The position numbers were made by a program, and so were the translations under genes. A stretch of DNA of 64,000 nucleotides from a bacterium (GTDB lineage Bacteria; Planctomycetota; Planctomycetia; Planctomycetales; Planctomycetaceae). The first letter of the stretch is position 1; every line of letters starts with the position of its first letter. The DNA is taken from contig WGMU01000001.1 in the NCBI GenBank assembly GCA_016124895.1, positions 1 through 64,000 of the forward strand. Direction: 5' to 3'. Shown one piece after another: positions 1 to 64,000 of the stretch. Below the pieces are notes generated by a model, which searched no databases, was not told where the DNA came from, and saw only the letters and a list, made by a program, of their open reading frames with translations.

Positions 1-127
1 CGATCCGTACAGGCGAAACCCGATCGTCTCATGCCGTTGAAGGCATCGCATTGCTGGTACCGCGAATTCTCAGATCAACGCGAACGCCAAGCTACATCTT
101 CATGTGGCAACAGTGAAAGATTCCAAC

Positions 128-1009
128 ATGAAACCGCCGCGGCTTCACTGGGCTGTACCTTTTCTGCTGTTACTGGTGCCAGCCATTCTGGCCGCGTGGC
201 TGAATACCGAAGCTCTGATCCCGTTCCTGTTCTCACCGACTCCAAACGCGGATGCGTTCGATGCGATGAACGTGCTCTTTTCTGGGATGGCTTTCGCTGG
301 TGTCATCGCTGCGCTGCTGCTTCAGCAGTCTCAAATCAATCAACAGGATCAACACTTTGAGGCCGAAGTGAAGCGACTGGAAAAGGAAGCGAAGGCTGCC
401 CAAGAGCATCAACAAGAGCAGATATCGTTTGTCGTACTGACCTGCTACCTCGAAGCTGTCGGACATACCTTGAGCGTGGCATCCGACTCGGAACCAACGT
501 CGGCGCAACGGGAATCACTTGCTCGGATCGAGAAGGTTCTTGGCGTACTTCACCCGCAAGCGCAGGCCATTGCATCCACCCTTGCAGCAATTCCAGGTCG
601 CGGTTTTTTTCTGGCGGAGCGTCTTCGCGAGCTGGTCGAGCCGTTAAGGCTGGTTGTCTATCCGCCCGGCGAATCTGGGGTTGAGGAGAATCTCGAAATC
701 ATCGTCGGGAACGTGACGCCAGCAATGAATAAACTATCGAAAGTGCTCGATAGCGAACCGGACATCGACTCCGAAGTCAGGGCCAAGCTGAACGAGCTAA
801 AGACCGCGTTTGCGAGGTGTGACCAAGAACGAGTTAACGGCATCAATCGACGAGGCAAGCGAGGAACCAAGGGAGATGACGAATTCGACAGGTACTTGAC
901 TGACGCTCGGTGCATAGTGACTTTGGCCGATCAAATACGAGATCAGTTGATGAAACTAGATTCAAGCGGGGCTGAGTCCCAAGCACGACAGCAACAGGGA
1001 TCCGCGTGA
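128..1009 (+). CDS. Membrane-anchored coiled-coil protein of unknown function
   Basis: I do not recognise a family. The N-terminus has two hydrophobic segments (about residues 9-25 and 45-62), then a Gln/Glu/Lys-rich stretch (about residues 65-100) that looks like a coiled coil, then a mostly helical soluble part. This suggests a small inner-membrane protein with a cytoplasmic helical domain. I chose the ATG at 128, directly before the first hydrophobic segment. An in-frame ATG at 104 is also possible, and neither has a convincing Shine-Dalgarno. It sits left of the selC islands and could be cargo of a further element whose left edge is outside the window. Confidence 0.6.
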   Translation: MKPPRLHWAVPFLLLLVPAILAAWLNTEALIPFLFSPTPNADAFDAMNVLFSGMAFAGVIAALLLQQSQINQQDQHFEAEVKRLEKEAKAAQEHQQEQISFVVLTCYLEAVGHTLSVASDSEPTSAQRESLARIEKVLGVLHPQAQAIASTLAAIPGRGFFLAERLRELVEPLRLVVYPPGESGVEENLEIIVGNVTPAMNKLSKVLDSEPDIDSEVRAKLNELKTAFARCDQERVNGINRRGKRGTKGDDEFDRYLTDARCIVTLADQIRDQLMKLDSSGAESQARQQQGSA

Positions 1010-1262
1010 CGTGCGTGCAAGTAATAGTCTCATCTGGATGCGGGTTGAACGCGTGACTGGTGGGGATGGCGACGGGTGAGCTTGCTGGGCTAAGTTGTGG
1101 CATCGCTCGCGCTGGTTGTCGGGCGAGTCGTATTGAGAACACGCGGGACGGCTGTGGAGAGTCGACGCTCTGCAGCCAAGTGGACCGGGTGAGCGGTTGT
1201 GGCTGTCTTCCCTTGCCCACAACTCCACCCGGACCGGCCCGTGTTGCAGGGGAAGAGACGTG
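1010..1262. other. Intergenic gap without a recognisable gene
   Basis: The only reading frames here are short and have no family resemblance. The last 15 bases carry the Shine-Dalgarno (aggggaagag) of the next gene. I see no RNA gene or strong hairpin. Confidence 0.5.
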
Positions 1263-2327
1263 ATGGTTCCGGACGGGATCCGCGACAGCGTGAAGGAACG
1301 CACCGATGAAGATCGATTCAAGGGAGAAGTCGAAAACGCGGTTCGACAACTTGAGTTAATCGGTCTCTATGAAACCTTCCCTGACGACTGGGAGCCTTCC
1401 AAAAAAGATCTCTTCCGATCTATGAGGCGAGTCTGTCGGCACCGCAAGACGGACACTCTTCGTGACTCCCTCCTTCAATCTCAAGTTGGCTGCTGCACAA
1501 GCATCGTAGAACTGATCGACGGCATTGAGTTGCTTGGCGAAGCACTTGCATTCCTTGTCGAAGAGCACTCCACCCCTGAAGAGATGCTGATTATCGGCAA
1601 CGACCGTTTGCGTCCGTGGGAGCTTTTGGCTGTGTTCACCGCGTTCACAACAGTTCCACTTAGTCGATCCATCGACGCTCTCGAAGCAGTCTCACGCGAG
1701 ATTCCTTTGGCTGGCTTCTTACTTTCACTCTGCTATCTAATCGAAGATGAATTCAAGCGAACTGGCGTTGCACGATTCGCAGACAACGTAGCTGCAACGT
1801 TCCACATTCGTGGTTTCGATCCGTTGTTGAGGCTTATCCGCAAGGCATTCTCCGATGGTACAACAACGGATCGGCTATTGGCGGTCCGAACGTGGAGTGA
1901 CGCTGACGAGCAGGCTGAAGTGCTTCGCATGGTTGCGATCTGGCTTCTTTCGATGGACGACTCAGTCAAGGCCATCGCGGGATATCTGTACGAAGAACTG
2001 GTCGAGCTGTTTCAGATTGAAGTCCCCGACGAATCAAGCACGCCTGTCGTCGCAGATGTGGCTGATGTACTGGACGCGAGAGTTTTGGCCTACCTCATGA
2101 ATCATGACGCCAATTCAAAACGGCACGGCCTTCGTATTCGAGTTCTCAATGAGGCAACAGGGTCGAATGAGTCGGTAGCAGGGGCATTCAAAACCAGAAT
2201 GATGAAGCTCAAGAAGAGCGGATTAGTTGATTCAGAAACCGATCGTGCAAGAGCGAACCGGTGGTGGATCACCGATTTCGGAGTTCGATCAATCGAAGCC
2301 TATCTCGCAGGTAACGAGGAACGGTGA
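1263..2327 (+). CDS. Hypothetical protein with C-terminal winged-helix-like domain
   Basis: A 354-residue soluble protein. Most of it is helical and has no recognisable motif. The last ~70 residues (VLDARVLAYLMNH ... MKLKKSGLVDSE ... WWITDFGVRSIEAYL) have the spacing of a winged helix, with a recognition-like helix and a 'KSGLV' wing, so the protein may bind DNA. The start at 1263 is preceded by a strong Shine-Dalgarno (aggggaagag). An upstream extension to 1197 is open but has no such signal. The function is unknown. It lies just before the island regulators and may be island cargo or an older insertion. Confidence 0.62.
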   Translation: MVPDGIRDSVKERTDEDRFKGEVENAVRQLELIGLYETFPDDWEPSKKDLFRSMRRVCRHRKTDTLRDSLLQSQVGCCTSIVELIDGIELLGEALAFLVEEHSTPEEMLIIGNDRLRPWELLAVFTAFTTVPLSRSIDALEAVSREIPLAGFLLSLCYLIEDEFKRTGVARFADNVAATFHIRGFDPLLRLIRKAFSDGTTTDRLLAVRTWSDADEQAEVLRMVAIWLLSMDDSVKAIAGYLYEELVELFQIEVPDESSTPVVADVADVLDARVLAYLMNHDANSKRHGLRIRVLNEATGSNESVAGAFKTRMMKLKKSGLVDSETDRARANRWWITDFGVRSIEAYLAGNEER

Positions 2328-2433
2328 GTATTGGTTTCCTGAAGATTAGGGCTGATTGAACCAATTCTGCCGATAGCTTCCCGCGTCAGTTCACGGCTGA
2401 ACGTGACTCTGAATGACGGGAGGTGGAATCGTG

Positions 2434-2649
2434 ATGACATCGACGCGGATGCCCGGCGGTGGGCTGGTGGATGTTCGGGAGGTGGCTCGGCTGGCGAGCT
2501 GTTCGACTCGGCATGTGTTTCGGCTGGTTGAGCGGGGGCTGATTCCTGCTCCGGTCAAAGTTGGGCGACTGACCAGATTCAAACGCGACGAAATCGAGCG
2601 GTGGATCGATGGCGGCTGCCGGCCCGTGCGCGCGGGAGGGCGAGCATGA
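2434..2649 (+). CDS. AlpA/excisionase-type MerR-like HTH regulator
   Basis: A 71-residue protein made almost entirely of one helix-turn-helix unit: 'VREVARLASCSTRHVFRLVERGLIP', then a beta wing 'VKVGRLTRFKRDEIERWI'. This is the HTH_17/AlpA layout of excisionases and island regulators. Known relatives activate integrase or excision promoters or act as directionality factors. The ATG at 2434 has a strong Shine-Dalgarno (gggaggtgg); an earlier ATG at 2413 lies before that signal. The stop overlaps the start of the next, related gene, so the pair is probably co-translated. Likely role: excision or lysogeny-type control of element A. Confidence 0.8.
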   Translation: MTSTRMPGGGLVDVREVARLASCSTRHVFRLVERGLIPAPVKVGRLTRFKRDEIERWIDGGCRPVRAGGRA

Positions 2650-2933
2650 TCAGTCCTGCTGTCGACATTGCGGACGTGGTGGCCGGGGGCTCGCTGCTGG
2701 TTGATGCCCGCGAGCTGGCTCGGTTGCTGGCGGTTTCTCCGGCGACGCTCTTCCGGATGAAAGCTGCGGGGAAGATCGGGCCGCGCGAGCTGGCTCTGTC
2801 GCGGGGCTGTATTCGCTGGCGGAGAGATTCCGTCGAGCGGTGGCTCGCGGCTTCGGAACGCGAAGGCCGGTTGCTCGACCGGAAGACCTGGCAGGCATTC
2901 GACGAAAACACAAACGGCAGGCCCTCGCGCTGA
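2646..2933 (+). CDS. Second AlpA/excisionase-type HTH protein
   Basis: A 95-residue protein with the same fold class as its upstream neighbour: 'LVDARELARLLAVSPATLFRMKAAGKIGP', then 'GCIRWRRDSVERWLA'. The start codon overlaps the preceding stop (ATGA at 2646-2649), indicating translational coupling. Two tandem AlpA-like proteins may divide labour between excision (Xis) and transcriptional control. That is an inference, since the sequence only shows two divergent HTH proteins. Its 3' end lies inside a strong hairpin (2912-2955), which may set the ratio between regulators and downstream replication genes. Confidence 0.78.
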   Translation: MISPAVDIADVVAGGSLLVDARELARLLAVSPATLFRMKAAGKIGPRELALSRGCIRWRRDSVERWLAASEREGRLLDRKTWQAFDENTNGRPSR

Positions 2934-2955
2934 ATCCGCGAGAGACCTGCCGTTT
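2912..2955 (+). promoter_or_regulatory. Strong hairpin between regulator and replication genes
   Basis: The left arm at 2912-2929 (AAACGGCAGG...CTCGCG) pairs with the right arm at 2937-2955 (CGCGAG...CCTGCCGTTT) over about 17 bp with a 7-base loop. It overlaps the stop codon of the second AlpA-like gene. It lacks a U-tract, so it could be a Rho-dependent or weak terminator, an mRNA-stability element or an attenuator. Confidence 0.6.
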
Positions 2956-2979
2956 GCCGTTTCGGAGTTTGCCGCGTCC

Positions 2980-3033
2980 GTGCTGCTGAGCGTGCGTTGG
3001 AACCGGGGACCAAACCAGACCCGACGCCGCTGA
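2980..3033 (+). other. Possible 17-codon leader peptide
   Basis: A GTG-started frame of 17 codons ends 26 bases before the ATG at 3060. It is preceded by the 13-mer gtttcggagtttg (2959-2971), which recurs at 4333-4345 upstream of the loader gene, where its GGAG acts as Shine-Dalgarno. The C-terminal residues would be very Arg-rich. This is a weak call based only on the repeated leader motif. Confidence 0.2.
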
Positions 3034-3059
3034 GTCCCGAAGTCCTTTTCGAGAACTGC

Positions 3060-4250
3060 ATGATGCAACGAGAAGATACCACAACCGCGCCGCGGGTTCC
3101 TGCTGAACAGTCAGATCCCGCTGAGTCGCTCAACAAACTGACGGCGGCGGTGACGAACTGCGCCGCGTTGCCCAAAGCGGCTCGGCTGTCGATGCTCGCG
3201 CTGATCGAAACGTGCCGCACTGCAGAAGAACGACTCGACCAGTACCGCGAGCGAGAGTTTCGCGTGCGACGCTGGGACGAACTGTTCGAGGTTGCTCAGA
3301 CGCGGAAGATCAAAGGCGTGCTGAAGTGGGTGGCGGTTGTCGTCAAACACGACGGCAAAGGTTTTCACCGGCTGATCGAAGGCCCCAACGGAGCGGCTCG
3401 GTTTGGCGTCTGGATTCTGATCGTCCAGGTTGCGGCGAAGTGTGCGACACGCGGCGTTCTCGCGGACGAAGACGGTCCGCTGTCGATCGAAGACCTGTCA
3501 CTGAAGACCGGCTGCCCGATCGTCAGCTTTCTCGACGCCTTGCCGACGCTGCTGTCGATCGGCTGGCTGGAGATGGTCGACGCTGACGAGTGGACCGACG
3601 ACGCGAGCGGCTTCTCGCTGTCTGCTGCCGAGATGGCGAAGCTCGACGCGGACACGGCGCAGCTTCTTGCGGAAGTGGAGGCCGACGGAATTCTGTCACC
3701 GGAGTTCATGGCGCAGGTCGAGCAAGACCTGCGCGAGCTGGAAGTCGACCGGCCTGATCTGGATATCGAAGAAACGGAAACAAACCCGGAAGCGACCGGC
3801 CAGGCTAACCACTCGGCCGGAAGTTCCGGGACATCCCGGAAAGTTACGCCCGTAACACCGGACGCTGACGACACTCGACCGGCGGAACCGGATTTGATCG
3901 TGCCGGCAGAACTGGCTCGGCTGATTGACGCCTGGAACTCGCTGCCGCCGAACATCGCGCCGACGGTTCAGCCTCGCGAGCACGCGACGCTGTGTGCTGC
4001 CTGGCGACGTATCGAAGACGACTCGACGGCAGACCGCGTCCGCGAGCTGCTGCACGATCCCGATGCACTGATCGACGACGTGCGCGAGTCAGCGTTTCTG
4101 CACGGGCAACCGTGGTTCCGTCTGGACTGGCTTCTGAAGCGCCCGCGAGACGGCCCGCTGTGGAATGTCGAGAAGCTCGCCGACGGCCGCTACCACGATG
4201 GCCGGACAGGTGATGCCGACTCGACGCTGTCTGCGCTGGCGTCGCTGTAA
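3060..4250 (+). CDS. Replisome-organiser / primosome-like replication protein
   Basis: A 396-residue protein. A helical middle part (about residues 117-172) reads 'GVWILIVQVAAKCATRG' then 'LSIEDLSLKTGCPIVSFLD', resembling phage replisome-organiser winged helices that start replication from a phage or satellite origin. A low-complexity acidic linker (about 230-285) follows. The C-terminal part ends with 'WFRLDWLLKRP' plus 'NVEKLADGRYH', the tail pattern of phage O/DnaD-like proteins. The assignment rests on these patterns. The start is uncertain: ATG at 3060 or 3063, or TTG at 2997, none with a clear Shine-Dalgarno. A helicase-loader-like gene follows directly, supporting a replication role. 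Expected role: origin recognition and recruitment of host DnaB. Confidence 0.62.
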   Translation: MMQREDTTTAPRVPAEQSDPAESLNKLTAAVTNCAALPKAARLSMLALIETCRTAEERLDQYREREFRVRRWDELFEVAQTRKIKGVLKWVAVVVKHDGKGFHRLIEGPNGAARFGVWILIVQVAAKCATRGVLADEDGPLSIEDLSLKTGCPIVSFLDALPTLLSIGWLEMVDADEWTDDASGFSLSAAEMAKLDADTAQLLAEVEADGILSPEFMAQVEQDLRELEVDRPDLDIEETETNPEATGQANHSAGSSGTSRKVTPVTPDADDTRPAEPDLIVPAELARLIDAWNSLPPNIAPTVQPREHATLCAAWRRIEDDSTADRVRELLHDPDALIDDVRESAFLHGQPWFRLDWLLKRPRDGPLWNVEKLADGRYHDGRTGDADSTLSALASL

Positions 4251-4350
4251 CGAGCGGGCGGCGAGTGCGTTCGCTCTGGCGATTGTGATCGGCTGCGGAA
4301 CTAACAAGCCGCGGCTGTGGTTTCTGTTTCCTGTTTCGGAGTTTGTGAAC

Positions 4351-5025
4351 ATGACGAAGACTGAGTTTCGACCGTTGATGGCGGCACTGGCGAAGGGCTG
4401 CCGGATTGAGTTCGACCGCGAGCAATGTCTCGTGTGGCTCGACGCTTTGTGTGACCTGCCGGCGGCGGCTGTTGAGCTGGCCGTGCGTCGCTTTCTGTGT
4501 GAAGTCGGCAAGTGGCCGGACATCGCCACGATTCGACGCTTCGCTGATGAAGCCTTGCACGGAGCGGCGCTGCCGTGGGAACTGGCGGTGGCGCGAGTTC
4601 TGGAAGCGGTCCGGCGGCATGGTGTGTACGACGCGCAGGCCGGGCTCGGGATGCTCGACGACCGAACGCGGCTGGCCGTGAAGGCGCTGGGAGGCTGGCG
4701 GCGAGTGTGTGACTGGCCGGCGGACCGACCGGAGACGCTGACCGCTCAGTTTCGAGACGCCTATCGATCGATTGCGGAACGCGACGTGTCGCGCCGCAGC
4801 CTGCCGTCAGACGTGCGTCCCGCTCTGCCGGGTGAGCCGTCCGACGCTCTCGCAACGTGGCATTCCCGCAAGGCCGAACGCCTGCCGTCGCTGCTGTCCG
4901 ATTCCCTGTCCCGCGTCTTTCCGTCTGGAGGCCGAACCGATGAGACAACTCGACCTGTTTTCGTCAGCGGGATCGAAGCCCGCTCGACGTGCGAGCCGGC
5001 CCTCGTCAGTGCGGCTGCCGAGTAA
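4351..5025 (+). CDS. Replicative-helicase loader candidate (G39P/DnaI-like N-terminus)
   Basis: A 224-residue protein. Its first 70 residues (Trp-29 ... 'DLPAAAVELAVRRFL' ... 'GKWPDIATIRRFADEAL') follow the pattern of the G39P loader/inhibitor family: W-x-x-x-L, a helix with 'v..Av..fl', then 'G.wPdia.ir'. Such proteins deliver the host hexameric helicase to the phage origin. The rest is Arg-rich with no ATPase motifs. ATG 4351 has GGAG at 4338-4341; an upstream extension exists but lacks a signal. Its 3' end overlaps the next gene by 86 bases. Next to a replisome-organiser-like gene the call is reasonable, but it is based on motif pattern only. Confidence 0.55.
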   Translation: MTKTEFRPLMAALAKGCRIEFDREQCLVWLDALCDLPAAAVELAVRRFLCEVGKWPDIATIRRFADEALHGAALPWELAVARVLEAVRRHGVYDAQAGLGMLDDRTRLAVKALGGWRRVCDWPADRPETLTAQFRDAYRSIAERDVSRRSLPSDVRPALPGEPSDALATWHSRKAERLPSLLSDSLSRVFPSGGRTDETTRPVFVSGIEARSTCEPALVSAAAE

Positions 5026-5317
5026 CCGTCACGCGACCAGTCAGGACGCTGCGGAATCGGTCCGGCCAATCGTCTCGACACTGGTCCGGCGCGTGTTTGA
5101 CTTCGTGCAGTCGTGCGGGCTCGACGGCGCGACCGATGCCGAGATGCAGTCAGCACTCGACCTGCCCGGCAACACTCAACGCCCGCGACGGCGCTGGCTG
5201 GAACAAAACGGCTACGTGAGGGACTCAGGAGAAACTCGACCAACGCCCTCCGGTCGAGGAGCGGCGGTCTGGATGGCGACCGGGAAGACACTGCCGGCAG
5301 AACCGCGGCAGAACTGA
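4940..5317 (+). CDS. Small winged-helix protein
   Basis: A 125-residue protein with a disordered Ser/Arg-rich N-terminus and a C-terminal helix-turn-helix (about residues 70-110): 'GLDGATDAEMQSALDLPG' followed by 'RRRWLEQNGYVRDSG'. This kind of fold is frequent in small phage and satellite proteins encoded beside replication genes, sometimes with a nuclease or resolvase partner. The start ATG 4940 has GGAG at 4927-4930 and lies inside the 3' end of the loader candidate, indicating coupled translation. The specific function is unknown; DNA binding is inferred from the fold. Confidence 0.6.
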   Translation: MRQLDLFSSAGSKPARRASRPSSVRLPSNRHATSQDAAESVRPIVSTLVRRVFDFVQSCGLDGATDAEMQSALDLPGNTQRPRRRWLEQNGYVRDSGETRPTPSGRGAAVWMATGKTLPAEPRQN

Positions 5318-5503
5318 CGAAGCATGAGCCCTGACCACGCGCGTGGTCGGAGTACCTGAGAGCCGAAGTCGATTTCAAAAAACTTGGCGATCGACCGTGA
5401 TTCTCGGATCGGCTTTCGTTTTTGCCACGAAACTTGTCGCGTCTTAAAGCCGGACACCGGTCCGTCTGAGAAGCGAATCTCCTGTTTTAACAAGGAGTGC
5501 AAA
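5318..5503. other. Intergenic leader of the small hydrophobic gene
   Basis: I see no gene here. The region ends with a clear Shine-Dalgarno (aaggag, about 5491-5496) for the next gene. Confidence 0.5.
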
Positions 5504-5842
5504 ATGCACCCGAAAACGTTTGCTGCGGTGAAAAACCGCAGCGTGACGCCAGAAGTCGCAATCGGCGAGCTTCTGGAATCCGTCAGCTGCTGGTGGGGCG
5601 ACGTTGAGCCCGTGCTCAAACGCGACGCAAATGCAGCTTTGGCGTGTCTTGAGCAGTTCAACCGTGAGGTCGCGCTGCTGTGGAAGTCATTTGAAGAGGC
5701 GATCAGCGTCATTATGGCGGCGGTCGTTGACTTCCTACGTCTGATCGCAGCAGCCGCTCAGTTTTTCGCACTTCTCTCGTTCATCTGCGAGGTCGCGAAA
5801 CTGACGCCTGTGAATGGACCGGAAGCAGTGGTCTCCCGGTAA
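5504..5842 (+). CDS. Small protein with C-terminal hydrophobic segment
   Basis: A 112-residue protein of no known family. The first ~65 residues are amphipathic and helical; residues about 68-98 (VIMAAVVDFLRLIAAAAQFF...) are hydrophobic enough for a membrane segment or buried helix. ATG 5504 is preceded by AAGGAG at good spacing; a longer frame upstream lacks this. It lies between the replication block and the CsrA-like gene of element A. Possible roles include a small membrane effector or holin-like function, but nothing in the sequence shows this. Confidence 0.55.
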   Translation: MHPKTFAAVKNRSVTPEVAIGELLESVSCWWGDVEPVLKRDANAALACLEQFNREVALLWKSFEEAISVIMAAVVDFLRLIAAAAQFFALLSFICEVAKLTPVNGPEAVVSR

Positions 5843-5879
5843 GCAGGAGCTGGTCAAAGTCGACCGGCCCTGAAGCAGA

Positions 5880-5926
5880 CCGACCGGCAAGAGCGACGCG
5901 CTGCAACGCGAAGCTCTGCCGGTCGG
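5880..5926. promoter_or_regulatory. Hairpin upstream of the CsrA-like gene
   Basis: The arms CCGACCGGCAAGAGC (5880-5894) and GCTCTGCCGGTCGG (5913-5926) pair with one bulged base around an 18-base loop. It lies 37 bases after the previous stop and 74 bases before the CsrA-like start, so it could be a terminator/attenuator or a leader structure. The loop has no GGA, the usual CsrA site. Confidence 0.45.
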
Positions 5927-5999
5927 AAATCACGTCGAGCCTGCCTGTCACGCCTGGAAGCAATCGCAGGCGGGCTCTCAGCAGAAAGGATGCTATCTG

Positions 6000-6329
6000 A
6001 TGCTGGTTCTTACTCGGAAGAAAGGTCAGGCCCTGCGCATCGGCGGGGCTGTCGTCAGGATCCTCGTAACACGCGGCGGGTTCGTCCGCCTGGGCATCGA
6101 CGCTCCGGCGGACGTGCCGATTGTCTGCGAGGAAGTCGATCAGTCTGGAACTGCCGATGGTTCCACCGGGCAGCAGGTCGAGCTGCGTTGCGGGCTGTCT
6201 GCTCGACTTGCGCAGGCAGGCAAGGCCGACGCCGACGCTGCGGACCGATTCCGGCCCGTGCGTCGACTTCAACGAAGAAATCCCGACGCTGGAGCGGATG
6301 CTCGGTTGAAGCCGGGATCCTGCTGCTGA
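6000..6329 (+). CDS. csrA: CsrA-like RNA-binding regulator encoded in element A
   Basis: The first ~50 residues match CsrA/RsmA closely: 'MLVLTRKKGQALRIGG', 'VRILVTRGGFVRLGIDAP', 'ADVPIVCEEV'. CsrA dimers bind GGA-containing leader RNAs and control translation. Two things are odd. The Arg of the 'VHREEI' motif (Arg-44 in E. coli), important for RNA contact, reads Cys here ('VCEEV'). Also the protein is 109 residues rather than ~60-70, with an Ala/Arg-rich tail that does not look folded, so an ancestral stop may have been lost. The start has GAAAGGA at ideal spacing. The gene stands just before the integrase and may control island or host mRNAs. Confidence 0.8.
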   Translation: MLVLTRKKGQALRIGGAVVRILVTRGGFVRLGIDAPADVPIVCEEVDQSGTADGSTGQQVELRCGLSARLAQAGKADADAADRFRPVRRLQRRNPDAGADARLKPGSCC

Positions 6330-6442
6330 CTTCTCTGACCGCGGCGGTAGACTCCGCCGAAACAACCTTTGCTGCGTCGCGGTGTCCGGGGGACTCGAAA
6401 CCTCCGGCCCGCGGCGTGGCGTTTTCGAGAAGGGTTGGCCCG

Positions 6443-8170
6443 ATGGCTCATCTGTACCGGAACACGGTCCACCGTTACGTGGACGCGGACGGCAAACGCT
6501 GCCGCAAGGATTCGCCCGGCGCTCGCAAGACCGTCGAGAAGTCGAAGGCCTGGTATGGCCGCTACCGCGACGCCGACGGCATCGAACACCGCGTCAAGCT
6601 GGCGACGGACAAGACGATCGCTCGGCAGATGCTCCACGAACTGGAGCGGAAGTCACTGCAGCAATCGGCAGGGCTGGTCGATCCGTTTGAGGCCTGGCAC
6701 ATTGCCCCACTGACGGAACACGTCGACGACTTCATCGGTACGCTGCGTGATGCTGGCCGGAAGCCGGACTACTGCCAGTTGATCGAAACTCGCGTGCGAC
6801 GGATCGTCGACGGCTGCAAGTTCCGGTTTATCCCGGACATTTCCGCGAGCCGTGTTCAGCGGGAACTCGGCAAACTGAAACGCGACGGGCTCGGTCAGAA
6901 GACCGTCAACCACTACCTGACCGCCGTTAAACAGTTTGCCGGATGGCTGGTCGCTGACCGACGCACGGGCGACAACCGGCTGGCTCATCTGAAGGCCGGC
7001 AACGAGAAAAAAGACATCCGCCGCGTCCGTCGCGAGCTGACGACTGAGGAAATCCGGCATCTGCTGGAGACGGCTCGACGCGAACGCCCGATTCGTCACC
7101 TGACGGGCTGGGAGCGGTTCACTCTGTACTCTGTCGCGATCGGGACCGGCTTCCGCGCGAGCGAACTGGCAAGCCTGACGCCTGCGCACTTCGATCTGAA
7201 CGGCGCGGACATCGGCGTTCCAACCGTGCGGATTGATGCCGCTGACGAGAAGGCTGGACGCGGTGACCTGATTCCGCTGCCGGCAGAACTGGTCCTGATG
7301 CTGCAACCGTGGTTTGCCGAGTTCACGAAGACGGATCGGCTGTGGCCCGGCGAATGGGCGGCGAAGCACGAAGGCAGCAAGCTGATCGAATACGACTTGC
7401 GCAAGGCGCGGGCAGCGTGGATTGAGGCTGCCGACTCGGATGATGAACGCGAGACGCGGGAGCGGTCGGACTTTCTGCGGTACTCGACGGAAGACGGAAC
7501 CGCCGATTTCCACGCACTGCGGCACACGTACCTGTCGCGGCTGGGACGCTCGGGCGCATCGGCAAAGGCGATGCAGAAGCTGGCCCGACATACGACCGTC
7601 GAACTGACCATCGGCCGCTACACGCACGCGAACCTCTACGACCTGGCGGCAGCCGTTGAAGGATTGCCTCCGCTGCTGAGCGCTCCGGAGTCAGACAGGC
7701 CGGAAGCGGATTCCGCAGCGCTGCGGGCAACCGGCACGACTGGCGCCGCTGAGTGGCCAGCCGTTCGACCTGACGCCGTGGTATCGTCCGATCAGAACTC
7801 ACACGTTCACTCAGTGCCGATCACTGAACACCGTGAGACCCCGGCCGATGTGGTTGGGCGCATGGTTGGACAAAAGGTTGGACAACCGGCTGATTTCGAC
7901 CGACCACGGCTGAGAGTGATTGAAGCGCCGGACGCTGACGAGCCGACTTCAGACAGTGTCGACAGCGCAAGACAAAACCCGTTGCCGGGCAACGGGTTTG
8001 AGTCTGTCAGCGAGTCATTGAGAGTCGCTGAGAATGGAAAGCGGGAGTGGATGGGAATCGAACTAGTGCGAATTCACCGGGGAAATCAGCACTTTTTGAA
8101 ACATGCGGTGCAGAATGCGGTGCAGTCGCTGCGCCGATCAGTGTTGACAACGCCGATCTGGACTGGCTGA
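6443..8170 (+). CDS. Tyrosine recombinase (integrase A) with att site inside its 3' end
   Basis: A 575-residue integrase. Residues about 1-200 form the arm/core-binding part. The catalytic domain shows Arg-237 in 'GTGFRASELASL', 'HALRHTYLSRLG' (His-356, Arg-359, His-360) and the nucleophile Tyr-393 in 'IGRYTHA', so all key residues are present. The tail after ~410 is long and low in complexity. ATG 6443 has AGAAGGG upstream; an open extension to 5990 overlaps the CsrA-like gene and is unlikely. The 24-bp selC copy (8040-8063) lies within the coding sequence, so the last ~35 codons come from whatever adjoins the attachment site, here the left end of element B. Confidence 0.9.
   Translation: MAHLYRNTVHRYVDADGKRCRKDSPGARKTVEKSKAWYGRYRDADGIEHRVKLATDKTIARQMLHELERKSLQQSAGLVDPFEAWHIAPLTEHVDDFIGTLRDAGRKPDYCQLIETRVRRIVDGCKFRFIPDISASRVQRELGKLKRDGLGQKTVNHYLTAVKQFAGWLVADRRTGDNRLAHLKAGNEKKDIRRVRRELTTEEIRHLLETARRERPIRHLTGWERFTLYSVAIGTGFRASELASLTPAHFDLNGADIGVPTVRIDAADEKAGRGDLIPLPAELVLMLQPWFAEFTKTDRLWPGEWAAKHEGSKLIEYDLRKARAAWIEAADSDDERETRERSDFLRYSTEDGTADFHALRHTYLSRLGRSGASAKAMQKLARHTTVELTIGRYTHANLYDLAAAVEGLPPLLSAPESDRPEADSAALRATGTTGAAEWPAVRPDAVVSSDQNSHVHSVPITEHRETPADVVGRMVGQKVGQPADFDRPRLRVIEAPDADEPTSDSVDSARQNPLPGNGFESVSESLRVAENGKREWMGIELVRIHRGNQHFLKHAVQNAVQSLRRSVLTTPIWTG
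7974..8000 (-). terminator. Factor-independent terminator facing away from the att copy, originally downstream of selC
   Basis: A 12-bp perfect stem (AAACCCGTTGCC / GGCAACGGGTTT, single central base) is read on the minus strand as a stem followed by TTTTGTCTT. It lies about 40 bases downstream of the selC-derived 24-mer in tRNA orientation. It therefore looks like the transcription terminator that served selC when element A alone occupied the site. It is embedded in the coding sequence of integrase A. Confidence 0.6.
8040..8063. repeat. att copy: 24-bp direct repeat of the selC 3' end
   Basis: Identical to 19213-19236. It begins agcgggagtgga and corresponds to the T-loop, T-stem and acceptor 3' strand of tRNA-Sec on the complementary strand. 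It marks the junction between elements A and B. Confidence 0.85.
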
Positions 8171-8256
8171 CGGCCGTCTGGCCGACGCTGCCCGGTGACG
8201 TTCGCGAGTCGATTCTGGCATTGGCTCACGCTGCTGGAGACTGTTTCTCAAGTTGA
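8090..8256 (+). pseudogene. Integrase-tail remnant just right of the att copy
   Basis: A short frame reads 'CGAECGAVAAPISVDNADLD' then 'VWPTLPGDVRESILALAHAAG', which I recognise as the tail that follows many planctomycete integrases. The 22-mer at 8105-8126 is identical to 19058-19079 inside integrase B, where it encodes 'AVQNAVQ'. The stretch is therefore the 3' end of an earlier integrase gene left behind at the site. The DNA 8196-8219 recurs exactly at 11874-11897. Confidence 0.5.
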
Positions 8257-8307
8257 GCCGAACGTGGATTGACCGCCTCACTGGCCTGTTACGAAACGTC
8301 GGGGCTT
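8230..8307 (+). repeat. 78-bp spacer repeat, copy 1
   Basis: It aligns without gaps to 9902-9979 (58 of 78 identical by hand count). Each copy lies upstream of a toxin-antitoxin type gene (TacA at 8444, AbiEi at 10017). It may be derived from integrase-tail sequence. Confidence 0.6.
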
Positions 8308-8378
8308 TTCGACAATCCCTGACACATCGTCACGGCTGCGAGGCCGCGGCCTTTTGCGGTCGTCCTGACGATCACTGC

Positions 8379-8406
8379 TTGCCGATAGTGCAAAGTGCAA
8401 TACACT
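8379..8406 (+). promoter_or_regulatory. Probable promoter/operator of the tacAT operon
   Basis: TTGCCG (8379-8384), a 16-base spacer, then TACACT (8401-8406) fits a sigma-70 promoter. The spacer contains a short tandem repeat (agtgcaaagtgcaa) that could be the operator for the ribbon-helix-helix antitoxin. This is inferred from position 38 bases before the antitoxin start. Confidence 0.45.
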
Positions 8407-8443
8407 GGTCCGGCACAGTTTCACTTGGAAAGCAAGGCATACC

Positions 8444-8737
8444 ATGTCCAGCCAGGCTCCTGACAAGCCAGACAATTTGACCAGTCTGATGGTCCGTCTC
8501 GACGCGAACAGCAAGTCTGCTCTGACGGAAGCGGCAAAGCTCCGCGGGATCAGTCTGAGCGCGTACGTGCGGACGGTGACCGTCGCTCAGGCAAAGCGAG
8601 AAGTCGCGGAAGCTCAGCAGAACACGATCGCTCTGACGCCTGACGAGCAACTCGAATTCTGGAACGCGCTCAACGAACCGCCAAAGCTGACGCAGGCGCA
8701 ACGGGAACTCAGCGCAGTTATGCGAGGCGAGGTCTGA
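8444..8737 (+). CDS. tacA: DUF1778 (TacA-like) antitoxin
   Basis: A 97-residue protein with an N-terminal ribbon-helix-helix 'NLTSLMVRLDANSKSALTEA' then 'AAKLRGISLSAYVRTV', followed by a C-terminal toxin-wrapping tail rich in Ala/Gln. This is the DUF1778/TacA pattern; such antitoxins repress their own operon and block a GNAT toxin. The stop directly abuts the start of the toxin gene, the usual operon arrangement. It is the first cargo module of element B and probably stabilises the island. Confidence 0.85.
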   Translation: MSSQAPDKPDNLTSLMVRLDANSKSALTEAAKLRGISLSAYVRTVTVAQAKREVAEAQQNTIALTPDEQLEFWNALNEPPKLTQAQRELSAVMRGEV

Positions 8738-9277
8738 ATGTCGGCAGCAGAAGTCCTGGCCGTCCGCTTCCCTGACGGATTCCGGCTGGAGCGACTGGAG
8801 CGGGAACATCCGCGGAAGAATTTCCACTGCGGCGAGCCCGAAGTCGACGACTGGCTGAGGTCGAAGGCTCTGCAGCATCAGAACAAGCGGCTGAGTGTCT
8901 CGAAAGTCCTGCTCGACGACGTTGGAGCGATTGCCGGTTTCTACACGCTGGCGACCGGGCAGGTGGATTTCAGCGATCTTCCGCCCGAAGAAACCAAACG
9001 GTTGCCGCGTCGGGCGCTGCCTGTTGCGGTTCTCGCGTGGCTGGGTGTCAGTCTCGACCATCAGGGTTCGGGACTCGGACGCCGTCTGCTGGCGCAGGCG
9101 CTCCGCGACTGCTGGGAAGCCGGCCAGACATTCGCGTTCGTGGCCGTCATTCTTGACGCACTGAACGACGACGCCAAAGCCTTCTACCAACGCTGGGATT
9201 TCGCGGAACTCCCCGGCCACCCCTATCGGCTGTTTCTCAGCTTCGCACGGCTCGACGAGATGCAGACAGGAAGTTGA
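8738..9277 (+). CDS. tacT: GNAT-family toxin (TacT-like tRNA acetyltransferase)
   Basis: A 179-residue GNAT protein. Visible features are an N-terminal 'FHCGEPEVDDWLRSKA', a central strand 'VGAIAGFYTLATG', the acetyl-CoA binding loop 'QGSGLGRRLL' (about residues 108-117) and a C-terminal 'FYQRWDFAELPGHPYRLFL' that supplies the usual catalytic Tyr region. TacT-type toxins acetylate the amino acid on charged tRNAs and stop translation. The gene follows its DUF1778 partner with no gap. Length and motif order are intact, so I expect a functional pair. Confidence 0.87.
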   Translation: MSAAEVLAVRFPDGFRLERLEREHPRKNFHCGEPEVDDWLRSKALQHQNKRLSVSKVLLDDVGAIAGFYTLATGQVDFSDLPPEETKRLPRRALPVAVLAWLGVSLDHQGSGLGRRLLAQALRDCWEAGQTFAFVAVILDALNDDAKAFYQRWDFAELPGHPYRLFLSFARLDEMQTGS

Positions 9278-9388
9278 GCGGCGGGATCTGCAGTATCGCT
9301 TATTTCGACTATCTGTTGTGCCGGTACGATGACGGCGTGCGGTCGTCATGCAGGTTCCGCGACGGTCGCAAATCTGAGGACGTAAGCA

Positions 9389-9838
9389 ATGACGGCAACA
9401 ACCGGACCAGCGATGCCGACCGAGAACGAAGTCCGGCTGGCGGGAAGTTCCGCGGACCGGCTGGCCGCAGCGGTCAGCCAGGGGCGGAAGCGGGTCAAGC
9501 TGCGCGTTGGTGACAGTGACGAAGTTATCACGGTCCCGGCTGTTGCCGTCGAACTGCTGACGGACATTCTGAAAGAGATGGCGGCGGGCAATGCCGTAAC
9601 GCTGCTGCCGGTTCGTGCGGAGCTGACGACTCAGGAAGCGGCCGATCTTCTGAACGTGTCGCGTCCATACCTGGTGCGATTGCTGGAGGACGGAAAGATT
9701 CCGTTTCAGAAGGCGGGCACGCATCGGCGGATTCTGGTGTCCGATCTGATGGCTTACCGTCAGACGCTGGACGCCGAACGGAGGGCGGCTTTGCAGGAGC
9801 TGACTGAGGAAGCTCAGGAGCTGGGGCTGGGCTACTGA
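9389..9838 (+). CDS. Excisionase-type (HTH_17) antitoxin of a PIN toxin module
   Basis: A 149-residue protein. The N-terminal half has 'GRKRVKLRVGDSDEVITVPA', typical of this antitoxin group; the C-terminal half has an HTH 'LTTQEAADLLNVSRPYLVRLLEDGKIPF' with wing 'THRRILVSDLMAYR'. Relatives sit directly upstream of a PIN-domain RNase toxin and repress the operon. Here the toxin is only a ~20-residue stub (9840-9944), so this is an orphan antitoxin that could still neutralise related toxins in trans. It ends 1 base before the stub's GTG start. Confidence 0.8.
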   Translation: MTATTGPAMPTENEVRLAGSSADRLAAAVSQGRKRVKLRVGDSDEVITVPAVAVELLTDILKEMAAGNAVTLLPVRAELTTQEAADLLNVSRPYLVRLLEDGKIPFQKAGTHRRILVSDLMAYRQTLDAERRAALQELTEEAQELGLGY

Positions 9839-9839
9839 C

Positions 9840-9944
9840 GTGAAGCGTCGTTGCCACTTGCCGGCCCCGCTGGATGCCTGCGTTCTGTTTCCGGTGCTCG
9901 CGCTGCCGGAGACCGTTTCTCTGGGAGAGTCAAACGCAGTTTGA
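9840..9944 (+). pseudogene. Truncated PIN-domain toxin (N-terminal stub)
   Basis: The frame starts GTG at 9840 and reads 'VKRRCHLPAPLDACVLFP', the N-terminal strand of a PIN nuclease with its first catalytic Asp. It then runs into unrelated sequence and stops at 9942-9944. The break coincides with the start of the 78-bp spacer repeat (9902), indicating that recombination at that repeat removed the rest of the toxin. Confidence 0.7.
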
Positions 9945-9979
9945 CCACTTGGCTCGCCTGTTACAGAATGTCGGGACTT
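9902..9979 (+). repeat. 78-bp spacer repeat, copy 2
   Basis: The partner of 8230-8307, gapless with about 74% identity by hand count. It begins inside the broken PIN toxin and ends about 40 bases before the AbiEi-like gene. Confidence 0.6.
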
Positions 9980-10016
9980 GTGGATATCTTCCGACGCAAC
10001 GTAACACGGTACGGTG

Positions 10017-10616
10017 ATGGCCGATCACACTTCGCGAGTGCTGGAACTGGTCCGGGAAGCTGGCATTCTCCGGCCGCGCGATCTGGATGCTTACCAGATT
10101 CCGCGCGAGTACCTGATTCGTCTGCGCGATCGCGGACTGCTGGAGCGGACTGGTCGGGGACTCTACGTGCTGGCTGAAGCCGAGCCGACTGAAAACCAGA
10201 CGCTCGCGGAAGCCTGTAAGCGAGTGCCGAATGGAATCGTCTGCCTGCTTTCGGCGCTGCAGTTCCACGGGCTGACGACTCAGGCACCGTTTGAAGTCTG
10301 GATGGCCATTGGTGAGAAGGACCGGCGTCCGTCGGTGGACTATCCGCCGCTGCGGGTTGTTCGGTTCTCGGGTGACGCTCTGACCTTTGGGATTCAGGAA
10401 ACGACGATTCAGAATGTGCCGGCCCGTGTGTACTCGCCTGCGAAGACGGTTGCGGACTGTTTCAAGTATCGGAACAAGATCGGCCTGGACGTGGCGATCG
10501 AAGCGCTGCGGGACACCTGGCGGCAGAAGCGGGCGACGATGGATGAACTGCTGGAGGCGGCAAAGGTCTGCCGAATGGCGAGAATCATGCGATCGTACCT
10601 GGAATCCATCGCGTGA
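10017..10616 (+). CDS. AbiEi-family type IV antitoxin (orphan)
   Basis: A 199-residue protein with an N-terminal winged helix ('ILRPRDLDAYQIPREYLIRLRD', 'RTGRGLYVLAE') and a C-terminal domain with 'GIVCLLSALQFHGL', 'VPARVYSPAKTVADCFKYRNKIG' and 'LLEAAKVCRMARIMRSYLE', the order seen in AbiEi transcriptional autorepressors/antitoxins. AbiEi normally precedes an AbiEii nucleotidyltransferase toxin in the phage-exclusion system AbiE. No AbiEii gene follows; the next genes are on the other strand. It is therefore an orphan antitoxin or repressor. A GTG at 10014 precedes the ATG, and no clear Shine-Dalgarno is seen. Confidence 0.8.
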   Translation: MADHTSRVLELVREAGILRPRDLDAYQIPREYLIRLRDRGLLERTGRGLYVLAEAEPTENQTLAEACKRVPNGIVCLLSALQFHGLTTQAPFEVWMAIGEKDRRPSVDYPPLRVVRFSGDALTFGIQETTIQNVPARVYSPAKTVADCFKYRNKIGLDVAIEALRDTWRQKRATMDELLEAAKVCRMARIMRSYLESIA

Positions 10617-10636
10617 CTGAAGCGACTTGCCGAGCT

Positions 10637-11017
10637 TCAATCGCTGTCGTCGGCTGCGTCGAGGACTTCGTCGTTTGATGGATCGTCCTTGCGGTTGAAA
10701 GCGTCCGCGAGATAGACGCGAAGTTCGTCACAGTACGCGATGACCACCAGTCGCAGTCCGCCGCTCTTGCCGCTGCCTGGCAGGCCCCAGCGGACTTTCA
10801 GAATCTTGCCGCCCTTTGGCGTCGCACCGACGGGACTGATCGACTTGCCCTGCCGCGAGTCGCAGCCGTTCTCTGCCGAAAAGTAGGCGCAGAGAAACTC
10901 TTTGAGTGAGCGTTTCTGACGTTCGTACTGCTCTGCCGAAAGCTGCTCGCGCACTGCCTGCAGGACATCAGACTTCGCGTTCGCGTGCCACTTCCCGTCT
11001 TCCGGCGAGTAGCGCAT
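10637..11017 (-). CDS. RelE/HigB-like toxin partner of a Panacea antitoxin
   Basis: A 126-residue protein. The C-terminal half 'VRWGLPGSGKSGGLRLVVIAYCDELRVYLADAFNRKDD' has the strand pattern of RelE/HigB-type ribonuclease toxins, including 'G.GKSGG.R.v' and the late 'vyl...f.K.d'. The N-terminal half is a helical extension ('AVREQLSAEQYERQKRSLKEFL'). Its start overlaps the antitoxin stop (TAATG), so it is the second gene of a minus-strand operon. Pairing of such toxins with the Panacea (DUF4065) domain is documented, so I read this as a PanAT pair. The catalytic residues are not certain. Confidence 0.68.
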   Translation of the reverse strand: MRYSPEDGKWHANAKSDVLQAVREQLSAEQYERQKRSLKEFLCAYFSAENGCDSRQGKSISPVGATPKGGKILKVRWGLPGSGKSGGLRLVVIAYCDELRVYLADAFNRKDDPSNDEVLDAADDSD

Positions 11018-11598
11018 TACCAGTCGACTCCGTCCGCCGCGTCAGCAGCAGCGAGAACAGCAGCGTCGAGATTGTGCGGCTCGTGGAGCCACGGATCGTC
11101 TTCCATAATCTGCTGCATCGCGATCAGCAGATCGATCGGCTGAGCGGGATTGCCGGCCCGCAGACCATTCGCGTAGGCGAGCTGCCAGCCGGGGTTGTCG
11201 TGCGAGAAGTCTGACGCCTTGCTGGAGCTGAGATTGGCGAAGTGAGCTCCGACCTGTTCCACAAGCTCATGACGCGGCTTGTCGAGGAAGTCTGGCCGCG
11301 GCAGAGTCTTCTGAAGTTCCAGCGGCTTCGACCCGTCCCATTCGTCGAGTTGCTTCGCCAGGCCGTTTGCTTCCAGTGGCTTGAAGACCCGCTGTGGATA
11401 CTTCGCAACGACGGGGCCGAAATCGAGAGCCACGAAAGTGTTCCGCGTGAGTGTCTCGCCAAAGTCGCGGAGGCAGGCCAGGTCGAGATAGAAGAGCGCC
11501 TTGTTGAGTGTGACCGCGTTCATCCGCCTGTCCGGCGCAGCGTCCAGCAGAGCGACCGCCGCTTCGACAACGCGTTGCTGCTTTTCGTTTTTGAACAT
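11017..11598 (-). CDS. Panacea-domain (DUF4065/SocA-like) antitoxin
   Basis: A 193-residue protein. The core 'MNAVTLNKALFYLDLACLRDFG', 'FVALDFGPVVAKYPQRVF' and 'DNPGWQLAYANGLRAGNPAQPI' is the DUF4065/Panacea pattern (K-L.K.Lff.d, fgPv, n.ga) that neutralises many unrelated toxins. It is the first gene of the operon, with a strong Shine-Dalgarno (gggaggtgg) 8 bases before the ATG; an extension to 11664 lies before that signal. The toxin gene overlaps its stop. Opposite orientation to the flanking modules marks it as a separately acquired cassette. Confidence 0.82.
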   Translation of the reverse strand: MFKNEKQQRVVEAAVALLDAAPDRRMNAVTLNKALFYLDLACLRDFGETLTRNTFVALDFGPVVAKYPQRVFKPLEANGLAKQLDEWDGSKPLELQKTLPRPDFLDKPRHELVEQVGAHFANLSSSKASDFSHDNPGWQLAYANGLRAGNPAQPIDLLIAMQQIMEDDPWLHEPHNLDAAVLAAADAADGVDW

Positions 11599-12114
11599 GG
11601 TCCACCTCCCGGATCCTGCTTTTCCGATCGGCTGAATCCTACTTCCGCCTTGTGCAGAAATCACGAGAAACCTGCCCGTGCGGGTTCTACGGTGAACCTC
11701 TGGCCGGAACCATCACTGCCACGTTCGAGCGGCGACAGACGGAGAGCCCTGCTGCCCATGCTGTCGGCGCTGACCGCAGAAACTCGATTCGCCAGAAGCT
11801 GGCCCTTGGCTCGAATGATCGGGCAGTGAGCCGATCCGGGCATGCTGACGACCGTCTGGGCGACTCTTTCGGCTGACGTTCGCGAGTCGATTCTGGCGTC
11901 GGCTCGGGATGCTGTAGGTGGCTGCTGACGAGCGTGTCGACACGTCGGTCGGGCTGCTGGCCAATCGAAGGGGGGGGAGGCCCCAGGCGGGGGCGGGGAT
12001 GCAGTACGTGTAGGTTCCCGTGCGACTATATTTCGTCGGACTCTCAATAGCATGTATAGTGGTTCGGATATCTGACTTTCGCGAAGTCTTCTACCTGAGT
12101 TGTCGGGTTCCGAA
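11599..12114. other. Non-coding zone with integrase-tail remnant and G-rich tract
   Basis: No intact gene is seen. At 11851-11930 the plus strand reads 'LTTVWATLSADVRESILASARDAVGGC', a decayed copy of the integrase tail at 8176-8250; 24 bases are identical (11874-11897 and 8196-8219). A G-rich tract with four or more G-runs spans 11967-11998. Both support an old junction between cargo blocks. Confidence 0.55.
11874..11897 (+). repeat. 24-bp direct repeat of 8196-8219 (integrase-tail fragment)
   Basis: Starts tgacgttcgcgagtc. It is identical over 24 bases to the remnant beside the left att copy, with weaker similarity on both sides. Confidence 0.7.
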
Positions 12115-12906
12115 ATGGACGGGCCAAACTTTGAGGCAAAGCCGCTCGCCTGTGTGACTGCGGAGCCGAAGGCGAAGCTGATCGATTTCCTTCAGGAGTT
12201 CTCTGCGTCAGGCGACGACGTGTTACAGGGACGACTGTCGGGATACCGGTCTTTCAATACGCTCTATCTGACGGTGCAGAATCAGATTGGCGTGAGCGTT
12301 CAGATCCCGGCGAATGGTTACGGCGAAGGCGTGGAGTTCGTCATTCCGCGAGAGTGCGTGGCTGCTGTGAAGTTCGCGACCAAACACAAACGCCAGTCGA
12401 CCGTGACCGTCTATGAGGATCACGTCATTCTGGAGTGGATCAATCGGCGGATGCTTTCCGCGGCCGACTCTCGGTTTCTGGCCTGGGCAGATGAGGTGGT
12501 CGCCGGAGATGTTTACGGCATGACCATCACCTCGCACGTCGCAGAGGAAGAGCGACTGCAAGCACTCGACGCATCGTTGCGAGAACGTGTCCGCCAGCGT
12601 GGCGCGTGGTTACGTCAGTTCATCACGACGCGGGTTATGCCAGAGACACCATGCCCATACTGCGACTCACCGATTGGGGACGATTGGCAGGCTGACCATA
12701 TCGAGCCGGTCAGCAACGGCGGCCTGTCGATGCTCAGCAACATGGTTGCGGTCTGCTACGCCTGCAATCAGGGGAAGGGAAGTCGGTCTCTCGCTCAGTT
12801 CATCGTTGCCAGAGGGTTCGACTTCGACGTTGTCATCGATCGGTTGCGTCAACTCAACAAGCGGGTCGACGACATCGATCCAGATCCGCAGCGAACGCTG
12901 TTCTGA
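12115..12906 (+). CDS. HNH endonuclease with unfamiliar N-terminal domain
   Basis: A 263-residue protein. The C-terminal HNH/zinc unit is clear: CPYC (about residues 179-182), 'DDWQADHIEPVSNGG' with Asp-His at about 194-195, 'LSNMVAVCYACNQGKG' with CxxC at 214-217. This beta-beta-alpha-metal nuclease type occurs in restriction and phage systems. Residues 1-165 are a beta-rich domain I do not recognise ('YRSFNTLYLTVQNQ', 'GVEFVIPRECVAAVKFA', 'TVTVYEDHVILEWIN'), perhaps the target-sensing part. ATG 12115 is likely; a TTG at 12100 is in frame. It stands alone without a visible methyltransferase. Confidence 0.78.
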   Translation: MDGPNFEAKPLACVTAEPKAKLIDFLQEFSASGDDVLQGRLSGYRSFNTLYLTVQNQIGVSVQIPANGYGEGVEFVIPRECVAAVKFATKHKRQSTVTVYEDHVILEWINRRMLSAADSRFLAWADEVVAGDVYGMTITSHVAEEERLQALDASLRERVRQRGAWLRQFITTRVMPETPCPYCDSPIGDDWQADHIEPVSNGGLSMLSNMVAVCYACNQGKGSRSLAQFIVARGFDFDVVIDRLRQLNKRVDDIDPDPQRTLF

Positions 12907-13001
12907 GAATGCTTTTGCGACATGGCGAAGTGTGCGGCGAGAATGGACGGACTTCTGCACGAAAGTATCCGCGTGAGCCACTCTGCCGAAAGACGCGTCG
13001 A

Positions 13002-13391
13002 CTACCTGCGATTCAGCACAAAGGCGACAATGTAGAGGGCGATTGCAAGAAACGTTCCGGCAGCGAGTATGCCGAACTTCAGGTAGTCACGGGCGTCACC
13101 CTCAACGGACTCTGGCAGCCAATCGGGAATCGAAAAAGTGACTGACAATACTGCCGCACCTGCCCAGCAAGCCCACTCAGACGCTGTAGGCAACTTGGTT
13201 CGCTTTAGTCCCTGACGCGCGAGCGTGCGTTTCGCCTCGTCAACATGACGTTTTTCGACCTTACTTGAACCTTCTTGGTGGGCAAGTCCTCGGGCGACCG
13301 AGATTAAGGAATCTCGATACGTCTCTGCATCTGCACCAACAGTATCCTGAGCAGGTTGATCCAGTTGTAGGCGGCCCGGTTTGTTCGCCAT
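13002..13391 (-). CDS. Two-TM membrane protein with N-terminal histone-fold-like helices
   Basis: A 129-residue protein. The N-terminal ~60 residues ('ADAETYRDSLISVARGLAHQ', 'KVEKRHVDEAKRTLARQ') have the helix-strand-helix spacing 'A..lA...g...v...HV.eA...L', reminiscent of a histone fold. Two hydrophobic segments follow (about residues 75-90 and 105-125). I know no family assignment. It lies 2 bases downstream of a second small gene with similar spacing, on the same strand, so the two are probably co-expressed and may form a complex at the membrane. The histone-fold reading is a hypothesis. Confidence 0.6.
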   Translation of the reverse strand: MANKPGRLQLDQPAQDTVGADAETYRDSLISVARGLAHQEGSSKVEKRHVDEAKRTLARQGLKRTKLPTASEWACWAGAAVLSVTFSIPDWLPESVEGDARDYLKFGILAAGTFLAIALYIVAFVLNRR

Positions 13392-13393
13392 CG

Positions 13394-13702
13394 CTACAAC
13401 TTCTGGTCAAAACATTCCGTCATCTGGCTTAGCTCCTCTAGCTTGGCAGAGGAGGGGAGCTGGCGGTTTGCAAGCAGCGACCGCAAAGCTTCAACGACCG
13501 CACACCCGGCCTTAACGACGTCATCACGGGTGATCAAAACGGTCGTCGGATCGTCGGGAGCAAAAGACCGACGACCCTCAGCGATCTGGCGAGCGTGTTC
13601 GTGGACGATGTCATCCACACCGTCGTAGAAGCAGCAAATCAGATCGAAGGCGTCTCCGTCAATGACGCTGTCTGTTTTACCTGGTGTACTGGCTGTGGCC
13701 AT
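13394..13702 (-). CDS. Small helical protein, first gene of a doublet with 13002-13391
   Basis: A 102-residue protein. The core 'GVDDIVHEHARQIAEGRR' and 'TTVLITRDDVVKAGCAVVEAL' again has a long helix, a short strand 'vlIT..DV' and a final helix, the pattern of a single histone-fold subunit. The next gene shows the same pattern fused to a membrane anchor. No family is recognised. The start codon is an ATG with no strong Shine-Dalgarno. The pair is cargo of element B and could be a two-component defence or immunity module. That is inference only. Confidence 0.58.
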   Translation of the reverse strand: MATASTPGKTDSVIDGDAFDLICCFYDGVDDIVHEHARQIAEGRRSFAPDDPTTVLITRDDVVKAGCAVVEALRSLLANRQLPSSAKLEELSQMTECFDQKL

Positions 13703-13978
13703 GTTTTGTTCTCGTCTGATGGCGGGCAGGTAAATACGCCATCGGGGAGCCGAACGCTTGCGTCCCTGCAGCGAAGCTCTGGAATCCTACGCCAAAAATC
13801 CGATTCATGGCGAGATGCGTCAGCAAGACAACGACGCGATCGGTGGAGACTCACCTAAACGATGAGTAAAAGCACGTTACTCAGGGAACAATGCGCTTTC
13901 AAACGACAACGAGCCCTGTGAATTGCCTATTTTACCAGGCGATAACGCTGGTTTGCGCTCGTTCTTCGGATTGGCCAG

Positions 13979-14545
13979 TCAACAACCCGATCCTTCGTCA
14001 GATTCGTCAGCGCCGTTGATTCCGTCTGCAATGTCGCAAGCTGCATCGACATTGAGATTGGCCGCATCTTCGATTTCTCGATACGTCACATTGAGAACTT
14101 CGGCAGTGGATGCGGAACAGTCAGCGGCGGCGACGAGAACGCTGATGTAGTCGTTCAGGAGCCGGAGTTGCTGGCGGTGGTTGCTGCGCCGTCTTGACTC
14201 CGCCAGAAGCCCGTGGAACGTCTCGCCGATCGCGCCAGAACGGCCACCGAAAGCCTGAGCGAGTTCGTCGACGACGCGCAGCCGTGCGGACTGCGTGCGT
14301 GCGTCCTGCAGTCGCTGGAGATGCTCAGTCAGGACGGTTTGACGATGCCGGGACGATCTAGCCGCGCGGTAACGGCGCATGGCTGACGCGTGACAGATCT
14401 TGCACTGGCGGGCGCGGCGGTCGGTGTGTCGGTCGCGCCGGCGGAACCAGTCCAGCGGGCGAAGTTCGCCACATTGCGAGCAGCGTTGCGGGGACAGTTC
14501 GGAGGTACTTTGGCAACTAAGTGAGTCGGGCACCGGAAACCTCAC
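13979..14545 (-). CDS. Zinc-ribbon protein of unknown function
   Basis: A 188-residue protein. Near the N-terminus (about residues 22-52) four Cys form CSQCGELRPLDWF ... RRARQCKICH, the ribbon used in many phage and mobile-element nucleic-acid-binding proteins ('C..C...k....F......d.....C..C'). The rest is helical ('LRVVDELAQAFGG', 'QQLRLLNDYISVLVAAAD') and unfamiliar. It is divergent from the gene starting at 14746, with a palindromic operator between them, so the two are probably regulated together. The function is unknown; nucleic-acid binding is likely. Confidence 0.62.
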   Translation of the reverse strand: MRFPVPDSLSCQSTSELSPQRCSQCGELRPLDWFRRRDRHTDRRARQCKICHASAMRRYRAARSSRHRQTVLTEHLQRLQDARTQSARLRVVDELAQAFGGRSGAIGETFHGLLAESRRRSNHRQQLRLLNDYISVLVAAADCSASTAEVLNVTYREIEDAANLNVDAACDIADGINGADESDEGSGC

Positions 14546-14562
14546 TGACTGAAGTATTTGGA

Positions 14563-14628
14563 GTGACGTACGTTACAGGCACTGGCGCTACGGGGAGTGT
14601 ACCACGCCGGTCAACTGACGGTACACTC
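14563..14628. promoter_or_regulatory. Divergent operator region: palindrome and inverted repeat
   Basis: A near-perfect 14-bp palindrome GTGACGTACGTTAC (14563-14576) is followed by a perfect 9-bp inverted repeat GAGTGTACC (14595-14603) / GGTACACTC (14620-14628) with a 16-base spacer. Both lie between the divergent genes at 13979-14545 and 14746-15900, so they are good candidates for binding sites of a dimeric repressor. Confidence 0.6.
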
Positions 14629-14692
14629 GTTTTCGCGGGTTGCGGCTGGGGCGACGGTCTCACCGCTGAGATGGCCCGGCTGCTGGTGGAAA

Positions 14693-14737
14693 GCCTTTCG
14701 TCCGCCCGTGGCCGGGCTGGCCCGCGACACGAAAGGC
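14693..14737 (+). promoter_or_regulatory. 5' leader hairpin just before the 14746 start
   Basis: GCCTTTCGT (14693-14701) pairs perfectly with ACGAAAGGC (14729-14737); the loop is GC-rich. The 3' arm contains the AAAGG that could serve as Shine-Dalgarno for ATG 14746, so formation of the stem would hide the ribosome-binding site. Confidence 0.5.
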
Positions 14738-14745
14738 ACCGGGCA

Positions 14746-15900
14746 ATGACGGAACGGAGTGGTGAGGGGCGAGCCCCGGCAAAGCCGTTGAGCATGGCCG
14801 AAAGGCTGATGCGTGCGGTGAATTCGTATCAACCGGGAAAGCCGAAAAGCGAGATTGTTGACGAGTACATCGAGCGACTGAACGCGGCGTCACGAGAAGA
14901 ACTTCTGCAGGAATTGCGGAACGCCATTGCCGCTGATTCAGCGACTTCCGACGGATTCTCGTGCGTCTGGCTGCGGGCGTTGATGGTCAGGGATCAGCTC
15001 GACGGGAGTTCTGTCTGGAACGACGCGTTGATTCCAGACCTGCGGGACGAGTGCCGTCGCTTCTTCGTCACGGTGTCGTACGGTCTTCGTATTCCGGGGG
15101 TAAAAGATTTGATCCGAACGATTCGGGTCGAACGCAATTCGCACCCGGACACGACGGAGAGCACGAAGATCGGAGGCGAGTTCGTTCCGATCAACGAATT
15201 GAGCGCCGTAGAGTCCCTATTTCAGTTTACGATGAATCTGCTGGGCTCCGTGAATAGTGCAATAGACGACTCGGAGAAGCTCACGGACCTGCAACGGCTT
15301 CTGTCGCACACAAAGTGGGACGACGTGAAGAAGTGCGAGGATGCAGCCAAGCAGGAGATTCTCAGGTTCGAAGTAGCGATGCTTGCGGCAGCCCGGCAAC
15401 AGAATCGTGCAACTGACGAACACACGGGCGGTGAATTGGCGGACGTGACGACATCGAACGACGATGCGTCCAACGAGACTGACACGGACGACAACGCTGG
15501 AGAGACCGCTGAATTGATTCAGGCCGCGACAGAGGAACCGCCTGCGGGCTACCGACAAGCGAAACATGAGAAGGGAAATCCACTCGGCCCGCTGGTTGGC
15601 ACAAGAGCGCAACTCGGATTCGTCTTCAGCGGGGGCAGGAAGCTCAATCTCGGTCAGTATCGGCGACATTTCAAAAGCCAACTGAAATCCGGAAAGGTGT
15701 GGGCGAAAGAAAGGCCGGACGGAAAGATTGACGCCTTCATTCGGTCGACGGGGAGCAATTCGACTGACGACAAGTTGTTGACGACGCACCAAGAGCTGCT
15801 CGCCAACTGCATTCAGAGCGGAGCAGCAAGCACGAACGCGCGCAGTCGCGCATTGACAGGCGCAGACGCGCGCGACTTAGACAATGATCGCCCGGAATAG
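14746..15900 (+). CDS. Large unknown cargo protein of element B
   Basis: A 384-residue soluble protein with no recognised family. The N-terminal half is helical with a 'YIERLNAASREELLQELRN' segment and 'WLRALMVRDQLDG'; the middle (about residues 225-260) is Asp/Thr/Glu-rich and probably disordered; the C-terminal part 'GTRAQLGFVFSGGRKLNLGQ' and 'RRHFKSQLKSGKVWAKERPDG' is basic. I chose ATG 14746, preceded by AAAGG in a hairpin. The frame is open back to 14521, but that stretch contains the operator. Its divergent neighbour encodes a zinc-ribbon protein. The role is unknown; the position suggests an accessory defence or island function. Confidence 0.6.
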   Translation: MTERSGEGRAPAKPLSMAERLMRAVNSYQPGKPKSEIVDEYIERLNAASREELLQELRNAIAADSATSDGFSCVWLRALMVRDQLDGSSVWNDALIPDLRDECRRFFVTVSYGLRIPGVKDLIRTIRVERNSHPDTTESTKIGGEFVPINELSAVESLFQFTMNLLGSVNSAIDDSEKLTDLQRLLSHTKWDDVKKCEDAAKQEILRFEVAMLAAARQQNRATDEHTGGELADVTTSNDDASNETDTDDNAGETAELIQAATEEPPAGYRQAKHEKGNPLGPLVGTRAQLGFVFSGGRKLNLGQYRRHFKSQLKSGKVWAKERPDGKIDAFIRSTGSNSTDDKLLTTHQELLANCIQSGAASTNARSRALTGADARDLDNDRPE

Positions 15901-16024
15901 GCCATAACCACCTGAGATAATCGCCGCAGAAACGGTATTCCTGAAGAAGACGCCCGCAAGACGTGGCGTTCGCGGCAACTGCACGGAGCACTGCCGCACC
16001 GTGGTTCTTCAGGAGTTCAATCTG

Positions 16025-16231
16025 ATGATTTCGAGCGTGTCGCCCCGTGCTGATCAGGGGCAGAGAAAGCTGGCGGTCAGTTATCGCGAGGCCGCTGCGG
16101 CGCTGGGTGTTTGCGAACGCTCCGTTTGGGGGCTCGTTCGCGACGGCAAGCTGAGCGCGATTCGCATTGGACGCAGTGTGCGAGTGCCAGTCGCTGAGCT
16201 GGAACGCTTTGTCGCAACGCAGCAGGGCTAA
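16025..16231 (+). CDS. AlpA/excisionase-like HTH protein of element B
   Basis: A 68-residue protein with HTH_17: 'LAVSYREAAAALGVCERSVWGLVRDGKLSAI' and wing 'RIGRSVRVPVAELERFV'. Such proteins act as excision directionality factors or activators. ATG 16025 follows AGGAG with 9 bases spacing. It heads a plus-strand operon (16025-17788) with two small genes and the RepA-like helicase, parallel to the AlpA-replication order of element A. Confidence 0.82.
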   Translation: MISSVSPRADQGQRKLAVSYREAAAALGVCERSVWGLVRDGKLSAIRIGRSVRVPVAELERFVATQQG

Positions 16232-16234
16232 TCG

Positions 16235-16453
16235 ATGAGCCGCTGGCTGCTGGAGCTGCAGGCCGACTCGGGCGGCGACGTGCCGCCTGAGATTCGGCTG
16301 CGGCGATTACTCAAGTTCGCAGGACGAACGTGCCGGCTGAGGTGTGTTGCCATCCGCCCGGCTGATTCCATTGACGAAAAAAGAGCTGCCCCGCACGACC
16401 AGTCACAAGGCAGCTCCAAAGAAATTAGAGGACGGAATGTTATCGACAGTTGA
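16235..16453 (+). CDS. Small hypothetical protein
   Basis: A 72-residue basic protein ('RLRRLLKFAGRTCRLRCVAI'), starting 3 bases after the excisionase stop, which suggests operon membership. No family is recognised. Its 3' third contains a hairpin (GAGCTGCC at 16383-16390 with GGCAGCTC at 16409-16416). Its last 17 bases overlap the start of the next gene. The coding nature is only moderately supported. Confidence 0.45.
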   Translation: MSRWLLELQADSGGDVPPEIRLRRLLKFAGRTCRLRCVAIRPADSIDEKRAAPHDQSQGSSKEIRGRNVIDS

Positions 16454-16637
16454 GAATATGGGCGAGGAAGTTTTCTGGGAGATGGAACGACGTCTGGCTG
16501 GCTTCTCACCGACGCTCGGCAATGAGTTCTGGCAGAGTTTTCTGTCTGATCTACTGTTGGACGACGAACTGACGGAAGCTGTGCAGTCGCTTCTGTTAGC
16601 GAGAACGCGGCACTCTGATTCGGAGGGTCGTGCCTGA
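16437..16637 (+). CDS. Small acidic protein preceding the RepA-like helicase
   Basis: A 66-residue protein, 'MLSTVENMGEEVFWEMERRL' then 'EFWQSFLSDLLLDDELTEAV', acidic and amphipathic. ATG 16437 follows GAGGACGGA. Its stop overlaps the start of the helicase gene (TGATG), so translation is coupled. It could be a helicase accessory or loader subunit, by position only. Confidence 0.55.
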   Translation: MLSTVENMGEEVFWEMERRLAGFSPTLGNEFWQSFLSDLLLDDELTEAVQSLLLARTRHSDSEGRA

Positions 16638-17788
16638 TGCGAAATCTCATTTCAGAGCTTGCAAAACACACCGAGATTGAAAGGCCTGAACCGGAAGCTG
16701 TGGTTACATTGCCTGACGGCGGCCACTCAGGATCAATGTCGGGCGAACGAAGTTGTCGGGCAGTGCTGCAGCGATTTGCGAACGTGCCGGCGGAACTGCT
16801 GCGGTGGCTCTGGCCGGGCCGGGTTCCGCTGGGAATGCTGACCGTGCTGTCGGGGAATCCTGGCGGCGGAAAAACATTCGTTGTGGCCGATCTGGTCGCC
16901 CGCATCACAACGGGGCGAGAATTTCCGGACGGGCCAAATGGCAACGGCCCCTGCGACGTGCTCTTCATGAACCTCGAAGACCATGTGCGGGTGACACAAA
17001 AGCCGCGATTGGTCGCTGCGGGTGCCGATGTCGATCGCGTCGTCAGGGTCGAGTGCCTCGAAGTCACTGCACCGGATGGGGCTGTCAGCAATCTCAGCTT
17101 TCACGCTGGCACTGCGGCGGAATCGATTCGTTCAGCGGCGCAGCAACTTGAGAACCTCAGACTCGTCGTGATCGATCCGCTGGCCGCGTTGTTGGCGCAA
17201 TGTCGATCGAACGATGCCGGAGACGTTCGCGAGGCACTGGCTCCGCTTGTGGCCGTCGCTGAAGAACTCGGGATCGCGATCGTGCTGGTCCATCACAACC
17301 GGAAGGGCTCGGGCACACACGCCAGCGAGCGGATGAGCGGCAGTCTGCAGATCGGCGCGACCGTCCGCATGGTCTGGGAATTCTTCCGTGACGATGACGA
17401 CGACGAACGGCGGCTGTTTCTGCCGGGCAAGAATTCCAACGCCCGTGACTGCGGCGGTCTGGCGTTCCGTGTGGTCGATTCTGATGTGCCACTGAGCGAT
17501 GCCGGAGACTTTGTCGGACGCGTTGAGTGGGAGTCAGGAACCGTCGCCATGTCCGCTGATGAAGCTGCGGATCGTCAACGCGATGCCGAGGGCGGGGACT
17601 CGTTTCCGGTTGAGTGGCTTCGAGACTTCATCGGAACCGCGACCGTCGCCGCGACAGAAGCCAGGGCCGAAGCCAGAAAGCAGGGAATCAGCGAGAAGCA
17701 ACTCCGCAATGCACGGAAGGCTCTGAAGATCAAGCCGGAGAAGTCGAGCTTTGCAGGCGGCTGGAGCTGGAGCCTACCGACCGACTGA
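16637..17788 (+). CDS. RepA-type hexameric replicative helicase (AAA_25, RecA fold)
   Basis: A 383-residue ATPase. Walker A 'LSGNPGGGKTF' lies at about residues 71-81, the strand 'DVLFMNLED' follows, Walker B 'LVVIDPLAALL' is at about 176-186 and 'VLVHHNRKG' (sensor-like) after it, then 'ASERMSGSLQIGATVRMVW', the order found in plasmid RSF1010 RepA-like helicases of islands and plasmids. The C-terminus ends in a small winged-helix-like unit ('QGISEKQLRNARKALKIKP') that may bind DNA. It probably unwinds the excised element at its origin. The gene is intact, terminal in its operon, and followed by a structured intergenic region and the integrase. Confidence 0.85.
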   Translation: MRNLISELAKHTEIERPEPEAVVTLPDGGHSGSMSGERSCRAVLQRFANVPAELLRWLWPGRVPLGMLTVLSGNPGGGKTFVVADLVARITTGREFPDGPNGNGPCDVLFMNLEDHVRVTQKPRLVAAGADVDRVVRVECLEVTAPDGAVSNLSFHAGTAAESIRSAAQQLENLRLVVIDPLAALLAQCRSNDAGDVREALAPLVAVAEELGIAIVLVHHNRKGSGTHASERMSGSLQIGATVRMVWEFFRDDDDDERRLFLPGKNSNARDCGGLAFRVVDSDVPLSDAGDFVGRVEWESGTVAMSADEAADRQRDAEGGDSFPVEWLRDFIGTATVAATEARAEARKQGISEKQLRNARKALKIKPEKSSFAGGWSWSLPTD

Positions 17789-17804
17789 ACGCCAACACGC
17801 CCAG

Positions 17805-17853
17805 AAGATGCCCAAGGCGCCCTGACACAAGGGCCGGGCATCTTGGGCGCCTT
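17805..17853. repeat. Two interleaved perfect 9-bp inverted repeats (A-B-A'-B')
   Basis: AAGATGCCC (17805-17813) and AAGGCGCCC (17814-17822) are followed after 13 bases by GGGCATCTT (17836-17844) and GGGCGCCTT (17845-17853). Each arm is the exact complement of its partner, but the pairs interleave, so only one hairpin can form at a time. It lies between helicase and integrase genes, a likely place for an origin, regulator site or termination switch. Confidence 0.75.
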
Positions 17854-17950
17854 CGTACTCAAAACCAACAATCACTCTGGCGCACTGAGCCGCAGGCTGA
17901 TAACTTGGCCCGGCACGGTGTCGCACCGAAAAGAATAAGGAACGCTGACA

Positions 17951-19273
17951 ATGCCCTCACTTATCAAAGAGCCGAACGGGCGAAAGACGATTCAGGTGAA
18001 CGAGCTGTCGGAACCCTTCAACAGACCGAAGGTCCGGCTTGGGAAGTGTTCGCTCCGAATTGCCGAAAAGGCGAAGGGATTCGTCGAGGAACTCGTGACC
18101 TGCAGCCAGAAGGGGTTGCAGCGCAGTCCTGAGCTGAAGCTGTGGCTCGACAGCCTGAGCGATGAACTGCACGACCGTCTGGCGATGCTGGGGTTGCTTG
18201 AACAACGGGCGAAGTCGGCGCTGGCGGGATTTCTCAACCGCTATCTCGGTTCTCGTTCTGATGTGAAGCCTGAGACGCTGCGTGCGTGGCGACAGGTTGC
18301 CGACCGACTGACGGCGACATTCGGGTCTGACTGCTCGCTTGGCGACGTCTCAGCAGAAATGGCGGCAGAGTGGCGGCAGTCACTGGTGAATGAGGAACTG
18401 GCCGACGCGACCGTCCGGAAATACACGGGCTACGCGAAGCATTTCTTCGCGGTCGCCGTTCGCCGGAAGCTGCTGTCAGAGAATCCGTTCGCGGAACTGA
18501 TTTCTGGTTCGGTTGGTAATGACGAACGCCAGACGGAAGTGACACGGGAAGAAACAAAGCGGCTGATCGACGCGTGCCCCGACGCGGAACTACGGCTGAT
18601 CGTGGCATTGAGCCGCTACGGTGGTCTGCGTTGCCCCAGCGAGCACCGCCTGCTGCGCTGGTCTGACATCGATTGGGCAAACGACCTGATGACGGTTCGC
18701 AGTCCGAAGACTCAGAAGCAGGGCAAGCAGAGCCGGCTGGTGCCGGTCTTCGATGAACTGCGGCCCCACCTGCTCGACGCGGCAGAGTTGAATGACACTG
18801 GCTCAGAGTTCGTGCTCAGGAAGTACCGCAGCGAAAACGGAGCGTACCTGCGAAAGCGGCTGGAGAAGATTCGAGAGCGAGCCGGGCTGCGAGCGTGGCC
18901 ACGAATCACGCACAACCTGCGAGCATCCAGGCAGACAGAACTGGCTCGTGAGAACCCAATGCACATCGTCTGCGCGATTATGGGCAACACGCCGAAAGTC
19001 GCTCACCGCCACTACATCCAGGTGTCGCAGGCCGACATTCTGAAGGCTGCCGGCAAGGCGGTGCAGAATGCGGTGCAGTACGCGCCAGAACCGGGCAGAT
19101 TGGTGCCGCAACCGGCCTCAGCCGAGACAAGGGCAGAACAGGCACAACTCTCGACCGCACAGCCTGTTACTGCACGGTGCGAGAGTCTGCGTCAGAGCGG
19201 TCAAAACCGCTCAGCGGGAGTGGATGGGAATCGAACCCACCAAACCCCTTTTCAGGGGTTTCACCGGGTTTGA
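17951..19273 (+). CDS. Tyrosine recombinase (integrase B) whose C-terminus is encoded antisense to selC
   Basis: A 440-residue integrase. The core-binding part spans about residues 75-185. The catalytic domain has Arg-226 in 'YGGLRCPSEHRLLRW', 'THNLRASRQTEL' (variant of H-x-x-R-H) and the nucleophile Tyr-355 in 'HRHYIQVSQ'. The second His of the canonical box is replaced, as is common in this planctomycete group. The last ~20 codons cross the att core and run into the tRNA-Sec gene, stopping at 19271-19273, so part of the C-terminus exists only in the integrated state. It is the integrase of element B. Confidence 0.9.
   Translation: MPSLIKEPNGRKTIQVNELSEPFNRPKVRLGKCSLRIAEKAKGFVEELVTCSQKGLQRSPELKLWLDSLSDELHDRLAMLGLLEQRAKSALAGFLNRYLGSRSDVKPETLRAWRQVADRLTATFGSDCSLGDVSAEMAAEWRQSLVNEELADATVRKYTGYAKHFFAVAVRRKLLSENPFAELISGSVGNDERQTEVTREETKRLIDACPDAELRLIVALSRYGGLRCPSEHRLLRWSDIDWANDLMTVRSPKTQKQGKQSRLVPVFDELRPHLLDAAELNDTGSEFVLRKYRSENGAYLRKRLEKIRERAGLRAWPRITHNLRASRQTELARENPMHIVCAIMGNTPKVAHRHYIQVSQADILKAAGKAVQNAVQYAPEPGRLVPQPASAETRAEQAQLSTAQPVTARCESLRQSGQNRSAGVDGNRTHQTPFQGFHRV
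19213..19236. repeat. att copy overlapping the selC 3' end
   Basis: The 24 bases are identical to 8040-8063 and include the tRNA 3' acceptor strand and T-arm. This is the tRNA-side junction of element B. Confidence 0.85.
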
Positions 19274-19308
19274 AGCCCGGGGCGGTCACCAGAGCCGCGT
19301 ACACTCCC
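19215..19308 (-). tRNA. selC: Selenocysteine tRNA (anticodon UCA)
   Basis: Read on the minus strand: acceptor GGGAGTG / CACTCCC, anticodon stem-loop ccggg-CTTCAAA-cccgg with UCA at 19271-19273, a long variable arm (aaacccc tgaa aggggttt region) and T-arm with GTTCGATTC. The 94-nt length, long variable arm and UCA anticodon identify tRNA-Sec. The 3' terminal half is reconstituted by element B. A small hairpin (GAGCGGT/ACCGCTC, 19196-19213) lies just downstream in tRNA orientation and may act as a new terminator. CCA is not encoded. Confidence 0.92.
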
Positions 19309-19510
19309 GGTGAGTCGAGCGGTGAGTGTCCAGAGTCCAGAGGCGGAACTCAATCGTGTCGCGGCGAGGTTCCCGAGTGAGGCGGCACGTTTGCCGTCAC
19401 TGGTCTCTGGATACTCAACTCTTAACCTGGATTAATCATCAACGTAGGAATTCGGCGACGACTATTGGCGACAGTGATTCCCAGGCTGGTCTTTATTCCG
19501 TGCAGAGCCC

Positions 19511-20383
19511 TTACGGGCTGAGCAGGTGCTGGCGGACGAAGGCGGTGGCTCGGGCAGTGACCGCGTCTCCGGCTCCAGCGACTCCGTGGTTTCCGCCGGG
19601 GATCACGACCAGCTCCGAGGAGACGCCCAGACTCTGCAGTTTCTCGTGCAGTCGTAGAGCGTGCTCGATTGGCACGATGTCGTCCTTGTCGCCATGAACC
19701 TGCAGCATCGGCGGGTCGTCCTTGCTGGCGAACGCGATCGGCGAGACATCCTTCATCAGCTCGGGTGACATTTTGTCGGCGGGCGTGCCCGGTTCGTAAC
19801 CGATCAACTGACGATAAGCCGGGTGACGATGCTCAATTGTGCTGAGCAGCGACCAGTCCGTCGGACCTGCGAAAGGGACGGCGCACGCGACACGTGAAGA
19901 CTCGCGTTCAACCGGGTCTGTTGAATCCGGCTTCGCGGCATCGTCATGCAGCGCGACGTACGCCGAAAGATGCCCACCAGCCGACCCGCCGGTGACTCCC
20001 AGTCGCTTCGGATCGATATTCCATTTCGCCGCGTTGTGGCGGACAAACTGCACCGCCCGCAGGCAGTCATCCACCTGAGCGGGATGAGTTTTGACGTTCG
20101 TAAAACGGTACTCGACGGACACCAGAGAAAGCTGTCCCTCGGCCACAAACCGTTTCAGCCAGCGAGGCACATTGCTCTTCGAACCCGCTCGCCAGCCACC
20201 ACCGTGAATGAAGATCATCGCCGGCGTTGGTTTGTCCGATTTCGCGAGATAGACGTCGACTCGCTGTGCCGGATCATCGTCGTCATAGGCAATGTCTCGA
20301 TACGTCGCGTCCTGCGCGAAACTCGACAAGGTGATGATGGGCAGCAGTCCCAGACTCAGCACACACGCGACGAAGATTCTCAT
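19511..20383 (-). CDS. Secreted BD-FAE-type esterase / alpha-beta hydrolase
   Basis: A 290-residue protein with an N-terminal signal peptide (ending near 'SFAQ-D'). Motifs in order: oxyanion box 'FIHGGGWRAGS', nucleophile 'GVTGGSAGGHLSAY', acid 'VHGDKDDIVP', and catalytic His in 'IPGGNHGVAG'. This is the BD-FAE/carboxylesterase group acting on acetyl or feruloyl esters of polysaccharides. ATG 20383 has AGGAAA upstream; a GTG at 20386 is the alternative. It is the first chromosomal gene past the selC islands and faces them. Nearby glycoside hydrolase and esterase fusion genes suggest a polysaccharide-use region. Confidence 0.88.
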   Translation of the reverse strand: MRIFVACVLSLGLLPIITLSSFAQDATYRDIAYDDDDPAQRVDVYLAKSDKPTPAMIFIHGGGWRAGSKSNVPRWLKRFVAEGQLSLVSVEYRFTNVKTHPAQVDDCLRAVQFVRHNAAKWNIDPKRLGVTGGSAGGHLSAYVALHDDAAKPDSTDPVERESSRVACAVPFAGPTDWSLLSTIEHRHPAYRQLIGYEPGTPADKMSPELMKDVSPIAFASKDDPPMLQVHGDKDDIVPIEHALRLHEKLQSLGVSSELVVIPGGNHGVAGAGDAVTARATAFVRQHLLSP

Positions 20384-20492
20384 CACCGGTTTCCTGTTTG
20401 CGGATCGGAAGAGCGGCTCGCGCTTGCGGAAAGCGCCGGCCGACAGTCAGCGAGGCACATCTGAATCCATTTCCGGCAGCAGGGCCAGCGTT

Positions 20493-22724
20493 CTATCGCG
20501 TGCGTTTCAGCTCGAACTTCTTTCCTGCCAGAGCAGCTTTGGCGAACTCGCCCCAGAACGGCGTCGGCGTGTATTTCCAGTCAGAGATCATCACGGGCGA
20601 CGCTTTCGGGTGCAGGCACCAGCCGGTCCAGTTGAGTCGATACTTCTGGATAAAGCCCAGCATGTCAGGGACCCATGTGTAGGGATCCTCCTGGTCTTCC
20701 GCCGGAATGAAATCCATCTTGTGGATGTCGGCGCCTACCTCGCCCAGAAAGATCGGATGCTTCGCCGCAGTCGGCAGGACCTTTTCTTCCCAGCCGGTGT
20801 GCCAGTGATAGGTGTGCCAGGAATACATGATCCCGTTGCCGCTGCGGTCATCGAGCGCGTAGCCCTGCACAATCCCGCTCAGGTCGTTGCACCAGAAGAC
20901 TCCGCCGGCAATCACAATGTTTTTCGCTCCGGTCGAACGCACCGCGTCCACCAGTCCCTGCATACCGATCGACTCGAAGCCCTGATTCGCCTTCTTCTCG
21001 GCCTCGGTCAGAAACGCCGATTCGTCAACGCCCTTTTCCGGACCGACGTGTCCGCCGTTCTTCCACACATCCCATGAAATGCCGTGTGGCTCGTTAAACA
21101 CGTCAAACAGCACAGCAGGATTGTCTTTGTAGACCGTCGCGAAGTCCTTCCAGAAGTCTGCGTGCTCCTGCTTCGGAGCCCGGAAGCGGTGCAGGTCGAT
21201 GACGATGTACGCTCCGCGGTTGGCTGCCAGCGTGATGACCTGATCGATGATCTCCCGATATTCGCGGCCATCGTCTTTCTGATAATCGCTGTGCCCGTAC
21301 CAGAATGAATCCTTGATCGGGACGCGCACGCAGTTCGCCTTCCAGTCGTCGATCGCGACCACAACCGACTTGATGACCTGTCGATCCGCCGGCAGGGTTT
21401 CGAGCCCGCCGGCATTCACTCCCTGCAGCCAGACCTCTCGCCCCCGACTGTCGTGCAGCCGGTTACCGACAACGTGCAGTTCCAGTGGCCAGCGGGCTTT
21501 GTCAGGTTCTTCCGGCGGAACGTAACGCGCCGCCGCTTCTTCCGCGCGTAGCTTTGCGGCAGCGAGCAGCGGTTCCGACGATGTCGGCCGCAGTTCGAAG
21601 TCGTCGAGATCCAGGGCGCCGGCGGTCACCTGAAACAGACTCGGCATCAGCACAAGTGTCAGTGCATCATCAGGTACAAGGAACGCGGTTCGCTTTTCGA
21701 TCCAGCCGTTTGTGTCTTTCTGCGTGTACGGTGGCGATGGCTTGCTGCTCAGCTTCTTTCCATCAATGCCCTGAAACTCCAGCATCAGTCGCGCATCGAA
21801 CCACGGCGATGCTCCCTTGCGCAGACCGCTGACCCGCTGCTTCCATGTCAGTTCGAGTGCCGACACGCTGTCCGGGAGATCCAGCGTCCGGTACTCCATG
21901 ATGAGTTTCCCTGGCGCAGTCGACTTAAGCCGCAGGAAGTGATTGCCGCCTTCGAGTTCCCACGAGCCACCTTCTTTGACACGCCCCCAGTCGTCCGGCC
22001 AGCCATCGCGATTGGCGTCGGTCTCGAAACCGCCATTCGTAATCAGTGAGCCCGTCTTCGCCAGAATGTCGGCCGACTTTGCTCGACGTTTCTCCGCTGC
22101 AGCTTCGTACTTCGCCCAGCGCTCCGCTGCCGCTTCGTCAACGACGCGGCGAATCGGAGCCGGATCGACAGTCCGGATCGCAACGTCATCCAGGTCGAAC
22201 GTCCCAGCCGTTACCTGAAACGGGCTCGGCATAAACCTGAGCGTCTGTGCGCCATCGGGCACCAGAAACCGTGTCTGCTTCCCGACCCAGCCATCCGTGT
22301 CTTTCCGAGTGGCCGGAGCACCAGGCGTTGGGGCGACCTTTTTCCGGTCGGCGTCGAGAAACTCCAGCAGGATGCGTGCATCAAACCACGACTGCCTGCC
22401 GACCTTCAGCCCGGAGATACGCTGCTTCCAGGACAACTCGACGGCCTCGACTCCTTCCGGAATCCGCAGCTCCTGATAGAGCATCACCAGCTTGCCGGGC
22501 TCAACGCTGCGCAGCCGCAGAAAGTGATTTCCGTCTTCCGCTTCCCAGGACCCGCCGTCGGCGACCTTTCCCCAGCCATCCGGCCAGCGATCTCCATCGC
22601 GATCGACTTCGAAACCGCCATTCGGAGCAACCTCGGTTTGAGCAACAGCCGGCCGGGCGATGAGCAGCAGAAAAAGAACGGCTGGCCAGGCAACCCGGCG
22701 GCTGAGCGATGTCAGACGAAACAT
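20493..22724 (-). CDS. Secreted GH5-type glycoside hydrolase with two N-terminal carbohydrate-binding-like modules
   Basis: A 743-residue protein with a signal peptide (cleavage near 'AVAQ-T'). Two homologous beta-rich modules (about residues 33-185 and 226-380), each beginning 'NGGFE.D...DGWPD.WG', resemble CBM4/9/22-like domains. The catalytic TIM barrel (about 415-740) shows the acid/base Glu in 'VFNEPHG' (about 541) and the nucleophile Glu in 'IFLGEVG' (about 660), plus '[12 protein letters not shown]'. It hydrolyses beta-1,4- or related glucans or mannans; the exact substrate cannot be read. ATG 22724 starts the signal peptide; an ATG at 22751 is also in frame. It probably works with neighbouring esterases. 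Confidence 0.87.
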
Positions 22725-22757
22725 GTCGATTCTCGAATTCGTAATTTTCAATATGAA

Positions 22758-22944
22758 CAGGACGGACTGGCAGTTCGTCTCTGTCTGCTGGCTCAGACTG
22801 GCTGCACTTCAACAGAAGGCAACGAAGTTAACGAAGGACGAGGGATTCAGGCTCTTCGTGGCCTTCGTTTGCTTCTGTTCAACACACACACTGGAGCCGT
22901 CGCTTTTGACAATGCGTGCCAGGATGGACTGCCAGTCCGTCCTG
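22758..22944. repeat. Nested palindromic element (MITE-like)
   Basis: Outer arms of 17 bp match perfectly: CAGGACGGACTGGCAGT (22758-22774) and its complement at 22928-22944. Inside, a second imperfect pair runs from aacagaaggcaacgaag to cttcgtttgcttctgtt around 'ggattcagg'. The whole 187 bp folds on itself and has no gene. It resembles a small non-autonomous repeat sequence, lying in the 5' region of the GH5 gene. Confidence 0.6.
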
Positions 22945-22974
22945 CTTGCGTGCCGAAACTCTGCGCGAGTTTCG

Positions 22975-24438
22975 CTACGCCGAGCTGCTGTTCCAGGTCA
23001 GCTCGTGTGGCAGCACGTTCTGCTTGAGTGACGTTGCGGCCGCGAGGCCCGCGGCTTCGCCCATCGCGACGGCGTTGCCTGTCACGCGGTAACTCGAATG
23101 CGCAACGAAGTCGCCACTGATGCAGCGTCCGGCGAGCAGCAGGCCATCGACGTCAGCGGCGACCAGCGCTGGATACGGAATGTCGTACGGCTTCAGTCCG
23201 CCCTTTTTGAAACTCTGATCGATCCCCTTGTCTCCCACTGTTGAAAGCGCGTGAACATCGATCGGGAAGCTCGCGCGACAGACGGCCTGCGGATGGCGCA
23301 GCCCTTTGGCCAGGTCGTCCGATGTGATCTGATACCGCCCGCGAATTCGCCGTCCCTCACGCACGCCAATCTGCTCGGCAGTTGCGACGACGGCGATGTT
23401 TTTCCACGGGCCGCCGAGCTTTCGCAGCCCGTTGATGATCTCGTGAATCTCGCGCCGCGCCCTGATTGTTGCATCGGTAACCGCTTCGTTGTCGAACGCG
23501 GATACGCCGTACTCGTGATTGGTCATGATCGAGTAGATGCCGCTATGCAGATGTCGCAGCGTCGGTCCGCGGTAAGACGGATTGATCCCGGCATCTTCCA
23601 TCAGCTTCAGCAGACGCGGCTTTGCGGACGGACCGTTTTCGCGGATGAACTCGCCGACGGCGCCCGGATCGACGCCGGTCAGCAGCGCGAGCATCGACAT
23701 CGGCTGGCAGGAGCAGTCGCTGCCGACTCCCAGATCGAACTGACAGCCTGCCTGCGCTGCGAGATCACCGTCGCCGGTGCAGTCGACAAACCGATCCGCG
23801 ACCCAGGCCTGCCGGCCAGATTTCGATTCGGTCAGAATCGCCGTCAGCCGGTTCTGCGAGTTCGTGACCGCGCCAACAACTCGCGTGTGGAGCAGGATTT
23901 TCACACCCGCCTCGACCAGCAGTTCTTCGAGTATCAGCTTGGCGCCCTCGGGATCGTAAACCGTGCCGCTGGTATCTCGCGCGACGGAACTGCCGCGTTC
24001 GGCAAACAGTCGCAGCAGTTCGGCCATGATGCCGCTCTTGTTGCTCGAATCGAGAATCTTCGTCAGCAGCCCGGCTGTCCAGACACCGCCCAGGCATCCG
24101 GCGAGTTCGATCAGCCGGACATCAGCACCCGCGCGAGCTGCCGCCAGCGCCGCGGCAATCCCCGCTGGTCCGCCACCGCAAACCAGCACCTGCGAACGCC
24201 CGGCGACAGGCACTTCACGCGCCGACTCGGCAATCTGCCGACCATCGGCCGTCACTGAACCGGACGTCCGCAGCACCTCGCCGTGAACAATGTCCGGCAT
24301 CTCCACGGAGCCGCCCGCGTTGTTTTCGACTGAAGCGGTACTGTCTGAGAAGACAAGACTCGATGATCCCAGCACGGCTCCTGCGGCGGCGGTCCTGAGA
24401 AACTCACGACGATGCGGTGTAAAGTCTGATTTGCTCAT
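22975..24438 (-). CDS. Tat-exported FAD-dependent oxidoreductase
   Basis: A 487-residue protein with a twin-arginine signal ('RREFLRTAAAGAVLG'), so it is exported folded. The dinucleotide-binding motif 'VLVCGGGPAGIAAALAAARAG' (about residues 84-104) is followed by 'RFVDCTGDGDLAAQAG' and a C-terminal 'DVDGLLLAGRCISGDFVAHSS', the order of the FAD_oxidored (PF12831) family common in planctomycetes. Cofactor binding is confident. The substrate is unknown but its neighbours suggest a carbohydrate or its aglycone. It is divergent from the large esterase fusion gene (24506), sharing a 67-base intergenic promoter region. Confidence 0.87.
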   Translation of the reverse strand: MSKSDFTPHRREFLRTAAAGAVLGSSSLVFSDSTASVENNAGGSVEMPDIVHGEVLRTSGSVTADGRQIAESAREVPVAGRSQVLVCGGGPAGIAAALAAARAGADVRLIELAGCLGGVWTAGLLTKILDSSNKSGIMAELLRLFAERGSSVARDTSGTVYDPEGAKLILEELLVEAGVKILLHTRVVGAVTNSQNRLTAILTESKSGRQAWVADRFVDCTGDGDLAAQAGCQFDLGVGSDCSCQPMSMLALLTGVDPGAVGEFIRENGPSAKPRLLKLMEDAGINPSYRGPTLRHLHSGIYSIMTNHEYGVSAFDNEAVTDATIRARREIHEIINGLRKLGGPWKNIAVVATAEQIGVREGRRIRGRYQITSDDLAKGLRHPQAVCRASFPIDVHALSTVGDKGIDQSFKKGGLKPYDIPYPALVAADVDGLLLAGRCISGDFVAHSSYRVTGNAVAMGEAAGLAAATSLKQNVLPHELTWNSSSA

Positions 24439-24505
24439 GCCAGAATCCTACCGCTCAACCGCCCTCAGAAACACTCAATGCGATGCGCCAGAAGGACTCC
24501 TCAGA

Positions 24506-27500
24506 ATGCTCAACAGAAAACGCATTTTTCCACTGCGACAGTTCATTTTCATGCTGCTGCTGACCGCGGTGGCGAGCCTCGTTGCCAGGGCCGACGAGCC
24601 CCGCGTCCAGAAAGACATTGAGTTTGCCAATGTCGACGGGCAGAGCCTCATGCTCGATCTGTATCAACCTGCCGAAGGCGATTCGCAACTGGTTGTCTGG
24701 ATTCACGGCGGGGGTTGGCGTGGCGGCAGCAAGGAACGCTGCCCGGTGACGTGGCTGACCGAACACAGCTACTCGGTCGCCAGCATTTCGTACCGGCTGA
24801 CAGATAAGGCGATTTTTCCAGCTCAGATTCACGACTGCAAAGCTGCCGTCCGCTGGCTGCGAGCCAACGCCGACAAATACGGGTACAGCACAGATCGCAT
24901 CGCCGTAGCAGGCAGCAGCGCCGGCGGTCATCTCGCCGCGCTGATGGGCACCTCGGGCGACGTGAAGGAACTCGAAGGCACCGTCGGAGGAAACCTCGAT
25001 CAGTCTTCTCGCGTTGATGCGGTTGTCGACTTTTACGGCGCGACGGATTTTGTCCTGCGTTCGAAGACACAGCCTCACAGGGCCAACACAGAGGGCTCGG
25101 TTGTCTATCTGCTTCTGGGTGGTGGAGCGGACCAGAAGGTCGAACTGGCAAAGCAGGCGTCGGCCGCGTTCCACGTCACTCCGGACGACCCGCCGTTCCT
25201 GATCTTTCACGGTGACCAGGACAAGACCGTTCTGCTCGACCAGTCTCAGCGTATCGTCGAGGTCTACAACCAGGCCGGACTGCCGATCACGCTGCACGTC
25301 CTGAAAGGCTCTGGCCACGGCGGCGACGAGTTCTATCAGGGAGAGAATCGCGATCGAGTGGTTGCGTTTCTCAATCAGCAACGGAAACGCGATGCGTCGG
25401 CGAACGGCAGCGCAAAGGCAGCCTCGCTGCCACGGGCAACTCCGGAATCGCAGGGCATTTCGTCGGCGGCAATTCAGGCGTTTGTTGCAGCCGCGGATGA
25501 ACAGGTGCAGTCAATGCACAGCTTCATGCTCGTGCGGCACGGGAAGGTTGTTGCGGAAGGCTGGTGGGCTCCGGAAGCGGCGAGCAAGCCGCACATTCTG
25601 TGGTCGCTCAGCAAGAGTTTTACGTCGACGGCTGTGGGTCTCGCCGTCGCCGATGGCAAGCTGAACATCGACGACAAGGTGCTGAGTCTCTTTCCGGACG
25701 ATGCTCCGGCCGAGCCGTCGGAGAATCTCAAAGCGATGCGTGTCCGTGATCTGCTGACCATGTCGACCGGTCACGCTGCCGAACCCTGGTGGAGTGGCGA
25801 TGATGTCTGGACGCAGCGGTTTCTTGCTGAGCCCGTCGTGCGTAAACCGGGCTCGACATTCCGCTACAACACGCCAGCGACCTACATGCAGTCGGCGATT
25901 GTTCAGAAAGTGACCGGTCAGACGGTCGTCGACTACCTGACGCCGCGGCTGTTCGAGCCGCTGGGAATCAGCAAGCCGACCTGGGACATGAGCCCGCAGG
26001 GCATTTCGATCGGCGGCTACGGGCTGTACCTCAAGACCGAAGACATTGCGAAGTTCGGGCAGCTTTATCTGCAGAAGGGGCGGTGGAACGGGAAGCAGCT
26101 CATTCCGGCCGAGTGGGTTGCTCAGGCGACGAGCAAGCAGGTCGAGAACGATAAAGCTCCGAGCGCCGGCAACCCGGATTGGCGGCAGGGCTACGGTTTT
26201 CAGTTCTGGCAGTGCCGGCACGGAGCATATCGAGGCGACGGCAAGGACGGTCAGTTCTGCATTGTTCTGCCGCAGCAGGACGCAGTGATCGCCATCACCG
26301 CGAAGACCGGCAATATGCAGAAGCAACTTGACCTGGTCTGGGAACACCTGCTGCCGGCCTTTGAGGACGAGCCGCTCGCCGAAGATGCAGCCGAAGTCGC
26401 AAAGCTTCAAAAGACATTGGCGAGACTGAAGCTGCCCGATCCGTTTCTGCAGACTCCCGCATACGTCGGTTCTCCAAAGTCCGAACATTCGCCGACGAAC
26501 CGGGGGTTTCAGGGCATCCCGAGTATGGCGGTTGCTCCCGGAGGTCGACTGTGGGCCGACTGGTACGCGGGTGTGACTCCGGGCGAAGATCAGAACAACT
26601 ACGTCGTCGTCTCGACCAGCGGCGACGACGGGAAAACCTGGCGCGAGGTGCTGGTCATTGATCCCGATGGCCCCGGCCCGCTCCGGACGTTCGATCCGGA
26701 ATTGTGGGTTGCTCCGACGGGAAGATTGTTTGTCTTCTGGGCTCAGTCGCAGGGCCACGATGGCTCGGTCGCCGGAGTGTGGTGCGTCCACACCGACAAC
26801 CCGGACGACGAACAGCCCATGTGGAGCCAGCCGCGACGACTCACTGACGGCATCATGATGTGTAAACCGGTGGTGCTCAGTTCCGGCGAGTGGGTTCTGC
26901 CGGCGTCGACCTGGCGGGCGACGGACAATAGTGCCCGCATGATCGTGTCGACGACGCTCGGCCGAAGCTGGTCACTGCGCGGTGCCTGCAACGTGCCGAA
27001 AGACGATCGAGCGTTTGACGAGCACATCATCACCGAACGGAATGACGGCTCGCTGTGGCTGCTGGCGCGGACGAAGTACGGCATCGGCGAGAGTGTCTCG
27101 ACCGACCACGGCAAAACCTGGCCGGAACTGGCTCTGTCAAACATCGCTCATCCCAGCGCCCGCTTCTTTGTGCGACGTCTGAATTCCGGCAATCTGCTGC
27201 TCGTCAAACACGGAGCGATCGACGAACGAACCGGCCGATCGCACTTGACGGCATTCGTGTCGAGCGATGACGGCAAAACGTGGACCGGTGGCCTGCTGCT
27301 CGACGAACGCAGCGGCGTCTCGTACCCCGACGGCCAGCAGACCGACGACGGCACGATCCGAATCATCTACGACTTCAGCCGCACCGGTTCGCGACACATC
27401 CTGATGGCGACGTTCCGCGAAGAAGACGTCGCCGCAGGCAAGCCTGTCACCGACGCTGTCCGTTTGCGACAACTCGTCAGCGAAGCGTCTGGCGGCCAGG

Positions 27501-27943
27501 AAAAGAAAACCGAACCCGTCCGTAACAATGCCGACGGCGAAGCTCTGCGGCGGGACAAAAGCGGCTCGTTCAGCACGGCCGACGTCCAGGCTGAGAAATT
27601 CAGTAAGGGAGCGAAGCTCTTCACCGACCGCGCCTACGTCATCGAGGACGATCTCCCGTCCCTCGCCGGTGCGAGCTTCCTCCGCATCCCGCTGGACGGC
27701 CGCAAGACACTGACCTGCGACCGCGCCGGCACGATCTGGTTCCTCACGCCGGTCCCCGGCCGCAACAAAGACTCCTGCAGCGCCGAGCTGACAAAGCAGG
27801 GCTTCAAAAGAGTCCGCGCTCCCGAAGTCCGGCTGTTTAATCCAAACTCAACCGCCAACTTCTGCACGCTTTATCAGAAGGACTGCGAGCCAGGTGAAAC
27901 GATCGAGGTCGGCAAGTGGGCTGTGCCGTTGTTTCTCCCGTAA
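24506..27943 (+). CDS. Secreted three-domain fusion: BD-FAE esterase, beta-lactamase-like serine hydrolase, sialidase-like beta-propeller
   Basis: A 1145-residue protein with a signal peptide. Part 1 (about residues 30-290): esterase with 'WIHGGGWRGGSK', 'AGSSAGGHLA' (Ser ~137), 'HGDQDKTVL', 'GSGHGG' (His ~271). Part 2 (about 300-635): class C beta-lactamase/DD-peptidase fold with 'WSLSKSFTSTAV' (Ser-x-x-Lys ~368-371) and a Tyr in 'YNTPATYM' (~453). Part 3 (about 648-1000): BNR/Asp-box repeats 'GDDGKTW', 'TDHGKTW', 'SDDGKTW', a sialidase-like propeller. A fourth small C-terminal beta domain ends the protein. ATG 24506 follows AAGGA. It presumably acts on complex acylated glycans. Confidence 0.85.
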   Translation: MLNRKRIFPLRQFIFMLLLTAVASLVARADEPRVQKDIEFANVDGQSLMLDLYQPAEGDSQLVVWIHGGGWRGGSKERCPVTWLTEHSYSVASISYRLTDKAIFPAQIHDCKAAVRWLRANADKYGYSTDRIAVAGSSAGGHLAALMGTSGDVKELEGTVGGNLDQSSRVDAVVDFYGATDFVLRSKTQPHRANTEGSVVYLLLGGGADQKVELAKQASAAFHVTPDDPPFLIFHGDQDKTVLLDQSQRIVEVYNQAGLPITLHVLKGSGHGGDEFYQGENRDRVVAFLNQQRKRDASANGSAKAASLPRATPESQGISSAAIQAFVAAADEQVQSMHSFMLVRHGKVVAEGWWAPEAASKPHILWSLSKSFTSTAVGLAVADGKLNIDDKVLSLFPDDAPAEPSENLKAMRVRDLLTMSTGHAAEPWWSGDDVWTQRFLAEPVVRKPGSTFRYNTPATYMQSAIVQKVTGQTVVDYLTPRLFEPLGISKPTWDMSPQGISIGGYGLYLKTEDIAKFGQLYLQKGRWNGKQLIPAEWVAQATSKQVENDKAPSAGNPDWRQGYGFQFWQCRHGAYRGDGKDGQFCIVLPQQDAVIAITAKTGNMQKQLDLVWEHLLPAFEDEPLAEDAAEVAKLQKTLARLKLPDPFLQTPAYVGSPKSEHSPTNRGFQGIPSMAVAPGGRLWADWYAGVTPGEDQNNYVVVSTSGDDGKTWREVLVIDPDGPGPLRTFDPELWVAPTGRLFVFWAQSQGHDGSVAGVWCVHTDNPDDEQPMWSQPRRLTDGIMMCKPVVLSSGEWVLPASTWRATDNSARMIVSTTLGRSWSLRGACNVPKDDRAFDEHIITERNDGSLWLLARTKYGIGESVSTDHGKTWPELALSNIAHPSARFFVRRLNSGNLLLVKHGAIDERTGRSHLTAFVSSDDGKTWTGGLLLDERSGVSYPDGQQTDDGTIRIIYDFSRTGSRHILMATFREEDVAAGKPVTDAVRLRQLVSEASGGQEKKTEPVRNNADGEALRRDKSGSFSTADVQAEKFSKGAKLFTDRAYVIEDDLPSLAGASFLRIPLDGRKTLTCDRAGTIWFLTPVPGRNKDSCSAELTKQGFKRVRAPEVRLFNPNSTANFCTLYQKDCEPGETIEVGKWAVPLFLP

Positions 27944-28030
27944 CTCGCAAGACGCAGGCCGGTCCAGACCAGTCGTTTCGACAGAACTATTTCGTTCGCA
28001 GATTGCCGGAAGTGCGTGGCGTTCAGTCGT

Positions 28031-30739
28031 CTACTGACCATCCGCCGGCTTGCCTTCCGGCCCAGGGCGTTCAGTGTTGGACTTTGGTTCGAGCAGCGCT
28101 TCGATAGCGGCTCGCAGGGCGTCACTCGTTCCCGGTGTGGCTCCAATGGCGTGCGCAGCAATGAGGCCCTGTTGATCGATGACGAATGTCTGCGGAATCG
28201 TATCGACACCAAACTGGCGGGCGATTGACGCAGTGCGGTCGAGGCCGACGTTTGCCTTCAACCCGTTGCTGATCAGGAACGCGCCGATCAGCTTCTCCTG
28301 CTCTTCCTGATTCAACGCGAGGAGCACGACGCCACGGTCAGCGAACTCGTCCGTCACTTTGATGACTTCGGGCATTGCGCGGACGCACGGTCCGCACCAG
28401 CTCGCCCAGAAGTCGAGTACCACGATCCTGCCGTGCAGGTCCTTGAGACTCGTTCGCCCACCGTCGAGCAGATCGACAGAGAAGTTGCGGGCGGGCGTGC
28501 CGACGAGTGGAGATTCGGTGAGGTTCTGGCTGGGACCGTCGGGGTTGGGAATATCCGGTTCAGGAGCGGGTTGTGGCGTCCAGTTGGCATAAACCTGAGC
28601 GTCGTCGATTGGACCAAAGCCGCCGGCCTGCAGTTCGACGATTGATCCGACAGGTACGGCGCAGCGTCCGAGCAGTGGTGAGATGCCGACAAGCCGGCCG
28701 TCGACCATTCTTTCCGGCTGCAGCGAGACCATCAGGTTGCCGTTCAGGACAGCACGCACAACTGGACGCGTTGAATCCCAGTCCGGCGATTCCTGCACGC
28801 CGGTCGGGTGCAGCCAGACGATTGAGGCGACGCGACTGCGGTCGAATTTGAATGGTTCGAGTTGTGACTCGAAGTGGATCTGGCCGTCACGCAGTTCAAG
28901 CAGTCGGCCGCGCAGGATGTCTCCGTTCGGAGCGATCAGGACGTGAGTCGACGGATTGTCGCGACGGAATCGAGGAATCAGTAACGCCCGCTGCCGAACC
29001 GCGTCCGAGATCTCTGTGCGGTCGCGCGGGCCTGACGGGCTCCCGCTGGCATCGTCAGCCAGTTCGATCGCCCGGACGAACTGGCTGGGGATCCGCGTCG
29101 CTTCGGCAAACGCGGTTTCCAGCAGCAGGAACTCGGGACCGATCGCGTTGACACGGCACGGGATCACGTCGCGCGTCGTTAGAAAGACCATATCGTTGAA
29201 ACGCTGCCGGTCGTACTTGATGCCTTCTGACTTTTCGCTGCGGACGAATCTGGCCTTTGACGTCGCTGCCAGGTTCGTTGGCTTCAGTGCCCCGACCGGC
29301 CGCCACTGAATCGCGGTTTCCGGTGTATCGCCGCCAGCCAGCGTGCCGCGCAGAGAGCCGCCGTCCCAGTACACGCGATCGTTGCCGTCTTCAGGCAGAT
29401 CCTCGGGCTGCCGGAAAAGGAGTCGCCTCATACCGACGAGTCGTGATTCGATCGGTGCCGCCGCCGTGTTCGGCCGAATGAAAATCCCGCCGTCTTCAAT
29501 GCGCACCAGATTGCCGGTGATTCGAGTGCCGTCGTAATAAAACGCCTGAGCCAGTTCGTCGCTCGGAACGTCTTTCTCATCGTCGGCCAGAAAGACGCGG
29601 TCGACTTCATTCATCGGAACGCTCTGCGTGGTGTTACCGTCCTTCAATGTGAGCGTTTCTGTCGCTGCGTCGAATGCCGTCAATGTGCCGTAAGCCGCGG
29701 TTCCTTTTGCGAGATGAATCCGGCTGCCGCGATCCGAAATATCCTGTGGCGGATCGCCGCTCCAGCGACTGACCCGCAGTGCGTTGAGCTGCAGTTGTTC
29801 GCCCTTGTTTCGCAAATAGAACCCGGGCTTTGTATCGCGTTTTTTCGAGTCGGAGATCTCACCGAGCTTTTTCCCTGCGACGGAGTAAATGGAAAGCTGT
29901 CCGCGTTCGCGGTTCAGGTACAGCCGCAACTGCACGGTTTTCTGACCGGGATTGATCGTCAGAATCGGCTCGAAGTCGTCACCGGCCAGTGCGACCAGTT
30001 CGTCATCCCAGGTTTCGATGCGGATTGAATCGTCGGGGCGATTGTCGAACGCAATCAGAAACTTCGGCTTCCCGGTCGACTGGACCGTGACTTCGATCTC
30101 GGCCTGATTGGGAATCGGCAGTTCACGGAAGAGTTCTGCCAGCCAGCCGGTCGTGGCCAGCGGACCATCCGGCGTCTGCTGCCACTTCTCGAATGCCTGT
30201 CCCTGCTCCAGCGTCGTCCAGTCCTCAGTGCCCAGCGGTCCGACGTAAACGAGGCCGGGATTGTCCATCCGTTCGAGCATCCGCACTCCGTCGCGACGGA
30301 CGCGGACGGTTCCGTGTCGCTGACTCGTCAGTGTGAGAAACGTCTCATCGATCGCGGTCAGTTTTGCGAACAGAACGTCGCCGTTGCGGAACACAACGCG
30401 CAGCGGATCGCGGACCGTCTGATCGGCGGCGGGCGGCAGTCCAAACTCAATCAGCGACAGATACCTGCCATCGATTTCCACCGGATCGACAAACAGTGGC
30501 GACTTCCACAACAGCCGATTGTCTTTCGCACTGAGCAGTCGGCCGTGCAGCGAATCGCCGTTTGACCAGCGCAGCGTGTCCGGCGGAGTCGTTGTCGAGG
30601 CGATCGGTTTCAACTCAGTGAGTTTCGACTCATCCGCCCCGACCGGTCCGGCATCCTGTGCCAGGCTGATCGGAAGGACGAACGGTAGTCCAAACGCGAC
30701 CAGCAGCACGGGAGTGCGAAGCGTCGTCAGTTGACTCAT
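28031..30739 (-). CDS. Secreted planctomycete protein with C-terminal thioredoxin (TlpA-like) domain
   Basis: A 902-residue protein. The N-terminus has a signal peptide ('VLLVAFGLPFVLPISLAQ'). Most of the length is beta-rich repeats of the type 'NGDSLHGRLLSA', 'NGDILRGRLLEL', which planctomycetes place in periplasmic proteins. The C-terminal ~150 residues are a thioredoxin fold with the redox motif WCGPC near residue 780, 'GVDTIPQTFVIDQQG' (cis-Pro) and 'RAMPEVIKV'. This resembles TlpA/ResA-type periplasmic thiol reductants. The start ATG 30739 is preceded by a GA-rich stretch; a longer frame upstream reads as non-secretory. The role of the large repeat part is unknown. Confidence 0.83.
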   Translation of the reverse strand: MSQLTTLRTPVLLVAFGLPFVLPISLAQDAGPVGADESKLTELKPIASTTTPPDTLRWSNGDSLHGRLLSAKDNRLLWKSPLFVDPVEIDGRYLSLIEFGLPPAADQTVRDPLRVVFRNGDVLFAKLTAIDETFLTLTSQRHGTVRVRRDGVRMLERMDNPGLVYVGPLGTEDWTTLEQGQAFEKWQQTPDGPLATTGWLAELFRELPIPNQAEIEVTVQSTGKPKFLIAFDNRPDDSIRIETWDDELVALAGDDFEPILTINPGQKTVQLRLYLNRERGQLSIYSVAGKKLGEISDSKKRDTKPGFYLRNKGEQLQLNALRVSRWSGDPPQDISDRGSRIHLAKGTAAYGTLTAFDAATETLTLKDGNTTQSVPMNEVDRVFLADDEKDVPSDELAQAFYYDGTRITGNLVRIEDGGIFIRPNTAAAPIESRLVGMRRLLFRQPEDLPEDGNDRVYWDGGSLRGTLAGGDTPETAIQWRPVGALKPTNLAATSKARFVRSEKSEGIKYDRQRFNDMVFLTTRDVIPCRVNAIGPEFLLLETAFAEATRIPSQFVRAIELADDASGSPSGPRDRTEISDAVRQRALLIPRFRRDNPSTHVLIAPNGDILRGRLLELRDGQIHFESQLEPFKFDRSRVASIVWLHPTGVQESPDWDSTRPVVRAVLNGNLMVSLQPERMVDGRLVGISPLLGRCAVPVGSIVELQAGGFGPIDDAQVYANWTPQPAPEPDIPNPDGPSQNLTESPLVGTPARNFSVDLLDGGRTSLKDLHGRIVVLDFWASWCGPCVRAMPEVIKVTDEFADRGVVLLALNQEEQEKLIGAFLISNGLKANVGLDRTASIARQFGVDTIPQTFVIDQQGLIAAHAIGATPGTSDALRAAIEALLEPKSNTERPGPEGKPADGQ

Positions 30740-30911
30740 AGGAAGCTCTTGTTCCTCGAACTGCCGTGACCAGCGACGGACTCGCTCCGAAAGGGGCGGA
30801 AACGACAGAAATGACCTGCAGTAAAATGAAGACGGAAAAATAAGCCGCACTGCGTCGTCATTGTTCTCCTCTCATTCTTCTGAATTCCCACCGATCTCGT
30901 GTGTGCGACGA

Positions 30912-32027
30912 CTACCGCTCATAAATCGGCAGGAAACGATAATTCAATGCCAGTGCCAGAAGCGACATCGCGGTGCCGTATGCCTTGCCGTGACTGCTCT
31001 CAAAACTGCCATCGGCTCCCTGTTTTGCCTTGAGGACTCGGATCGTCAGTTGATTCCATCGTGACCAGCCATCGAAGTTGCCCTGAAACAGTGCCTGAGC
31101 TTTGTAATAGCGGTTGTAGAATTCGTACCCGTTTGTGGTGCTCTGCAGGTTGCGGGACAGGTTGCCGACAGTCGCTTTGAACTGCGGCCAGTCGCGTTTG
31201 CGGCCGACTGAATAAACCAGTGCGGCAATGCACGTCATGTTTTCCGAACCACCACCGACTCCACCCGAGTACGCAACAGTGCCTCCGTCGGCCGTGTGAG
31301 ATTTGAAATAGTTGAGCGCTTTGTCGAGACTGTCATCAGGAACTTCGATGCCGGCATTTCGCGCGGCGAGCAACCCCATTGTGATGGCACCTGCAACTGA
31401 CGTGTCTGCGTCAGTTGACTCCGGCGAGTACCGCCATGCTCCCCATTGATTGTGTTTCTGCGACGTGACCGCACGACGAACTGCCAGATCGAGCGCTTCG
31501 CCGATCGTACGCCGATTTGCGGCTGGCTCGGAACCGTCCCACAGCAACGAGTCATCAACGGCTCCGTAGGCTTCTGCCAGGCCGAGCATCGCAAAGCCGT
31601 GATGGTACATACTGTTGCCGAGATACCCGGTCCGTGCGTCCTGTCCCAGAATCATGCTCCGCACGGCGCGGCGGATGTTCGAGCTGTACCGGCCGAAATT
31701 CGGATCCTCGCCACTGGCCAGAAACGCCATCAGACACATTCCGGTAATACCGTGCTCGCCGCCCGCGCGACCGGCTCCGCCCCAGCTTCCGTATTCGGTT
31801 TGCGTCTGAGCGAGGTACTGCAGCCCACGCTGGTAAACGACCTCGACGTCTGTCGGAACCTTCTCGCCAAACCGCAGCGCCGGACCTTGTGCCGCCACCT
31901 GCGTCGCGGGTAAGCCGAGGCCGAACGAGAGAATCAGAAGCGTCAGGCCGATGCTCCGCGGCAGCGGCCGATGCGGACAGCATTTTCGGTTTTGAGCAGA
32001 CTCAAATGAAGTAAGCCGACGTTGCAT
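30912..32027 (-). CDS. Secreted prenyltransferase/squalene-cyclase-fold protein
   Basis: A 371-residue protein with a signal peptide or anchor (about residues 21-47, 'LTLLILSFGLGLPATQVAAQ'). Repeats such as 'GLQYLAQTQTEYGSWGG', 'HGFAMLGLAEAYG', 'NQWGAWRYSPES' and 'GKAYGTAMSLLALAL' match the alpha6-alpha6 toroid of the squalene-cyclase/prenyltransferase repeat family. The DxDD motif of true cyclases is absent, so it is probably not an enzyme of terpenoid synthesis but one of the many periplasmic planctomycete paralogues. ATG 32027 has GAGGG; a TTG at 32045 is upstream. Confidence 0.83.
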   Translation of the reverse strand: MQRRLTSFESAQNRKCCPHRPLPRSIGLTLLILSFGLGLPATQVAAQGPALRFGEKVPTDVEVVYQRGLQYLAQTQTEYGSWGGAGRAGGEHGITGMCLMAFLASGEDPNFGRYSSNIRRAVRSMILGQDARTGYLGNSMYHHGFAMLGLAEAYGAVDDSLLWDGSEPAANRRTIGEALDLAVRRAVTSQKHNQWGAWRYSPESTDADTSVAGAITMGLLAARNAGIEVPDDSLDKALNYFKSHTADGGTVAYSGGVGGGSENMTCIAALVYSVGRKRDWPQFKATVGNLSRNLQSTTNGYEFYNRYYKAQALFQGNFDGWSRWNQLTIRVLKAKQGADGSFESSHGKAYGTAMSLLALALNYRFLPIYER

Positions 32028-32239
32028 TCGACCCTCGAAAAACAATTCAAAAGGAGAACGGGATTCATTGCGTCAGGTCTGAATTGTCCTGGAAACGGAT
32101 TCGTTCCGAGCAACGACGAAGTCTTGCCACAGAGCCAGCAGGTGCAGCAACAGGCTACGGCGTGACAGCAGGGGCGTCCACTGCGACATTGCCTCGGACG
32201 GCGTCCGGTCAATAGTAAGCAGTGTCGAAGTGGCGGAAC

Positions 32240-33181
32240 TCAGCGCGGCTGAGTCGGGCGGGCAAACGAACGGACAGCCGACTCTTCCTCGTGACTGCCG
32301 AATTCTTCTGAGTCGAACGTCGAACCGCGATTGCAGTACGGACAGTTCGTCCCGTAGATGATCCGACGGCAGCGGCGGCATTCGTGTGGGCCGACCTGGA
32401 TTGGACGCTGTTGCACTCGCTTGTAGATCAGATAGGCGAAGCACATCGCGACGGCCGTTGTCAGAGCCCAGCGGAGTTCCCCGAGAATTGATTCAAACGC
32501 CGTCGGAATCAGATAGACAAAGACTGAACCGCACATGAAGTAAACAAAGGCCGTCACCCATCGTTCACGGCGGTTTTCGTGCTCACGGGCCTGAGCATTA
32601 ATGGCTTCACCGAATTCGTCGCGCAACAGGTCAAACTTGATTTCCCCGAGTCGCGCCACCTTGTCTGAATCGATCCGGGACAACAGACGCTGAACGCTGT
32701 CGAGCAGGCGGTACGTATCGTCGAATGAGAACGCCCGCTGATGCGCCCAGCGGTTGCGGAAGGCTCTCAACTCGGCGACGAGACTCCGTTCAAACAGGCT
32801 CAGGTGCCGACGGAAAACGGCGTTCCACTGATCCCACATGACGCTCAGCAGTGCGTGTGCATCCCATGCGTCGACGTCTTCTGACAGTTCGCTATACGTG
32901 CGGTCGTTGCGGAAACTCCCGCGTGCCACCTCCAGCCAATCGTTCCCGAAGACCTCCTGCAGGCAATCTCGGACGTACGGGCGCAATGCACTCGTCAGTG
33001 CATCAAGTGCAAGCGTCACACTGTCCTGAAATGGGTCCACGGGGGCCGGGTTCCTGTTCACTGGCTGGTCAAAAGAAGAACCTGCCCGGCCCTGGGCGGT
33101 AGCATCGAACGAACCAATGCCGGTTACGGACGACAAACGTAGTACCGGCAGACGTAGAACAGTACGTTTCGCTGGAGCCAC
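32240..33181 (-). CDS. Membrane-anchored HEPN/Swt1-like protein with C-terminal zinc ribbon
   Basis: A 313-residue protein. The first ~190 residues are helical and contain 'LRAFRNRWAHQRAFSFDDTY': an R-x4-H motif of HEPN ribonucleases followed by 'RLLDSVQRLLSRI', as in the Swt1-HEPN family used in toxin and defence systems. Two hydrophobic segments follow (about 215-232 and 240-256), then a zinc ribbon 'CRRCRRIIYGTNCPYC'. The order HEPN, membrane hairpin, zinc ribbon is unusual. ATG 33181 is used; internal GTG starts nearer the conserved part are possible. No partner gene is adjacent. RNase activity is inferred from the motif only. Confidence 0.65.
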   Translation of the reverse strand: MAPAKRTVLRLPVLRLSSVTGIGSFDATAQGRAGSSFDQPVNRNPAPVDPFQDSVTLALDALTSALRPYVRDCLQEVFGNDWLEVARGSFRNDRTYSELSEDVDAWDAHALLSVMWDQWNAVFRRHLSLFERSLVAELRAFRNRWAHQRAFSFDDTYRLLDSVQRLLSRIDSDKVARLGEIKFDLLRDEFGEAINAQAREHENRRERWVTAFVYFMCGSVFVYLIPTAFESILGELRWALTTAVAMCFAYLIYKRVQQRPIQVGPHECRRCRRIIYGTNCPYCNRGSTFDSEEFGSHEEESAVRSFARPTQPR

Positions 33182-33720
33182 TTGCTACCTGTCGTGATTC
33201 AGGATGGCACGTGTTCCTGATTCCTGAGTGACGCTTTGCCGCCAATGCACAAATCAAACCTGAGTCCGAATTCGCTGTCTTCGCCGAAGATGAGGATTTG
33301 ACAGGAGAGAATGCTCTTCCGCTTATGGCGAAATTACGATTTCGTGTCGGCCAATGTGATTACTTGCTGAGTCGAAACCGGCTTTCAAAGTCAGCCTGCC
33401 GTTCGTCTGACGGAGGAAAGTTCTGATCACTCGTCAGTAAGTCGATCACGGATTTCGAAAACGTCGACGAGATGCTCTCGATGCCAGTCGACCAGATGCG
33501 GAGCGAACTGAAGCCGGTGGCCGCTTCTGATGGTTGCCTGCAGGTCTCGGCTACTGACTGACAGATTGGTTGTTGCGTCGTAGAACAGGATTCATCCTGT
33601 GCAGAGTGAGGACTGATTCTCTCCCGCAGCGCGATGATCAATCTGAGTCTCTGTAAACAGTAACATCAATGACGCGCAGCCATCGACGTCTGGAATGTGT
33701 CTATCCATCAGAGTGACGTC
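33182..33720. other. Intergenic region without a convincing gene
   Basis: Only short frames of odd composition occur here (for example one of 93 codons at 33360-33641 on the minus strand). I see no family match, RNA or strong repeat. It precedes transposase debris. Confidence 0.4.
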
Positions 33721-33724
33721 GTGC

Positions 33725-33965
33725 CGTGATGCGGACCACCAGCTCACGGAGTTCCCGCGGCTTCCGCTGGCCGCCCTTCGGATTCTTCACCTTCGGCCGG
33801 CCGGCCTTCGCCTCGCGGACTCAGCGGTAGAACGTCGCTGGTGACACGATCGTGATCAGTTCCTCAATCGCGCGGCCAAGGGCCTTCCCGGGCTTCAGCA
33901 GCCGTTCGCGCTCCTCGGGCTTCGTATGCACCTGCCCGCCCAGCCGCGACCGTAGGCCGATGAAC
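33725..33965 (-). pseudogene. Transposase/integrase-core remnant
   Basis: The minus strand reads 'LRSRLGGQVHTKPEERERLL', 'KALGRAIEELITIVSPATFY', then a TGA, then 'REAKAGRPKVKNPKGG', 'RKPRELRELVVRITAR'. This is the N-terminal helix-turn-helix region of planctomycete IS3/rve-type transposases. The internal TGA and missing catalytic core show decay. Confidence 0.55.
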
Positions 33966-34072
33966 GCAGAATCTGCTCATGGTGGTCGAGTCACCGCCGC
34001 TGCAGCTCGTCAATGTGGATGGACTCGAAGGCCACAAACGGGTTTCTCTGAGAGCCTCTCAGAAACGCAACA

Positions 34073-34104
34073 GCCTCTGAGTCATAAGGTTACGACTCAG
34101 AGGC
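34073..34104 (-). terminator. Hairpin downstream of tRNA-Ser
   Basis: GCCTCTGAGTC (34073-34083) and GACTCAGAGGC (34094-34104) form an 11-bp perfect stem about 12 bases past the tRNA 3' end. No strong U-tract follows, so termination efficiency is uncertain. A second smaller hairpin is at 34041-34065. Confidence 0.5.
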
Positions 34105-34115
34105 CTTCAATTGAG

Positions 34116-34200
34116 CGGAGAGGGAGGGATTCGAACCCTCGGTACCTTGCGGTACACTGGTTTTCGAGACCAGCACAATCGGCCACTCTGTCACCTCTCC
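34116..34200 (-). tRNA. tRNA-Ser (anticodon CGA)
   Basis: 85 nt on the minus strand. The acceptor GGAGAGG pairs with CCTCTCC; anticodon stem CTGGT/ACCAG has loop CTCGAAA (anticodon CGA); the variable arm TACCGCAAGGTA is long as in class II tRNAs; T-arm GGTTCGAATCC. CCA is not encoded. An integrase gene starts 90 bases from its 5' end. Confidence 0.93.
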
Positions 34201-34290
34201 AAGCATGTTTTTACAGGCTATTGCATTATCCTGCAATCCCGCGAAAAATAGGCAGCACACCCGAAACCAAACCCGTTTCGAGGATCTGTG

Positions 34291-35442
34291 ATGGCTACTC
34301 TCCGCAAAAAGCCTGCAAAACCGTACAAGGATTTTCCTCTGTTCCCCCATGCCTGCGGCCAATGGGCGAAGAAAATCAATGGCAGGATGCGTTACTTCGG
34401 GGTGTGGGCGGACCCCGAAGCAGCCCTCAAGGAGTATCTCAGGGAACGGGATTTTCTTCAAGCGGGCTTGGAGCCGCCACCGGCCGATGGCGACGTCGTC
34501 CTGCTGAAGGATTTGTGCAACGCATTCCTCACCTCGAAGAAGCAGAGGCTCGACAGTGGGGAACTCGGTCGTGGCACGTTTACTGACTACAAAAGGTCCT
34601 GCCAGCTCGCGCTCGATACGTTTGGCCGGCTCCGACGGGCCGAATCCATCTCACCGGCTGACTTCGTCAGACTCAGGGGCGTCATCACCGACAAGTACGG
34701 TCCTGTTCGTACCGGCAAGGAGATCACTCAGATCCGCATGCTGTTCCGCTGGGGTGAGCAGCAGGAACTCATTGGTCGGCCCCGGTTCGGCGGCGAGTTC
34801 GTCAAGCCGTCCAAAGATGTCATGCGGCGACACCGGCAGAGCAGTCTGGCTCGCATGTTTGAGGCAGACGAAATTCGCGCGATGCTCGATGACGCTTCCT
34901 GCCAGCTGAAGGCTTGGCTGCTGTTGGGAATCAACTGTGCCTTCATCCAGAAGGACCTGGCTGACCTGCCACGCTCAGCAGTCTCTCTCGAAACAGGCTT
35001 CGTTGACTTTCCCCGACAGAAGATCGCCGTGGAACGGCGCATCCCGCTCTGGCCTGAATCGATCGCAGCTCTGCAGGACTCAATAGCAGCCCGGCGCGAA
35101 CCCGCAAATGAAACCGATGCCGACGCATTCTTTCTGACAGCACAGGGGCATCGAGTCCTGAGCATGCGAGAGAACGGAAACCGCACCGACGCCGTCCACG
35201 CAGCGATGGACCTGTTGCAGCAGCGGCTTGGCATCAAGCAGGCACGGCGCAGCTACGGAGCTCTACGCCACACGTTCCGAACGATTGCCGATGAAACCTG
35301 TGACTTCCCGGCCATCCTGCGGATCATGGGGTATTCCGATAACACGATCTCGAACACCTATCGGGAACGTATCAGCGACGATCGGCTTCGTACTGTCACC
35401 GACCATGTCCGCAACTGGCTGTATCGTGACCGCACGTCCTGA
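34291..35442 (+). CDS. Tyrosine-recombinase-family protein lacking the first catalytic Arg
   Basis: A 383-residue protein. It has an N-terminal 'FPLFPHACGQWAKKINGR', a core-binding part ('LKDLCNAFLTSKK ... GRGTFTDYKRSCQLALDTFG') and a catalytic-like domain with 'YGALRHTFRTIAD' and a Tyr in 'NTISNTYRERI'. The position of the first catalytic Arg reads 'GINCAFIQKDLADLP', so the Arg is missing, a property of a planctomycete-rich integrase subgroup. Whether it catalyses recombination is unclear. ATG 34291 follows GAGGA. It is near the 5' end of tRNA-Ser, not the 3' end where integration usually occurs. Confidence 0.8.
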   Translation: MATLRKKPAKPYKDFPLFPHACGQWAKKINGRMRYFGVWADPEAALKEYLRERDFLQAGLEPPPADGDVVLLKDLCNAFLTSKKQRLDSGELGRGTFTDYKRSCQLALDTFGRLRRAESISPADFVRLRGVITDKYGPVRTGKEITQIRMLFRWGEQQELIGRPRFGGEFVKPSKDVMRRHRQSSLARMFEADEIRAMLDDASCQLKAWLLLGINCAFIQKDLADLPRSAVSLETGFVDFPRQKIAVERRIPLWPESIAALQDSIAARREPANETDADAFFLTAQGHRVLSMRENGNRTDAVHAAMDLLQQRLGIKQARRSYGALRHTFRTIADETCDFPAILRIMGYSDNTISNTYRERISDDRLRTVTDHVRNWLYRDRTS

Positions 35443-35505
35443 TATCGCAGCCATCAACTCTGCACTGAGACAGCTTCGCGGAGCGGCTCGTCTTCGCCGC
35501 GACCT

Positions 35506-36308
35506 TTGACCGGAATCCGAAGGCGCAGAGCAGTTCGCGAAGGGAACTGCCGAAGCCGCACGATTGCGGAACACGAACAGGTGGCCGCTCAAGGCCGGAC
35601 AGACGGTGGAAGAGTTGATCGACGAAATCGGCGACGCGCTGCAGCGGCGGGAGCGCGTCCGTCTGTCGGCAAGTCGGCATTTTGTGGAACGCTGGCACTG
35701 GCTGCCGCCGCTGCCGGATTCCCCACACTGTTTCTGAGCTACGAAATGTCGTGGCGGGAAATGACCGGTCGGTTTCGAGACCAGTAAGGAGCGCTTCGGT
35801 CCGACGACATTGAAGCACTCAATCGACTCGCTGAGCTGCCGCTGATTGTCCGGGAAGCGGCAGGCTGGCCATTCATAAGACCGAGTCCGAAGTTCGCTGT
35901 CTCGTTCGCCGGGATCGCGTACGGCTGATCGTGGTCGACTACCTCAGTCTGGTTCAGCCACGGGACAAACGCCTGCCCCGGTGGGAACAGGTCAGCGATA
36001 TCAGCCGCTCCCTGAAGATGCTGGCACTTCAGACTGATTCCGTCGTGATCGCGGCACAGCAACTGAGTCGGGACATCGAAAAGCGAGAGAGCAAACGGCC
36101 GCGAATGTCGGACTTCCGGGAAAGTGGTTCGATCGAACAGGACAGCGACATCCTTCTGGCGCTTGAACGTCCTGTGCGAGTCGACGAAGGCGACGTCACA
36201 GACGCCGTGCTGCACATCCTGAAGAACCGCAACGGGGACACGGGGGAACTGTCTCTGCGCTTCACTCCGAAGCGAAAGCTGTTCACGGACGAAACGAACT
36301 TGTCCTGA
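35506..36308 (+). pseudogene. DnaB-like replicative helicase, broken
   Basis: The Walker A region 'SVGKSAFCGTLALAAAAAGF' and 'TLFLSYEMSWREMTGRF' end in a stop at 35785-35787. Downstream in other frames come 'LNRLAELPLIVREAAGW', then from 35931 'VDYLSLVQPRDKRLPRWEQ', 'VVIAAQQLSRDIEKRESKRP', 'LKNRNGDTGELSLRFTP', the Walker B, sensor and C-terminal motifs of DnaB. One gene is thus split by stop and frameshifts. It was probably the element's own helicase. Confidence 0.78.
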
Positions 36309-36453
36309 ATTCGACACGCTGTCGATTGATCCTGAAACACGCCTGGCCGTTTGAACGGCCACCCGGTAACGTCACCAAACCTTTGCCGGCTGCGGGCTCT
36401 GTGAGTCCTGAGAACCTCGCATCCCGTGACCGGCGTTCTCAGAAAGGCACACG

Positions 36454-37753
36454 ATGGCAAGCATCGGAAAAGAAGCTGGCGGCACGAAGCGGATTCTGTT
36501 TTACGCTCCCGACGGCAAACGCGAGACGATCCGAATCGGGAAGGCGACGCAACGGCAGGCGGAAGCCGTCTGTCTGCGAATCGAGCGGCTGGTCACGGCA
36601 AAGATCACGAAGCACGGCACGGACGATGAGACGGCTTGCTGGGTGGCTGAGATCGACGACAAGCTCCACGACAAGCTGGCACGGGCCGGGCTGGTCGAAC
36701 CAAGAGAGGCAGCATCCCTGACGCTGGGAGACTGGCTCGACACCTACATCGGCGGTCGGAGTGACGTCCGCGAACGCACGACGATCAACTACCGGCAGGC
36801 AGCGCGAAACCTGACCGAGTATTTCGGCCGCGACCGACGACTGGACAGCATCACGCCCGGCGACGCCGATCAGTGGCGAGCCTGGATGTTGGAACGCCTG
36901 GGAGAGAACACCGTCCGCCGGCACTGCGGTCGGGCGAAGCAGTTCTTCCGGGCGGCAGTCCGTCACAAGCGACTGAAGGAAAACCCGTTCGCCGATATGA
37001 AGGGCTGCGTTGTCGCACCGAGCGATCCGTCGCGGCAGTTCTTCCTGAGTGAAGCAGACTCGCTGAAGATTCTCGACGAATGCCCAACGCTCGAATGGAA
37101 GCTGATCTTCGCCCTGGCTCGCTGGCAGGCTCTGCGAACGCCGTCTGAGCATCTGCGGTTGCGCTGGTGTGACCTCGACCTCGAAAACCGCACGATGGTC
37201 ATTCACCAGCCAAAGATGGAAACGCGGGGCAAGCCGACACGGACGATGCGAATCTTTGAACCTGTCCTGAGTCTGCTGACCGAACTGCGGGACATCGTCC
37301 AGCCGGGATTCGACTGTCCGCTGTCGGCTCCAGTCCTGGGGGCAGGCAAAGGCGACGCCGTCAACTGGCGTCAGATGTTCCAGAAGATCGTCAAACGCGC
37401 TGGAGTGGAACCGTGGCCGAAACTGTTTCAGTCACTGCGAGCGACACGGGAAACGGAGCTGGCCGCTGTGCTGCCGTTGCACGTCGTGGTGCGGCAACAC
37501 TCCGAACGTCGCGCTCCGGCATTACCTGATGACGACCGACGATCACTTCGCTCAGGCATCATCGCTCGACGTGAGCCCGGTCAGTGCCACCGTTAAACCG
37601 GCACGAAATCCGGCACGCCACACGTCGGAATTAGGCTCCACTGGCGGAAGCGCAAAGAAAGAACCCCTCAAGAGTCCAGCGGATTCCGAGGGGTTCCAAC
37701 TTGTTCCGATTGGAGAATGCCCAGGAGAGGACTCGAACCTCCACGGGGAGTAA
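36454..37753 (+). pseudogene. Tyrosine recombinase (integrase) with single-base frameshift, 3' end antisense to tRNA-Leu
   Basis: The first frame (36454 to about 37488) has the core-binding domain and catalytic 'LRTPSEHLRLRWCDLD' (Arg) and 'LFQSLRATRETELA'. At about 37487-37489 ('cgtggtgcgg') one extra base shifts the frame. Removing one G gives '...VVCGNTPNVALRHYLMTTDDHFAQ', restoring the Tyr motif and continuing in the +1 frame to a stop at 37753. The restored C-terminus '...ECPGEDSNLHGE' lies antisense to tRNA-Leu, as integrase B does at selC. It is either a pseudogene or a sequencing error. Confidence 0.8.
37652..37696 (-). terminator. Terminator of tRNA-Leu
   Basis: Read on the minus strand, GAACCCCTC and GAGGGGTTC (37688-37696 and 37661-37669) form a 9-bp stem followed by TTTCTTTGC. 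It lies about 20 bases beyond the tRNA 3' end, inside the 3' part of the frameshifted integrase. Confidence 0.7.
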
Positions 37754-37804
37754 TACCCCACTAGGACCTGAACCTAGCGCGTCTGCCAATTCCGCCACCT
37801 GGGC
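37718..37804 (-). tRNA. tRNA-Leu (anticodon CAG)
   Basis: 87 nt on the minus strand. GCCCAGG pairs with CCTGGGC; anticodon stem CTAGG/CCTAG with loop TTCAGGT (anticodon CAG); long variable arm; T-arm GGTTCGAGTCC. CCA is not encoded. The integrase at 36454 runs antisense into its 3' half. Confidence 0.93.
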
Positions 37805-38040
37805 TTGCGAGCGGTGCGGGAATTTAGACGGTCAATCGGTCGCGAACAAGTCGACCGGTGACGAATTCCCGCAACGGCCACTCAGCGACGGTTGGGGCGG
37901 ATTTGCGAGGTCGGCTGTCCCTGAAACGGGGTCTGTCAGGGCCGCTTTTTCGGAAGTTCTTCGGTCACACAGCCGAACAACGGACGCGGTCTGCCTCGAC
38001 GGAACGAGTTGAATCCGGTTCCACGGAGGCCTGACCGTCG
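37805..38040. other. Gap between tRNA-Leu and the enolase-superfamily gene
   Basis: It contains no recognisable gene. It should hold the tRNA-Leu promoter and the 3' end signals of the converging minus-strand gene. I see no strong hairpin. Confidence 0.4.
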
Positions 38041-39159
38041 TTAAGCCACGAGGAACGATTTCAGGCGGTCGCGGTCCAGTTCGATGCCCAGGCCCGGTCG
38101 ATCTGGAATCTCAAGAAAACCCTCGGCGTCGATGACGAACGGCTCGGTTGTGAGCTGCTCGATGTAGGCGCACGGCGTCAGGTACTCGACGTACCGCGCG
38201 ACCGGGATTGCGGCGGCGAGCTGCAGGTCGGCAGCCAGTCCGATCGCCGTGTTCCAGCCATGCGAGACGAACTGGACATTATGGTCACAGGCCAGCCAGG
38301 CAATGCGGCGTGACTCGCTGATGCCGCCGTTCTTGGTCGCGTCCGGCTGGACGATGTCGAAGGCCCGCCGCTCGATCCACGGTTGAAAGGACTGCCGCCG
38401 TGTGAGCACCTCGCCGCCAGCGATCGGCACCGGCGATTGCTTTGTGAGTTCGATGAAACCGTCGAGATCGTCCGGCGGCAGCGGCTCTTCAAACCAGACG
38501 ATGTCGTAGTTGGCGAGCATCTTCGCGGTCTCACGAGCCCAGTTGAGTCCATGCGGCCAGAACTGCTCGCTGCCGCCGGCGTCGACCATCAGCTCAATCG
38601 TCTCACCGACCGTCTGCCGCGCCGTACGGACCAGCAGTTCGTCGAACTTCCGATCTCGTCGACCGAACGGCCGCCAGCCCAGCTTGATCGATTTGAAACC
38701 GCGGCTGACAGTGTCTTCCAGCCGCGTGCGCAGGACGTCGGGCTCGTCGAACAGAATGGAACCGTACGGTCGAATCCGATTGCGGTAGTTACCGCCGAGC
38801 AGTCGTGAGACCGGCTGGCCGCACGCCTTGCCCATGATATCCCACAGGGCGATATCGATCCCCGAAATCGCGTGCTCGACCGCCCCGCCGCGTCCCTGCC
38901 AGAACGACGACGCCCGCAGCTTCTCGCTGACCCGCTCGGGTTCGACAGCCGACTCACCATTCATCAGCGGCCAGAGTAACTCGGCCGCTCCCTGCACCAG
39001 CTTGCCCGACGTGAAGCAACTGCCGACGCCCGAAATACCCTCGTCGGTGTGAACCTCGATGAGCGTATGCAGGTTCTCCTGCGGTTCGTGCCCCTGGGGC
39101 CAGCCACCGTCCACCGTGCCGCCCGTCAACGGCAGCACGTCCACGCGAGTGATCTTCAT
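38041..39159 (-). CDS. Mandelate racemase / muconate-lactonising enzyme family protein
   Basis: A 372-residue enolase-superfamily enzyme. The N-terminal capping domain begins 'MKITRVDVLPL'. The barrel shows 'FKSIKLGW' (catalytic Lys), metal ligands Asp in 'LMVDAGG' (~192), Glu in 'VWFEEPLPPDD' (~222) and Glu in 'IAGGEVL' (~249), and His in 'FVSHGW' (~298). The set fits the MR subgroup, which dehydrates or racemises sugar acids. A sugar-acid dehydratase is the best guess; the substrate is not readable. ATG 39159 follows GGAGGGAGAG; an extension to 39372 is spurious. Confidence 0.88.
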   Translation of the reverse strand: MKITRVDVLPLTGGTVDGGWPQGHEPQENLHTLIEVHTDEGISGVGSCFTSGKLVQGAAELLWPLMNGESAVEPERVSEKLRASSFWQGRGGAVEHAISGIDIALWDIMGKACGQPVSRLLGGNYRNRIRPYGSILFDEPDVLRTRLEDTVSRGFKSIKLGWRPFGRRDRKFDELLVRTARQTVGETIELMVDAGGSEQFWPHGLNWARETAKMLANYDIVWFEEPLPPDDLDGFIELTKQSPVPIAGGEVLTRRQSFQPWIERRAFDIVQPDATKNGGISESRRIAWLACDHNVQFVSHGWNTAIGLAADLQLAAAIPVARYVEYLTPCAYIEQLTTEPFVIDAEGFLEIPDRPGLGIELDRDRLKSFLVA

Positions 39160-39695
39160 TCGAACTCTCCCTCCAGCTTTTGCTCGATTGATCAGGAACG
39201 ACAGCGGGAATTCGTACCGTGAGTCGGTGCCTATTGCCAACCATTCAAAGACAGCGGCAGGCTCGCTCGAATTCGGTCCCGGTTCAGTCTGCCTCCGCGG
39301 GGGTCGGCCACAAAGTACGAGTCGCTGGCGAGGATCAGCACAGAGCCCTGGCCCGGGCAGCAGATTTGCCACTGGTCTGCTGACTCAGAATCAAGCCACC
39401 GGTGTCGCCATTGGTTCCGGCTGATGATGCCGTCTATCAGCAATCTGAATGACGAATCGCTTTCCCCGTTTGCCCTGCATTCCCCGTTAAACGCGTTTTG
39501 CAAATGCCTGTTGAGTCACTGCGTCAATGGCTTTAGCGTGCTGGTCCTCAACGTCGTCGGGCAGGTGTTTCGTCCAGGACTCACCACTGCTGATTCCCAC
39601 AGCCCGCCGTCACATCCCGCGAGTCTCTTCGCAACTGCCTCCCTCAAAACGCATCTCTTCAATCGCCACACCTCGCAACGGAAGGAGCCGCCGCT
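39160..39695. other. Divergent intergenic region
   Basis: No credible gene in about 530 bases between two divergent genes. The short plus-strand frames show non-protein-like composition. The Shine-Dalgarno of the SGNH gene (AAGGAG at 39682-39687) lies at its right end. Confidence 0.45.
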
Positions 39696-40964
39696 GTGAC
39701 TGCCCAGGCACGTCTGCGCGCCAGATCAACTCATCACCCGCAACGCCGCCGGAAATTGAAGCTGTGCCTCGCCGGATGCAGCCTGCTGCTCAGTCTTGTC
39801 GTCCTGGAGTTCGGACTGCGTCTGGCCGGCATAGAGTTTCCGTCGCGCACGCGCTGGGATCGTAACCGGGGATTTGCCAACGTCCCCAACTCTGTCTGGA
39901 AGCACGACGCGGAAGGCGAGTCTCTCGTCCGTATCAACCGGTTTGGCTTCCGTGACGAGAACTGGCCGGTCGAAGCCGACGACGACACGGTACGCGTCGC
40001 CGTACTGGGTGACTCGTTCGTCGCGGCGCACGAAGTCGACGAGGCCGAGCGGTTTACTGAGTTGCTCGAAAAGGAACTCGACGCAGCAACGAAGTCGGCC
40101 GAAGTGGACGTGATGAACTTCGGAGTCCGTGGCTATGGAACGGCGCAGGAACTGATGACGTATCGCCACGTTGTCCGGGACTTCGCCCCTGACGTTGTTC
40201 TGCTGGCTGTCTTCACGGGAAACGACATCGTCAATAACTGCCGTGCGCTGCAGCGCGCCGCCAAACGTCCGTACTTCAACATCCGGGACGGTCGTCTGGT
40301 CCTCGACGAGACGTTCCGCAACAGTGTCAAAGTCCGAGGCCGTCACGTTCTGCAGGCTGCCGCCGCCCACTCGCGGACAGTGCAGCTCGTGCATCGAGTC
40401 GGTTGTCTTCTGACGCGCAAGCGGGCGCACCACAGCGGTCAGTTGCATCAGCGTCTGTTCGATGCCGGCCTGAAGAAATCGTGCTGGGTCGAGCACGAAC
40501 TGTATCTCGATCCGGTGAACTCGGCCTGGCGGCAGGCCTGGACCGTCACGGAGCGACTGATCGCGAAGCTGCGTGACGAGGTCGAGCAGGACGGTGCTGA
40601 ACTGCGCGTCGTAGTTCTCTCGAATCCGTGCCAGGTTCATCCTGACGAGACGTTCCGCGACGCCCTCTGCAACGCGGCCGGCATCGACGACCTGTTCTAT
40701 CCCGACCGGCGAATCCGTCGGTTGTGCCACCACGAAGACATCGACGTTCTTGTCCTTGCTCCGGAGATGCAGCGTCACGCCGACCGGTCGAACGTGTGGT
40801 ATCACGGCTTTGAAAACTGCGAAGTCGGCATCGGCCACTGGAACGAATCCGGCCACGCGATCGCTGCCGACCTGATTTCCAACTGGCTGCTCGACGATGC
40901 ACGAATCTCACCAGAGCCCGGAGAGGTGCGGCACGCGTCGGCGACGGATTCGGAACTCAACTGA
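39696..40964 (+). CDS. SGNH/GDSL hydrolase, membrane-anchored
   Basis: A 422-residue protein with an N-terminal membrane anchor (about residues 22-45, 'LCLAGCSLLLSLVVLEFGL'). Block I 'VAVLGDSFVAAHEV' (Ser ~106), Gly/Asn blocks 'MNFGVRGYGTAQELM' and 'AVFTGNDIVNN', and C-terminal 'GHWNESGHAIAA' with the catalytic His give the SGNH order. Such enzymes are esterases, often acting on O-acetylated polysaccharides. The GTG start at 39696 is supported by AAGGAG 8 bases upstream; no in-frame ATG is nearby. Confidence 0.87.
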   Translation: MTAQARLRARSTHHPQRRRKLKLCLAGCSLLLSLVVLEFGLRLAGIEFPSRTRWDRNRGFANVPNSVWKHDAEGESLVRINRFGFRDENWPVEADDDTVRVAVLGDSFVAAHEVDEAERFTELLEKELDAATKSAEVDVMNFGVRGYGTAQELMTYRHVVRDFAPDVVLLAVFTGNDIVNNCRALQRAAKRPYFNIRDGRLVLDETFRNSVKVRGRHVLQAAAAHSRTVQLVHRVGCLLTRKRAHHSGQLHQRLFDAGLKKSCWVEHELYLDPVNSAWRQAWTVTERLIAKLRDEVEQDGAELRVVVLSNPCQVHPDETFRDALCNAAGIDDLFYPDRRIRRLCHHEDIDVLVLAPEMQRHADRSNVWYHGFENCEVGIGHWNESGHAIAADLISNWLLDDARISPEPGEVRHASATDSELN

Positions 40965-41132
40965 CTGCGTACAGGACCCACGAAACAGCGGTTGATCTTC
41001 AGTGGGGCGGATTGTCAGTCGGTCTGGCCCGAACTGGCACTGCATCCTGCAGCCTGGCCCGACGCTTTGTTCCTACGAAGCGCTTTCTGGGAACATTGCG
41101 GCTCGAACCACTGGTGGCGACGGTCCGTTCGG
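40965..41132. other. Convergent 3' region
   Basis: No gene and no clear terminator hairpin between the SGNH hydrolase and the converging nicotinamide phosphoribosyltransferase gene. Confidence 0.4.
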
Positions 41133-42515
41133 TCACAGCATCGCTCGACGGCGCACTTCGTCGAAGCTGGATTCTGCGGTGATCGCGCCGTCGCGAAAGA
41201 CCTCGACCAGTTCGTTGGGCTCATGCGGGCGGCAGTCGCTCTCCTGCACTGTGACAAGTTGGCCGGACCGCTTCACAAGAGCCAGCCGGCCACGCTTGGA
41301 TTGCTTTCCGGGGTCTGTAACCGGCTGTTTGAAGACGTCTCGCTTGACACTGTCAACGACGACAGAAGCGCATTTGAAGGCGTATTTCGACGTGTCGCGG
41401 TTCAGCTTCTGCAGCAGGCCGCCGCCCGAGCCGAACGCGACGTTGTCAGTCGACCATCCTGAGGTTTCCGTGGCCGCGAGGATTTCGCTCAGCATCTCTC
41501 GGTCGATTCCGTCGCCCTGAATGACTCGGACTTTCGAGTTCAGCACACGGTAGCCTTTGCTGTTGGTTTCCGTGCCGAACGCCTCGCCCAGCAGTTCGAG
41601 GACTCTGACGACGACGTCGGGCGGATGACCTGAGTCCGGGCGAACGACCAGGACTCCGTCGCGAGCGAGCACCTGGTGCTTCAGTTCGCCTCCCCACAGG
41701 TTCCGGCAGGCGTGGAAGATGTCGTACGAATCGCTGACGACGGCGACTGGCCCGGTCGGAAACTGCGTCAGCATGTTCCGCATGGCGTCAACTTCGTGGT
41801 CGCGGCCCCACGAATTCTGAGTGCTGTGTTCAGCCGCCGGAATGGAATGGCCCGCCATCGGGCAGCCGTAGAAGTCCCGAGCGACGCGAATGCCGGCCAG
41901 CGTGTCCGTGCCGCGAAAACTGATGAGATGCGCTGCGCTCCCGACACCCGCCGTTTCAACAGATGACACGCCACGGTAACCAAAATCGTGCAGCTTGAAA
42001 TCGACGAGTGACGGATCACCGGTCCGTTCCAGAGATTCGAGCAGCGTCCGTTTCATCTCCCGCGACTGAGTGGCTACTGTCGAGCCGTACCACACCTGCA
42101 CGAGCAGCGTCTCGAGATAGTTGGTCAGCCAGAAGCAGTCCGGATCGGTATTCTCGACCGTCATCAGGACATTGCTCACCGGCGCGACAGTCCCCTCAGG
42201 AACAGCCCGGATTACAACCGGCAGCCGCCCGCCGTGCCGCTCGAGAATCAGTTCCCAGCCAGCTCGATGAAACAGCCCTGCATCTCCGAAATGCAGCGCG
42301 AACAGATCAGCCGCTTCGTCAATCCGCTCCTGCGTGACGACCGTCCCGGCCAGGTATTGCTTGAGGTAATACTGCAGCCCGAAAAACACAGTCTCGGGGA
42401 AGACGCCACCGCGCGATTCAAAGTACGAATAGACGTTCTGTGTTCCCGGTGGATACTGCCGGTGATGCGACACCTTGTAGCTGTCAGTCAGCAGGAGGAT
42501 GTTCGAGGAACTCAT
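41133..42515 (-). CDS. nadV: Nicotinamide phosphoribosyltransferase (NAMPT/NadV)
   Basis: A 460-residue enzyme joining nicotinamide and PRPP to NMN in NAD salvage. Family signatures are present: N-terminal 'LLTDSYKVSHHRQYPPGTQN', 'YSYFESRGG', 'FKLHDFGYRGVSS', the active-site His in 'IPAAEHSTQNSWG' (~228) and the Asp in 'VVRPDSGHPPDVV' (~292), with length close to human NAMPT. ATG 42515 begins right at the conserved N-terminus; an upstream extension to 42620 is non-homologous and overlaps the integrase fragment. It is a chromosomal housekeeping gene or a mobile NadV copy. The nearby mobile debris makes both possible. Confidence 0.92.
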   Translation of the reverse strand: MSSSNILLLTDSYKVSHHRQYPPGTQNVYSYFESRGGVFPETVFFGLQYYLKQYLAGTVVTQERIDEAADLFALHFGDAGLFHRAGWELILERHGGRLPVVIRAVPEGTVAPVSNVLMTVENTDPDCFWLTNYLETLLVQVWYGSTVATQSREMKRTLLESLERTGDPSLVDFKLHDFGYRGVSSVETAGVGSAAHLISFRGTDTLAGIRVARDFYGCPMAGHSIPAAEHSTQNSWGRDHEVDAMRNMLTQFPTGPVAVVSDSYDIFHACRNLWGGELKHQVLARDGVLVVRPDSGHPPDVVVRVLELLGEAFGTETNSKGYRVLNSKVRVIQGDGIDREMLSEILAATETSGWSTDNVAFGSGGGLLQKLNRDTSKYAFKCASVVVDSVKRDVFKQPVTDPGKQSKRGRLALVKRSGQLVTVQESDCRPHEPNELVEVFRDGAITAESSFDEVRRRAML

Positions 42516-42618
42516 CGCAATGTGCTCAACGAAGGGAACGGAGCAGAGCGGAACTTTACGGAGTTCGACCTGGCAGCGAGACGGCAAACCTGCGGAAAAA
42601 GTTCTGCGACCGCAGTTC

Positions 42619-43521
42619 ATGTCTGAGCAGGAATGCCGACTGATCTACGGCATTACACCCAGCAATGCCCGGTTGCTCGACCAGATGATGGTCCTGAACG
42701 GCGGCAACAGTCTCGACGATTTCAGCAGGCTACTGGCCTCCACTGCCGAGGGAAATCCGTTTCGTGGCCTGACCGGTCAAGATCGAGTGGTGCTCTACCT
42801 GACCGCCGTCAGTACCGGGTTTCGCGCGTCCGAGCTGGCGAGCCTGACAATCAGTTCCTTCGACCTTGATGCTGAGACGCCGACGATCACGGTTCAGGCC
42901 GCGTACTCGAAGCGCCGCCGAACCGACACGCGGCCGCTGCGGGCAGAGCTCGCCGCGATGTTTCGAGACTACTTTGACGCTCTCGCAGACACTCGCCAGG
43001 GCGATCTGATTCCGATCAGAAGTAAGCGGCTGGTCTGGCCGGGAACGTGGCCGCAGAAAGCGTCCGTGATGGTCAGGACTGACCAGGAAGCCGCTGACGT
43101 GTCCTACCGTGACGAGCATGACCGCGTCCTGGACTTCCACGGCCTGCGGCACACATTCGGAACGAACCTCGCGAAAGCCGGCATCAGTCCGAAAGTCGCC
43201 CAGGAACTAATGCGGCACAGCGACGGGAACCTGACGCTCAACACGTACAGTCACGTCGGTCTGCATGACCTCGCTGGAGCCGTCGAACAACTGCCGCCGG
43301 TTCCGTACGCAGTTCCAGAAGTCGCAACTGGAACAAGCCCCGACGCCGTGTTCGCATTCAAGCCAGAGGAAACAGGCAATTATCAGGAGTTATCAGCAGT
43401 GACGGGCGATCAGATGGCCCGTCGGGCGCCGGATGCAGAAGAGCAACAAGGCGGCTCATCGCATTCGCGCCACGATCCGTTCGTGGCGTCTGGGCGCGAC
43501 CCGCAGCAATCAGAGCCTTGA
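42619..43521 (+). CDS. Truncated tyrosine recombinase (catalytic domain only)
   Basis: A 300-residue protein. From about residue 45 it is an integrase catalytic domain: 'VLYLTAVSTGFRASELASLT' (Arg), 'DFHGLRHTFGTNLAKAG' (His-Arg-His) and the nucleophile Tyr in 'LTLNTYSHVGLHD', all intact. The normal N-terminal arm/core-binding domains are missing; the first ~40 residues ('SEQECRLIYGITPSNARLL') do not look like integrase and may be foreign. The start is divergent from nadV with about 100 bases between. It is probably a fragment that cannot recognise att arms, and part of the mobile debris with the group II introns. Confidence 0.72.
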   Translation: MSEQECRLIYGITPSNARLLDQMMVLNGGNSLDDFSRLLASTAEGNPFRGLTGQDRVVLYLTAVSTGFRASELASLTISSFDLDAETPTITVQAAYSKRRRTDTRPLRAELAAMFRDYFDALADTRQGDLIPIRSKRLVWPGTWPQKASVMVRTDQEAADVSYRDEHDRVLDFHGLRHTFGTNLAKAGISPKVAQELMRHSDGNLTLNTYSHVGLHDLAGAVEQLPPVPYAVPEVATGTSPDAVFAFKPEETGNYQELSAVTGDQMARRAPDAEEQQGGSSHSRHDPFVASGRDPQQSEP

Positions 43522-43529
43522 AGAGGTCG

Positions 43530-43850
43530 CGAGGTTCGTCAATCCGTACGTACGTACGCCGGCTGGATGAACTACTACGGTCGATATTACAAATCGGCTC
43601 TCACCCCGGTGCTGCGCTGCCTGGAACGCTCTCTCGTGTACTGGGTACGCCGCAAGTTCAAACGATTCCGCCGTCATCAACGGCAGGCCGTTCACTGGCT
43701 GGGCCAGGTGTCCCGCCGGGGACCTGATCTGTTCGAGATGTGGCGGATTGGAATTCGACCAGCGGCTGGGCAATAGGAGCCGGATGAGTCGAGAGATTCA
43801 CGTCCGGTTCTGTGAGGGCCTGGGGGTGAGACTCACCCGGGCTACTCGAC
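43530..43850 (+). mobile_element. Group II intron 3' end, inner copy (maturase C-terminus, domains V and VI)
   Basis: The frame 'MNYYGRYYKSALTPVLRCLE', 'LVYWVRRKFKRFRRHQRQA', 'ISRRGPDLF'-like ending at 43776 is the X (maturase) domain of a group II intron RT. Directly after it, 43777-43810 is a perfect domain V (34 nt, GAGCCGGA/TCCGGTTC stem) and 43811-43850 a domain VI hairpin ending in ...CTCGAC. The RT domain and 5' half are missing. Confidence 0.83.
43777..43810 (+). ncRNA. Group II intron domain V (inner copy)
   Basis: 34 nt folding as an 8-bp lower stem GAGCCGGA/TCCGGTTC, an internal bulge and a short upper stem capped by a GAGA tetraloop. It is the catalytic hairpin of the ribozyme. 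Confidence 0.8.
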
Positions 43851-44356
43851 TTGTGATCCTGTGTCGCACGGCGTCGGAGGCTCAGCAGGCGCTGCGTCTG
43901 GTCACAGACTGGACACAGCAGAACGGCCTGACGCTGCATCCGACCAAAACGCAGGTTGTGGACGTGAACGAAACGGGCTTCGACTTTCTGGGTTACCACT
44001 TTCTCGGCGCCCGTCACTGGGTCAGCCAGAAGGCGGTTCGCACCGTGAAAGCGAAAATCCGCCAGCTTACTCCACGCAAGTCAGGAGTCAGCCTGGCCGT
44101 GACCATCACCCGGTTGAACTCCATGCTGAGCGGCTGGCTGAACTACTTTCAACACAGCCGTCCGTGGGCCTTTCCGCGACTGGATACCTTCATTCGGCAG
44201 CGGTTGCGCTCGATTGTGCGCTGTCGCAGCAAACGGAAAGGCTGCACGCGAAACGGTATGGACAATCTTCGATGGCCGAACGCCTTCTTTGCCAACCATG
44301 GGCTGCTGAATCTGGCCGCCGCCCATGCCACGGCCTGTCAATCCTCTCGCAGGTAA
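43851..44356 (+). pseudogene. Group II intron reverse transcriptase, C-terminal part (outer copy)
   Basis: The frame reads 'LVILCRTASEAQQALRLV', 'TDWTQQNGLTLHPTKTQVV', 'GFDFLGYHFLGARHW', 'LTRLNSMLSGWLNYFQHSRP' and 'FDTFIRQRLRSIVRCR'-like residues, the end of the RT palm, thumb and maturase domains of LtrA-type proteins. It begins exactly where the catalytic YADD motif would be ('YADD-LVILC'), directly after the 3' end of the inner intron. The N-terminal RT part is absent, so this copy is dead. Confidence 0.8.
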
Positions 44357-44370
44357 CATCATCAACCGGA

Positions 44371-44450
44371 GAGCCGTGTGCGGGAGACCCGCACGCACGG
44401 TTCGGAGGGAAGGGAGCCTGAAACCAATCAGGCTTCCTTATCCCTATCCC
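44371..44450 (+). ncRNA. Group II intron domains V and VI (outer copy)
   Basis: 44371-44403 folds as domain V (GAGCCG...CGGTTC stem with GTGCGGG/CCCGCAC upper part). About 44404-44450 contains the domain VI-like hairpin ('ggagcctgaaa...caggcttcc'). This is the 3' end of the outer intron. Confidence 0.75.
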
Positions 44451-44528
44451 CGCGAAGACATCGGCAAGGACGACCCGATCCCTGAGATTTGAATCCTTGG
44501 GTGGCACGAAGGTCACTTGGAGCCAGAA

Positions 44529-44595
44529 GTAGGGCCGGTTCCCACCGGCCGATTCCAAAGAAACCTGATTGCCGGCCGGTGGGAACCGACCCTAC
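44529..44595. repeat. 22-bp imperfect inverted repeat
   Basis: The arms GTAGGGCCGGTTCCCACCGG(CC) (44529-44550) and its complement with one mismatch (44574-44595) enclose 23 bases. It resembles a dispersed palindromic unit (REP/MITE-like) of this genome. It lies between the intron end and the rhodanese gene. Confidence 0.65.
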
Positions 44596-44684
44596 GGGGA
44601 AGCGACTCCGAAGCTGATTCGGTACCCTGACCGCACGGGGCCAATCATCCCTGGCTCAATACAACACACGCAAAAGGACTTTCC

Positions 44685-45146
44685 ATGCGCACGCTCTTCA
44701 CACTTCTGACTGTCACCTGTCTGATTACGGGATGTTCGAACCAGCAGTCGACGACGGAGACGGCTGGAACAGACACGGGCACGAGGCCGTCAACGTCAGA
44801 CTCCGCCGAGACTCCATCTGAAACGGCACGTCCAGCAGAAGCGTCCTCGTCGGAAGAGACGACGGCAGCCAGCGAAGAGCCGAAACCGCTTGTGATTGAC
44901 GTGCGGACGCAGGCGGAGTGGGACGCAGGGCATCTCGAAATCGCCACGCACATTCCGCTGGACCAGATCACCGATCGGATTGGCGAAGTGGCTCCGGACA
45001 AGGATCAGAAGATCTATCTGCACTGCCGCAGCGGCGGTCGTTCCGGGCAGGCAAAAACGGAACTTGAGGGACTGGGCTACACCAACGTGGAGAATGCCGG
45101 TGGCCTTGAGGATGCTCGCGCGAAGTTTGAGAGCGACGATAACTGA
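44685..45146 (+). CDS. Rhodanese-domain lipoprotein
   Basis: A 153-residue protein. The signal peptide ends in a lipobox 'LITGC' (Cys-17), so it is lipid-anchored. A Ser/Thr/Glu-rich linker (about 20-65) precedes the rhodanese domain: 'LVIDVRTQAEWDAGHLEIA', 'HIPLDQI', active-site Cys in 'YLHCRSGGRSGQA' and 'GYTNVENAGG'. It handles sulfane sulfur or thiol chemistry outside the cytoplasm. A Shine-Dalgarno (AAAAGGA) precedes ATG 44685. Monocistronic as far as visible. Confidence 0.9.
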   Translation: MRTLFTLLTVTCLITGCSNQQSTTETAGTDTGTRPSTSDSAETPSETARPAEASSSEETTAASEEPKPLVIDVRTQAEWDAGHLEIATHIPLDQITDRIGEVAPDKDQKIYLHCRSGGRSGQAKTELEGLGYTNVENAGGLEDARAKFESDDN

Positions 45147-45351
45147 TCGGCTGCGGTTTCCGCACTCGGTCTGGCCTGTCCATCGCTCTCACGCATTGCG
45201 TCCCACGTTTCGGTTCCCGTTTTCTTCTGTCCATCGACGACGGCCGGGTTACCGGATCGTCCCGTGCGACAGCGATCTCCCGGCGTCTGTCGGAGTCCGG
45301 TGACCGCCAGTGGCGACGGTCACCGGTCTCAGCCAGGGTTTCGCGCGGTGG
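45147..45351. other. Convergent 3' region without gene
   Basis: Short open frames without homology lie between the rhodanese lipoprotein and the converging giant gene. No clear terminator hairpin. Confidence 0.4.
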
Positions 45352-48300
45352 TCAGACTCCGAGCAGTGCAGAATCGAGCGAGTCAGAAAATGCCTGGTCG
45401 ATCGTCTCCAGGTGCCTGCTTTCGCTCTCTTTTCGATCCTCTCTGTCCGAGTCGTCGGGACGCTTCGCGTCGTCATGAGTCTCTGACAGACTCGATCGAC
45501 AGCCAGTTGTTACGCCGACATCCGTGAGTGCCTGAGTGCGATGCTCGGCCGCGTCAGAGTTGCCTTCTGCGTTCCAGCCGGGTGACTCAATCGCGGCACT
45601 CCCCGAGGCAGACAGCGGCAAGGAGATGCTTCCCGCAGTATCTGACATCAGCAATCCGGGATCGGCGATTCCCTGAGGATTCCTGTTTTTTACCGCGAGC
45701 GCGAAGCTGGCGTCGGCGATTGCACCGCCGGAAGTTCGAATGGTAGCTCCGTCGTATTGAAAGACGCGGTCGGCTCGAGCGTCGACAATCCAGAGCCGTC
45801 CGGGATCCCGCGAATCGATCGTGATTCCGGTCGGCCGGCTGTTCGCTGGATCGATCGTCCAGTTCCCGGCCAGAACGCCGCGCATTGAATACTGAAAGAC
45901 CGCGTCGTGCTTGGCCGTGTCGTCGACCACCCAGAAACTGCTGCCGTCCGTGGTGATGCCCATTGGCTTCCGATCAGCGTGATCCAGTCGGAAGCTGGAC
46001 GTCGGACTGGCCTTACCGGACAACCGCAGCGCACCGTTCTCGAAGTAGAACACCTTGTGCGTGCCTCGATCGGCGATCCAGAGATCGTTGCCATGCACGG
46101 TGATCCCTTCCGGCTTGTCGACCCTTCTCGCTTCCCACGACCCGAGCAGCCGGTTGCTGGCATCGTAAACAAAGACCTCGCCCTTTTCGTCGACGACCCA
46201 GCGGGTCGAACCGTCAGCACTGGTGGCGACCCCTCGCGGCTTCGCGTCTTCTCTGTTGAGCCGCATGTCGAGCAGCGGATTTCCGGTCGAGTCATACTCG
46301 AACGTGCGCCGACGGGACTGATCGACGACGACGAACTTCGTCCCACCCGGTTCCTGGATTCTGTTGATCTGGATCGTGACCGTGACTGCTGCCGACGTCG
46401 TAACACCGTCACTGGCCGCATAAATAAAGCTGTCGGTCCCGGCAAACCCGGCATTCGGTGAATAGTTAAACGAGCCGTCGGGATTCAATGTCAGGGCACC
46501 GTTTGCGGTTCCGGTCACCAGAACTGCCGACAGACTGTCTCCGTCCACGTCAGTGTCGTTGCTCAGAACGCCGGCAGTCGGCACAGAGAGCGTCGAGTCC
46601 TGTACGACGGCGTAGCTGTCGACGGCCGCCACCGGTGCATCGTTGACAGGGTCGACGGTGATCATGACCGTCGCCGTGTTCGAGTCGAGCAGCCCGTCTT
46701 TGACGCCGTATGTGAAGCTGTCAGCGCCGTTGAAGTTGGCATTGGGCGTGTAGGTGAACGAGCCATCCGAGTTCAGCGTCAGAGACCCGTTCGTCGGACC
46801 GGAGACGAGGTACGCCGTCAGAGTGTTGCCATCTGGATCGCTGTCGTTGCCAAGCAGCCCCGGTGCTGACACCTTGAGCGTGGCGTCTTCGTCCGTCACG
46901 TAAGTATCGTCGAATGCCTCCGGTGCGTGATTAACCGACGTAACGTCAATCGTGACAGTGGCGACGTTCGACTCAAGCAGCCCGTCGCTGGCGGCGTAGG
47001 TAAAACTGTCCGAACCGCTGAATCCAGAGTTCGGTGTGTAAGTCAGCGAGCCATCGGAGTTCAGCGTGAGTGAGCCATTGGCTGGACCGCTGACAAGCGT
47101 CGCGGTCAGAGTGTCGCCGTCGGGATCGCTGTCGTTGCCGAGCAGTCCCGGAGCGGAAACCGTCAGCACGACATCTTCGCTTGTCGAAAAGCCATCGTCA
47201 GCCGCCACTGGTGCGTCATTGACCGGTACCACGTAAAGCGTGACGACAGTGATGCTCGAACTGGACTGCCCGTCGCTGACGACGTAACTGAACTGGTCCG
47301 AGCCGTAGAAGTCGGCATCGGGCGTGTAGAGAAACGACCCGTCGGCATTAAGGGTCAGGGCGCCACTGGCCGGGCTGGTGAAGAGGCCTGCGGTCAGAAC
47401 ATCCCCGTCAGCGTCGGTGTCGTTTCCGAGGACTCCCGGAGCCGAGACAACCAGCGTGACGTCTTCGTCGGTCGTGTATTGCTCGGCCGTCGCAACAGGC
47501 GCATCGTTAACAGGCGTAATGGTGATGGTGAATGTCTGCGGGGAGCTGATATCCGCTCCTCCACCCACCGTGCCGCCGTCATCGTGAAGCTGGACCGCGA
47601 CGGTCGCAGTCCCGAACGCATTCGCTGCTGAAGTGAAGGTCAGCGTTCCGTCGGCAGAGATCGCCGGAGCAATGTCAAACAGCGCCGGGTTGTCGTTGCT
47701 GACGAGAAAGTCGACGAACTGGCTCGATTCACTCGCCGGGCCGGCGCTGATGTTCGTGGCCCAGGCAGTCAGAGTCTGCGCGCCTGCATCTTCGCTGACG
47801 ACGACGTCAGCACCGACCGTAAAACTCGGCGCTGTGTTGGGTACGACACCGATCGCCTGCTGGCTGCCAAAGTCCACGCTCTGACTGATCTGGCCGTCGA
47901 GGCAGTCTTCAAACTCGTAGCCGTCCCCAGCGATTGGAGTTCCGAGGACGACCGGAAGCGAGCCCAGCACGACATCGGTCCCCTCGCGGACGAACTGCAG
48001 ATCGAAGCGGTGCGGGCGGCCATCGCCAGTGAACGTGACATCGAACGTCGCCGTGTCGCCGGCTCCCAGGCCGTTGATCACACCTGGAGAGAAGCCGATG
48101 TGAACGCGCGGGTCGGACGCTCGCAGCGTCACGTTCACATTGACCGATGTGACCGCACTGTCGATTGCAGCGACGATCCCATCGGCGATATTACCGACGA
48201 GCGGGTCGCCGCCACTGCCGATCTTGAAGTAGAACGGGTCACCCGGAGCGATCGGATCCGCAGTCCCGTTGGCGATGGTTGTCGTCGTTTGATTGGTCGC

Positions 48301-50946
48301 GCCGGTCAGAGTCGCAAGTGCTTCCAGCCCGATCCGCGGATCCTGTGTGGCGGCATCGTTCGTGCCCAGTCCGATGACCAGCGCCCCCAGCGCGTTGAGC
48401 CCTGTCACAGTGTCCTGAATGGTGGCGCCGCTGTTGAAGGGCGTGGTTCCGCGGCCGCTGGTCGTGATACCTGAAGCCGGGACAGTCAGGCCGCCGACGC
48501 CAGTGATGCTGGTCGCCCCGTCTGCCTGATACGCGAATCCAACGTCCGTCGCCGTGATAATGATCGGCAGAGCACCCGAACGGAATCCGGCACCGCCAAT
48601 CGTCCCGGACGGATCCAGCACGCCATTCGCCGGGTCCGCGGTAAACGACGCGAACGCGGGAACGTCGCCACTGCTACCGGGGGTGACCTGAGTTGACGCC
48701 AGCCCGGCGGCTCCGCTGTCGAGCACCGAGCCGTTGTTGTTTCCGTCAAATCCAGCGCCGGTCACCATCTGATAGAGAGCTTCAATCACCGTTTCGGGGG
48801 CGTCGCCGCCATAACCCGGAGCGACGCGGTCCAGGGCCGCCTGGATCGACGCCAGCACTTCCGCATCTGTGTAACGAGTGTCGCTCGCCGCAATGATCGG
48901 CTGGTTCAAAATGAAGGGGCGGCCGCTCGAATACTCGGATGCAAAGTTGGCGTACTCTTCCAGACGCCCGACACCGAAGCCCAGATCGATTCCCGGCAGC
49001 CGCGTCTGCAGTTGAGAAATGATGTTGGGAAACGCGGCGCGGACGATCGGGCTGTTCGATGTGAAACTGCCGGTATCGTCAAAGAGCAGAAACACGTCGA
49101 CCATGCTTGTCAGTGCGCCGGTTGTCGGCAGAGTCAGACTGACGGTCTGCGTATAAGTGTCTCCCTCGGCCAGCGACGTTTGAATCAGCGACGGCGTGAC
49201 GTTTCCCACCGGAGCGTTGCTGACGCCGCCCGGCCACAGGATCCCGCCAACCGTTTCTGGAAACGTCTGCACAAAGCCAGTGGGGACGACTTCGCGGACC
49301 ACGTAGGCACCCGCAGCCAGACCGGTGAAAGAATACGAACCATCGGCCAGTGTCAGTGTCGTCGGCTCGCCGGGCTCCAGCACATTGTCGCGGTTCAGAT
49401 CGAGGAAGATCGTCACGCCTTCGACGCCGGGCTCGCCGGCATCACGGACGTGATTGCCGTTGAGGTCTTCAAATTTGACGCCGTGAATTTCGCTGGGGCG
49501 ATACTGGTCTCCGCCATCGACGTTACTGAGGTCGTCGGCCGGTCCCACCGTGACGGGCTTTGCACTTTCAGAGGTCGGCGTCGAACCGAGTTCCGCAGGT
49601 ACAATCTGGCGCACCGTGTAGGTGCCGGCGGCCAGCTTCTCAAAGCGGTACTGCCCCGCTTCGTCAATGTCCGGCGTGTAAAAGAGATCGCCGCCCGTCA
49701 CGACACTCGGCTCGCCAGCGTCGAGTGCCCCGTTGTTGTTCCTGTCGAGGTAGACGGTAATCCCTGCCAGACCTTCTTCGCCGGGATTGCGGACTCCGTT
49801 CCGGTCGCGGTCAACGTAAATCACGCCGCCAATCGCCGCGTCCGTCCGTTGCAGATTTCCGAAGTTGACGTTGTTCAGCGGGCTTCCTGAGATCAGCGTG
49901 ACGTTCTGGTAGCCCGCGACCGGCGAGGTCGGCCGGTACGAGATCGGCGTTTGCTCGGCGATCCGGACATTCCCTGCCTCGACGCCGACGATCGAATAGC
50001 TGCCATTGCTGGCCGTCGTTCCAAACGGTTCGCCAGTGTCACGGACATTGTTGAGGTTCAGGTCGGCGTAGACAGTCCAGCCACCGAGACCCGACTCGCC
50101 TGTGTCCTGCAGACCGTTGCCGTTGATGTCGTTAAAGACGCGACCGCTGATCGATGTCAGCTTGTCTGGATCCGGCCAGTTCGAGAAGTCGGGCATGACG
50201 GTCGTCTGCCCCTCGACGACTTCAGCGGTGTAGTTAATGTCTTTCGGCTCCCAGCCCGTCGGCACAACCTCAGTGACTTCGTAACTGAGACTGTTGCCCG
50301 CTCCGCCGCCGAGGATTCCCGTAAACGTGTAGTCCCCATTGCCGTCGGTCAGTTCAAACGGCTCGTCCGAATCCAGCGTCCCGTTGCCGTTGATATCCAG
50401 AAAGATGGTCCAGCCGGCAAGACCAGTGTCTTCGGGATCCCGGACAGTGTCGTTGTTGATGTCCCGCCAGACGGTCCCGGTAATGACTCCCGTGCCGCCC
50501 GTGCCTTCGTTCAGAAAATCGACGCGCTGACTCTGACCATCGAGTAGCGTCACGTCGGTGTAGCCAGTCACTGGATTCGTCGGTGTCCAGCCTGACCGGA
50601 CGACTTCCGCGACGCGATAGTCGCCAGCGGCAAGGCCATTGAAGCTGAATTTCCCGTCGGCGTCGGTGACCATCGATGCTTCCCCGGCGTCGAGCGAACC
50701 GTTCTGGTTCTGGTCGAGGAAGACAGTCCAGTTGGCCAGTCCGGCTTCACCCTGATCTCGAACCCCGTTGGCATTCAGATCTTGGTACAGCGTCCCCGTT
50801 ATCTGAGCGGCCAGCAGCGTCCTCAGTTCCAGTTGTTCAATAAGTGTCCCGGATTCTCTGCGGCGGCGCCACGTTCCCGGCCGTTCCTTGACGGTCTGCT
50901 GGAAACTGGTCTGGCTCCATCGGCGAATCAGATTGGAGATCAACAT
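45352..50946 (-). CDS. Giant secreted repeat protein (SdrD_B-like, VWA-like, cadherin-like, NHL-like)
   Basis: 1864 residues. The N-terminus ends in 'IEQLELRTLLA', the planctomycete LEPR-type sorting signal. Five SdrD_B-like repeats (about residues 48-590, each 'G.v..D.N.NG..D.gE.Gl.g..v.lD') follow, then a VWA/integrin-like region (about 615-1000, 'VDVFLLFDDTGSF'), then about five tandem ~96-residue cadherin-like repeats (about 1130-1545, 'N.APvA.dD.y.t.ED..l.v...G.LgND.D'), then an NHL-like C-terminal region ('WVVDEKGEVFVYDA'). The Asp-rich repeats bind Ca2+. It is probably a cell-surface adhesion protein. Confidence 0.87.
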   Translation of the reverse strand: MLISNLIRRWSQTSFQQTVKERPGTWRRRRESGTLIEQLELRTLLAAQITGTLYQDLNANGVRDQGEAGLANWTVFLDQNQNGSLDAGEASMVTDADGKFSFNGLAAGDYRVAEVVRSGWTPTNPVTGYTDVTLLDGQSQRVDFLNEGTGGTGVITGTVWRDINNDTVRDPEDTGLAGWTIFLDINGNGTLDSDEPFELTDGNGDYTFTGILGGGAGNSLSYEVTEVVPTGWEPKDINYTAEVVEGQTTVMPDFSNWPDPDKLTSISGRVFNDINGNGLQDTGESGLGGWTVYADLNLNNVRDTGEPFGTTASNGSYSIVGVEAGNVRIAEQTPISYRPTSPVAGYQNVTLISGSPLNNVNFGNLQRTDAAIGGVIYVDRDRNGVRNPGEEGLAGITVYLDRNNNGALDAGEPSVVTGGDLFYTPDIDEAGQYRFEKLAAGTYTVRQIVPAELGSTPTSESAKPVTVGPADDLSNVDGGDQYRPSEIHGVKFEDLNGNHVRDAGEPGVEGVTIFLDLNRDNVLEPGEPTTLTLADGSYSFTGLAAGAYVVREVVPTGFVQTFPETVGGILWPGGVSNAPVGNVTPSLIQTSLAEGDTYTQTVSLTLPTTGALTSMVDVFLLFDDTGSFTSNSPIVRAAFPNIISQLQTRLPGIDLGFGVGRLEEYANFASEYSSGRPFILNQPIIAASDTRYTDAEVLASIQAALDRVAPGYGGDAPETVIEALYQMVTGAGFDGNNNGSVLDSGAAGLASTQVTPGSSGDVPAFASFTADPANGVLDPSGTIGGAGFRSGALPIIITATDVGFAYQADGATSITGVGGLTVPASGITTSGRGTTPFNSGATIQDTVTGLNALGALVIGLGTNDAATQDPRIGLEALATLTGATNQTTTTIANGTADPIAPGDPFYFKIGSGGDPLVGNIADGIVAAIDSAVTSVNVNVTLRASDPRVHIGFSPGVINGLGAGDTATFDVTFTGDGRPHRFDLQFVREGTDVVLGSLPVVLGTPIAGDGYEFEDCLDGQISQSVDFGSQQAIGVVPNTAPSFTVGADVVVSEDAGAQTLTAWATNISAGPASESSQFVDFLVSNDNPALFDIAPAISADGTLTFTSAANAFGTATVAVQLHDDGGTVGGGADISSPQTFTITITPVNDAPVATAEQYTTDEDVTLVVSAPGVLGNDTDADGDVLTAGLFTSPASGALTLNADGSFLYTPDADFYGSDQFSYVVSDGQSSSSITVVTLYVVPVNDAPVAADDGFSTSEDVVLTVSAPGLLGNDSDPDGDTLTATLVSGPANGSLTLNSDGSLTYTPNSGFSGSDSFTYAASDGLLESNVATVTIDVTSVNHAPEAFDDTYVTDEDATLKVSAPGLLGNDSDPDGNTLTAYLVSGPTNGSLTLNSDGSFTYTPNANFNGADSFTYGVKDGLLDSNTATVMITVDPVNDAPVAAVDSYAVVQDSTLSVPTAGVLSNDTDVDGDSLSAVLVTGTANGALTLNPDGSFNYSPNAGFAGTDSFIYAASDGVTTSAAVTVTIQINRIQEPGGTKFVVVDQSRRRTFEYDSTGNPLLDMRLNREDAKPRGVATSADGSTRWVVDEKGEVFVYDASNRLLGSWEARRVDKPEGITVHGNDLWIADRGTHKVFYFENGALRLSGKASPTSSFRLDHADRKPMGITTDGSSFWVVDDTAKHDAVFQYSMRGVLAGNWTIDPANSRPTGITIDSRDPGRLWIVDARADRVFQYDGATIRTSGGAIADASFALAVKNRNPQGIADPGLLMSDTAGSISLPLSASGSAAIESPGWNAEGNSDAAEHRTQALTDVGVTTGCRSSLSETHDDAKRPDDSDREDRKESESRHLETIDQAFSDSLDSALLGV

Positions 50947-51601
50947 CAGAGGTGTTCCTTAACGCGAGCAATGAATAACGAACGTCGTTCCAGCAACAGG
51001 CCGGTCGACAGAGAGCACTGCATCAGTTCGACCATTGCATCAGTTCGTTCGTGGAGAACCAGTTCAGAACTGTTGCTTAACTTCAACACTTCGCACTCGC
51101 ATGGTCCCCGGAGCGTTGCCTGGTCACTGCCTGACCTTGTCGTGGTCAGCTTCTGCTCACACTGAAGTACCAAAAAAGTTTGTCATCTCTGCAATTCGCT
51201 ACAGGCCGGGAGGCTGGCCCATGTGCTGCGTGACAGAAGTGGTCGAAAATGCTGCAGTCTACTATGTAGATCGTATTGGCGAATCTGGCAGTGAGCCTGC
51301 AGGTCATTGTCAGCAAGACGCTAAGGCAAGTGCTGTGCCGATCATTCGTCGTCCGAATGCAGCCACAGCGCCAGACGACTGTCGGTTGAATCGGTCGACC
51401 GAAATTCATCAGATGCAGCGACTCTCGCGGAGCAGGAGCCCGCGGGATTCATGCGGAAATCCGAGGGAGTCAGCACTGGCCAGAGTGAAACCAGACCTGA
51501 GGTCCTTCGGTCAAGTGCGGTTGACCGCAACTCTGCAGGCCGGAACAGCGAAGTCGTAATTGTGCGCCGACTGCGAACGTCTTGATCAGCGCACCGGTCA
51601 G
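50947..51601. other. Upstream region of the giant gene, no gene seen
   Basis: About 650 bases with only short, non-protein-like frames on both strands. It should hold the promoter of the minus-strand giant gene. No strong repeat found. Confidence 0.45.
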
Positions 51602-51930
51602 TCACGAACCAGCAGGTCCGCTTGAGGCTGGAAATGTTGCACGGGCCGTTTGCATGTCAGCGCACCAGCACCACTCGACTGGGTCGGTGACGACGCGACG
51701 CAACTGCGTCAGCAGATTGTGAGCTGCGCAGTGCAGTGCCAGGCGAAACAGGTTCGCCATGTAGTGATGATCGCTCAGTCGGTCGGCCTTGAGTTCCTTG
51801 TTGCGAGTGGCGCAGCCGCATTCATTCCGCCGGTGGCGGTCGCTCCCGCCGCGATCGTCATACGCGGCGGCAGGCAGCACGCGGGCTCGCGGGCGGCTGG
51901 TCACGATCGCCCGCCGGTTCGTGCCTTGGG
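51602..51930 (-). pseudogene. IS1380-family transposase C-terminal remnant
   Basis: The minus strand reads 'GTNRRAIVTSRPRARVLPAA', then 'ATRNKELKADRLSDHHYMAN', 'LFRLALHCAAHNLLTQLRRV', the conserved C-terminal block of IS1380-type DDE transposases ('NR.KELK..l..DR.S.hr..ANqfRL.LHaaAy.Ll..LR'). It is fused in frame to a kinase N-terminus. No intact transposase or terminal repeats remain. Confidence 0.68.
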
Positions 51931-52141
51931 CGTGGGCTTCCACTTTGATGGCGGGATCGTTCGCTATCTGCTCGACCACTGGAGTGTCCAGAAACTGGCT
52001 CTGAGCATCGTGCGAAGCGAGCAGCGATTCGACGCGACTCAGCAGTTCCGCATCGTCCGCACAGGCAGCCTGCAGATGCGCCTGACGTTCTGCCGGATCG
52101 TCGATGTCCAGTGCGGCAAGAAAGAGTTCCCGTTCATTCAT
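51931..52141 (-). pseudogene. Ser/Thr protein kinase N-terminal fragment
   Basis: 'MNERELFLAALDIDDPAERQ', 'AHLQAACADDAELLSRVESL', 'LASHDAQSQFLDTPVVEQIA' is the N-terminal extension that precedes many planctomycete Pkn kinases. The kinase domain is missing: the frame passes directly into IS1380 sequence. An ECF sigma factor gene lies upstream on the same strand, the usual partner. Confidence 0.75.
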
Positions 52142-52277
52142 GGCGAGGACCTTGTTAAGAAATGAGCGGTCAGAGGTGTTCTGAGACCAATGCGCCGTAA
52201 GGTCCGCCGTCACGCCACAGAATGGTGTTTTTTAACCAGCGTCATCCGAGCTGTCGTTGCGCGGCTGCCTTTGTCTC

Positions 52278-52341
52278 ACACGAAGGCATAAAGACTTCAG
52301 CGACTGGGTTTGTTCTCTGCCTGGTGCCTTTGTGTGAGCAT
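52278..52341. repeat. Short inverted repeat in the sigma-kinase intergenic gap
   Basis: TCACACGAAGGCA (52278-52290) and TGCCTTTGTGTGA (52329-52341) pair with one mismatch. It may be part of a small palindromic element or a weak terminator after the sigma factor gene. Confidence 0.4.
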
Positions 52342-52374
52342 CTTTTAAGTGTGAGAATCCTGGCCCTGGTGTTT

Positions 52375-52948
52375 TCAGAAAGACACGCTCCCGCTTTCAG
52401 CCTCACTCTCGCCGACAACTTCCCGCCGCAGCCAGGCCCGGGCGAAAGCCCATAACCGGTCCGCCGTCCGCGGTGAAATCCTCAGCATCTGCGCGGCGTC
52501 GGGAATCGACAGTCCGACGAAATACCGCAGATGCACCAGCTCGACAGCCTGCGGATCCACCGCCTTCAGCCGGTCCAGCGCCGCATCGAGCGCGATCAGG
52601 TCCTCATGCACCTCCGCCGCTTCGATCGGCACATCATCGAGTTCCTGTCGAGCCATCTCGCCGCCGTGTTTGACGCGATTCCTGCGCCGAGCCTTCTCGA
52701 CCAGAATCCGGCGCATGGACTCCGCTGCCGCCGCAAAGAAGTGTCCGCTCGAATCCCAGTGCTGCGTCTGCTCGCGATCGACCAGCCGCAGATACGCCTC
52801 ATGCACCAGCGCCGTCGCCTGCAGCGTCTGCCCCGGCTGCTCCTGAGCTATCCGCTGCGCAGCGAGCTTCCGCAGTTCGTCATACACCAGTGGCAGCAGC
52901 CGGATCGCCGTGTTCAATCGCCGAGAGAATGCGGGTGACATCGCTCAT
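52375..52948 (-). pseudogene. ECF sigma factor (planctomycete type) with N-terminal frameshift
   Basis: The main frame has 'LLPLVYDELRKLAAQRIAQ', 'TLQATALVHEAYLRLVDREQ', 'HFFAAAAESMRRILVEKARRR', 'VELVHLRYFVGLSIPDAAQML' and 'ISPRTADRLWAFARAWLRR', i.e. regions 2 and 4. The family start 'MSDVTRILSAIEHGDP' is readable in another frame from ATG 52948, so a change near 52905 (net one base out of frame) separates it from the body. A start at 52941 would add unrelated residues. Together with the broken kinase downstream, the signalling pair is probably dead. Confidence 0.72.
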
Positions 52949-53204
52949 CACGGCAGCATATCTCACTCAGATGCCGAATTCGCAACGCCATCCTGATGAT
53001 GCGTCCGTCACGACATGTGGTGATCGGCGCGACCCGACCGGTGATCTTCAGATGTTTGTCACCTTTGAGTTTTCTGGTTGAGTGGCCGGAGCTGGACTGA
53101 GCCTGCGAAGGAAGTTCCAGAATTTCACACATAACCCGTTCCAGCTCCGGCGATCTGCATGTGGAGTCGGGACCGACCACTCGCCGCATCGGTCCCCAAT
53201 CGGA
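52949..53204. other. Gap between antiporter and sigma-factor genes
   Basis: No gene recognised. It should hold the promoter of the ECF sigma pseudogene and the 3' end of the antiporter transcription unit. Confidence 0.4.
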
Positions 53205-54893
53205 CTAACTCGCGCGGCCGTGGCGACGAATCAGAACACGCATCACGTCGCTGCGGCGGATGATTCCGATCAGAGCGTGCGGTTCCTCCCGCTCCACAAC
53301 GGGCAGGCAGTCATCCTGAATCCGTTTGAACAGCTCGGCGGCACGCGTCACCGTCTCGTCCTGATAAATGACGGCCTCGACCGGCGTTGCCAGATCCTCG
53401 GCGCAGACCAGCTCTGTCACGCTGGGATCGAACATCACGTTACTCAGCAGCGGATACCGGATCAGGCCGACGACAGCATTCTCGGCATTAACGACCGGGT
53501 ATGTTTCCTCGTGGCTGTGTTCGATGTAGTCGAGTACCTCACTGAAATTCGCCGACTGCCGGATACCGCGCATGCCACGCCGGACCAGCGGTTCGATGGC
53601 CAGATCCGATGCCGTCGCCTTCGCGCCGAAGGCCCAGCCGACGGACGCCCGCACGTAATGCCAGACTTCGTGCGCTTCTTCCAGCGGAGTGCTCTCGGTG
53701 TGGTGGATTGCCGATGCGATTGGCACTTCACCCGACTTCAGCATTGCATGACGAATCAGCAGCGGTCCGATTATCTCGAACACCACGACCGATCCCAGAA
53801 TGATGGCCTGAATCGGCCGTCCGATCTCCGGTGCCCGCGCGACTGCGATATTCGCCAGTGCGATGGCAGCTCCCGCCTGAGCGAGCATTGCAGGGCCAAG
53901 CCAGTTCCGTATCTCGTGGCTCTGACCCGTCAGTCTGGCCGCCGCATAAATGCCTGCGATCTTCCCCAACGACCGGAACACGATATACGCGCCACCGATC
54001 AGGCCGGCTGCGACGAACGCGTCAAGATCCAGTTCCGCTCCATGCACCGCGAAAAACAGTACGGACAGTAGACCTCCGAGCTGATTGAGTTCCTCGGCAA
54101 TCTGATTCACGACGTCCGACGAATTCGCGACGGTAAAGCCCATCACCAGAAACGTCAGCATGTACGGCAGCGTCAGGGACTCGCACAGTCCGAGCACGAA
54201 CGTCGTCGACGCGACCAGCAGGGCCAGCCACCGGCGCCGGTGCATCATCCCGCAGCCGTAACTGACCACCAGGCCGCCGACAAATCCTGCCAGCACGGCG
54301 CCGCCAAAACTCAGTCCCAGTTCGCGGATCTGCGTCGGCAACTCACCCGAGTGTTCGCTGTCCAGCCACTGCATCGCCAGAAAGACGATGTCGAACACCA
54401 GAATCGCCGCCAGGTTATTCAGCGCGACCAGGATCCCCGCGAGGTCTGTGACCGGCCCATCGGAACGCAGTTCTTTCAGAACGAGAATGGTCGTGGCTGG
54501 AGCGGTGGCCAGAGCCAGGCAGCCCAGCAGCAGAGACTGCCGCCCTCCGACGCCGAACAGCCACAGGCCCAGCGTCACAATGATCAGCGTGCCGGTCAGC
54601 TCACCGACCGACAGAGCGATCGCGCGTGGCACGATCTGTAGAATTCTCCGTACAGGAAACTGGCAGCCCAGGCCGAACAGTACGAGCGCCATCGCCAGCT
54701 TGAGCATTGTGTCGAACGAGTGAACGTGCTCTTCTGGAATCCACTCCAGCACACTGGGTCCGAGGACCATCCCGACCAGCAGAAACGCCGTAACTTTCGG
54801 CAGACGCAGGTACTCGGCCAGCGTCCCGGCCAGCAGCGAGACGCCCAGCAGGATCCCCAGCGTGCTCGCAATATGGAGATTCAATTCGTCCAT
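53205..54893 (-). CDS. CPA2-family cation:proton antiporter with C-terminal CBS domains
   Basis: A 562-residue inner-membrane protein. Residues about 1-385 give ~12 hydrophobic segments with 'GTLAEYLRLPKVTAFLLVGM', 'ALATAPATTILVLKELRSDG' and 'AMLAQAGAAIALANIAVA', the order of KefB/NhaS-type antiporters. The cytoplasmic C-terminus (about 435-555) has two CBS motifs ('YPVVNAENAVVGLIRY', 'CLPVVEREEPHALIGIIRRSDVM') that usually sense adenylate nucleotides. It exports Na+ or K+ in exchange for H+. ATG 54893 agrees with the first helix. It stands alone. Confidence 0.88.
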   Translation of the reverse strand: MDELNLHIASTLGILLGVSLLAGTLAEYLRLPKVTAFLLVGMVLGPSVLEWIPEEHVHSFDTMLKLAMALVLFGLGCQFPVRRILQIVPRAIALSVGELTGTLIIVTLGLWLFGVGGRQSLLLGCLALATAPATTILVLKELRSDGPVTDLAGILVALNNLAAILVFDIVFLAMQWLDSEHSGELPTQIRELGLSFGGAVLAGFVGGLVVSYGCGMMHRRRWLALLVASTTFVLGLCESLTLPYMLTFLVMGFTVANSSDVVNQIAEELNQLGGLLSVLFFAVHGAELDLDAFVAAGLIGGAYIVFRSLGKIAGIYAAARLTGQSHEIRNWLGPAMLAQAGAAIALANIAVARAPEIGRPIQAIILGSVVVFEIIGPLLIRHAMLKSGEVPIASAIHHTESTPLEEAHEVWHYVRASVGWAFGAKATASDLAIEPLVRRGMRGIRQSANFSEVLDYIEHSHEETYPVVNAENAVVGLIRYPLLSNVMFDPSVTELVCAEDLATPVEAVIYQDETVTRAAELFKRIQDDCLPVVEREEPHALIGIIRRSDVMRVLIRRHGRAS

Positions 54894-55046
54894 GCCGTGC
54901 GCGGTGCCTCGCCCCGATCAGTTTCGTGACTCCGCCCCGGCGCGGAGACCGGCACAATACCCGCGATCGCATACTGTCCATAGATCGAATCAGACGACGA
55001 TCTGCTGAGCCCGCTGGTCACTCGCCTTCTGCAGCGACATGACTCG

Positions 55047-56777
55047 TTACGGCAGCGTAATCCGCTCGCCGCCCGCGCGCGTGATAAATGCGCGGCGGTC
55101 GACTTCAGGCGTTGAGTTCGGCAGGAAACTCACCGACGTGTCGGCCCGCGCAACGAACGCCCCCGTCGGGTCAAAGCCGCCGAACGATGGCAACGGGCGG
55201 TCGGGGAGGACTTCGATGTCGGAGGGCATCGTCCACGGAACTCCCTGACGTGATTCGACCACCAGAATCGTATTGGATGACCCATCGCGAATGTCCCGCA
55301 GGCGGACCGGTTCGCGGCCATCACCGAATGCTGTTTCCGGCCCCACAAGAGCGTAGTACGCCGATCGGTACGATGTCGGAGCGTCGTCAACATGCCGATA
55401 AACGTCGGGCATCAGACGCAGCACTTCCTGGTTGGCCTGGCTGTTCCACGGTTCGTTCTGGCGATACCGGTCAAACAGCGCCTGCTCGCCGAGAAACGGC
55501 AGCAGAGTCACACGCCAGCTATGCGGGATTCTCGAATCACGATCGGCTGGTGCCGGCAGAGGAAGATGATTGTGGGCTTCGTAATAGTCGAGTACCGCGA
55601 TTGCGATCCGCTGCAGGTTCTGTGACCTCAGGGCACGCCGCGCCGATACTTCCAGCGTCCCGGCCAGCGGTTCGACGATCCTCCGGAACGCGTCAAGCTG
55701 ATCGCGGTCCGCTGTCATTGTAAGTCGAACGGACGCCGTCTCAGGATCCGATTCAACGTCGGGCTGACGCAGAATATCTCGGGTGAGAATCAGAGTCGGG
55801 ACGGCCACCTCACGGCTCCACGGAGCCAGTCCGGGTGGAAGTTCGCTGAGCACATTTCGCAGAATCGTTGTTCCAGCCCGCAGCGTGTCTGCGACGTCGG
55901 ACAGTGCTTCCTGAGTCGACGAAACCGTTGTCTCAAGTTTCAGTCCCGCACCACCAGACGCGACGATTTCCAGACGACGGGCCGTCCGCAGCAGCGGTGA
56001 CGCTGCGGCCAGCCAGGGATGTTCGCTGAGCATCCAGTCGTCGTACCGTGGCGCAAATCGCCGCAGGCGTTCAATGTCCAGCACCACGAATGCGTGCGTG
56101 GCTGCTGCCGCCTTCGATCGGACCGGCCAGGAGAACTCAGCGGGCTGCTCGTTCTGCGGGCTGCTCGAGAAACTCCAGTTCTGAAGCACGGCGGGCTGAC
56201 CGAGCAGGACTGTTCGCTCATCGAGCAGTGCTCCTGACAACTGCCTCACTGTGACAACGGCCGATCGGGCTGTTTCGTCCAGCGACTCTCCGTCAAATTC
56301 GCTGCCGAACTGGGACTCCATGAAATGGTCTGCGGCGATGCGCGACGTCAGCCTGACGATCGCCATCGCGTTGTAATCGGCCAGCCTCGCGCCGCCATAA
56401 GTTCCGACGACCACAAACTGTTCGACGTCCGAGGGCAGGATGTCCACACGGCGTCCGAGTCCGTACTCGAACAACGCGGCGAGCGACCGATCAATCGACG
56501 GCAGTTTCGTCGTCTGCAGTAGCGCGCGCGGCCGAATACCAGCGACGAAATACGCATCCTGTGGTACGTGTTTCAATGCCGACCAGACGTCGGACGAGGC
56601 CGCATCTGGCTCTGATTCTGCAGTCACCGGGCCGATGTCGGTCGCCAATGACCGCAACTCTGTCCCGACAAACGCACCAGCAACGATTGCGACGATCGGC
56701 AGCCAGCGTCGAAACAACGACGCGCTGCGGGAATCCAGACTGTCTCCGGAAGAACCGGCCTGCTCAAACTCGCTCAT
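55047..56777 (-). CDS. DUF1559-type protein with N-terminal membrane anchor
   Basis: A 576-residue protein. One N-terminal membrane segment ('WLPIVAIVAGAFVGTEL') precedes a large extracytoplasmic part. The C-terminal third ('RIAIAVLDYYEAHNHLPLPA', 'SWRVTLLPFLGEQALFDRYR', 'IRDGSSNTILVVES') is the DUF1559 (SBP_bac_10-like) signature, a family greatly expanded in planctomycetes. The usual pilin-like methylation motif at the N-terminus is absent, which is unusual. Function unknown. It begins 17 bases after the stop of the symporter gene, so the two may share a transcript. Confidence 0.82.
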   Translation of the reverse strand: MSEFEQAGSSGDSLDSRSASLFRRWLPIVAIVAGAFVGTELRSLATDIGPVTAESEPDAASSDVWSALKHVPQDAYFVAGIRPRALLQTTKLPSIDRSLAALFEYGLGRRVDILPSDVEQFVVVGTYGGARLADYNAMAIVRLTSRIAADHFMESQFGSEFDGESLDETARSAVVTVRQLSGALLDERTVLLGQPAVLQNWSFSSSPQNEQPAEFSWPVRSKAAAATHAFVVLDIERLRRFAPRYDDWMLSEHPWLAAASPLLRTARRLEIVASGGAGLKLETTVSSTQEALSDVADTLRAGTTILRNVLSELPPGLAPWSREVAVPTLILTRDILRQPDVESDPETASVRLTMTADRDQLDAFRRIVEPLAGTLEVSARRALRSQNLQRIAIAVLDYYEAHNHLPLPAPADRDSRIPHSWRVTLLPFLGEQALFDRYRQNEPWNSQANQEVLRLMPDVYRHVDDAPTSYRSAYYALVGPETAFGDGREPVRLRDIRDGSSNTILVVESRQGVPWTMPSDIEVLPDRPLPSFGGFDPTGAFVARADTSVSFLPNSTPEVDRRAFITRAGGERITLP

Positions 56778-56794
56778 CAACCGCGTCTCTGCCT

Positions 56795-58516
56795 TTATGT
56801 TTCAACCAGCGCTGCAGCAGCGGAGTCCGGCACGCCGCCTGGATTTCCTCGAACAACAGGATGCCACATCCACTGCCGCTGTTCGGCCTCCGCAACCTCG
56901 CCAAGTACGATCGACAGGATCAGTGAGGTCGACATCGTCGCCAGCCACGCGGCCGGGATGACCAGATGCGTCGAGAATAGAAACGGCTCATCCAGCGACA
57001 ACAACAGCGTTGATAACTCGCGGCTGTAGCTCAACCCGACGCCGACGGTTTCGCCAGCAAGCAGAGCCGGTATGACTGTCCGGGGAGTCGCCCGGCGAGA
57101 AAACATCGCCAGTACGAAGAGCGCCCCCAGCGGTCCGAGGAAGCAGTTAAATCCTCGCTGGCACAAGGTGATGATATCGACTCCCTTCGACAGATGATGC
57201 AGCCAGATTGTCGCTGCAACGACGATAATGCCCATCGACGCCGTCAGAATGCGGGCCAGCAGCAATTCGCCACGCTTCGTCAGCGATGCCTTTCTCAGAG
57301 GCCGAACGAAGTCAACGGTCACAATCGTTGAGATCGAATTCGCTCCCGAGTCGATTGTCGACATCGCTGCCGCAAACAGCGCCGCGACCACCAGTCCACG
57401 CAGTCCCGACGGCAGATACACTCGAATAAACTGTGGAAATACATTGTCCTGGGCTTCTGTCCGCTTCTTCTTCAGTTCGGCAACGGCTTCGGGCGTCGCC
57501 CCTTCGAACTCCGGCAGCAACTCGGTCCGAGTCTGCAGCATTTCTCCGGTGGCCTGATCGCTGCCCAGCACAAAATACATCAGTGACACTCCGACGCCGG
57601 CCAGCAGAATTCCCAGGCCGATGCTCGATACGGCATTGACGAGGAAGCTTCGGCGCGCCGCCCAGACATCCTTCACAGCGAAGTACCGCTGCAGCGCGAC
57701 CTGATTCGCTCCATGTGTGCAGGCGTGCCAGAAGAGCATTCCAATCGAGATGAAAAAGACGGTCGAACGATTTGACACGTCCCACGAAAACCATTCGACC
57801 TGCTCGTGTTTGTAGCCGTGCGAGAAGCTGAGCCAGTCGCCGAGCCCCGTCCCCGTCTCGACGGCGACGGCGGCCATTGTGAACACGGCCCCGGTCAACA
57901 GCACAAAGAACTGCACAACGTCGGTCCACACGACGGCGCGCAGGCCTCCCAGTGTTGTGTAGACGATCGAAAACAGACCGATGCCCAGAATCAGAACGTG
58001 CATATCGGCGTCGGCCGGATCGCGACTGAAAAACCAGCCGAGCCGCATGTTCGCGATCTCAGCCATCGCTCCGCTGGCCGTCAGCACCACGACGGCAATC
58101 CAGCCCAGCAGTAGACAGATGCAGAAGATCGCCGCCAGTGCCCGCGTCGCGTAATTGAAGCGTCGCTCCAGGTACTCGTATGCGCTCGTCAGCCTCAGCC
58201 GCATGAAGAACGGAATCCAGACGAACCAGACAACCAGCAGCACGATCGGCAGTCCAAGCTGGCGGGTCAGAAAGCCCACGCCGGTCCGGAACATCTCGCC
58301 TGGCATTCCGAGGTACGTGATCGTCGACAGCAGCGACGCAATCAGGCTGATGCCAACAGCCCACGACGGGAGATTCCGCCCACCGACGAAGAAGTCATCG
58401 GTCGACGTGTTTCTTCTCGCGATAACGAAGCCCATCACCAGCATCGCCGCGAGATAAATCCCTACGACGATTCCGTCGACGATTGTCAGTCCACCGGATT
58501 CTTCTGCCAGCAGCAT
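56795..58516 (-). CDS. Sodium/solute symporter (SSS family)
   Basis: 573 residues with about 13 hydrophobic segments. Family signatures: 'NTSTDDFFVGGRNLPSWAVG', 'ASLLSTITYLGMPGEMF', 'NQVALQRYFAVKD' and 'ALFAAAMSTIDSGANSISTI' (Na+-site Ser/Asp). The substrate of this planctomycete subgroup is unknown; sugars, sialic acid or small acids are typical. It lies 26 bases downstream of the TauD-like gene on the same strand, so uptake and oxidation of the same compound is an attractive inference. ATG 58516 opens the first helix. Confidence 0.9.
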   Translation of the reverse strand: MLLAEESGGLTIVDGIVVGIYLAAMLVMGFVIARRNTSTDDFFVGGRNLPSWAVGISLIASLLSTITYLGMPGEMFRTGVGFLTRQLGLPIVLLVVWFVWIPFFMRLRLTSAYEYLERRFNYATRALAAIFCICLLLGWIAVVVLTASGAMAEIANMRLGWFFSRDPADADMHVLILGIGLFSIVYTTLGGLRAVVWTDVVQFFVLLTGAVFTMAAVAVETGTGLGDWLSFSHGYKHEQVEWFSWDVSNRSTVFFISIGMLFWHACTHGANQVALQRYFAVKDVWAARRSFLVNAVSSIGLGILLAGVGVSLMYFVLGSDQATGEMLQTRTELLPEFEGATPEAVAELKKKRTEAQDNVFPQFIRVYLPSGLRGLVVAALFAAAMSTIDSGANSISTIVTVDFVRPLRKASLTKRGELLLARILTASMGIIVVAATIWLHHLSKGVDIITLCQRGFNCFLGPLGALFVLAMFSRRATPRTVIPALLAGETVGVGLSYSRELSTLLLSLDEPFLFSTHLVIPAAWLATMSTSLILSIVLGEVAEAEQRQWMWHPVVRGNPGGVPDSAAAALVET

Positions 58517-58542
58517 TGTGTGCCCTCGCCGTCGAGAATCAA

Positions 58543-59532
58543 TCAGCTTGCGACCAGCGAGGCCAGCACGATCCGCCTGCCCTCAAAGCTGCGGCGTCCG
58601 TGCATGGCGACATAATTATCGACGAGTGCGACATCGCCCGCCTGCCACGGAACATCGAACGTCAGTTCCTCGGCGATCTGAGCCGCGCGATCGACGTCCG
58701 CCGGATTCAGCAGTGTTCCGTCTCCAAACGTAATCGCCTTCGCGGGATCGTTGCGGCTGTCTTTCCAGCCGTGGAAGGCTGCAATCAACTGATTGAAAAA
58801 CGTCTTGCGGCCATCAGGCAGTTCCCGGACCGCCTGCAGTCGTGGCGTCGTCGCGCGGAGGCAACCGTCGTCGAGCCACTCCCAGGAGTAACCGAGTTCC
58901 CGCATCCGCTGTTCTGCGGTGTCGCGGCTCTCTGACCGGAAGGTGCTCTGCCAGCCTCTGCCCATGCCGGACGTTGGATCGTTCTCAGCCGGCATCACAT
59001 TCGTGTAGAGCAATCCCTTCTCTTCGCAGTTGCGGGCAAACTGCGGCAGCTCGCGGCAGAGCCGATCGAACAGCCAGTCCGACCGGCACAGCGGCGTCGC
59101 TCCGCCCGCGTCGGCTGGCTTTTCGCAGAAGAAGAACAGCCGGCTGGGATAAACCGGCGTCTGAGCCATCTCGTGATGCAGGCAGATGGTGATGCTCGAC
59201 GGCGCTTCGTTGGCCGTAAAGACCCGCTCGGTCCGGTTCACTCGGACGGCGTTCGACAACGAGTCCTCGTACCGGAAGTTCGGATAATCGAACGCACGAA
59301 TAAACGCATCGAAGTCGTTGGCCGTCACCAGTGGCAGTCCGCGGAACAGAATCGCTCCCGACTGAGACGCCTTTGCGTCCAGCGAATCGCGGTTTTCGCG
59401 AACCCATGTCAGGACATCCGGCAGCGAGGTCTCGTCGCCCTCACGGTTCAGAATCGCCGGAAAGAACTGCCCGTCGAATTCCGGCTGCCCTGTCATGTGC
59501 AGCTCAGTCATCACCACAGTTGTCGCCGTCAT
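58543..59532 (-). CDS. TauD/TfdA-family Fe(II)/2-oxoglutarate dioxygenase
   Basis: 329 residues. 'LHHEMAQTPVYPSRLFFFCE' holds the first Fe ligands (His-x-Glu type), 'GGATPLCRSDWLFD' follows, and 'LVDNYVAMHGRRSFEGRR' gives the distal His and the 2-oxoglutarate Arg. This is the SyrP/TauD-like subgroup. Known members hydroxylate amino acids, taurine or gamma-butyrobetaine-like compounds; the substrate here is unknown. The adjacent symporter may import it. ATG 59532; a Met eight codons later is possible. Confidence 0.87.
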   Translation of the reverse strand: MTATTVVMTELHMTGQPEFDGQFFPAILNREGDETSLPDVLTWVRENRDSLDAKASQSGAILFRGLPLVTANDFDAFIRAFDYPNFRYEDSLSNAVRVNRTERVFTANEAPSSITICLHHEMAQTPVYPSRLFFFCEKPADAGGATPLCRSDWLFDRLCRELPQFARNCEEKGLLYTNVMPAENDPTSGMGRGWQSTFRSESRDTAEQRMRELGYSWEWLDDGCLRATTPRLQAVRELPDGRKTFFNQLIAAFHGWKDSRNDPAKAITFGDGTLLNPADVDRAAQIAEELTFDVPWQAGDVALVDNYVAMHGRRSFEGRRIVLASLVAS

Positions 59533-59630
59533 CTGCTGTGCTCTCTTAATCAGTCAGGCTGTCGTGATCAGTCCGCGGCCCAGGCTCATCATGTCAGACG
59601 CCGGCTCAAACGGGAAGCAGGCCAGCAGCA

Positions 59631-59669
59631 ACAAAAACACCCGGCAACCGTACAAACGGTTGCCGGGTG
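59631..59669 (-). terminator. Intrinsic terminator of the VWA gene pair
   Basis: CACCCGGCAACCGT (59638-59651) and ACGGTTGCCGGGTG (59656-59669) form a perfect 14-bp stem with a 4-base loop. On the minus strand it is followed by GTTTTTGT. It ends transcription coming from the gene at 59697-61625. Confidence 0.88.
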
Positions 59670-59696
59670 ACCGAATTTCTGTGCCACTGCTGAGAA

Positions 59697-61625
59697 TCAG
59701 AACTTCGGAATCTTGATCCGCTTACCGACTTCCTGATACTTCGGATCGCGGTATCCGGACGCCATATACATCCCGTAGCCCAGATCATTTTCCTCGTACT
59801 TCGCACGACGTTCCCACGGTGTCCCGGGATGTTCTTTCTTCACCAGTTCATAAGCCTCGTCCGCCATCTGAGCCTGCTCGACCAGCATCTTGAGGTATTC
59901 TGAGCGGTCGATCTTCAGCTTGAACGCGGCCTTCAGCCGCTTGAACTGCTCTTCATCGGGTTCGACCATCTTCTTTGTATACCCAAGATTCCACTCATTG
60001 TGTTTGGGATCTTTTGGCTTCGGCTGTTTGGCCTGATGGTCGTCCAGCAGCAGCAGATACTGAAACAGACGAATCCTGTAAGAGATCAACTGGGCATACA
60101 TCAGGTCAAAGCAGGCCCGCCAGCGCTGCGAGTCCTCTTTCGCCCGCAGCGGCCGGATCTGGTCCAGCGACTTCAGCGATTTCTCAATCAGGGCCATCGC
60201 GTCGACAGCCCGTTTGAACTGCGGTCCGGCTTCCTTTGCAAAGTCTTCAGGCGTCGTGCTGTAGTGATGCACGCGCATGTTGAGTTCGTTGTTCAGATGA
60301 GGATTTGTCTCAACGATGATGTCCCACAGTCCCGAGCGGAACTTGCTGCGAGCGCGTGCTTCCGCGTAGTCACGACGAGCCAGCAGGAGCGGCTCATATT
60401 CTTTCATCGCCAGTGCAGCAAACTTGCGCGCCTCGTTGGCACCGGCGCCGGCCAGGTTTTCTTCCTCGCCAGGCAGCATGAAAAAGACGCCACCAGTCTC
60501 TTTGCAGAGACGCACCTGAGAGTACGGACCGAAGCCGCTGGAGAAGCTGTCCCAGCGCGAGTGCAGGCCGTTCCACTGCAGACATTCGGGGAAGCCCGTT
60601 TCCGGACCGCGGTTGATCTGTACCCAATGAGTCAACTGGTAGACCGGATCTTTCCAGTGAATCCTGGCAAACGGGTAGCCGAAGATGGCCTCGCGACCGA
60701 GGACGTAGGCTGGCGTGCGAGTGTCTTCGCACTGCTTGATCGCGTTTTCCAGTGCCTGCGAATCGAAGTTCAGGTCTCCGGAGTCGGACGGTGATTCGTC
60801 ACTGACAATGATGACGACCATCCGTCGGCGCTGACCGCGGGCCATGCTTTTGTACTTGTTGATGACGGCTTCGATCGCCGAGCACATGTTTTCATCACCG
60901 CTCTCGTCGATCGAAATCCGATCAATTGCCTGACGGATTTCGTTGATGTCCGTTGTTGGTTTGCTGGTGAGAAAGTTGAGCCCCTTGCCGAAGCTGCAGA
61001 TTTGTGTCAGCAGCACCTGGTCCTGGTCCTTCAGCACCTTGTCGGTCTTCTGCTGGATGCCGAGTTCCTCGTAAACCTTGTGGAACTTCTGAGCGATTTC
61101 CTGCTGGTCGTCCTTCATGCTGTTCGATTCGTCGAACAGCCAGATGGCCATGATCTTTTCCTTGCGCATCAGGCGGATCAGTTCCTGCGTGATGCGGCCC
61201 AGAGCTGCGCCGTAGCCTTCCACGACTGCACCAACCTCGCCGTTCACTTCGCCGACGCCCAGGTCCTGACCGATCAGGTTCTCGCCCGGCAGATCGATGT
61301 TGCTGACGTTGACGTTGAAGTCGACTTCCTGCAGTGATTCCGACTGTTCGACTTTCTGCTGCGCCACGGCAGGAGCACCCGAGCCACCGATCGCCGTCGA
61401 AACCGCTCCGCCCGCGACGAAGTTCTGCGTCTCGGCGATTTCCTGATCGGTTTCCAGATCCTGCGTGAACTCTTCCTGGACACGCTCGTCGTCGAAGACA
61501 GATTCCAGCACGACGTCGGGCTGGTCTTCCTGCAGTTTGAAGGTCCACACGGCCAGAGAGCCAAGCAGCAGGCCGTGGACAACAATCGAAGTCCCCAGCG
61601 CCGAGAAATTCGCCGTACGGTTCAT
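59697..61625 (-). CDS. Membrane-anchored VWA-like protein (second of a pair)
   Basis: 642 residues with an N-terminal membrane segment ('GTSIVVHGLLLGSLAVWTF') and a ~100-residue acidic linker. A von Willebrand A domain (about 155-370) follows with a complete MIDAS start 'AIWLFDESNSMKDDQQEIA' (D-x-S-x-S), the Thr region 'LLTQICSFGKGLNFL' and 'MVVIIVSDESPSD'. A helical C-terminal part ends in a family-specific segment with 'PWERRAKYEENDLGYGMYM', also seen in its upstream paralogue ('HPGTPW'). It is probably a periplasmic protein-binding or secretion-machine part. Co-transcribed with 61711-63627, ended by the terminator at 59631. Confidence 0.82.
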   Translation of the reverse strand: MNRTANFSALGTSIVVHGLLLGSLAVWTFKLQEDQPDVVLESVFDDERVQEEFTQDLETDQEIAETQNFVAGGAVSTAIGGSGAPAVAQQKVEQSESLQEVDFNVNVSNIDLPGENLIGQDLGVGEVNGEVGAVVEGYGAALGRITQELIRLMRKEKIMAIWLFDESNSMKDDQQEIAQKFHKVYEELGIQQKTDKVLKDQDQVLLTQICSFGKGLNFLTSKPTTDINEIRQAIDRISIDESGDENMCSAIEAVINKYKSMARGQRRRMVVIIVSDESPSDSGDLNFDSQALENAIKQCEDTRTPAYVLGREAIFGYPFARIHWKDPVYQLTHWVQINRGPETGFPECLQWNGLHSRWDSFSSGFGPYSQVRLCKETGGVFFMLPGEEENLAGAGANEARKFAALAMKEYEPLLLARRDYAEARARSKFRSGLWDIIVETNPHLNNELNMRVHHYSTTPEDFAKEAGPQFKRAVDAMALIEKSLKSLDQIRPLRAKEDSQRWRACFDLMYAQLISYRIRLFQYLLLLDDHQAKQPKPKDPKHNEWNLGYTKKMVEPDEEQFKRLKAAFKLKIDRSEYLKMLVEQAQMADEAYELVKKEHPGTPWERRAKYEENDLGYGMYMASGYRDPKYQEVGKRIKIPKF

Positions 61626-61710
61626 TCCGTATTCCTCACTCGAAAATACAAATCCGCCGTCAATGATTCGGCGTCAGAATTCAGCAGAAGCCGGGCCTGC
61701 AGCAGTCGAT

Positions 61711-63627
61711 TTACAGCTTGGGACGCTCTCGTTTGACCTGCCGCTTCTTGCCCGTCTTGGGGTCGATCTCTTCGAGGAACATCACGCGGTTCGGGTCGTT
61801 CCCTCCGCCGTTCCCCATTGCTGCGTAATCGATCTTTGACTCTTCCCAGGACCAGCCGAGCGGATTCTGCAGTTCCAGTTCCGCCAGGTAGGCCCACGGC
61901 GTGCCGGGATGTTCGTCGACGACGCGGCTCAGATACTCGGTCGCTTTCGAGACGATCTTGCGCACTTCCGGTCCCGTCTGCACCTCACTCGACGGCACCA
62001 TCGTCCACGTATTGTTGCCCTGAGTCTCGAAAGTCATCGGCGCCGTCTTGGCTTTGGCGAGCATCCAGTTGTAGCCCTTCGCTCGAGCCTGGATCGCCAG
62101 GGCGCGGCCGAGTGCCAGGTCATAGGCGGCTTTCCATCGCGGAGTTCTTAGCTTCGTACGGTCCTTCTCACCAGCTTCCAGCAGCATGACGATCTCACTG
62201 ACCCGGTGATCGATAATCGTCGCTGCCTTCTGAGCTTCCGCTGCTTCTGTTCGCAAGGCATTGTCACTGTCTGCCCGGAATCGCAACGTGGGAGCGGCGA
62301 CTCGCGCGATCCGCGTGCTCTCGGCGGCCCGCAACAGTGCCTGCTTCGCCAGGTTCTTTGAGATGTCGTTGTTGTAAAGCCGTGCGGGCCGATAGTCCGG
62401 GAGGTAATCCTTCATGACGACCGTGTCGAACTGCTTCCCACGCGCGTCCTGGGCGATCAGATACATACCGCCGGTTTCGGCACACAGTCGCGTCAGGGCA
62501 TACGGCCCCAGACCGGATGAGATCCGCGATGTATTGACGCCGCGGGCACCCCAGAAGGGCAGGTCCACGACTTCCATATTGACCGACTCGGGCCCCTGAT
62601 CGACCGGGATATCTTCTTCAAACTTGTCCGGGTAAACATATCGAACAAAGCCTTGCTGCCGACCAAACGGCGAGGAATTGCCGATGCAGTAGACCTTAAA
62701 GCCAAGCTGCTGACACTGGTGAGAAACGGTCTCGAGGGTTTCGAAAGTTTCACCAGCATCATCACCACGTTCGTCGGTCACGACGACGATCATGCAGTTG
62801 TGTTTGTCGCGAGCCGAACGGAATTTGCGTCCCCACTTCTGAACGATGCTTCCCACGGAGGAAAACACCATCTCGACCCCTGAGTCATCGTCTTTGATGC
62901 CTCGGACCAGATTCACGGCCTTACGCACATCCGTGATCGGTTCTGGCGTGTAGAAGTGGAGATCTTTGCCAAAGCCCACGATGGCCGTCTTCAGAGGGGC
63001 GTGCTCATCCGTGTTCATCGCGTCGAGCTGGCCGTAGATATTTTCAAACCGGTCCGCGATTTCCGCTCGACGTTCAGCGAGCGAGCCGGACTCGTCGAAC
63101 AGCCAGCAGACCAGCGTCTGGCGTTCTTTCAGCGAGTTCTGGATCTCGTAGGTCATGCGGTCGATCGAGCCTTCGACGCCGCCAACGTTGTCCGAGGTCC
63201 CGCTGGTTTCGACGATGCGGGCCAGGTCGGCTTCCGGCGGCGCGACGATGTCGTTCACCGGCGGGGCTTCGACTGTGAGGATCTCCTCCTCCAGCTCCCG
63301 CTGCATGACTTCCTGCGGGTTCTTGTTGACGACCTGAGCCGCGGCCTGTGAAGCGGTCAGCGTATTCGCGTCGCTGGCGTTACCGACAATGTCCTGAACG
63401 ATGGCGTTCTCGAACTTGTAGTCCCGCTCGTCGTACTCTTCGAGCAGACTGGTCAGGTCGGTGTCGTTGTCGATTTTCCCGGTCACGTAAGTGACGCTGC
63501 CCAGCATCATCAGCACGAGGATATGGACGCCCAGACTGATGGCCCACGCCGGGATTTCACGTGCTCCGCTGACGCCGGCGTGGTCCAGCGCTGTTTCGTG
63601 ATCAGTGTAGCGATACGAGTCAGTCAT
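61711..63627 (-). CDS. Membrane-anchored VWA-like protein (first of a pair)
   Basis: 638 residues and the paralogue of the next gene: N-terminal membrane segment ('WAISLGVHILVLMMLGSVTYV'), acidic linker, VWA domain (about 170-390) with 'CWLFDESGSLAERRAEIADR' (MIDAS D-x-S-x-S), 'AIVGFGKDLHFY' and 'MIVVVTDERGDD', then a helical C-terminus with 'VVDEHPGTPWAYLAEL' matching the paralogue. ATG 63627 follows GGAG at correct spacing; an earlier ATG at 63648 is weaker. Heteromer formation with its paralogue is likely. The role is unknown. Confidence 0.83.
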   Translation of the reverse strand: MTDSYRYTDHETALDHAGVSGAREIPAWAISLGVHILVLMMLGSVTYVTGKIDNDTDLTSLLEEYDERDYKFENAIVQDIVGNASDANTLTASQAAAQVVNKNPQEVMQRELEEEILTVEAPPVNDIVAPPEADLARIVETSGTSDNVGGVEGSIDRMTYEIQNSLKERQTLVCWLFDESGSLAERRAEIADRFENIYGQLDAMNTDEHAPLKTAIVGFGKDLHFYTPEPITDVRKAVNLVRGIKDDDSGVEMVFSSVGSIVQKWGRKFRSARDKHNCMIVVVTDERGDDAGETFETLETVSHQCQQLGFKVYCIGNSSPFGRQQGFVRYVYPDKFEEDIPVDQGPESVNMEVVDLPFWGARGVNTSRISSGLGPYALTRLCAETGGMYLIAQDARGKQFDTVVMKDYLPDYRPARLYNNDISKNLAKQALLRAAESTRIARVAAPTLRFRADSDNALRTEAAEAQKAATIIDHRVSEIVMLLEAGEKDRTKLRTPRWKAAYDLALGRALAIQARAKGYNWMLAKAKTAPMTFETQGNNTWTMVPSSEVQTGPEVRKIVSKATEYLSRVVDEHPGTPWAYLAELELQNPLGWSWEESKIDYAAMGNGGGNDPNRVMFLEEIDPKTGKKRQVKRERPKL

Positions 63628-63648
63628 CCCGCATTCTCCGGTCTTCAC

Positions 63649-63811
63649 TGTCCTGCGAACTCGGAACCGTCCGTCAGTTCTGCTGAGCTGTTCCGTCCTG
63701 CGACGGAAGTCAGGAAATTTCAGCGGGTTACACTATCTCAAGCCTTGACCGTGAGCAACCACGCTTTGGGGGGAGGAACCTCGCAGGGATGCCCGGTGTT
63801 CTGCTGAAAAC
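63649..63811. other. Promoter region of the VWA operon, no gene
   Basis: Contains no credible gene. It separates the PyrK-like gene from the VWA pair on the same strand. Confidence 0.4.
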
Positions 63812-64000
63812 TCATCGCAGACAGAGTTTTTCCGCACGAAACACGGGTCCCTCGACACAGGTTCTTCGGTAATCGGTCGATCCGTCGTCCATCCGGACTT
63901 CCGTGACGCAACTGAAACAGATTCCAAAGCCGCACGCCATTGGAGTTTCCAGCGACAGCCAGCAGGGCACATTTGCCGCGGCGGCGATCTTCGCCACGGC
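63812..64000 (-). CDS. pyrK: PyrK-like dihydroorotate dehydrogenase electron-transfer subunit, C-terminal part
   Basis: Partial: the gene continues beyond the right edge. The visible 62 residues contain '[17 protein letters not shown]' and '[12 protein letters not shown]': a CGxGxCxxC ... C iron-sulfur motif that ends PyrK, the FAD/[2Fe-2S] subunit that passes electrons from dihydroorotate dehydrogenase PyrD to NAD+. The same motif ends related oxygenase/reductase subunits, so pyrK is the best but not the only reading. Stop at 63812. Confidence 0.75.

What the first reader, a model, noticed from the sequence alone, without database searches (positions are those of the whole stretch)
17951..19308. 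Integrase B ends antisense inside selC, so its C-terminus depends on integration
The last ~20 codons of integrase B are read from the opposite strand of tRNA-Sec. Excision would replace them with the sequence at the other att end. Integrase A shows the other case: after its att copy it continues for ~35 codons into element B. The frameshifted integrase at 36454-37753 likewise ends antisense in tRNA-Leu. Three unrelated integrases with this layout suggest a selected arrangement, perhaps an integration-state switch or a link between int and tRNA transcription.
Basis: partly seen in the sequence, partly recalled or inferred. Interest (0 to 1): 0.6.

Follow-up and report, generated by a model that had tools for sequence, protein, structure and literature searches.

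The report
Integrase gene split by its own insertion
A large family of mobile elements in Planctomycetota (and related temperate phages) carries its DNA attachment site inside its own integrase gene, so when the element inserts into a tRNA gene the integrase loses a conserved C-terminal domain and ends instead in a stretch read backwards from the tRNA; this makes the enzyme physically different in the free and inserted states.

Summary
IntB (17951-19273) ends 60 nt antisense inside selC, and IntA and IntC have the stated layout. B and C are relatives; A is another clade.

The antisense tail itself is not what is selected: it varies in sequence, length and frame between homologues. What is conserved is that the int frame stays open through attP (70 of 74 homologues; 25 expected). 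The reason is that attP lies inside int. Element-specific tandem arm-type sites occur both in the int coding tail and just inside the other att end (31 of 32 elements). If the ends are joined as in the circle, the ORF runs through the core and second arm site into a conserved two-helix C-terminal domain ('LxxLIxxWPxLSxxxRxxI'). Using the helices alone, leave-one-out, this is in phase in 24 of 26 elements (P = 5e-10). It also holds in distant relatives not used to build the profile (7 in phase, 0 out). Unsplit fusions exist in viral contigs, two beside a portal or terminase gene.

Integration therefore replaces a ~60-aa conserved C-terminus with a variable tRNA-antisense tail. The anatomy is strong. 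That this switches Int activity is inference. A review calls self-splitting integrases exclusively archaeal, so this bacterial version looks new.

The parts
17951..19273 (+). intB as it stands in the integrated element: arm-binding, core-binding and catalytic domains, arm-coded tail, antisense-tRNA ending (short form, 440 aa)
   Evidence: ORF; PF00589 and PF13102; phrog_1 integrase
19058..19079 (+). arm-type site (tandem GCGGTGCAG, 12-nt period) inside the int coding tail, read AVQNAVQ
   Evidence: perfect copy at 8105-8126, no other in the window; binding not tested
19213..19236 (+). att core, tRNA-proximal copy (3' end of selC, antisense)
   Evidence: 24-nt identity with 8040-8063
19214..19308 (-). 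tRNA-Sec (selC), attachment gene
   Evidence: ARAGORN
19214..19273 (+). antisense-tRNA end of intB, 19 codons and stop, present only in the integrated form
8040..8063 (+). att core, distal copy; junction between elements A and B
8105..8126 (+). arm-type site on the distal side, read GAECGAV in the intB frame
8064..8256 (+). detached 3' end of intB (in frame only after excision); two-helix domain at 8155-8238 (DLDWLTAVWPTLPGDVRESILALAHAAG)
   Evidence: circular ORF 492 aa; leave-one-out profile E=6e-10, in phase; no start codon of its own
5990..8170 (+). intA (start uncertain), reads through the A/B junction and ends out of phase in element B
7850..7873 (+). candidate arm site of intA, read VVGRMVGQ
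   Evidence: perfect 24-nt copy at L051:17277 beside the left end of element A
36454..37753 (+). intC, frameshifted relative of intB, ends antisense in tRNA-Leu; its distal end was not found in the window
37598..37617 (+). candidate arm site of intC (CCGGCACG AAAT CCGGCACG)
   Evidence: same 12-nt period and place in the gene as the others; no distal copy found
37718..37804 (-). tRNA-Leu(CAG), attachment gene of element C
   Evidence: ARAGORN

Best explanation
SHOWN by sequence: the attachment site attP (arm site, core, arm site) of this integrase family lies inside the int gene, between the catalytic domain and a conserved ~30-residue two-helix C-terminal domain. In the free (circular or phage) form int is one ORF of about 490-520 codons ending in that domain. 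Recombination between the ~20-24 nt core and the 3' end of a tRNA gene cuts the ORF at the core: the catalytic part stays next to the tRNA and now ends at the first in-frame stop in or just past the antisense tRNA, while the C-terminal domain is left without a start codon at the far end of the element. The int tail is therefore constrained as DNA (arm site, often a tRNA terminator hairpin on the other strand, core) and kept open as a reading frame, while its peptide drifts. INFERRED: the long form (from the incoming circle) and the short form (from the integrated element) are both made and differ in activity or stability, so the gene reports its own integration state. Most likely the C-terminal domain favours assembly of the integration complex and its loss poises or disables Int in the integrated state.
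For: Frame kept open through attP in 70/74 (25 expected). Arm sites on both sides of the core, matching within and differing between elements, 31/32. Circular ORF reaches the conserved domain; helical domain in phase in 24 of 26, leave-one-out, P=5e-10, across all three core frames; 7 of 7 detected in phase in other classes. Unsplit genes in viral contigs, with arm-core-arm inside the ORF, two of them near portal or terminase genes. Natural pair L182 (free) and L189 (integrated): 82% identical up to the core, then different. Domain start-less and never in one ORF with int in integrated loci. Same design in the distant IntA clade, one case.
Against: No transcript, protein or activity data. Six of 32 elements show no detectable domain and two are out of phase. 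The domain is modestly conserved: over all, mostly saturated, pairs pN/pS is 0.77 against 1.07 in control frames. The second att copy was found in only 32 of 74 loci; for many others the contig or the 20-kb stretch ended first.
Confidence: 0.85

Rival explanations
1. Packing only: attP overlaps int because compact elements reuse DNA; reading past the core is passive, and neither the antisense tail nor the circular tail matters to Int.
For: Tail peptides drift and some elements have lost the domain or its phase.
Against: Passive reading does not keep 70/74 frames open, nor place a conserved domain in phase in 24 of 26 elements.
Confidence: 0.08
2. The antisense-tRNA peptide itself is the selected part, a tag or tail that acts in the integrated state.
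For: The overlap is nearly universal, and one frame (GxEP) is commoner, 47 of 69.
Against: All three frames are used, even at one tRNA; overlap lengths run from 19 to over 200 nt; tail pN/pS is mostly 0.3-1.5.
Confidence: 0.04
3. RNA-level switch: in the integrated form, convergent tRNA transcription (or the new 3' end) silences or destabilises int mRNA, and excision frees it, as with lambda sib.
For: int always points into the tRNA; terminator-like hairpins on the tRNA strand lie inside the int tail in 42/70 loci (11.6 expected).
Against: A terminator there would limit antisense RNA; it does not explain the in-phase protein domain. It could act in addition.
Confidence: 0.15
4. The domain is a separate small gene, such as a directionality factor, that merely sits next to attP.
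For: It survives at the far end of integrated elements and is found in 100 of 170 genomes of the family.
Against: ATG between core and domain in 4 of 25, start with a Shine-Dalgarno-like site in 1 of 25; phase locked to int; fused in viral contigs.
Confidence: 0.05

Closest known systems
Integration-dependent immunity of mycobacteriophage BPs and relatives (PMC4557955)
   Same: attP lies inside a coding gene; integration removes a C-terminal part (33 residues in BPs), giving different free and integrated proteins
   Different: There the split gene is the repressor and the lost part carries an ssrA-like degradation tag; here the split gene is the integrase and the lost part is a predicted two-helix domain with varied, not ssrA-like, ends
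Self-splitting ('suicidal') archaeal integrases, SSV1, pTN3 and pT26-2 types (PMC8371274)
   Same: The recombination site lies within the integrase gene and integration splits it
   Different: There the catalytic part is separated from the N-terminal part and the gene is inactivated; the Pfam domain is Phage_integr_3. Here the host is bacterial, the domain is PF00589, and the catalytic part stays whole with only the C-terminal domain detached. The review states that self-disrupting recombinases are found only in archaea
Lambda-type heterobivalent integrases in tRNA genes
   Same: Predicted N-terminal beta-sheet plus helix, core in the tRNA 3' end, paired arm sites; lambda and Tn1549 integrases are the best fold matches
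   Different: In the classical layout (recalled, not tested here) int ends before the core; here the gene runs through both arm sites and the core
Lambda int retroregulation by sib (recalled from general knowledge; no paper read here)
   Same: The 3' context of int changes with integration
   Different: There the change acts on mRNA decay; here the encoded protein changes

Membership tests
Tyrosine recombinase, lambda Int type | Phage_integrase catalytic domain with invariant Arg and Tyr | tested here: met
   PF00589 E=2.3e-11; invariant R and Y columns in 28 homologues
Tyrosine recombinase, lambda Int type | Arm-type sites on both sides of the core | tested here: met
   by sequence in 31/32 elements; binding not tested
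Tyrosine recombinase, lambda Int type | N-terminal arm-binding domain | tested here: inconclusive
   three strands and a helix in the L172 model; no DNA-binding test
Archaeal self-splitting (SSV-type) integrase | attP inside the int gene | tested here: met
Archaeal self-splitting (SSV-type) integrase | Integration separates the catalytic domain from the N-terminal part | tested here: not met
   the catalytic domain stays whole in integrated loci
Archaeal self-splitting (SSV-type) integrase | Phage_integr_3 domain (PF16795) | tested here: not met
   only PF00589 and PF13102 found
BPs-type integration-dependent switch | attP inside the repressor gene | tested here: not met
   attP is inside int
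BPs-type integration-dependent switch | Integration shortens or changes the C-terminus of a regulator of the element | tested here: met
   by sequence, for Int rather than a repressor
BPs-type integration-dependent switch | Lost part carries an ssrA-like degradation tag | tested here: not met
   by inspection of the C-termini
BPs-type integration-dependent switch | The two protein forms differ in activity or stability | not testable with these tools
   needs biochemistry

The most novel reading that the evidence does not exclude
The C-terminal two-helix domain is a built-in directionality factor: long Int (free element) performs attP x attB integration, and short Int with an antisense-tRNA tail performs or permits attL x attR excision, so the act of recombination itself rewrites the enzyme's direction, in bacteria and their phages across a phylum.
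Probability: 0.35. Interest if true: 0.9.

Novelty: new variant of a known kind. Interest (0 to 1): 0.78.

Why it matters
Integrases that cut their own gene are described as exclusively archaeal (PMC8371274). This is a widespread bacterial and phage version that spares the catalytic domain and removes only a conserved C-terminal domain. It turns an open question, how tyrosine integrases know the state of their element, into a simple test of two proteins that differ only in the C-terminus. It also explains the antisense-tRNA C-terminal tails (such as 'GLEPPTS') seen on these integrases, and gives a way to map element ends: find the start-less WPxL domain.

Tried and rejected
1) Conserved tail peptide: rejected, frames and lengths vary. 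2) AVQNPVQ as a protein motif only: rejected, the DNA repeat recurs noncoding at the other end and covaries by element. 3) Contig C20 directly overlapping the start of C154: no shared end sequence; the left end of A on C20 was instead recognised by the arm site. 4) Fused forms in PLSDB plasmids or INPHARED phages: none. 5) Single-protein scans of genome contigs and viral contigs gave 4 and 0 loci; an int alignment gave 59 viral loci; the domain alignment was too variable for a pattern scan. 6) Pfam, NCBIfam and PDB for the domain: no significant match. 7) A permissive terminator scan was weak (57 against 43 expected), so a strict one was used. 9) PHROGs gave nothing for seven ORFs around the fused gene of L184; phage hallmark genes were found near L181 and L187 instead.

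Full report
CHECK. IntB (17951-19273, +) ends 60 nt inside tRNA-Sec (19214-19308, -), 19 codons plus stop. A 24-nt identity block links 8040-8063 and 19213-19236, so element B spans about 8.06-19.24 kb. IntA runs ~35 codons past 8063, in another frame of the core. IntC is frameshifted and ends 36 nt antisense in tRNA-Leu. B and C share 36% identity over 348 aa; A is a distant clade.

HOMOLOGUES. 120 of 170 genomes of the family carry IntB homologues. I fetched 80 stretches. Of 74 integrases with a tRNA on the opposite strand downstream, 70 end inside it or read on beyond it, in tRNAs for Sec, Val, Leu, Ala, Arg, Met, Gln, Glu and Lys. The reading frame stays open from after the catalytic Tyr to the tRNA in 70/74, against 26 and 12 for the other two forward frames and 25 expected by dinucleotide shuffling. 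The tails themselves are unlike one another. The T-loop is read in all three frames (47, 15 and 7), and at tRNA-Val(CAC) all three occur. Between close relatives tail pN/pS is mostly 0.3-1.5, against 0.04-0.3 in the catalytic body.

ATTACHMENT SITE. In 32 loci the second att copy was found. The shared block is usually the tRNA 3' end through the T arm, 14-25 nt; a few blocks are longer and reach into flanking DNA. In 31 of 32, a tandem repeat with a 12-nt period is present both in the int coding tail (about 85-156 nt before the tRNA) and about 40-86 nt inside the distal block. Its sequence differs between elements but matches within an element: GCGGTGCAG, CGGCACAG, GACTCAC, GGCGCGC, GCGCAGCA, GGTGGCCA and others. 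These are arm-type sites by position and symmetry; binding was not tested. In the window they are 19058-19079 and 8105-8126, the only two matches (0.01 expected). The conserved-looking peptide AVQNPVQ is thus the translation of a DNA site.

THE MISSING 3' END. When the two ends are joined as in the circle, the int frame runs through core and distal arm site into a conserved C-terminus, GAESGAV...LxxLIxxWPxLSxxxRxxIxxLA, and stops. The median is 194 nt past the core, against 47.5 nt in the other frames. Leave-one-out profile tests put the domain in phase with int in 26 elements on the full tail. With the helical part alone, which excludes arm-coded residues, 24 are in phase and 2 out, P=5e-10, across all three core frames; 6 have no detectable domain. 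That P treats elements as independent; most pairs are only moderately similar and many target different tRNAs. Loci from other families and classes of the phylum, not used to build the profile, gave 7 in phase and 0 out at E<1e-3. The domain has no conserved start of its own, is not in Pfam or NCBIfam, has no PDB relative by sequence, and in integrated loci never shares an ORF with an integrase.

FREE FORMS. In IMG/VR contigs the unsplit gene exists: L165/L167, L172, L181, L182/L184, L187/L222 and L214 have int, arm site, core region, arm site and C-terminal domain in one ORF, with no tRNA found there (the domain is weak in L214). L181 carries a portal gene and L187 a large terminase gene, so these two are phages. 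L182 (free, 492 aa) and L189 (integrated in tRNA-Ser, 459 aa) are 82% identical up to residue 433, at the core, then part: a natural before-and-after pair.

ELEMENT A. Contig C20 holds a 92% paralogue of IntB followed by 67 nt of tRNA-Sec and then another element's left end. That left end carries a 24-nt perfect copy of an IntA coding repeat (GTGGTTGGGCGCATGGTTGGACAA, window 7850-7873). Joined to IntA it reads in frame into ...LDAVREAVAACDELPEHIRAAVLALLETV..., so a second integrase clade probably has the same design. The selC locus is probably a tandem array X-A-B-selC split over two contigs (inference; the contig ends do not overlap). IntA's tail into B is therefore an accident of the junction.

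tRNA TRANSCRIPTION. Within 110 nt of the tRNA 3' end, on the tRNA strand and inside the int tail, strict terminator-like hairpins occur in 42 of 70 loci, against 11.6 expected and 17 on the int strand. Elements appear to bring a new terminator for the tRNA they displace. An RNA-level effect on int is possible and untested.

STRUCTURE. An AlphaFold2 model of the L172 long Int (mean pLDDT 75) shows a three-strand-plus-helix N-terminus, core-binding and catalytic domains, a low-confidence linker (362-462) and a two-helix C-terminus (458-494, about 72). The best fold matches are Tn1549 and lambda integrases.

MECHANISM. Shown by sequence: attP inside int, and a C-terminal domain exchanged for antisense tRNA codons on integration. 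Inferred: two Int forms with different behaviour. I favour a role of the domain in the integration step or in protein stability; the data do not choose between them.

KNOWN SYSTEMS. BPs-type phages place attP in the repressor gene and lose 33 residues on integration (PMC4557955). SSV-type archaeal integrases split their own gene, a trait a review calls exclusively archaeal (PMC8371274), but there the catalytic part is separated from the N-terminal part. I found no bacterial integrase of this kind in the searched library. Most subscription literature was not searchable, and overlaps of int with attP in single phages may be reported there.

HOST. A homologue contig in a genome of the same family (G048:C520) has the same length and match position as the record L161, titled uncultured Planctomyces sp.; the window is therefore most likely from a member of Planctomycetota (inference).

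Noticed in passing
window 11830-11925: A second, decayed copy of the two-helix C-terminal domain (81% identical to 8152-8239 over 88 nt) inside element B; perhaps the relic of an older element end.
   Followed up: partly
L051:15811-18123 (contig C20 of the same genome): A 92% paralogue of intB next to a 67-nt tRNA-Sec fragment and the left end of what is probably element A: evidence for a tandem array in selC split over contigs.
   Followed up: partly
70 integrated loci, first 110 nt beyond the tRNA 3' end (for example L056, L066, L086, L091): Intrinsic-terminator-like hairpins on the tRNA strand, antisense inside the int coding tail (read as KTPVLQG in int): elements seem to supply a new terminator to the tRNA gene.
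   Followed up: partly
window 10637-11664 (-): A RelE-like ORF (below the Pfam cut-off) next to a SocA/Panacea-domain ORF: a possible toxin-antitoxin pair inside element B.
   Followed up: no
window 16637-17788 (+) and 12100-12906 (+): An AAA_25 ATPase with primase/helicase-like PHROG matches and an HNH endonuclease in element B; no head or tail gene among the B proteins searched.
   Followed up: no
window 34288-35442 (+) with tRNA-Ser 34115-34200 (-): A fourth integrase, starting on the 5' side of tRNA-Ser; no att repeat of that tRNA was found in the window, so the two may be unconnected.
   Followed up: no
window 42499-43521 (+): An integrase ORF of 340 aa whose Phage_integrase match begins at profile position 28; possibly a truncated copy.
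   Followed up: no
window 21928-22039 and 22513-22624: A 112-nt direct repeat (74% identity), 585 nt apart.
   Followed up: no
L061, L120 and L060: Elements in which int and domain are out of phase (L061, L120) or int has a stop just before the tRNA (L060, L061): probably decaying copies.
   Followed up: partly

Follow-up and report, generated by a model that had tools for sequence, protein, structure and literature searches.

The stretch of DNA analyzed here (the window; 64,000 nucleotides) contains a fragment of a tyrosine recombinase gene followed by the 3′ parts of two group II introns, termed inner and outer below. The second part of the outer intron's reverse transcriptase (RT)/maturase gene lies between the two intron ends.

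42499–43442, plus strand: tyrosine recombinase gene fragment (Pfam Phage_integrase); the homology stops at 43442 and the open reading frame (ORF) continues into intron sequence
43441–43442, no strand: breakpoint, a 2-bp overlap (GA) of the recombinase and inner-intron homologies seen from both alignments
43441–43850, plus strand: what remains of the inner group II intron, its 3′-most ~405 nt out of ~1960
43442–43776, plus strand: C-terminal remnant of the inner maturase in two frames, 43442–43555 and 43561–43776 (tblastn with the intron proteins of loci L045, L056, L068, and L042)
43555–43559, plus strand: five extra bases, a TACG repeat, shifting the inner maturase frame (alignment to L058, L056, L068, and L047)
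43775–43850, plus strand: inner domain V/VI and 3′ end, ...GGCTACTCGAC (Rfam RF00029, 60.6 bits against a gathering value of 40, E 1.9e-9)
43851–44356, plus strand: 3′ exon, the remainder of the outer RT/maturase ORF from base 2 of the codon after YADD (RVT_1 tail, GIIM)
44369–44447, plus strand: outer domain V/VI and 3′ end (RF00029, 54.7 bits, E 5.5e-8)

An earlier note on this DNA had read the locus as one group II intron nested in another intron's RT gene at the YADD motif, and the two RF00029 matches in tandem, with the outer RT between them, bear this out. The inner piece had been given a start at 43530, which alignment to L058 moves to 43441. Over 410 aligned columns, the remnant is 88% identical in nucleotides to positions 1559–1963 of the full-length 1963-nt intron in L058, which comes from an uncultured Planctomyces MAG, and it is 72–76% identical to the introns in L056, L068, and L047. 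Domains I–IV and the 5′ GTGYG end, both kept in full-length relatives, are deleted. What is left of the inner protein is a frame-shifted C-terminus with a GIIM match at 43555–43683; the protein of the L068 relative scores 426 bits with NCBIfam group_II_RT_mat (cut-off 300).

On the outer side, bases 43851–43852 complete the codon after YADD, the frame from 43853 reads VILCRTASEAQQAL..., and the stop lies at 44354–44356. This ORF matches GIIM above the cut-off (E 6e-17) and the final 50 positions of RVT_1, and it is 49% identical in amino acids to an intact RT on contig C43 of the same genome (G000:C43). The outer 3′ end is 82–84% identical in nucleotides to intron ends on C43 and C156. The outer maturase end and domain V/VI are therefore present as the earlier note had it, with the coordinates corrected from 44371–44450 to 44369–44447; the end at 44447 is that of the Rfam match, and the genome-mates share one further boundary base, C. 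The outer element has both a domain V/VI and an RT/maturase and is represented in the window by its 3′ part alone, on the 3′ side of the inner intron, while both sides are present in 15 related loci.

The recombinase has a 93% identical DNA copy at G000:C90, and the match to it ends at 43442. Such a 2-bp overlap of two homologies resembles an illegitimate junction, and the sharpness of the boundary supports the earlier proposal that the 5′ halves were deleted. Because the inner remnant adjoins the recombinase fragment in this way, one rearrangement probably took away the 5′ part of both introns. No second copy of the inner remnant was found in the window's genome, and just the 3′ end of the outer piece is common to two other contigs, which makes a repeat-driven mis-assembly of the region unlikely.

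Since the window has lost its 5′ side, the insertion point was read from full-length relatives of the inner intron. At YADD, such introns (1827–1963 nt) were found in 15 loci, L042, L046, L047, L050, L056, L058, L065, L068, L071, L073, L074, L075, L076, L098, and L101, which represent 12 distinct introns. One interrupted RT gene flanks each intron on both sides, and in all 15 loci the YADD codons and one further base precede the insertion. The upstream exon ends in TAYGCNGAYGAY and a final base that is T in 13 loci; the exceptions are L075 with A and L098 with G. The 3′ boundary is less sure in L101, where the intron end reads CTACTCGC and lacks the A that is present in the usual CTACTCGAC. 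When the intron is deleted in silico, the two RT parts come back into one frame, in which YADD is followed by F, L, Y, W, I, or V. This frame is 431–505 aa long in 12 loci; in L047 (292 aa), L058 (278 aa), and L075 (274 aa) it is shorter, interrupted by stops or by the end of the contig. In the window, the first base of the 3′ exon is the one that matches this insertion point. Thus, the junction at 43850/43851 stands insofar as the base after ...CTCGAC starts the outer RT, but the cut falls one base into the post-YADD codon and not between codons.

Relatives of the outer intron are uninterrupted at the same place. The relative at G000:C43 encodes an RT of 456 aa that reads YADDFVILCRS without a break and has the same ...CCCTATC boundary, on a contig that lacks its 5′ exon. 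A search with the outer RT matched 27 of the 297 genomes of the class, the window's own included, at E 1e-30 or better. Excluding the window, 16 of 19 loci are continuous through YADD by pattern, and the other three gave no pattern match. Thirteen of the 16 have T at −1 and so fit the target TAYGCNGAYGAYT. As these relatives read through YADD, the junction at 43850/43851 is not where an outer RT normally begins. Two 3′ ends that are normally adjacent, and an outer RT that starts elsewhere, were both looked for, and neither was seen.

The spread of the inner lineage was surveyed in several ways. In the 297 genomes of the class, a query of 43560–43920 gave 25 matches in 20 genomes, and seven of these (the window, L018, L019, L037, L020, L024, and L023) have post-YADD sequence of clearly different RTs directly after the intron end. 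L023 was rejected as a further copy: it is an inverted duplication around the domain VI hairpin without a 5′ exon, and it stands outside the counts of 15, 30, and 32 loci. Near position 1521, L023 has an inverted repeat of the domain VI end with inverted RT sequence on the far side, perhaps a fold-back or an assembly artefact.

Further searches were run because the class query held 70 exon bases. When 84,980 species genomes were scanned with a pattern made of the inner 3′ end and TNGT, 30 loci were found, 25 of them with a post-YADD RT 3′ exon at the same base (24 clear, and L063 with a probably frame-shifted RT), a fraction that overstates how often the lineage uses YADD because the pattern demanded TNGT in the 3′ exon. 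Four of the remaining five have an IS6-like transposase (L051, L052, L054, and L062), and L070 was not counted as either. An exon-free search of 392 genomes of the phylum with the L068 intron protein gave 25 matches in 19 genomes. Both junctions could be read for eight of these introns, of which four lie at YADD (L073, L074, L075, and L076) and the others in RT PQGG (L080), IS66-like (L077), IS3-like (L078), and unassigned (L079) sequence. The earlier note had asked whether the inner family always inserts at YADD; "always" would be too strong, both by these counts and in view of a copy in Singulisphaera described below. Among plasmids, 195 records matched; the eight loci read, from the 40 matches listed, comprise two at YADD (L098 and L101), two IS6-like, one IS3-like, one IS66-like (3′ side), and two in unassigned sequence. 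A single locus from a scan of viral contigs (L072) was set aside as a chance match, with no domain V called and a downstream reading that is not RT-like.

Counting the window, 32 loci carry the insertion at YADD, and their outer RTs form 26 distinct contexts at 80% identity. The hosts include Planctomycetota, Pseudomonadota, Desulfobacterota-type MAGs, a Spirochaetales MAG, a Bacteroidetes MAG, and plasmids of Bradyrhizobium and Sulfobacillus, although many of the records are MAGs, for which taxon labels can be wrong. Full-length relatives of the inner intron have a domain I of the Rfam D1D4-2 type. All seven inner introns with a domain I match belong to RF01999; the outer introns match RF02003, RF02012, or nothing, except that one plasmid-borne outer intron is also RF01999. 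By these comparisons, the YADD site is a habitual landing place for an intron lineage, not an accident.

Sister introns occupy conserved transposase motifs, WHLDE|V (IS6-like), KYADH|LPL (IS66-like), and W..DI|T (IS3-like), at L051, L100, and L105 (both sides), L052, L054, and L062 (3′ side), L077 and L104, and L078 and L099. The IS3, IS6, and IS66 labels for the interrupted genes are presumptive, being taken from protein motifs. A second RT motif also serves as a site, as L080 (~1060 and 2681) has a related intron inside the PQGG-coding sequence of another RT, GMPQ|GGVISPLL.

Pairing between the intron and its target would explain how the site is found. An alignment of domain I shows AGTCGTT in the loop at the EBS1 place for nine of ten distinct YADD introns and AATCGTT for L073; in the two plasmid YADD introns this loop is AGTCGTT (L098) and AGTCATT (L101). 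AGUCGUU pairs with GAYGAYT at −7 to −1, and a candidate EBS2, GCGTA, pairs with TAYGC, although both names rest on alignment place and pairing and were assigned from sequence, not from a solved structure. In apparently complete relatives, the RNA would find its DNA through 5′-AGUCGUU and probably also through 5′-GCGUA. The EBS1 bases opposite third codon positions (−2 and −5) are G, except for A at −2 in L073 and A at −5 in L101, and in the interrupted RT genes both C and T occur at each of these positions. Because G pairs with C and T, synonymous codons for the invariant Asp-Asp would stay recognizable in RT genes that differ greatly. In the window copy, the 5′ exon, domain I, and EBS are deleted, and its targeting is read from these relatives.

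Moreover, EBS1 changes with the target. At IS6-like sites, CTTCGTT matches GACGAAG, GATGAGG, or GACGAGG; at the IS66-like site, GGTGGTT matches GACCACC; at the IS3-like site, TGATGTT matches GACATTA; and GAGTCCG, CAACCCT, and CCCACTG match three unassigned sites. Some pairings are imperfect: L078 is an exception with 5/7 pairs at its IS3-like site, L073 and L101 have 6/7 pairs, and the −1 base is A or G in L075 and L098. Across 21 introns the own-pair EBS1–IBS1 score is 141/147, compared to 120 on average and at most 135 in 10,000 shuffles, where taking the best position in a loop of ≤24 bases inflates own and shuffled scores alike. The shuffles ignore shared ancestry, so the real evidence lies in the changes of EBS1 between target types. 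A reading as self-immunity, based on the lineage's own RTs having mostly a G-initial codon after YADD and no T at −1, was dropped because insertions occur at such sites in L098 (−1 G, where outer and inner RTs are of one kind) and in L075 (−1 A, with a lineage-like outer RT).

Singulisphaera acidiphila DSM 18658 has five complete twintrons at five places, with an outer intron of 1961 nt and an inner intron of 1944 nt. No differences separate the five inner introns, and the outers vary at seven positions; if changes were spread evenly over both introns, the chance that none of the seven would fall in the inner is ~0.008 (calculated by hand). All outer copies found in this genome carry the inner intron. 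The pattern fits a late invasion of already dispersed outer introns, or conversion. A sixth inner copy lies outside RT genes in a look-alike site, TTTGCCGACGACT/TGCGC, an argument that the intron would read DNA sequence and not the gene. A tree of 30 intron proteins places the YADD users with T at −1 in several clades, with five label changes compared to a shuffled mean of 10.3. IS6-like users are sister to L098, and IS3-like users group with L076 and L101, all three of which are YADD introns. This suggests that the lineage may have shifted from RT to IS targets, with mixed tree support and outgroups on long branches.

The window very probably holds a dead, 5′-truncated twintron, in which a YADD-homing intron entered the RT gene of an unrelated intron and what was left after a later rearrangement came to adjoin a recombinase gene. 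The inner group II intron would have retrohomed to one base past YADD, and its splicing would have restored the outer RT frame. The 5′ parts of both introns would then have been cut off, perhaps in a single deletion. The insertion point, the rejoined frames, and the EBS/IBS match with its change from target to target are visible in the sequences themselves.

Two independent 5′-truncated intron ends could instead lie side by side, with the YADD boundary matched by coincidence; truncated copies are common in bacteria according to the parts available of one account (PMC4424553), and the window has no 5′ exon. This is extremely improbable, however, given the same junction base in 31 other loci, 15 of which have both sides of one RT gene, and given the full-length relatives with an RT gene that continues on both sides. 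Incomplete reverse transcription could yield 5′-truncated copies, so the inner intron might have been short on arrival and not cut down later. This would predict the outer 5′ half just upstream, where the recombinase gene lies instead, and we regard such an origin as very unlikely. It is also unlikely, if somewhat less so, that the twintron is real but that one ancestral twintron, by descent or co-mobility, and not repeated homing, accounts for the shared site. The five near-identical Singulisphaera twintrons could have moved as a unit, but the outer RTs fall into 26 contexts, the outer intron types differ, and the uneven variation in Singulisphaera (0 inner against 7 outer sites, ~0.008) does not favor joint movement.

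Beyond the window, we favor, with some reserve, a broader interpretation: a cross-phylum intron lineage would parasitize other mobile elements through the DNA that encodes their most invariant residues. The main target would be RT YADD, whereas sister introns use RT PQGG and transposase motifs of the IS3-, IS6-, and IS66-like kinds. Guide bases opposite third codon positions appear mostly wobble-tolerant (G/Y, U/R), as read from a few guide sequences, so that synonymous drift would hardly remove the target, a changed amino acid would inactivate the host enzyme, and the host RT would depend on splicing by the parasite.

RmInt1 and its relatives are group II introns that home to insertion sequences, and they resemble the present lineage in being specialized on mobile-element genes. 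Unlike RmInt1, the main shared target here is the YADD codons of RTs, with the IS3-, IS6-, and IS66-like sites used by sister introns. Twintrons are known in bacteria and archaea from Thermosynechococcus, Methanosarcina, Trichodesmium, and Wolbachia (PMC2882425, PMC4424553, PMC4649490, PMC8919778). The closest parallel is TeI3/TeI4 of Thermosynechococcus elongatus, where repeated insertions of bacterial group II introns hit a single conserved site in the ORF of another intron and identical inners sit in diverged outers. As far as the available text goes, however, that site lies between two start codons, within one intron family, and the inners are ORF-less (PMC2882425), whereas the present inners carry their own RT and, across several phyla, use the RT catalytic-motif DNA of introns of differing types. 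In Methanosarcina acetivorans, nested introns likewise involve repeated site-specific homing into other group II introns, but the portion available names no catalytic-motif site (PMC4424553). The Trichodesmium twintron, a single bacterial case in which the inner intron was shown to splice first, has it in domain I of the host intron and not in an RT gene, according to the available part of that report (PMC4649490). Searches of the open-licence literature, and the available parts of the twintron papers, gave no account of homing to YADD-coding DNA. Thus, the window twintron is of a known kind, a degenerate group II twintron, while a lineage homing to RT catalytic-motif DNA was not found described there.

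An element that homes to the catalytic-motif DNA of its competitors would have a target that they can hardly mutate away. The five Singulisphaera twintrons are natural material for asking whether inner splicing controls outer mobility, and guide sequences matched to codon degeneracy are relevant to targetron design. In addition, such insertions would account for some intron RT genes annotated as two halves, e.g., in L098 and L101.

Some other features were observed in the window and its genome. A tRNA-Sec gene at 19216–19308 (minus strand) was found by both Rfam and ARAGORN, and the organism may make selenoproteins. A giant ORF of 1864 aa (45352–50946, minus strand) has many repeated stretches by eye. 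Two more domain V/VI matches occur in the same genome, G000:C182:40645-40769 (L012) and G000:C58:14388-14514 (L013); they span 125–127 bases compared to the 77 positions of the model, and that in L012 follows an RT reading frame.
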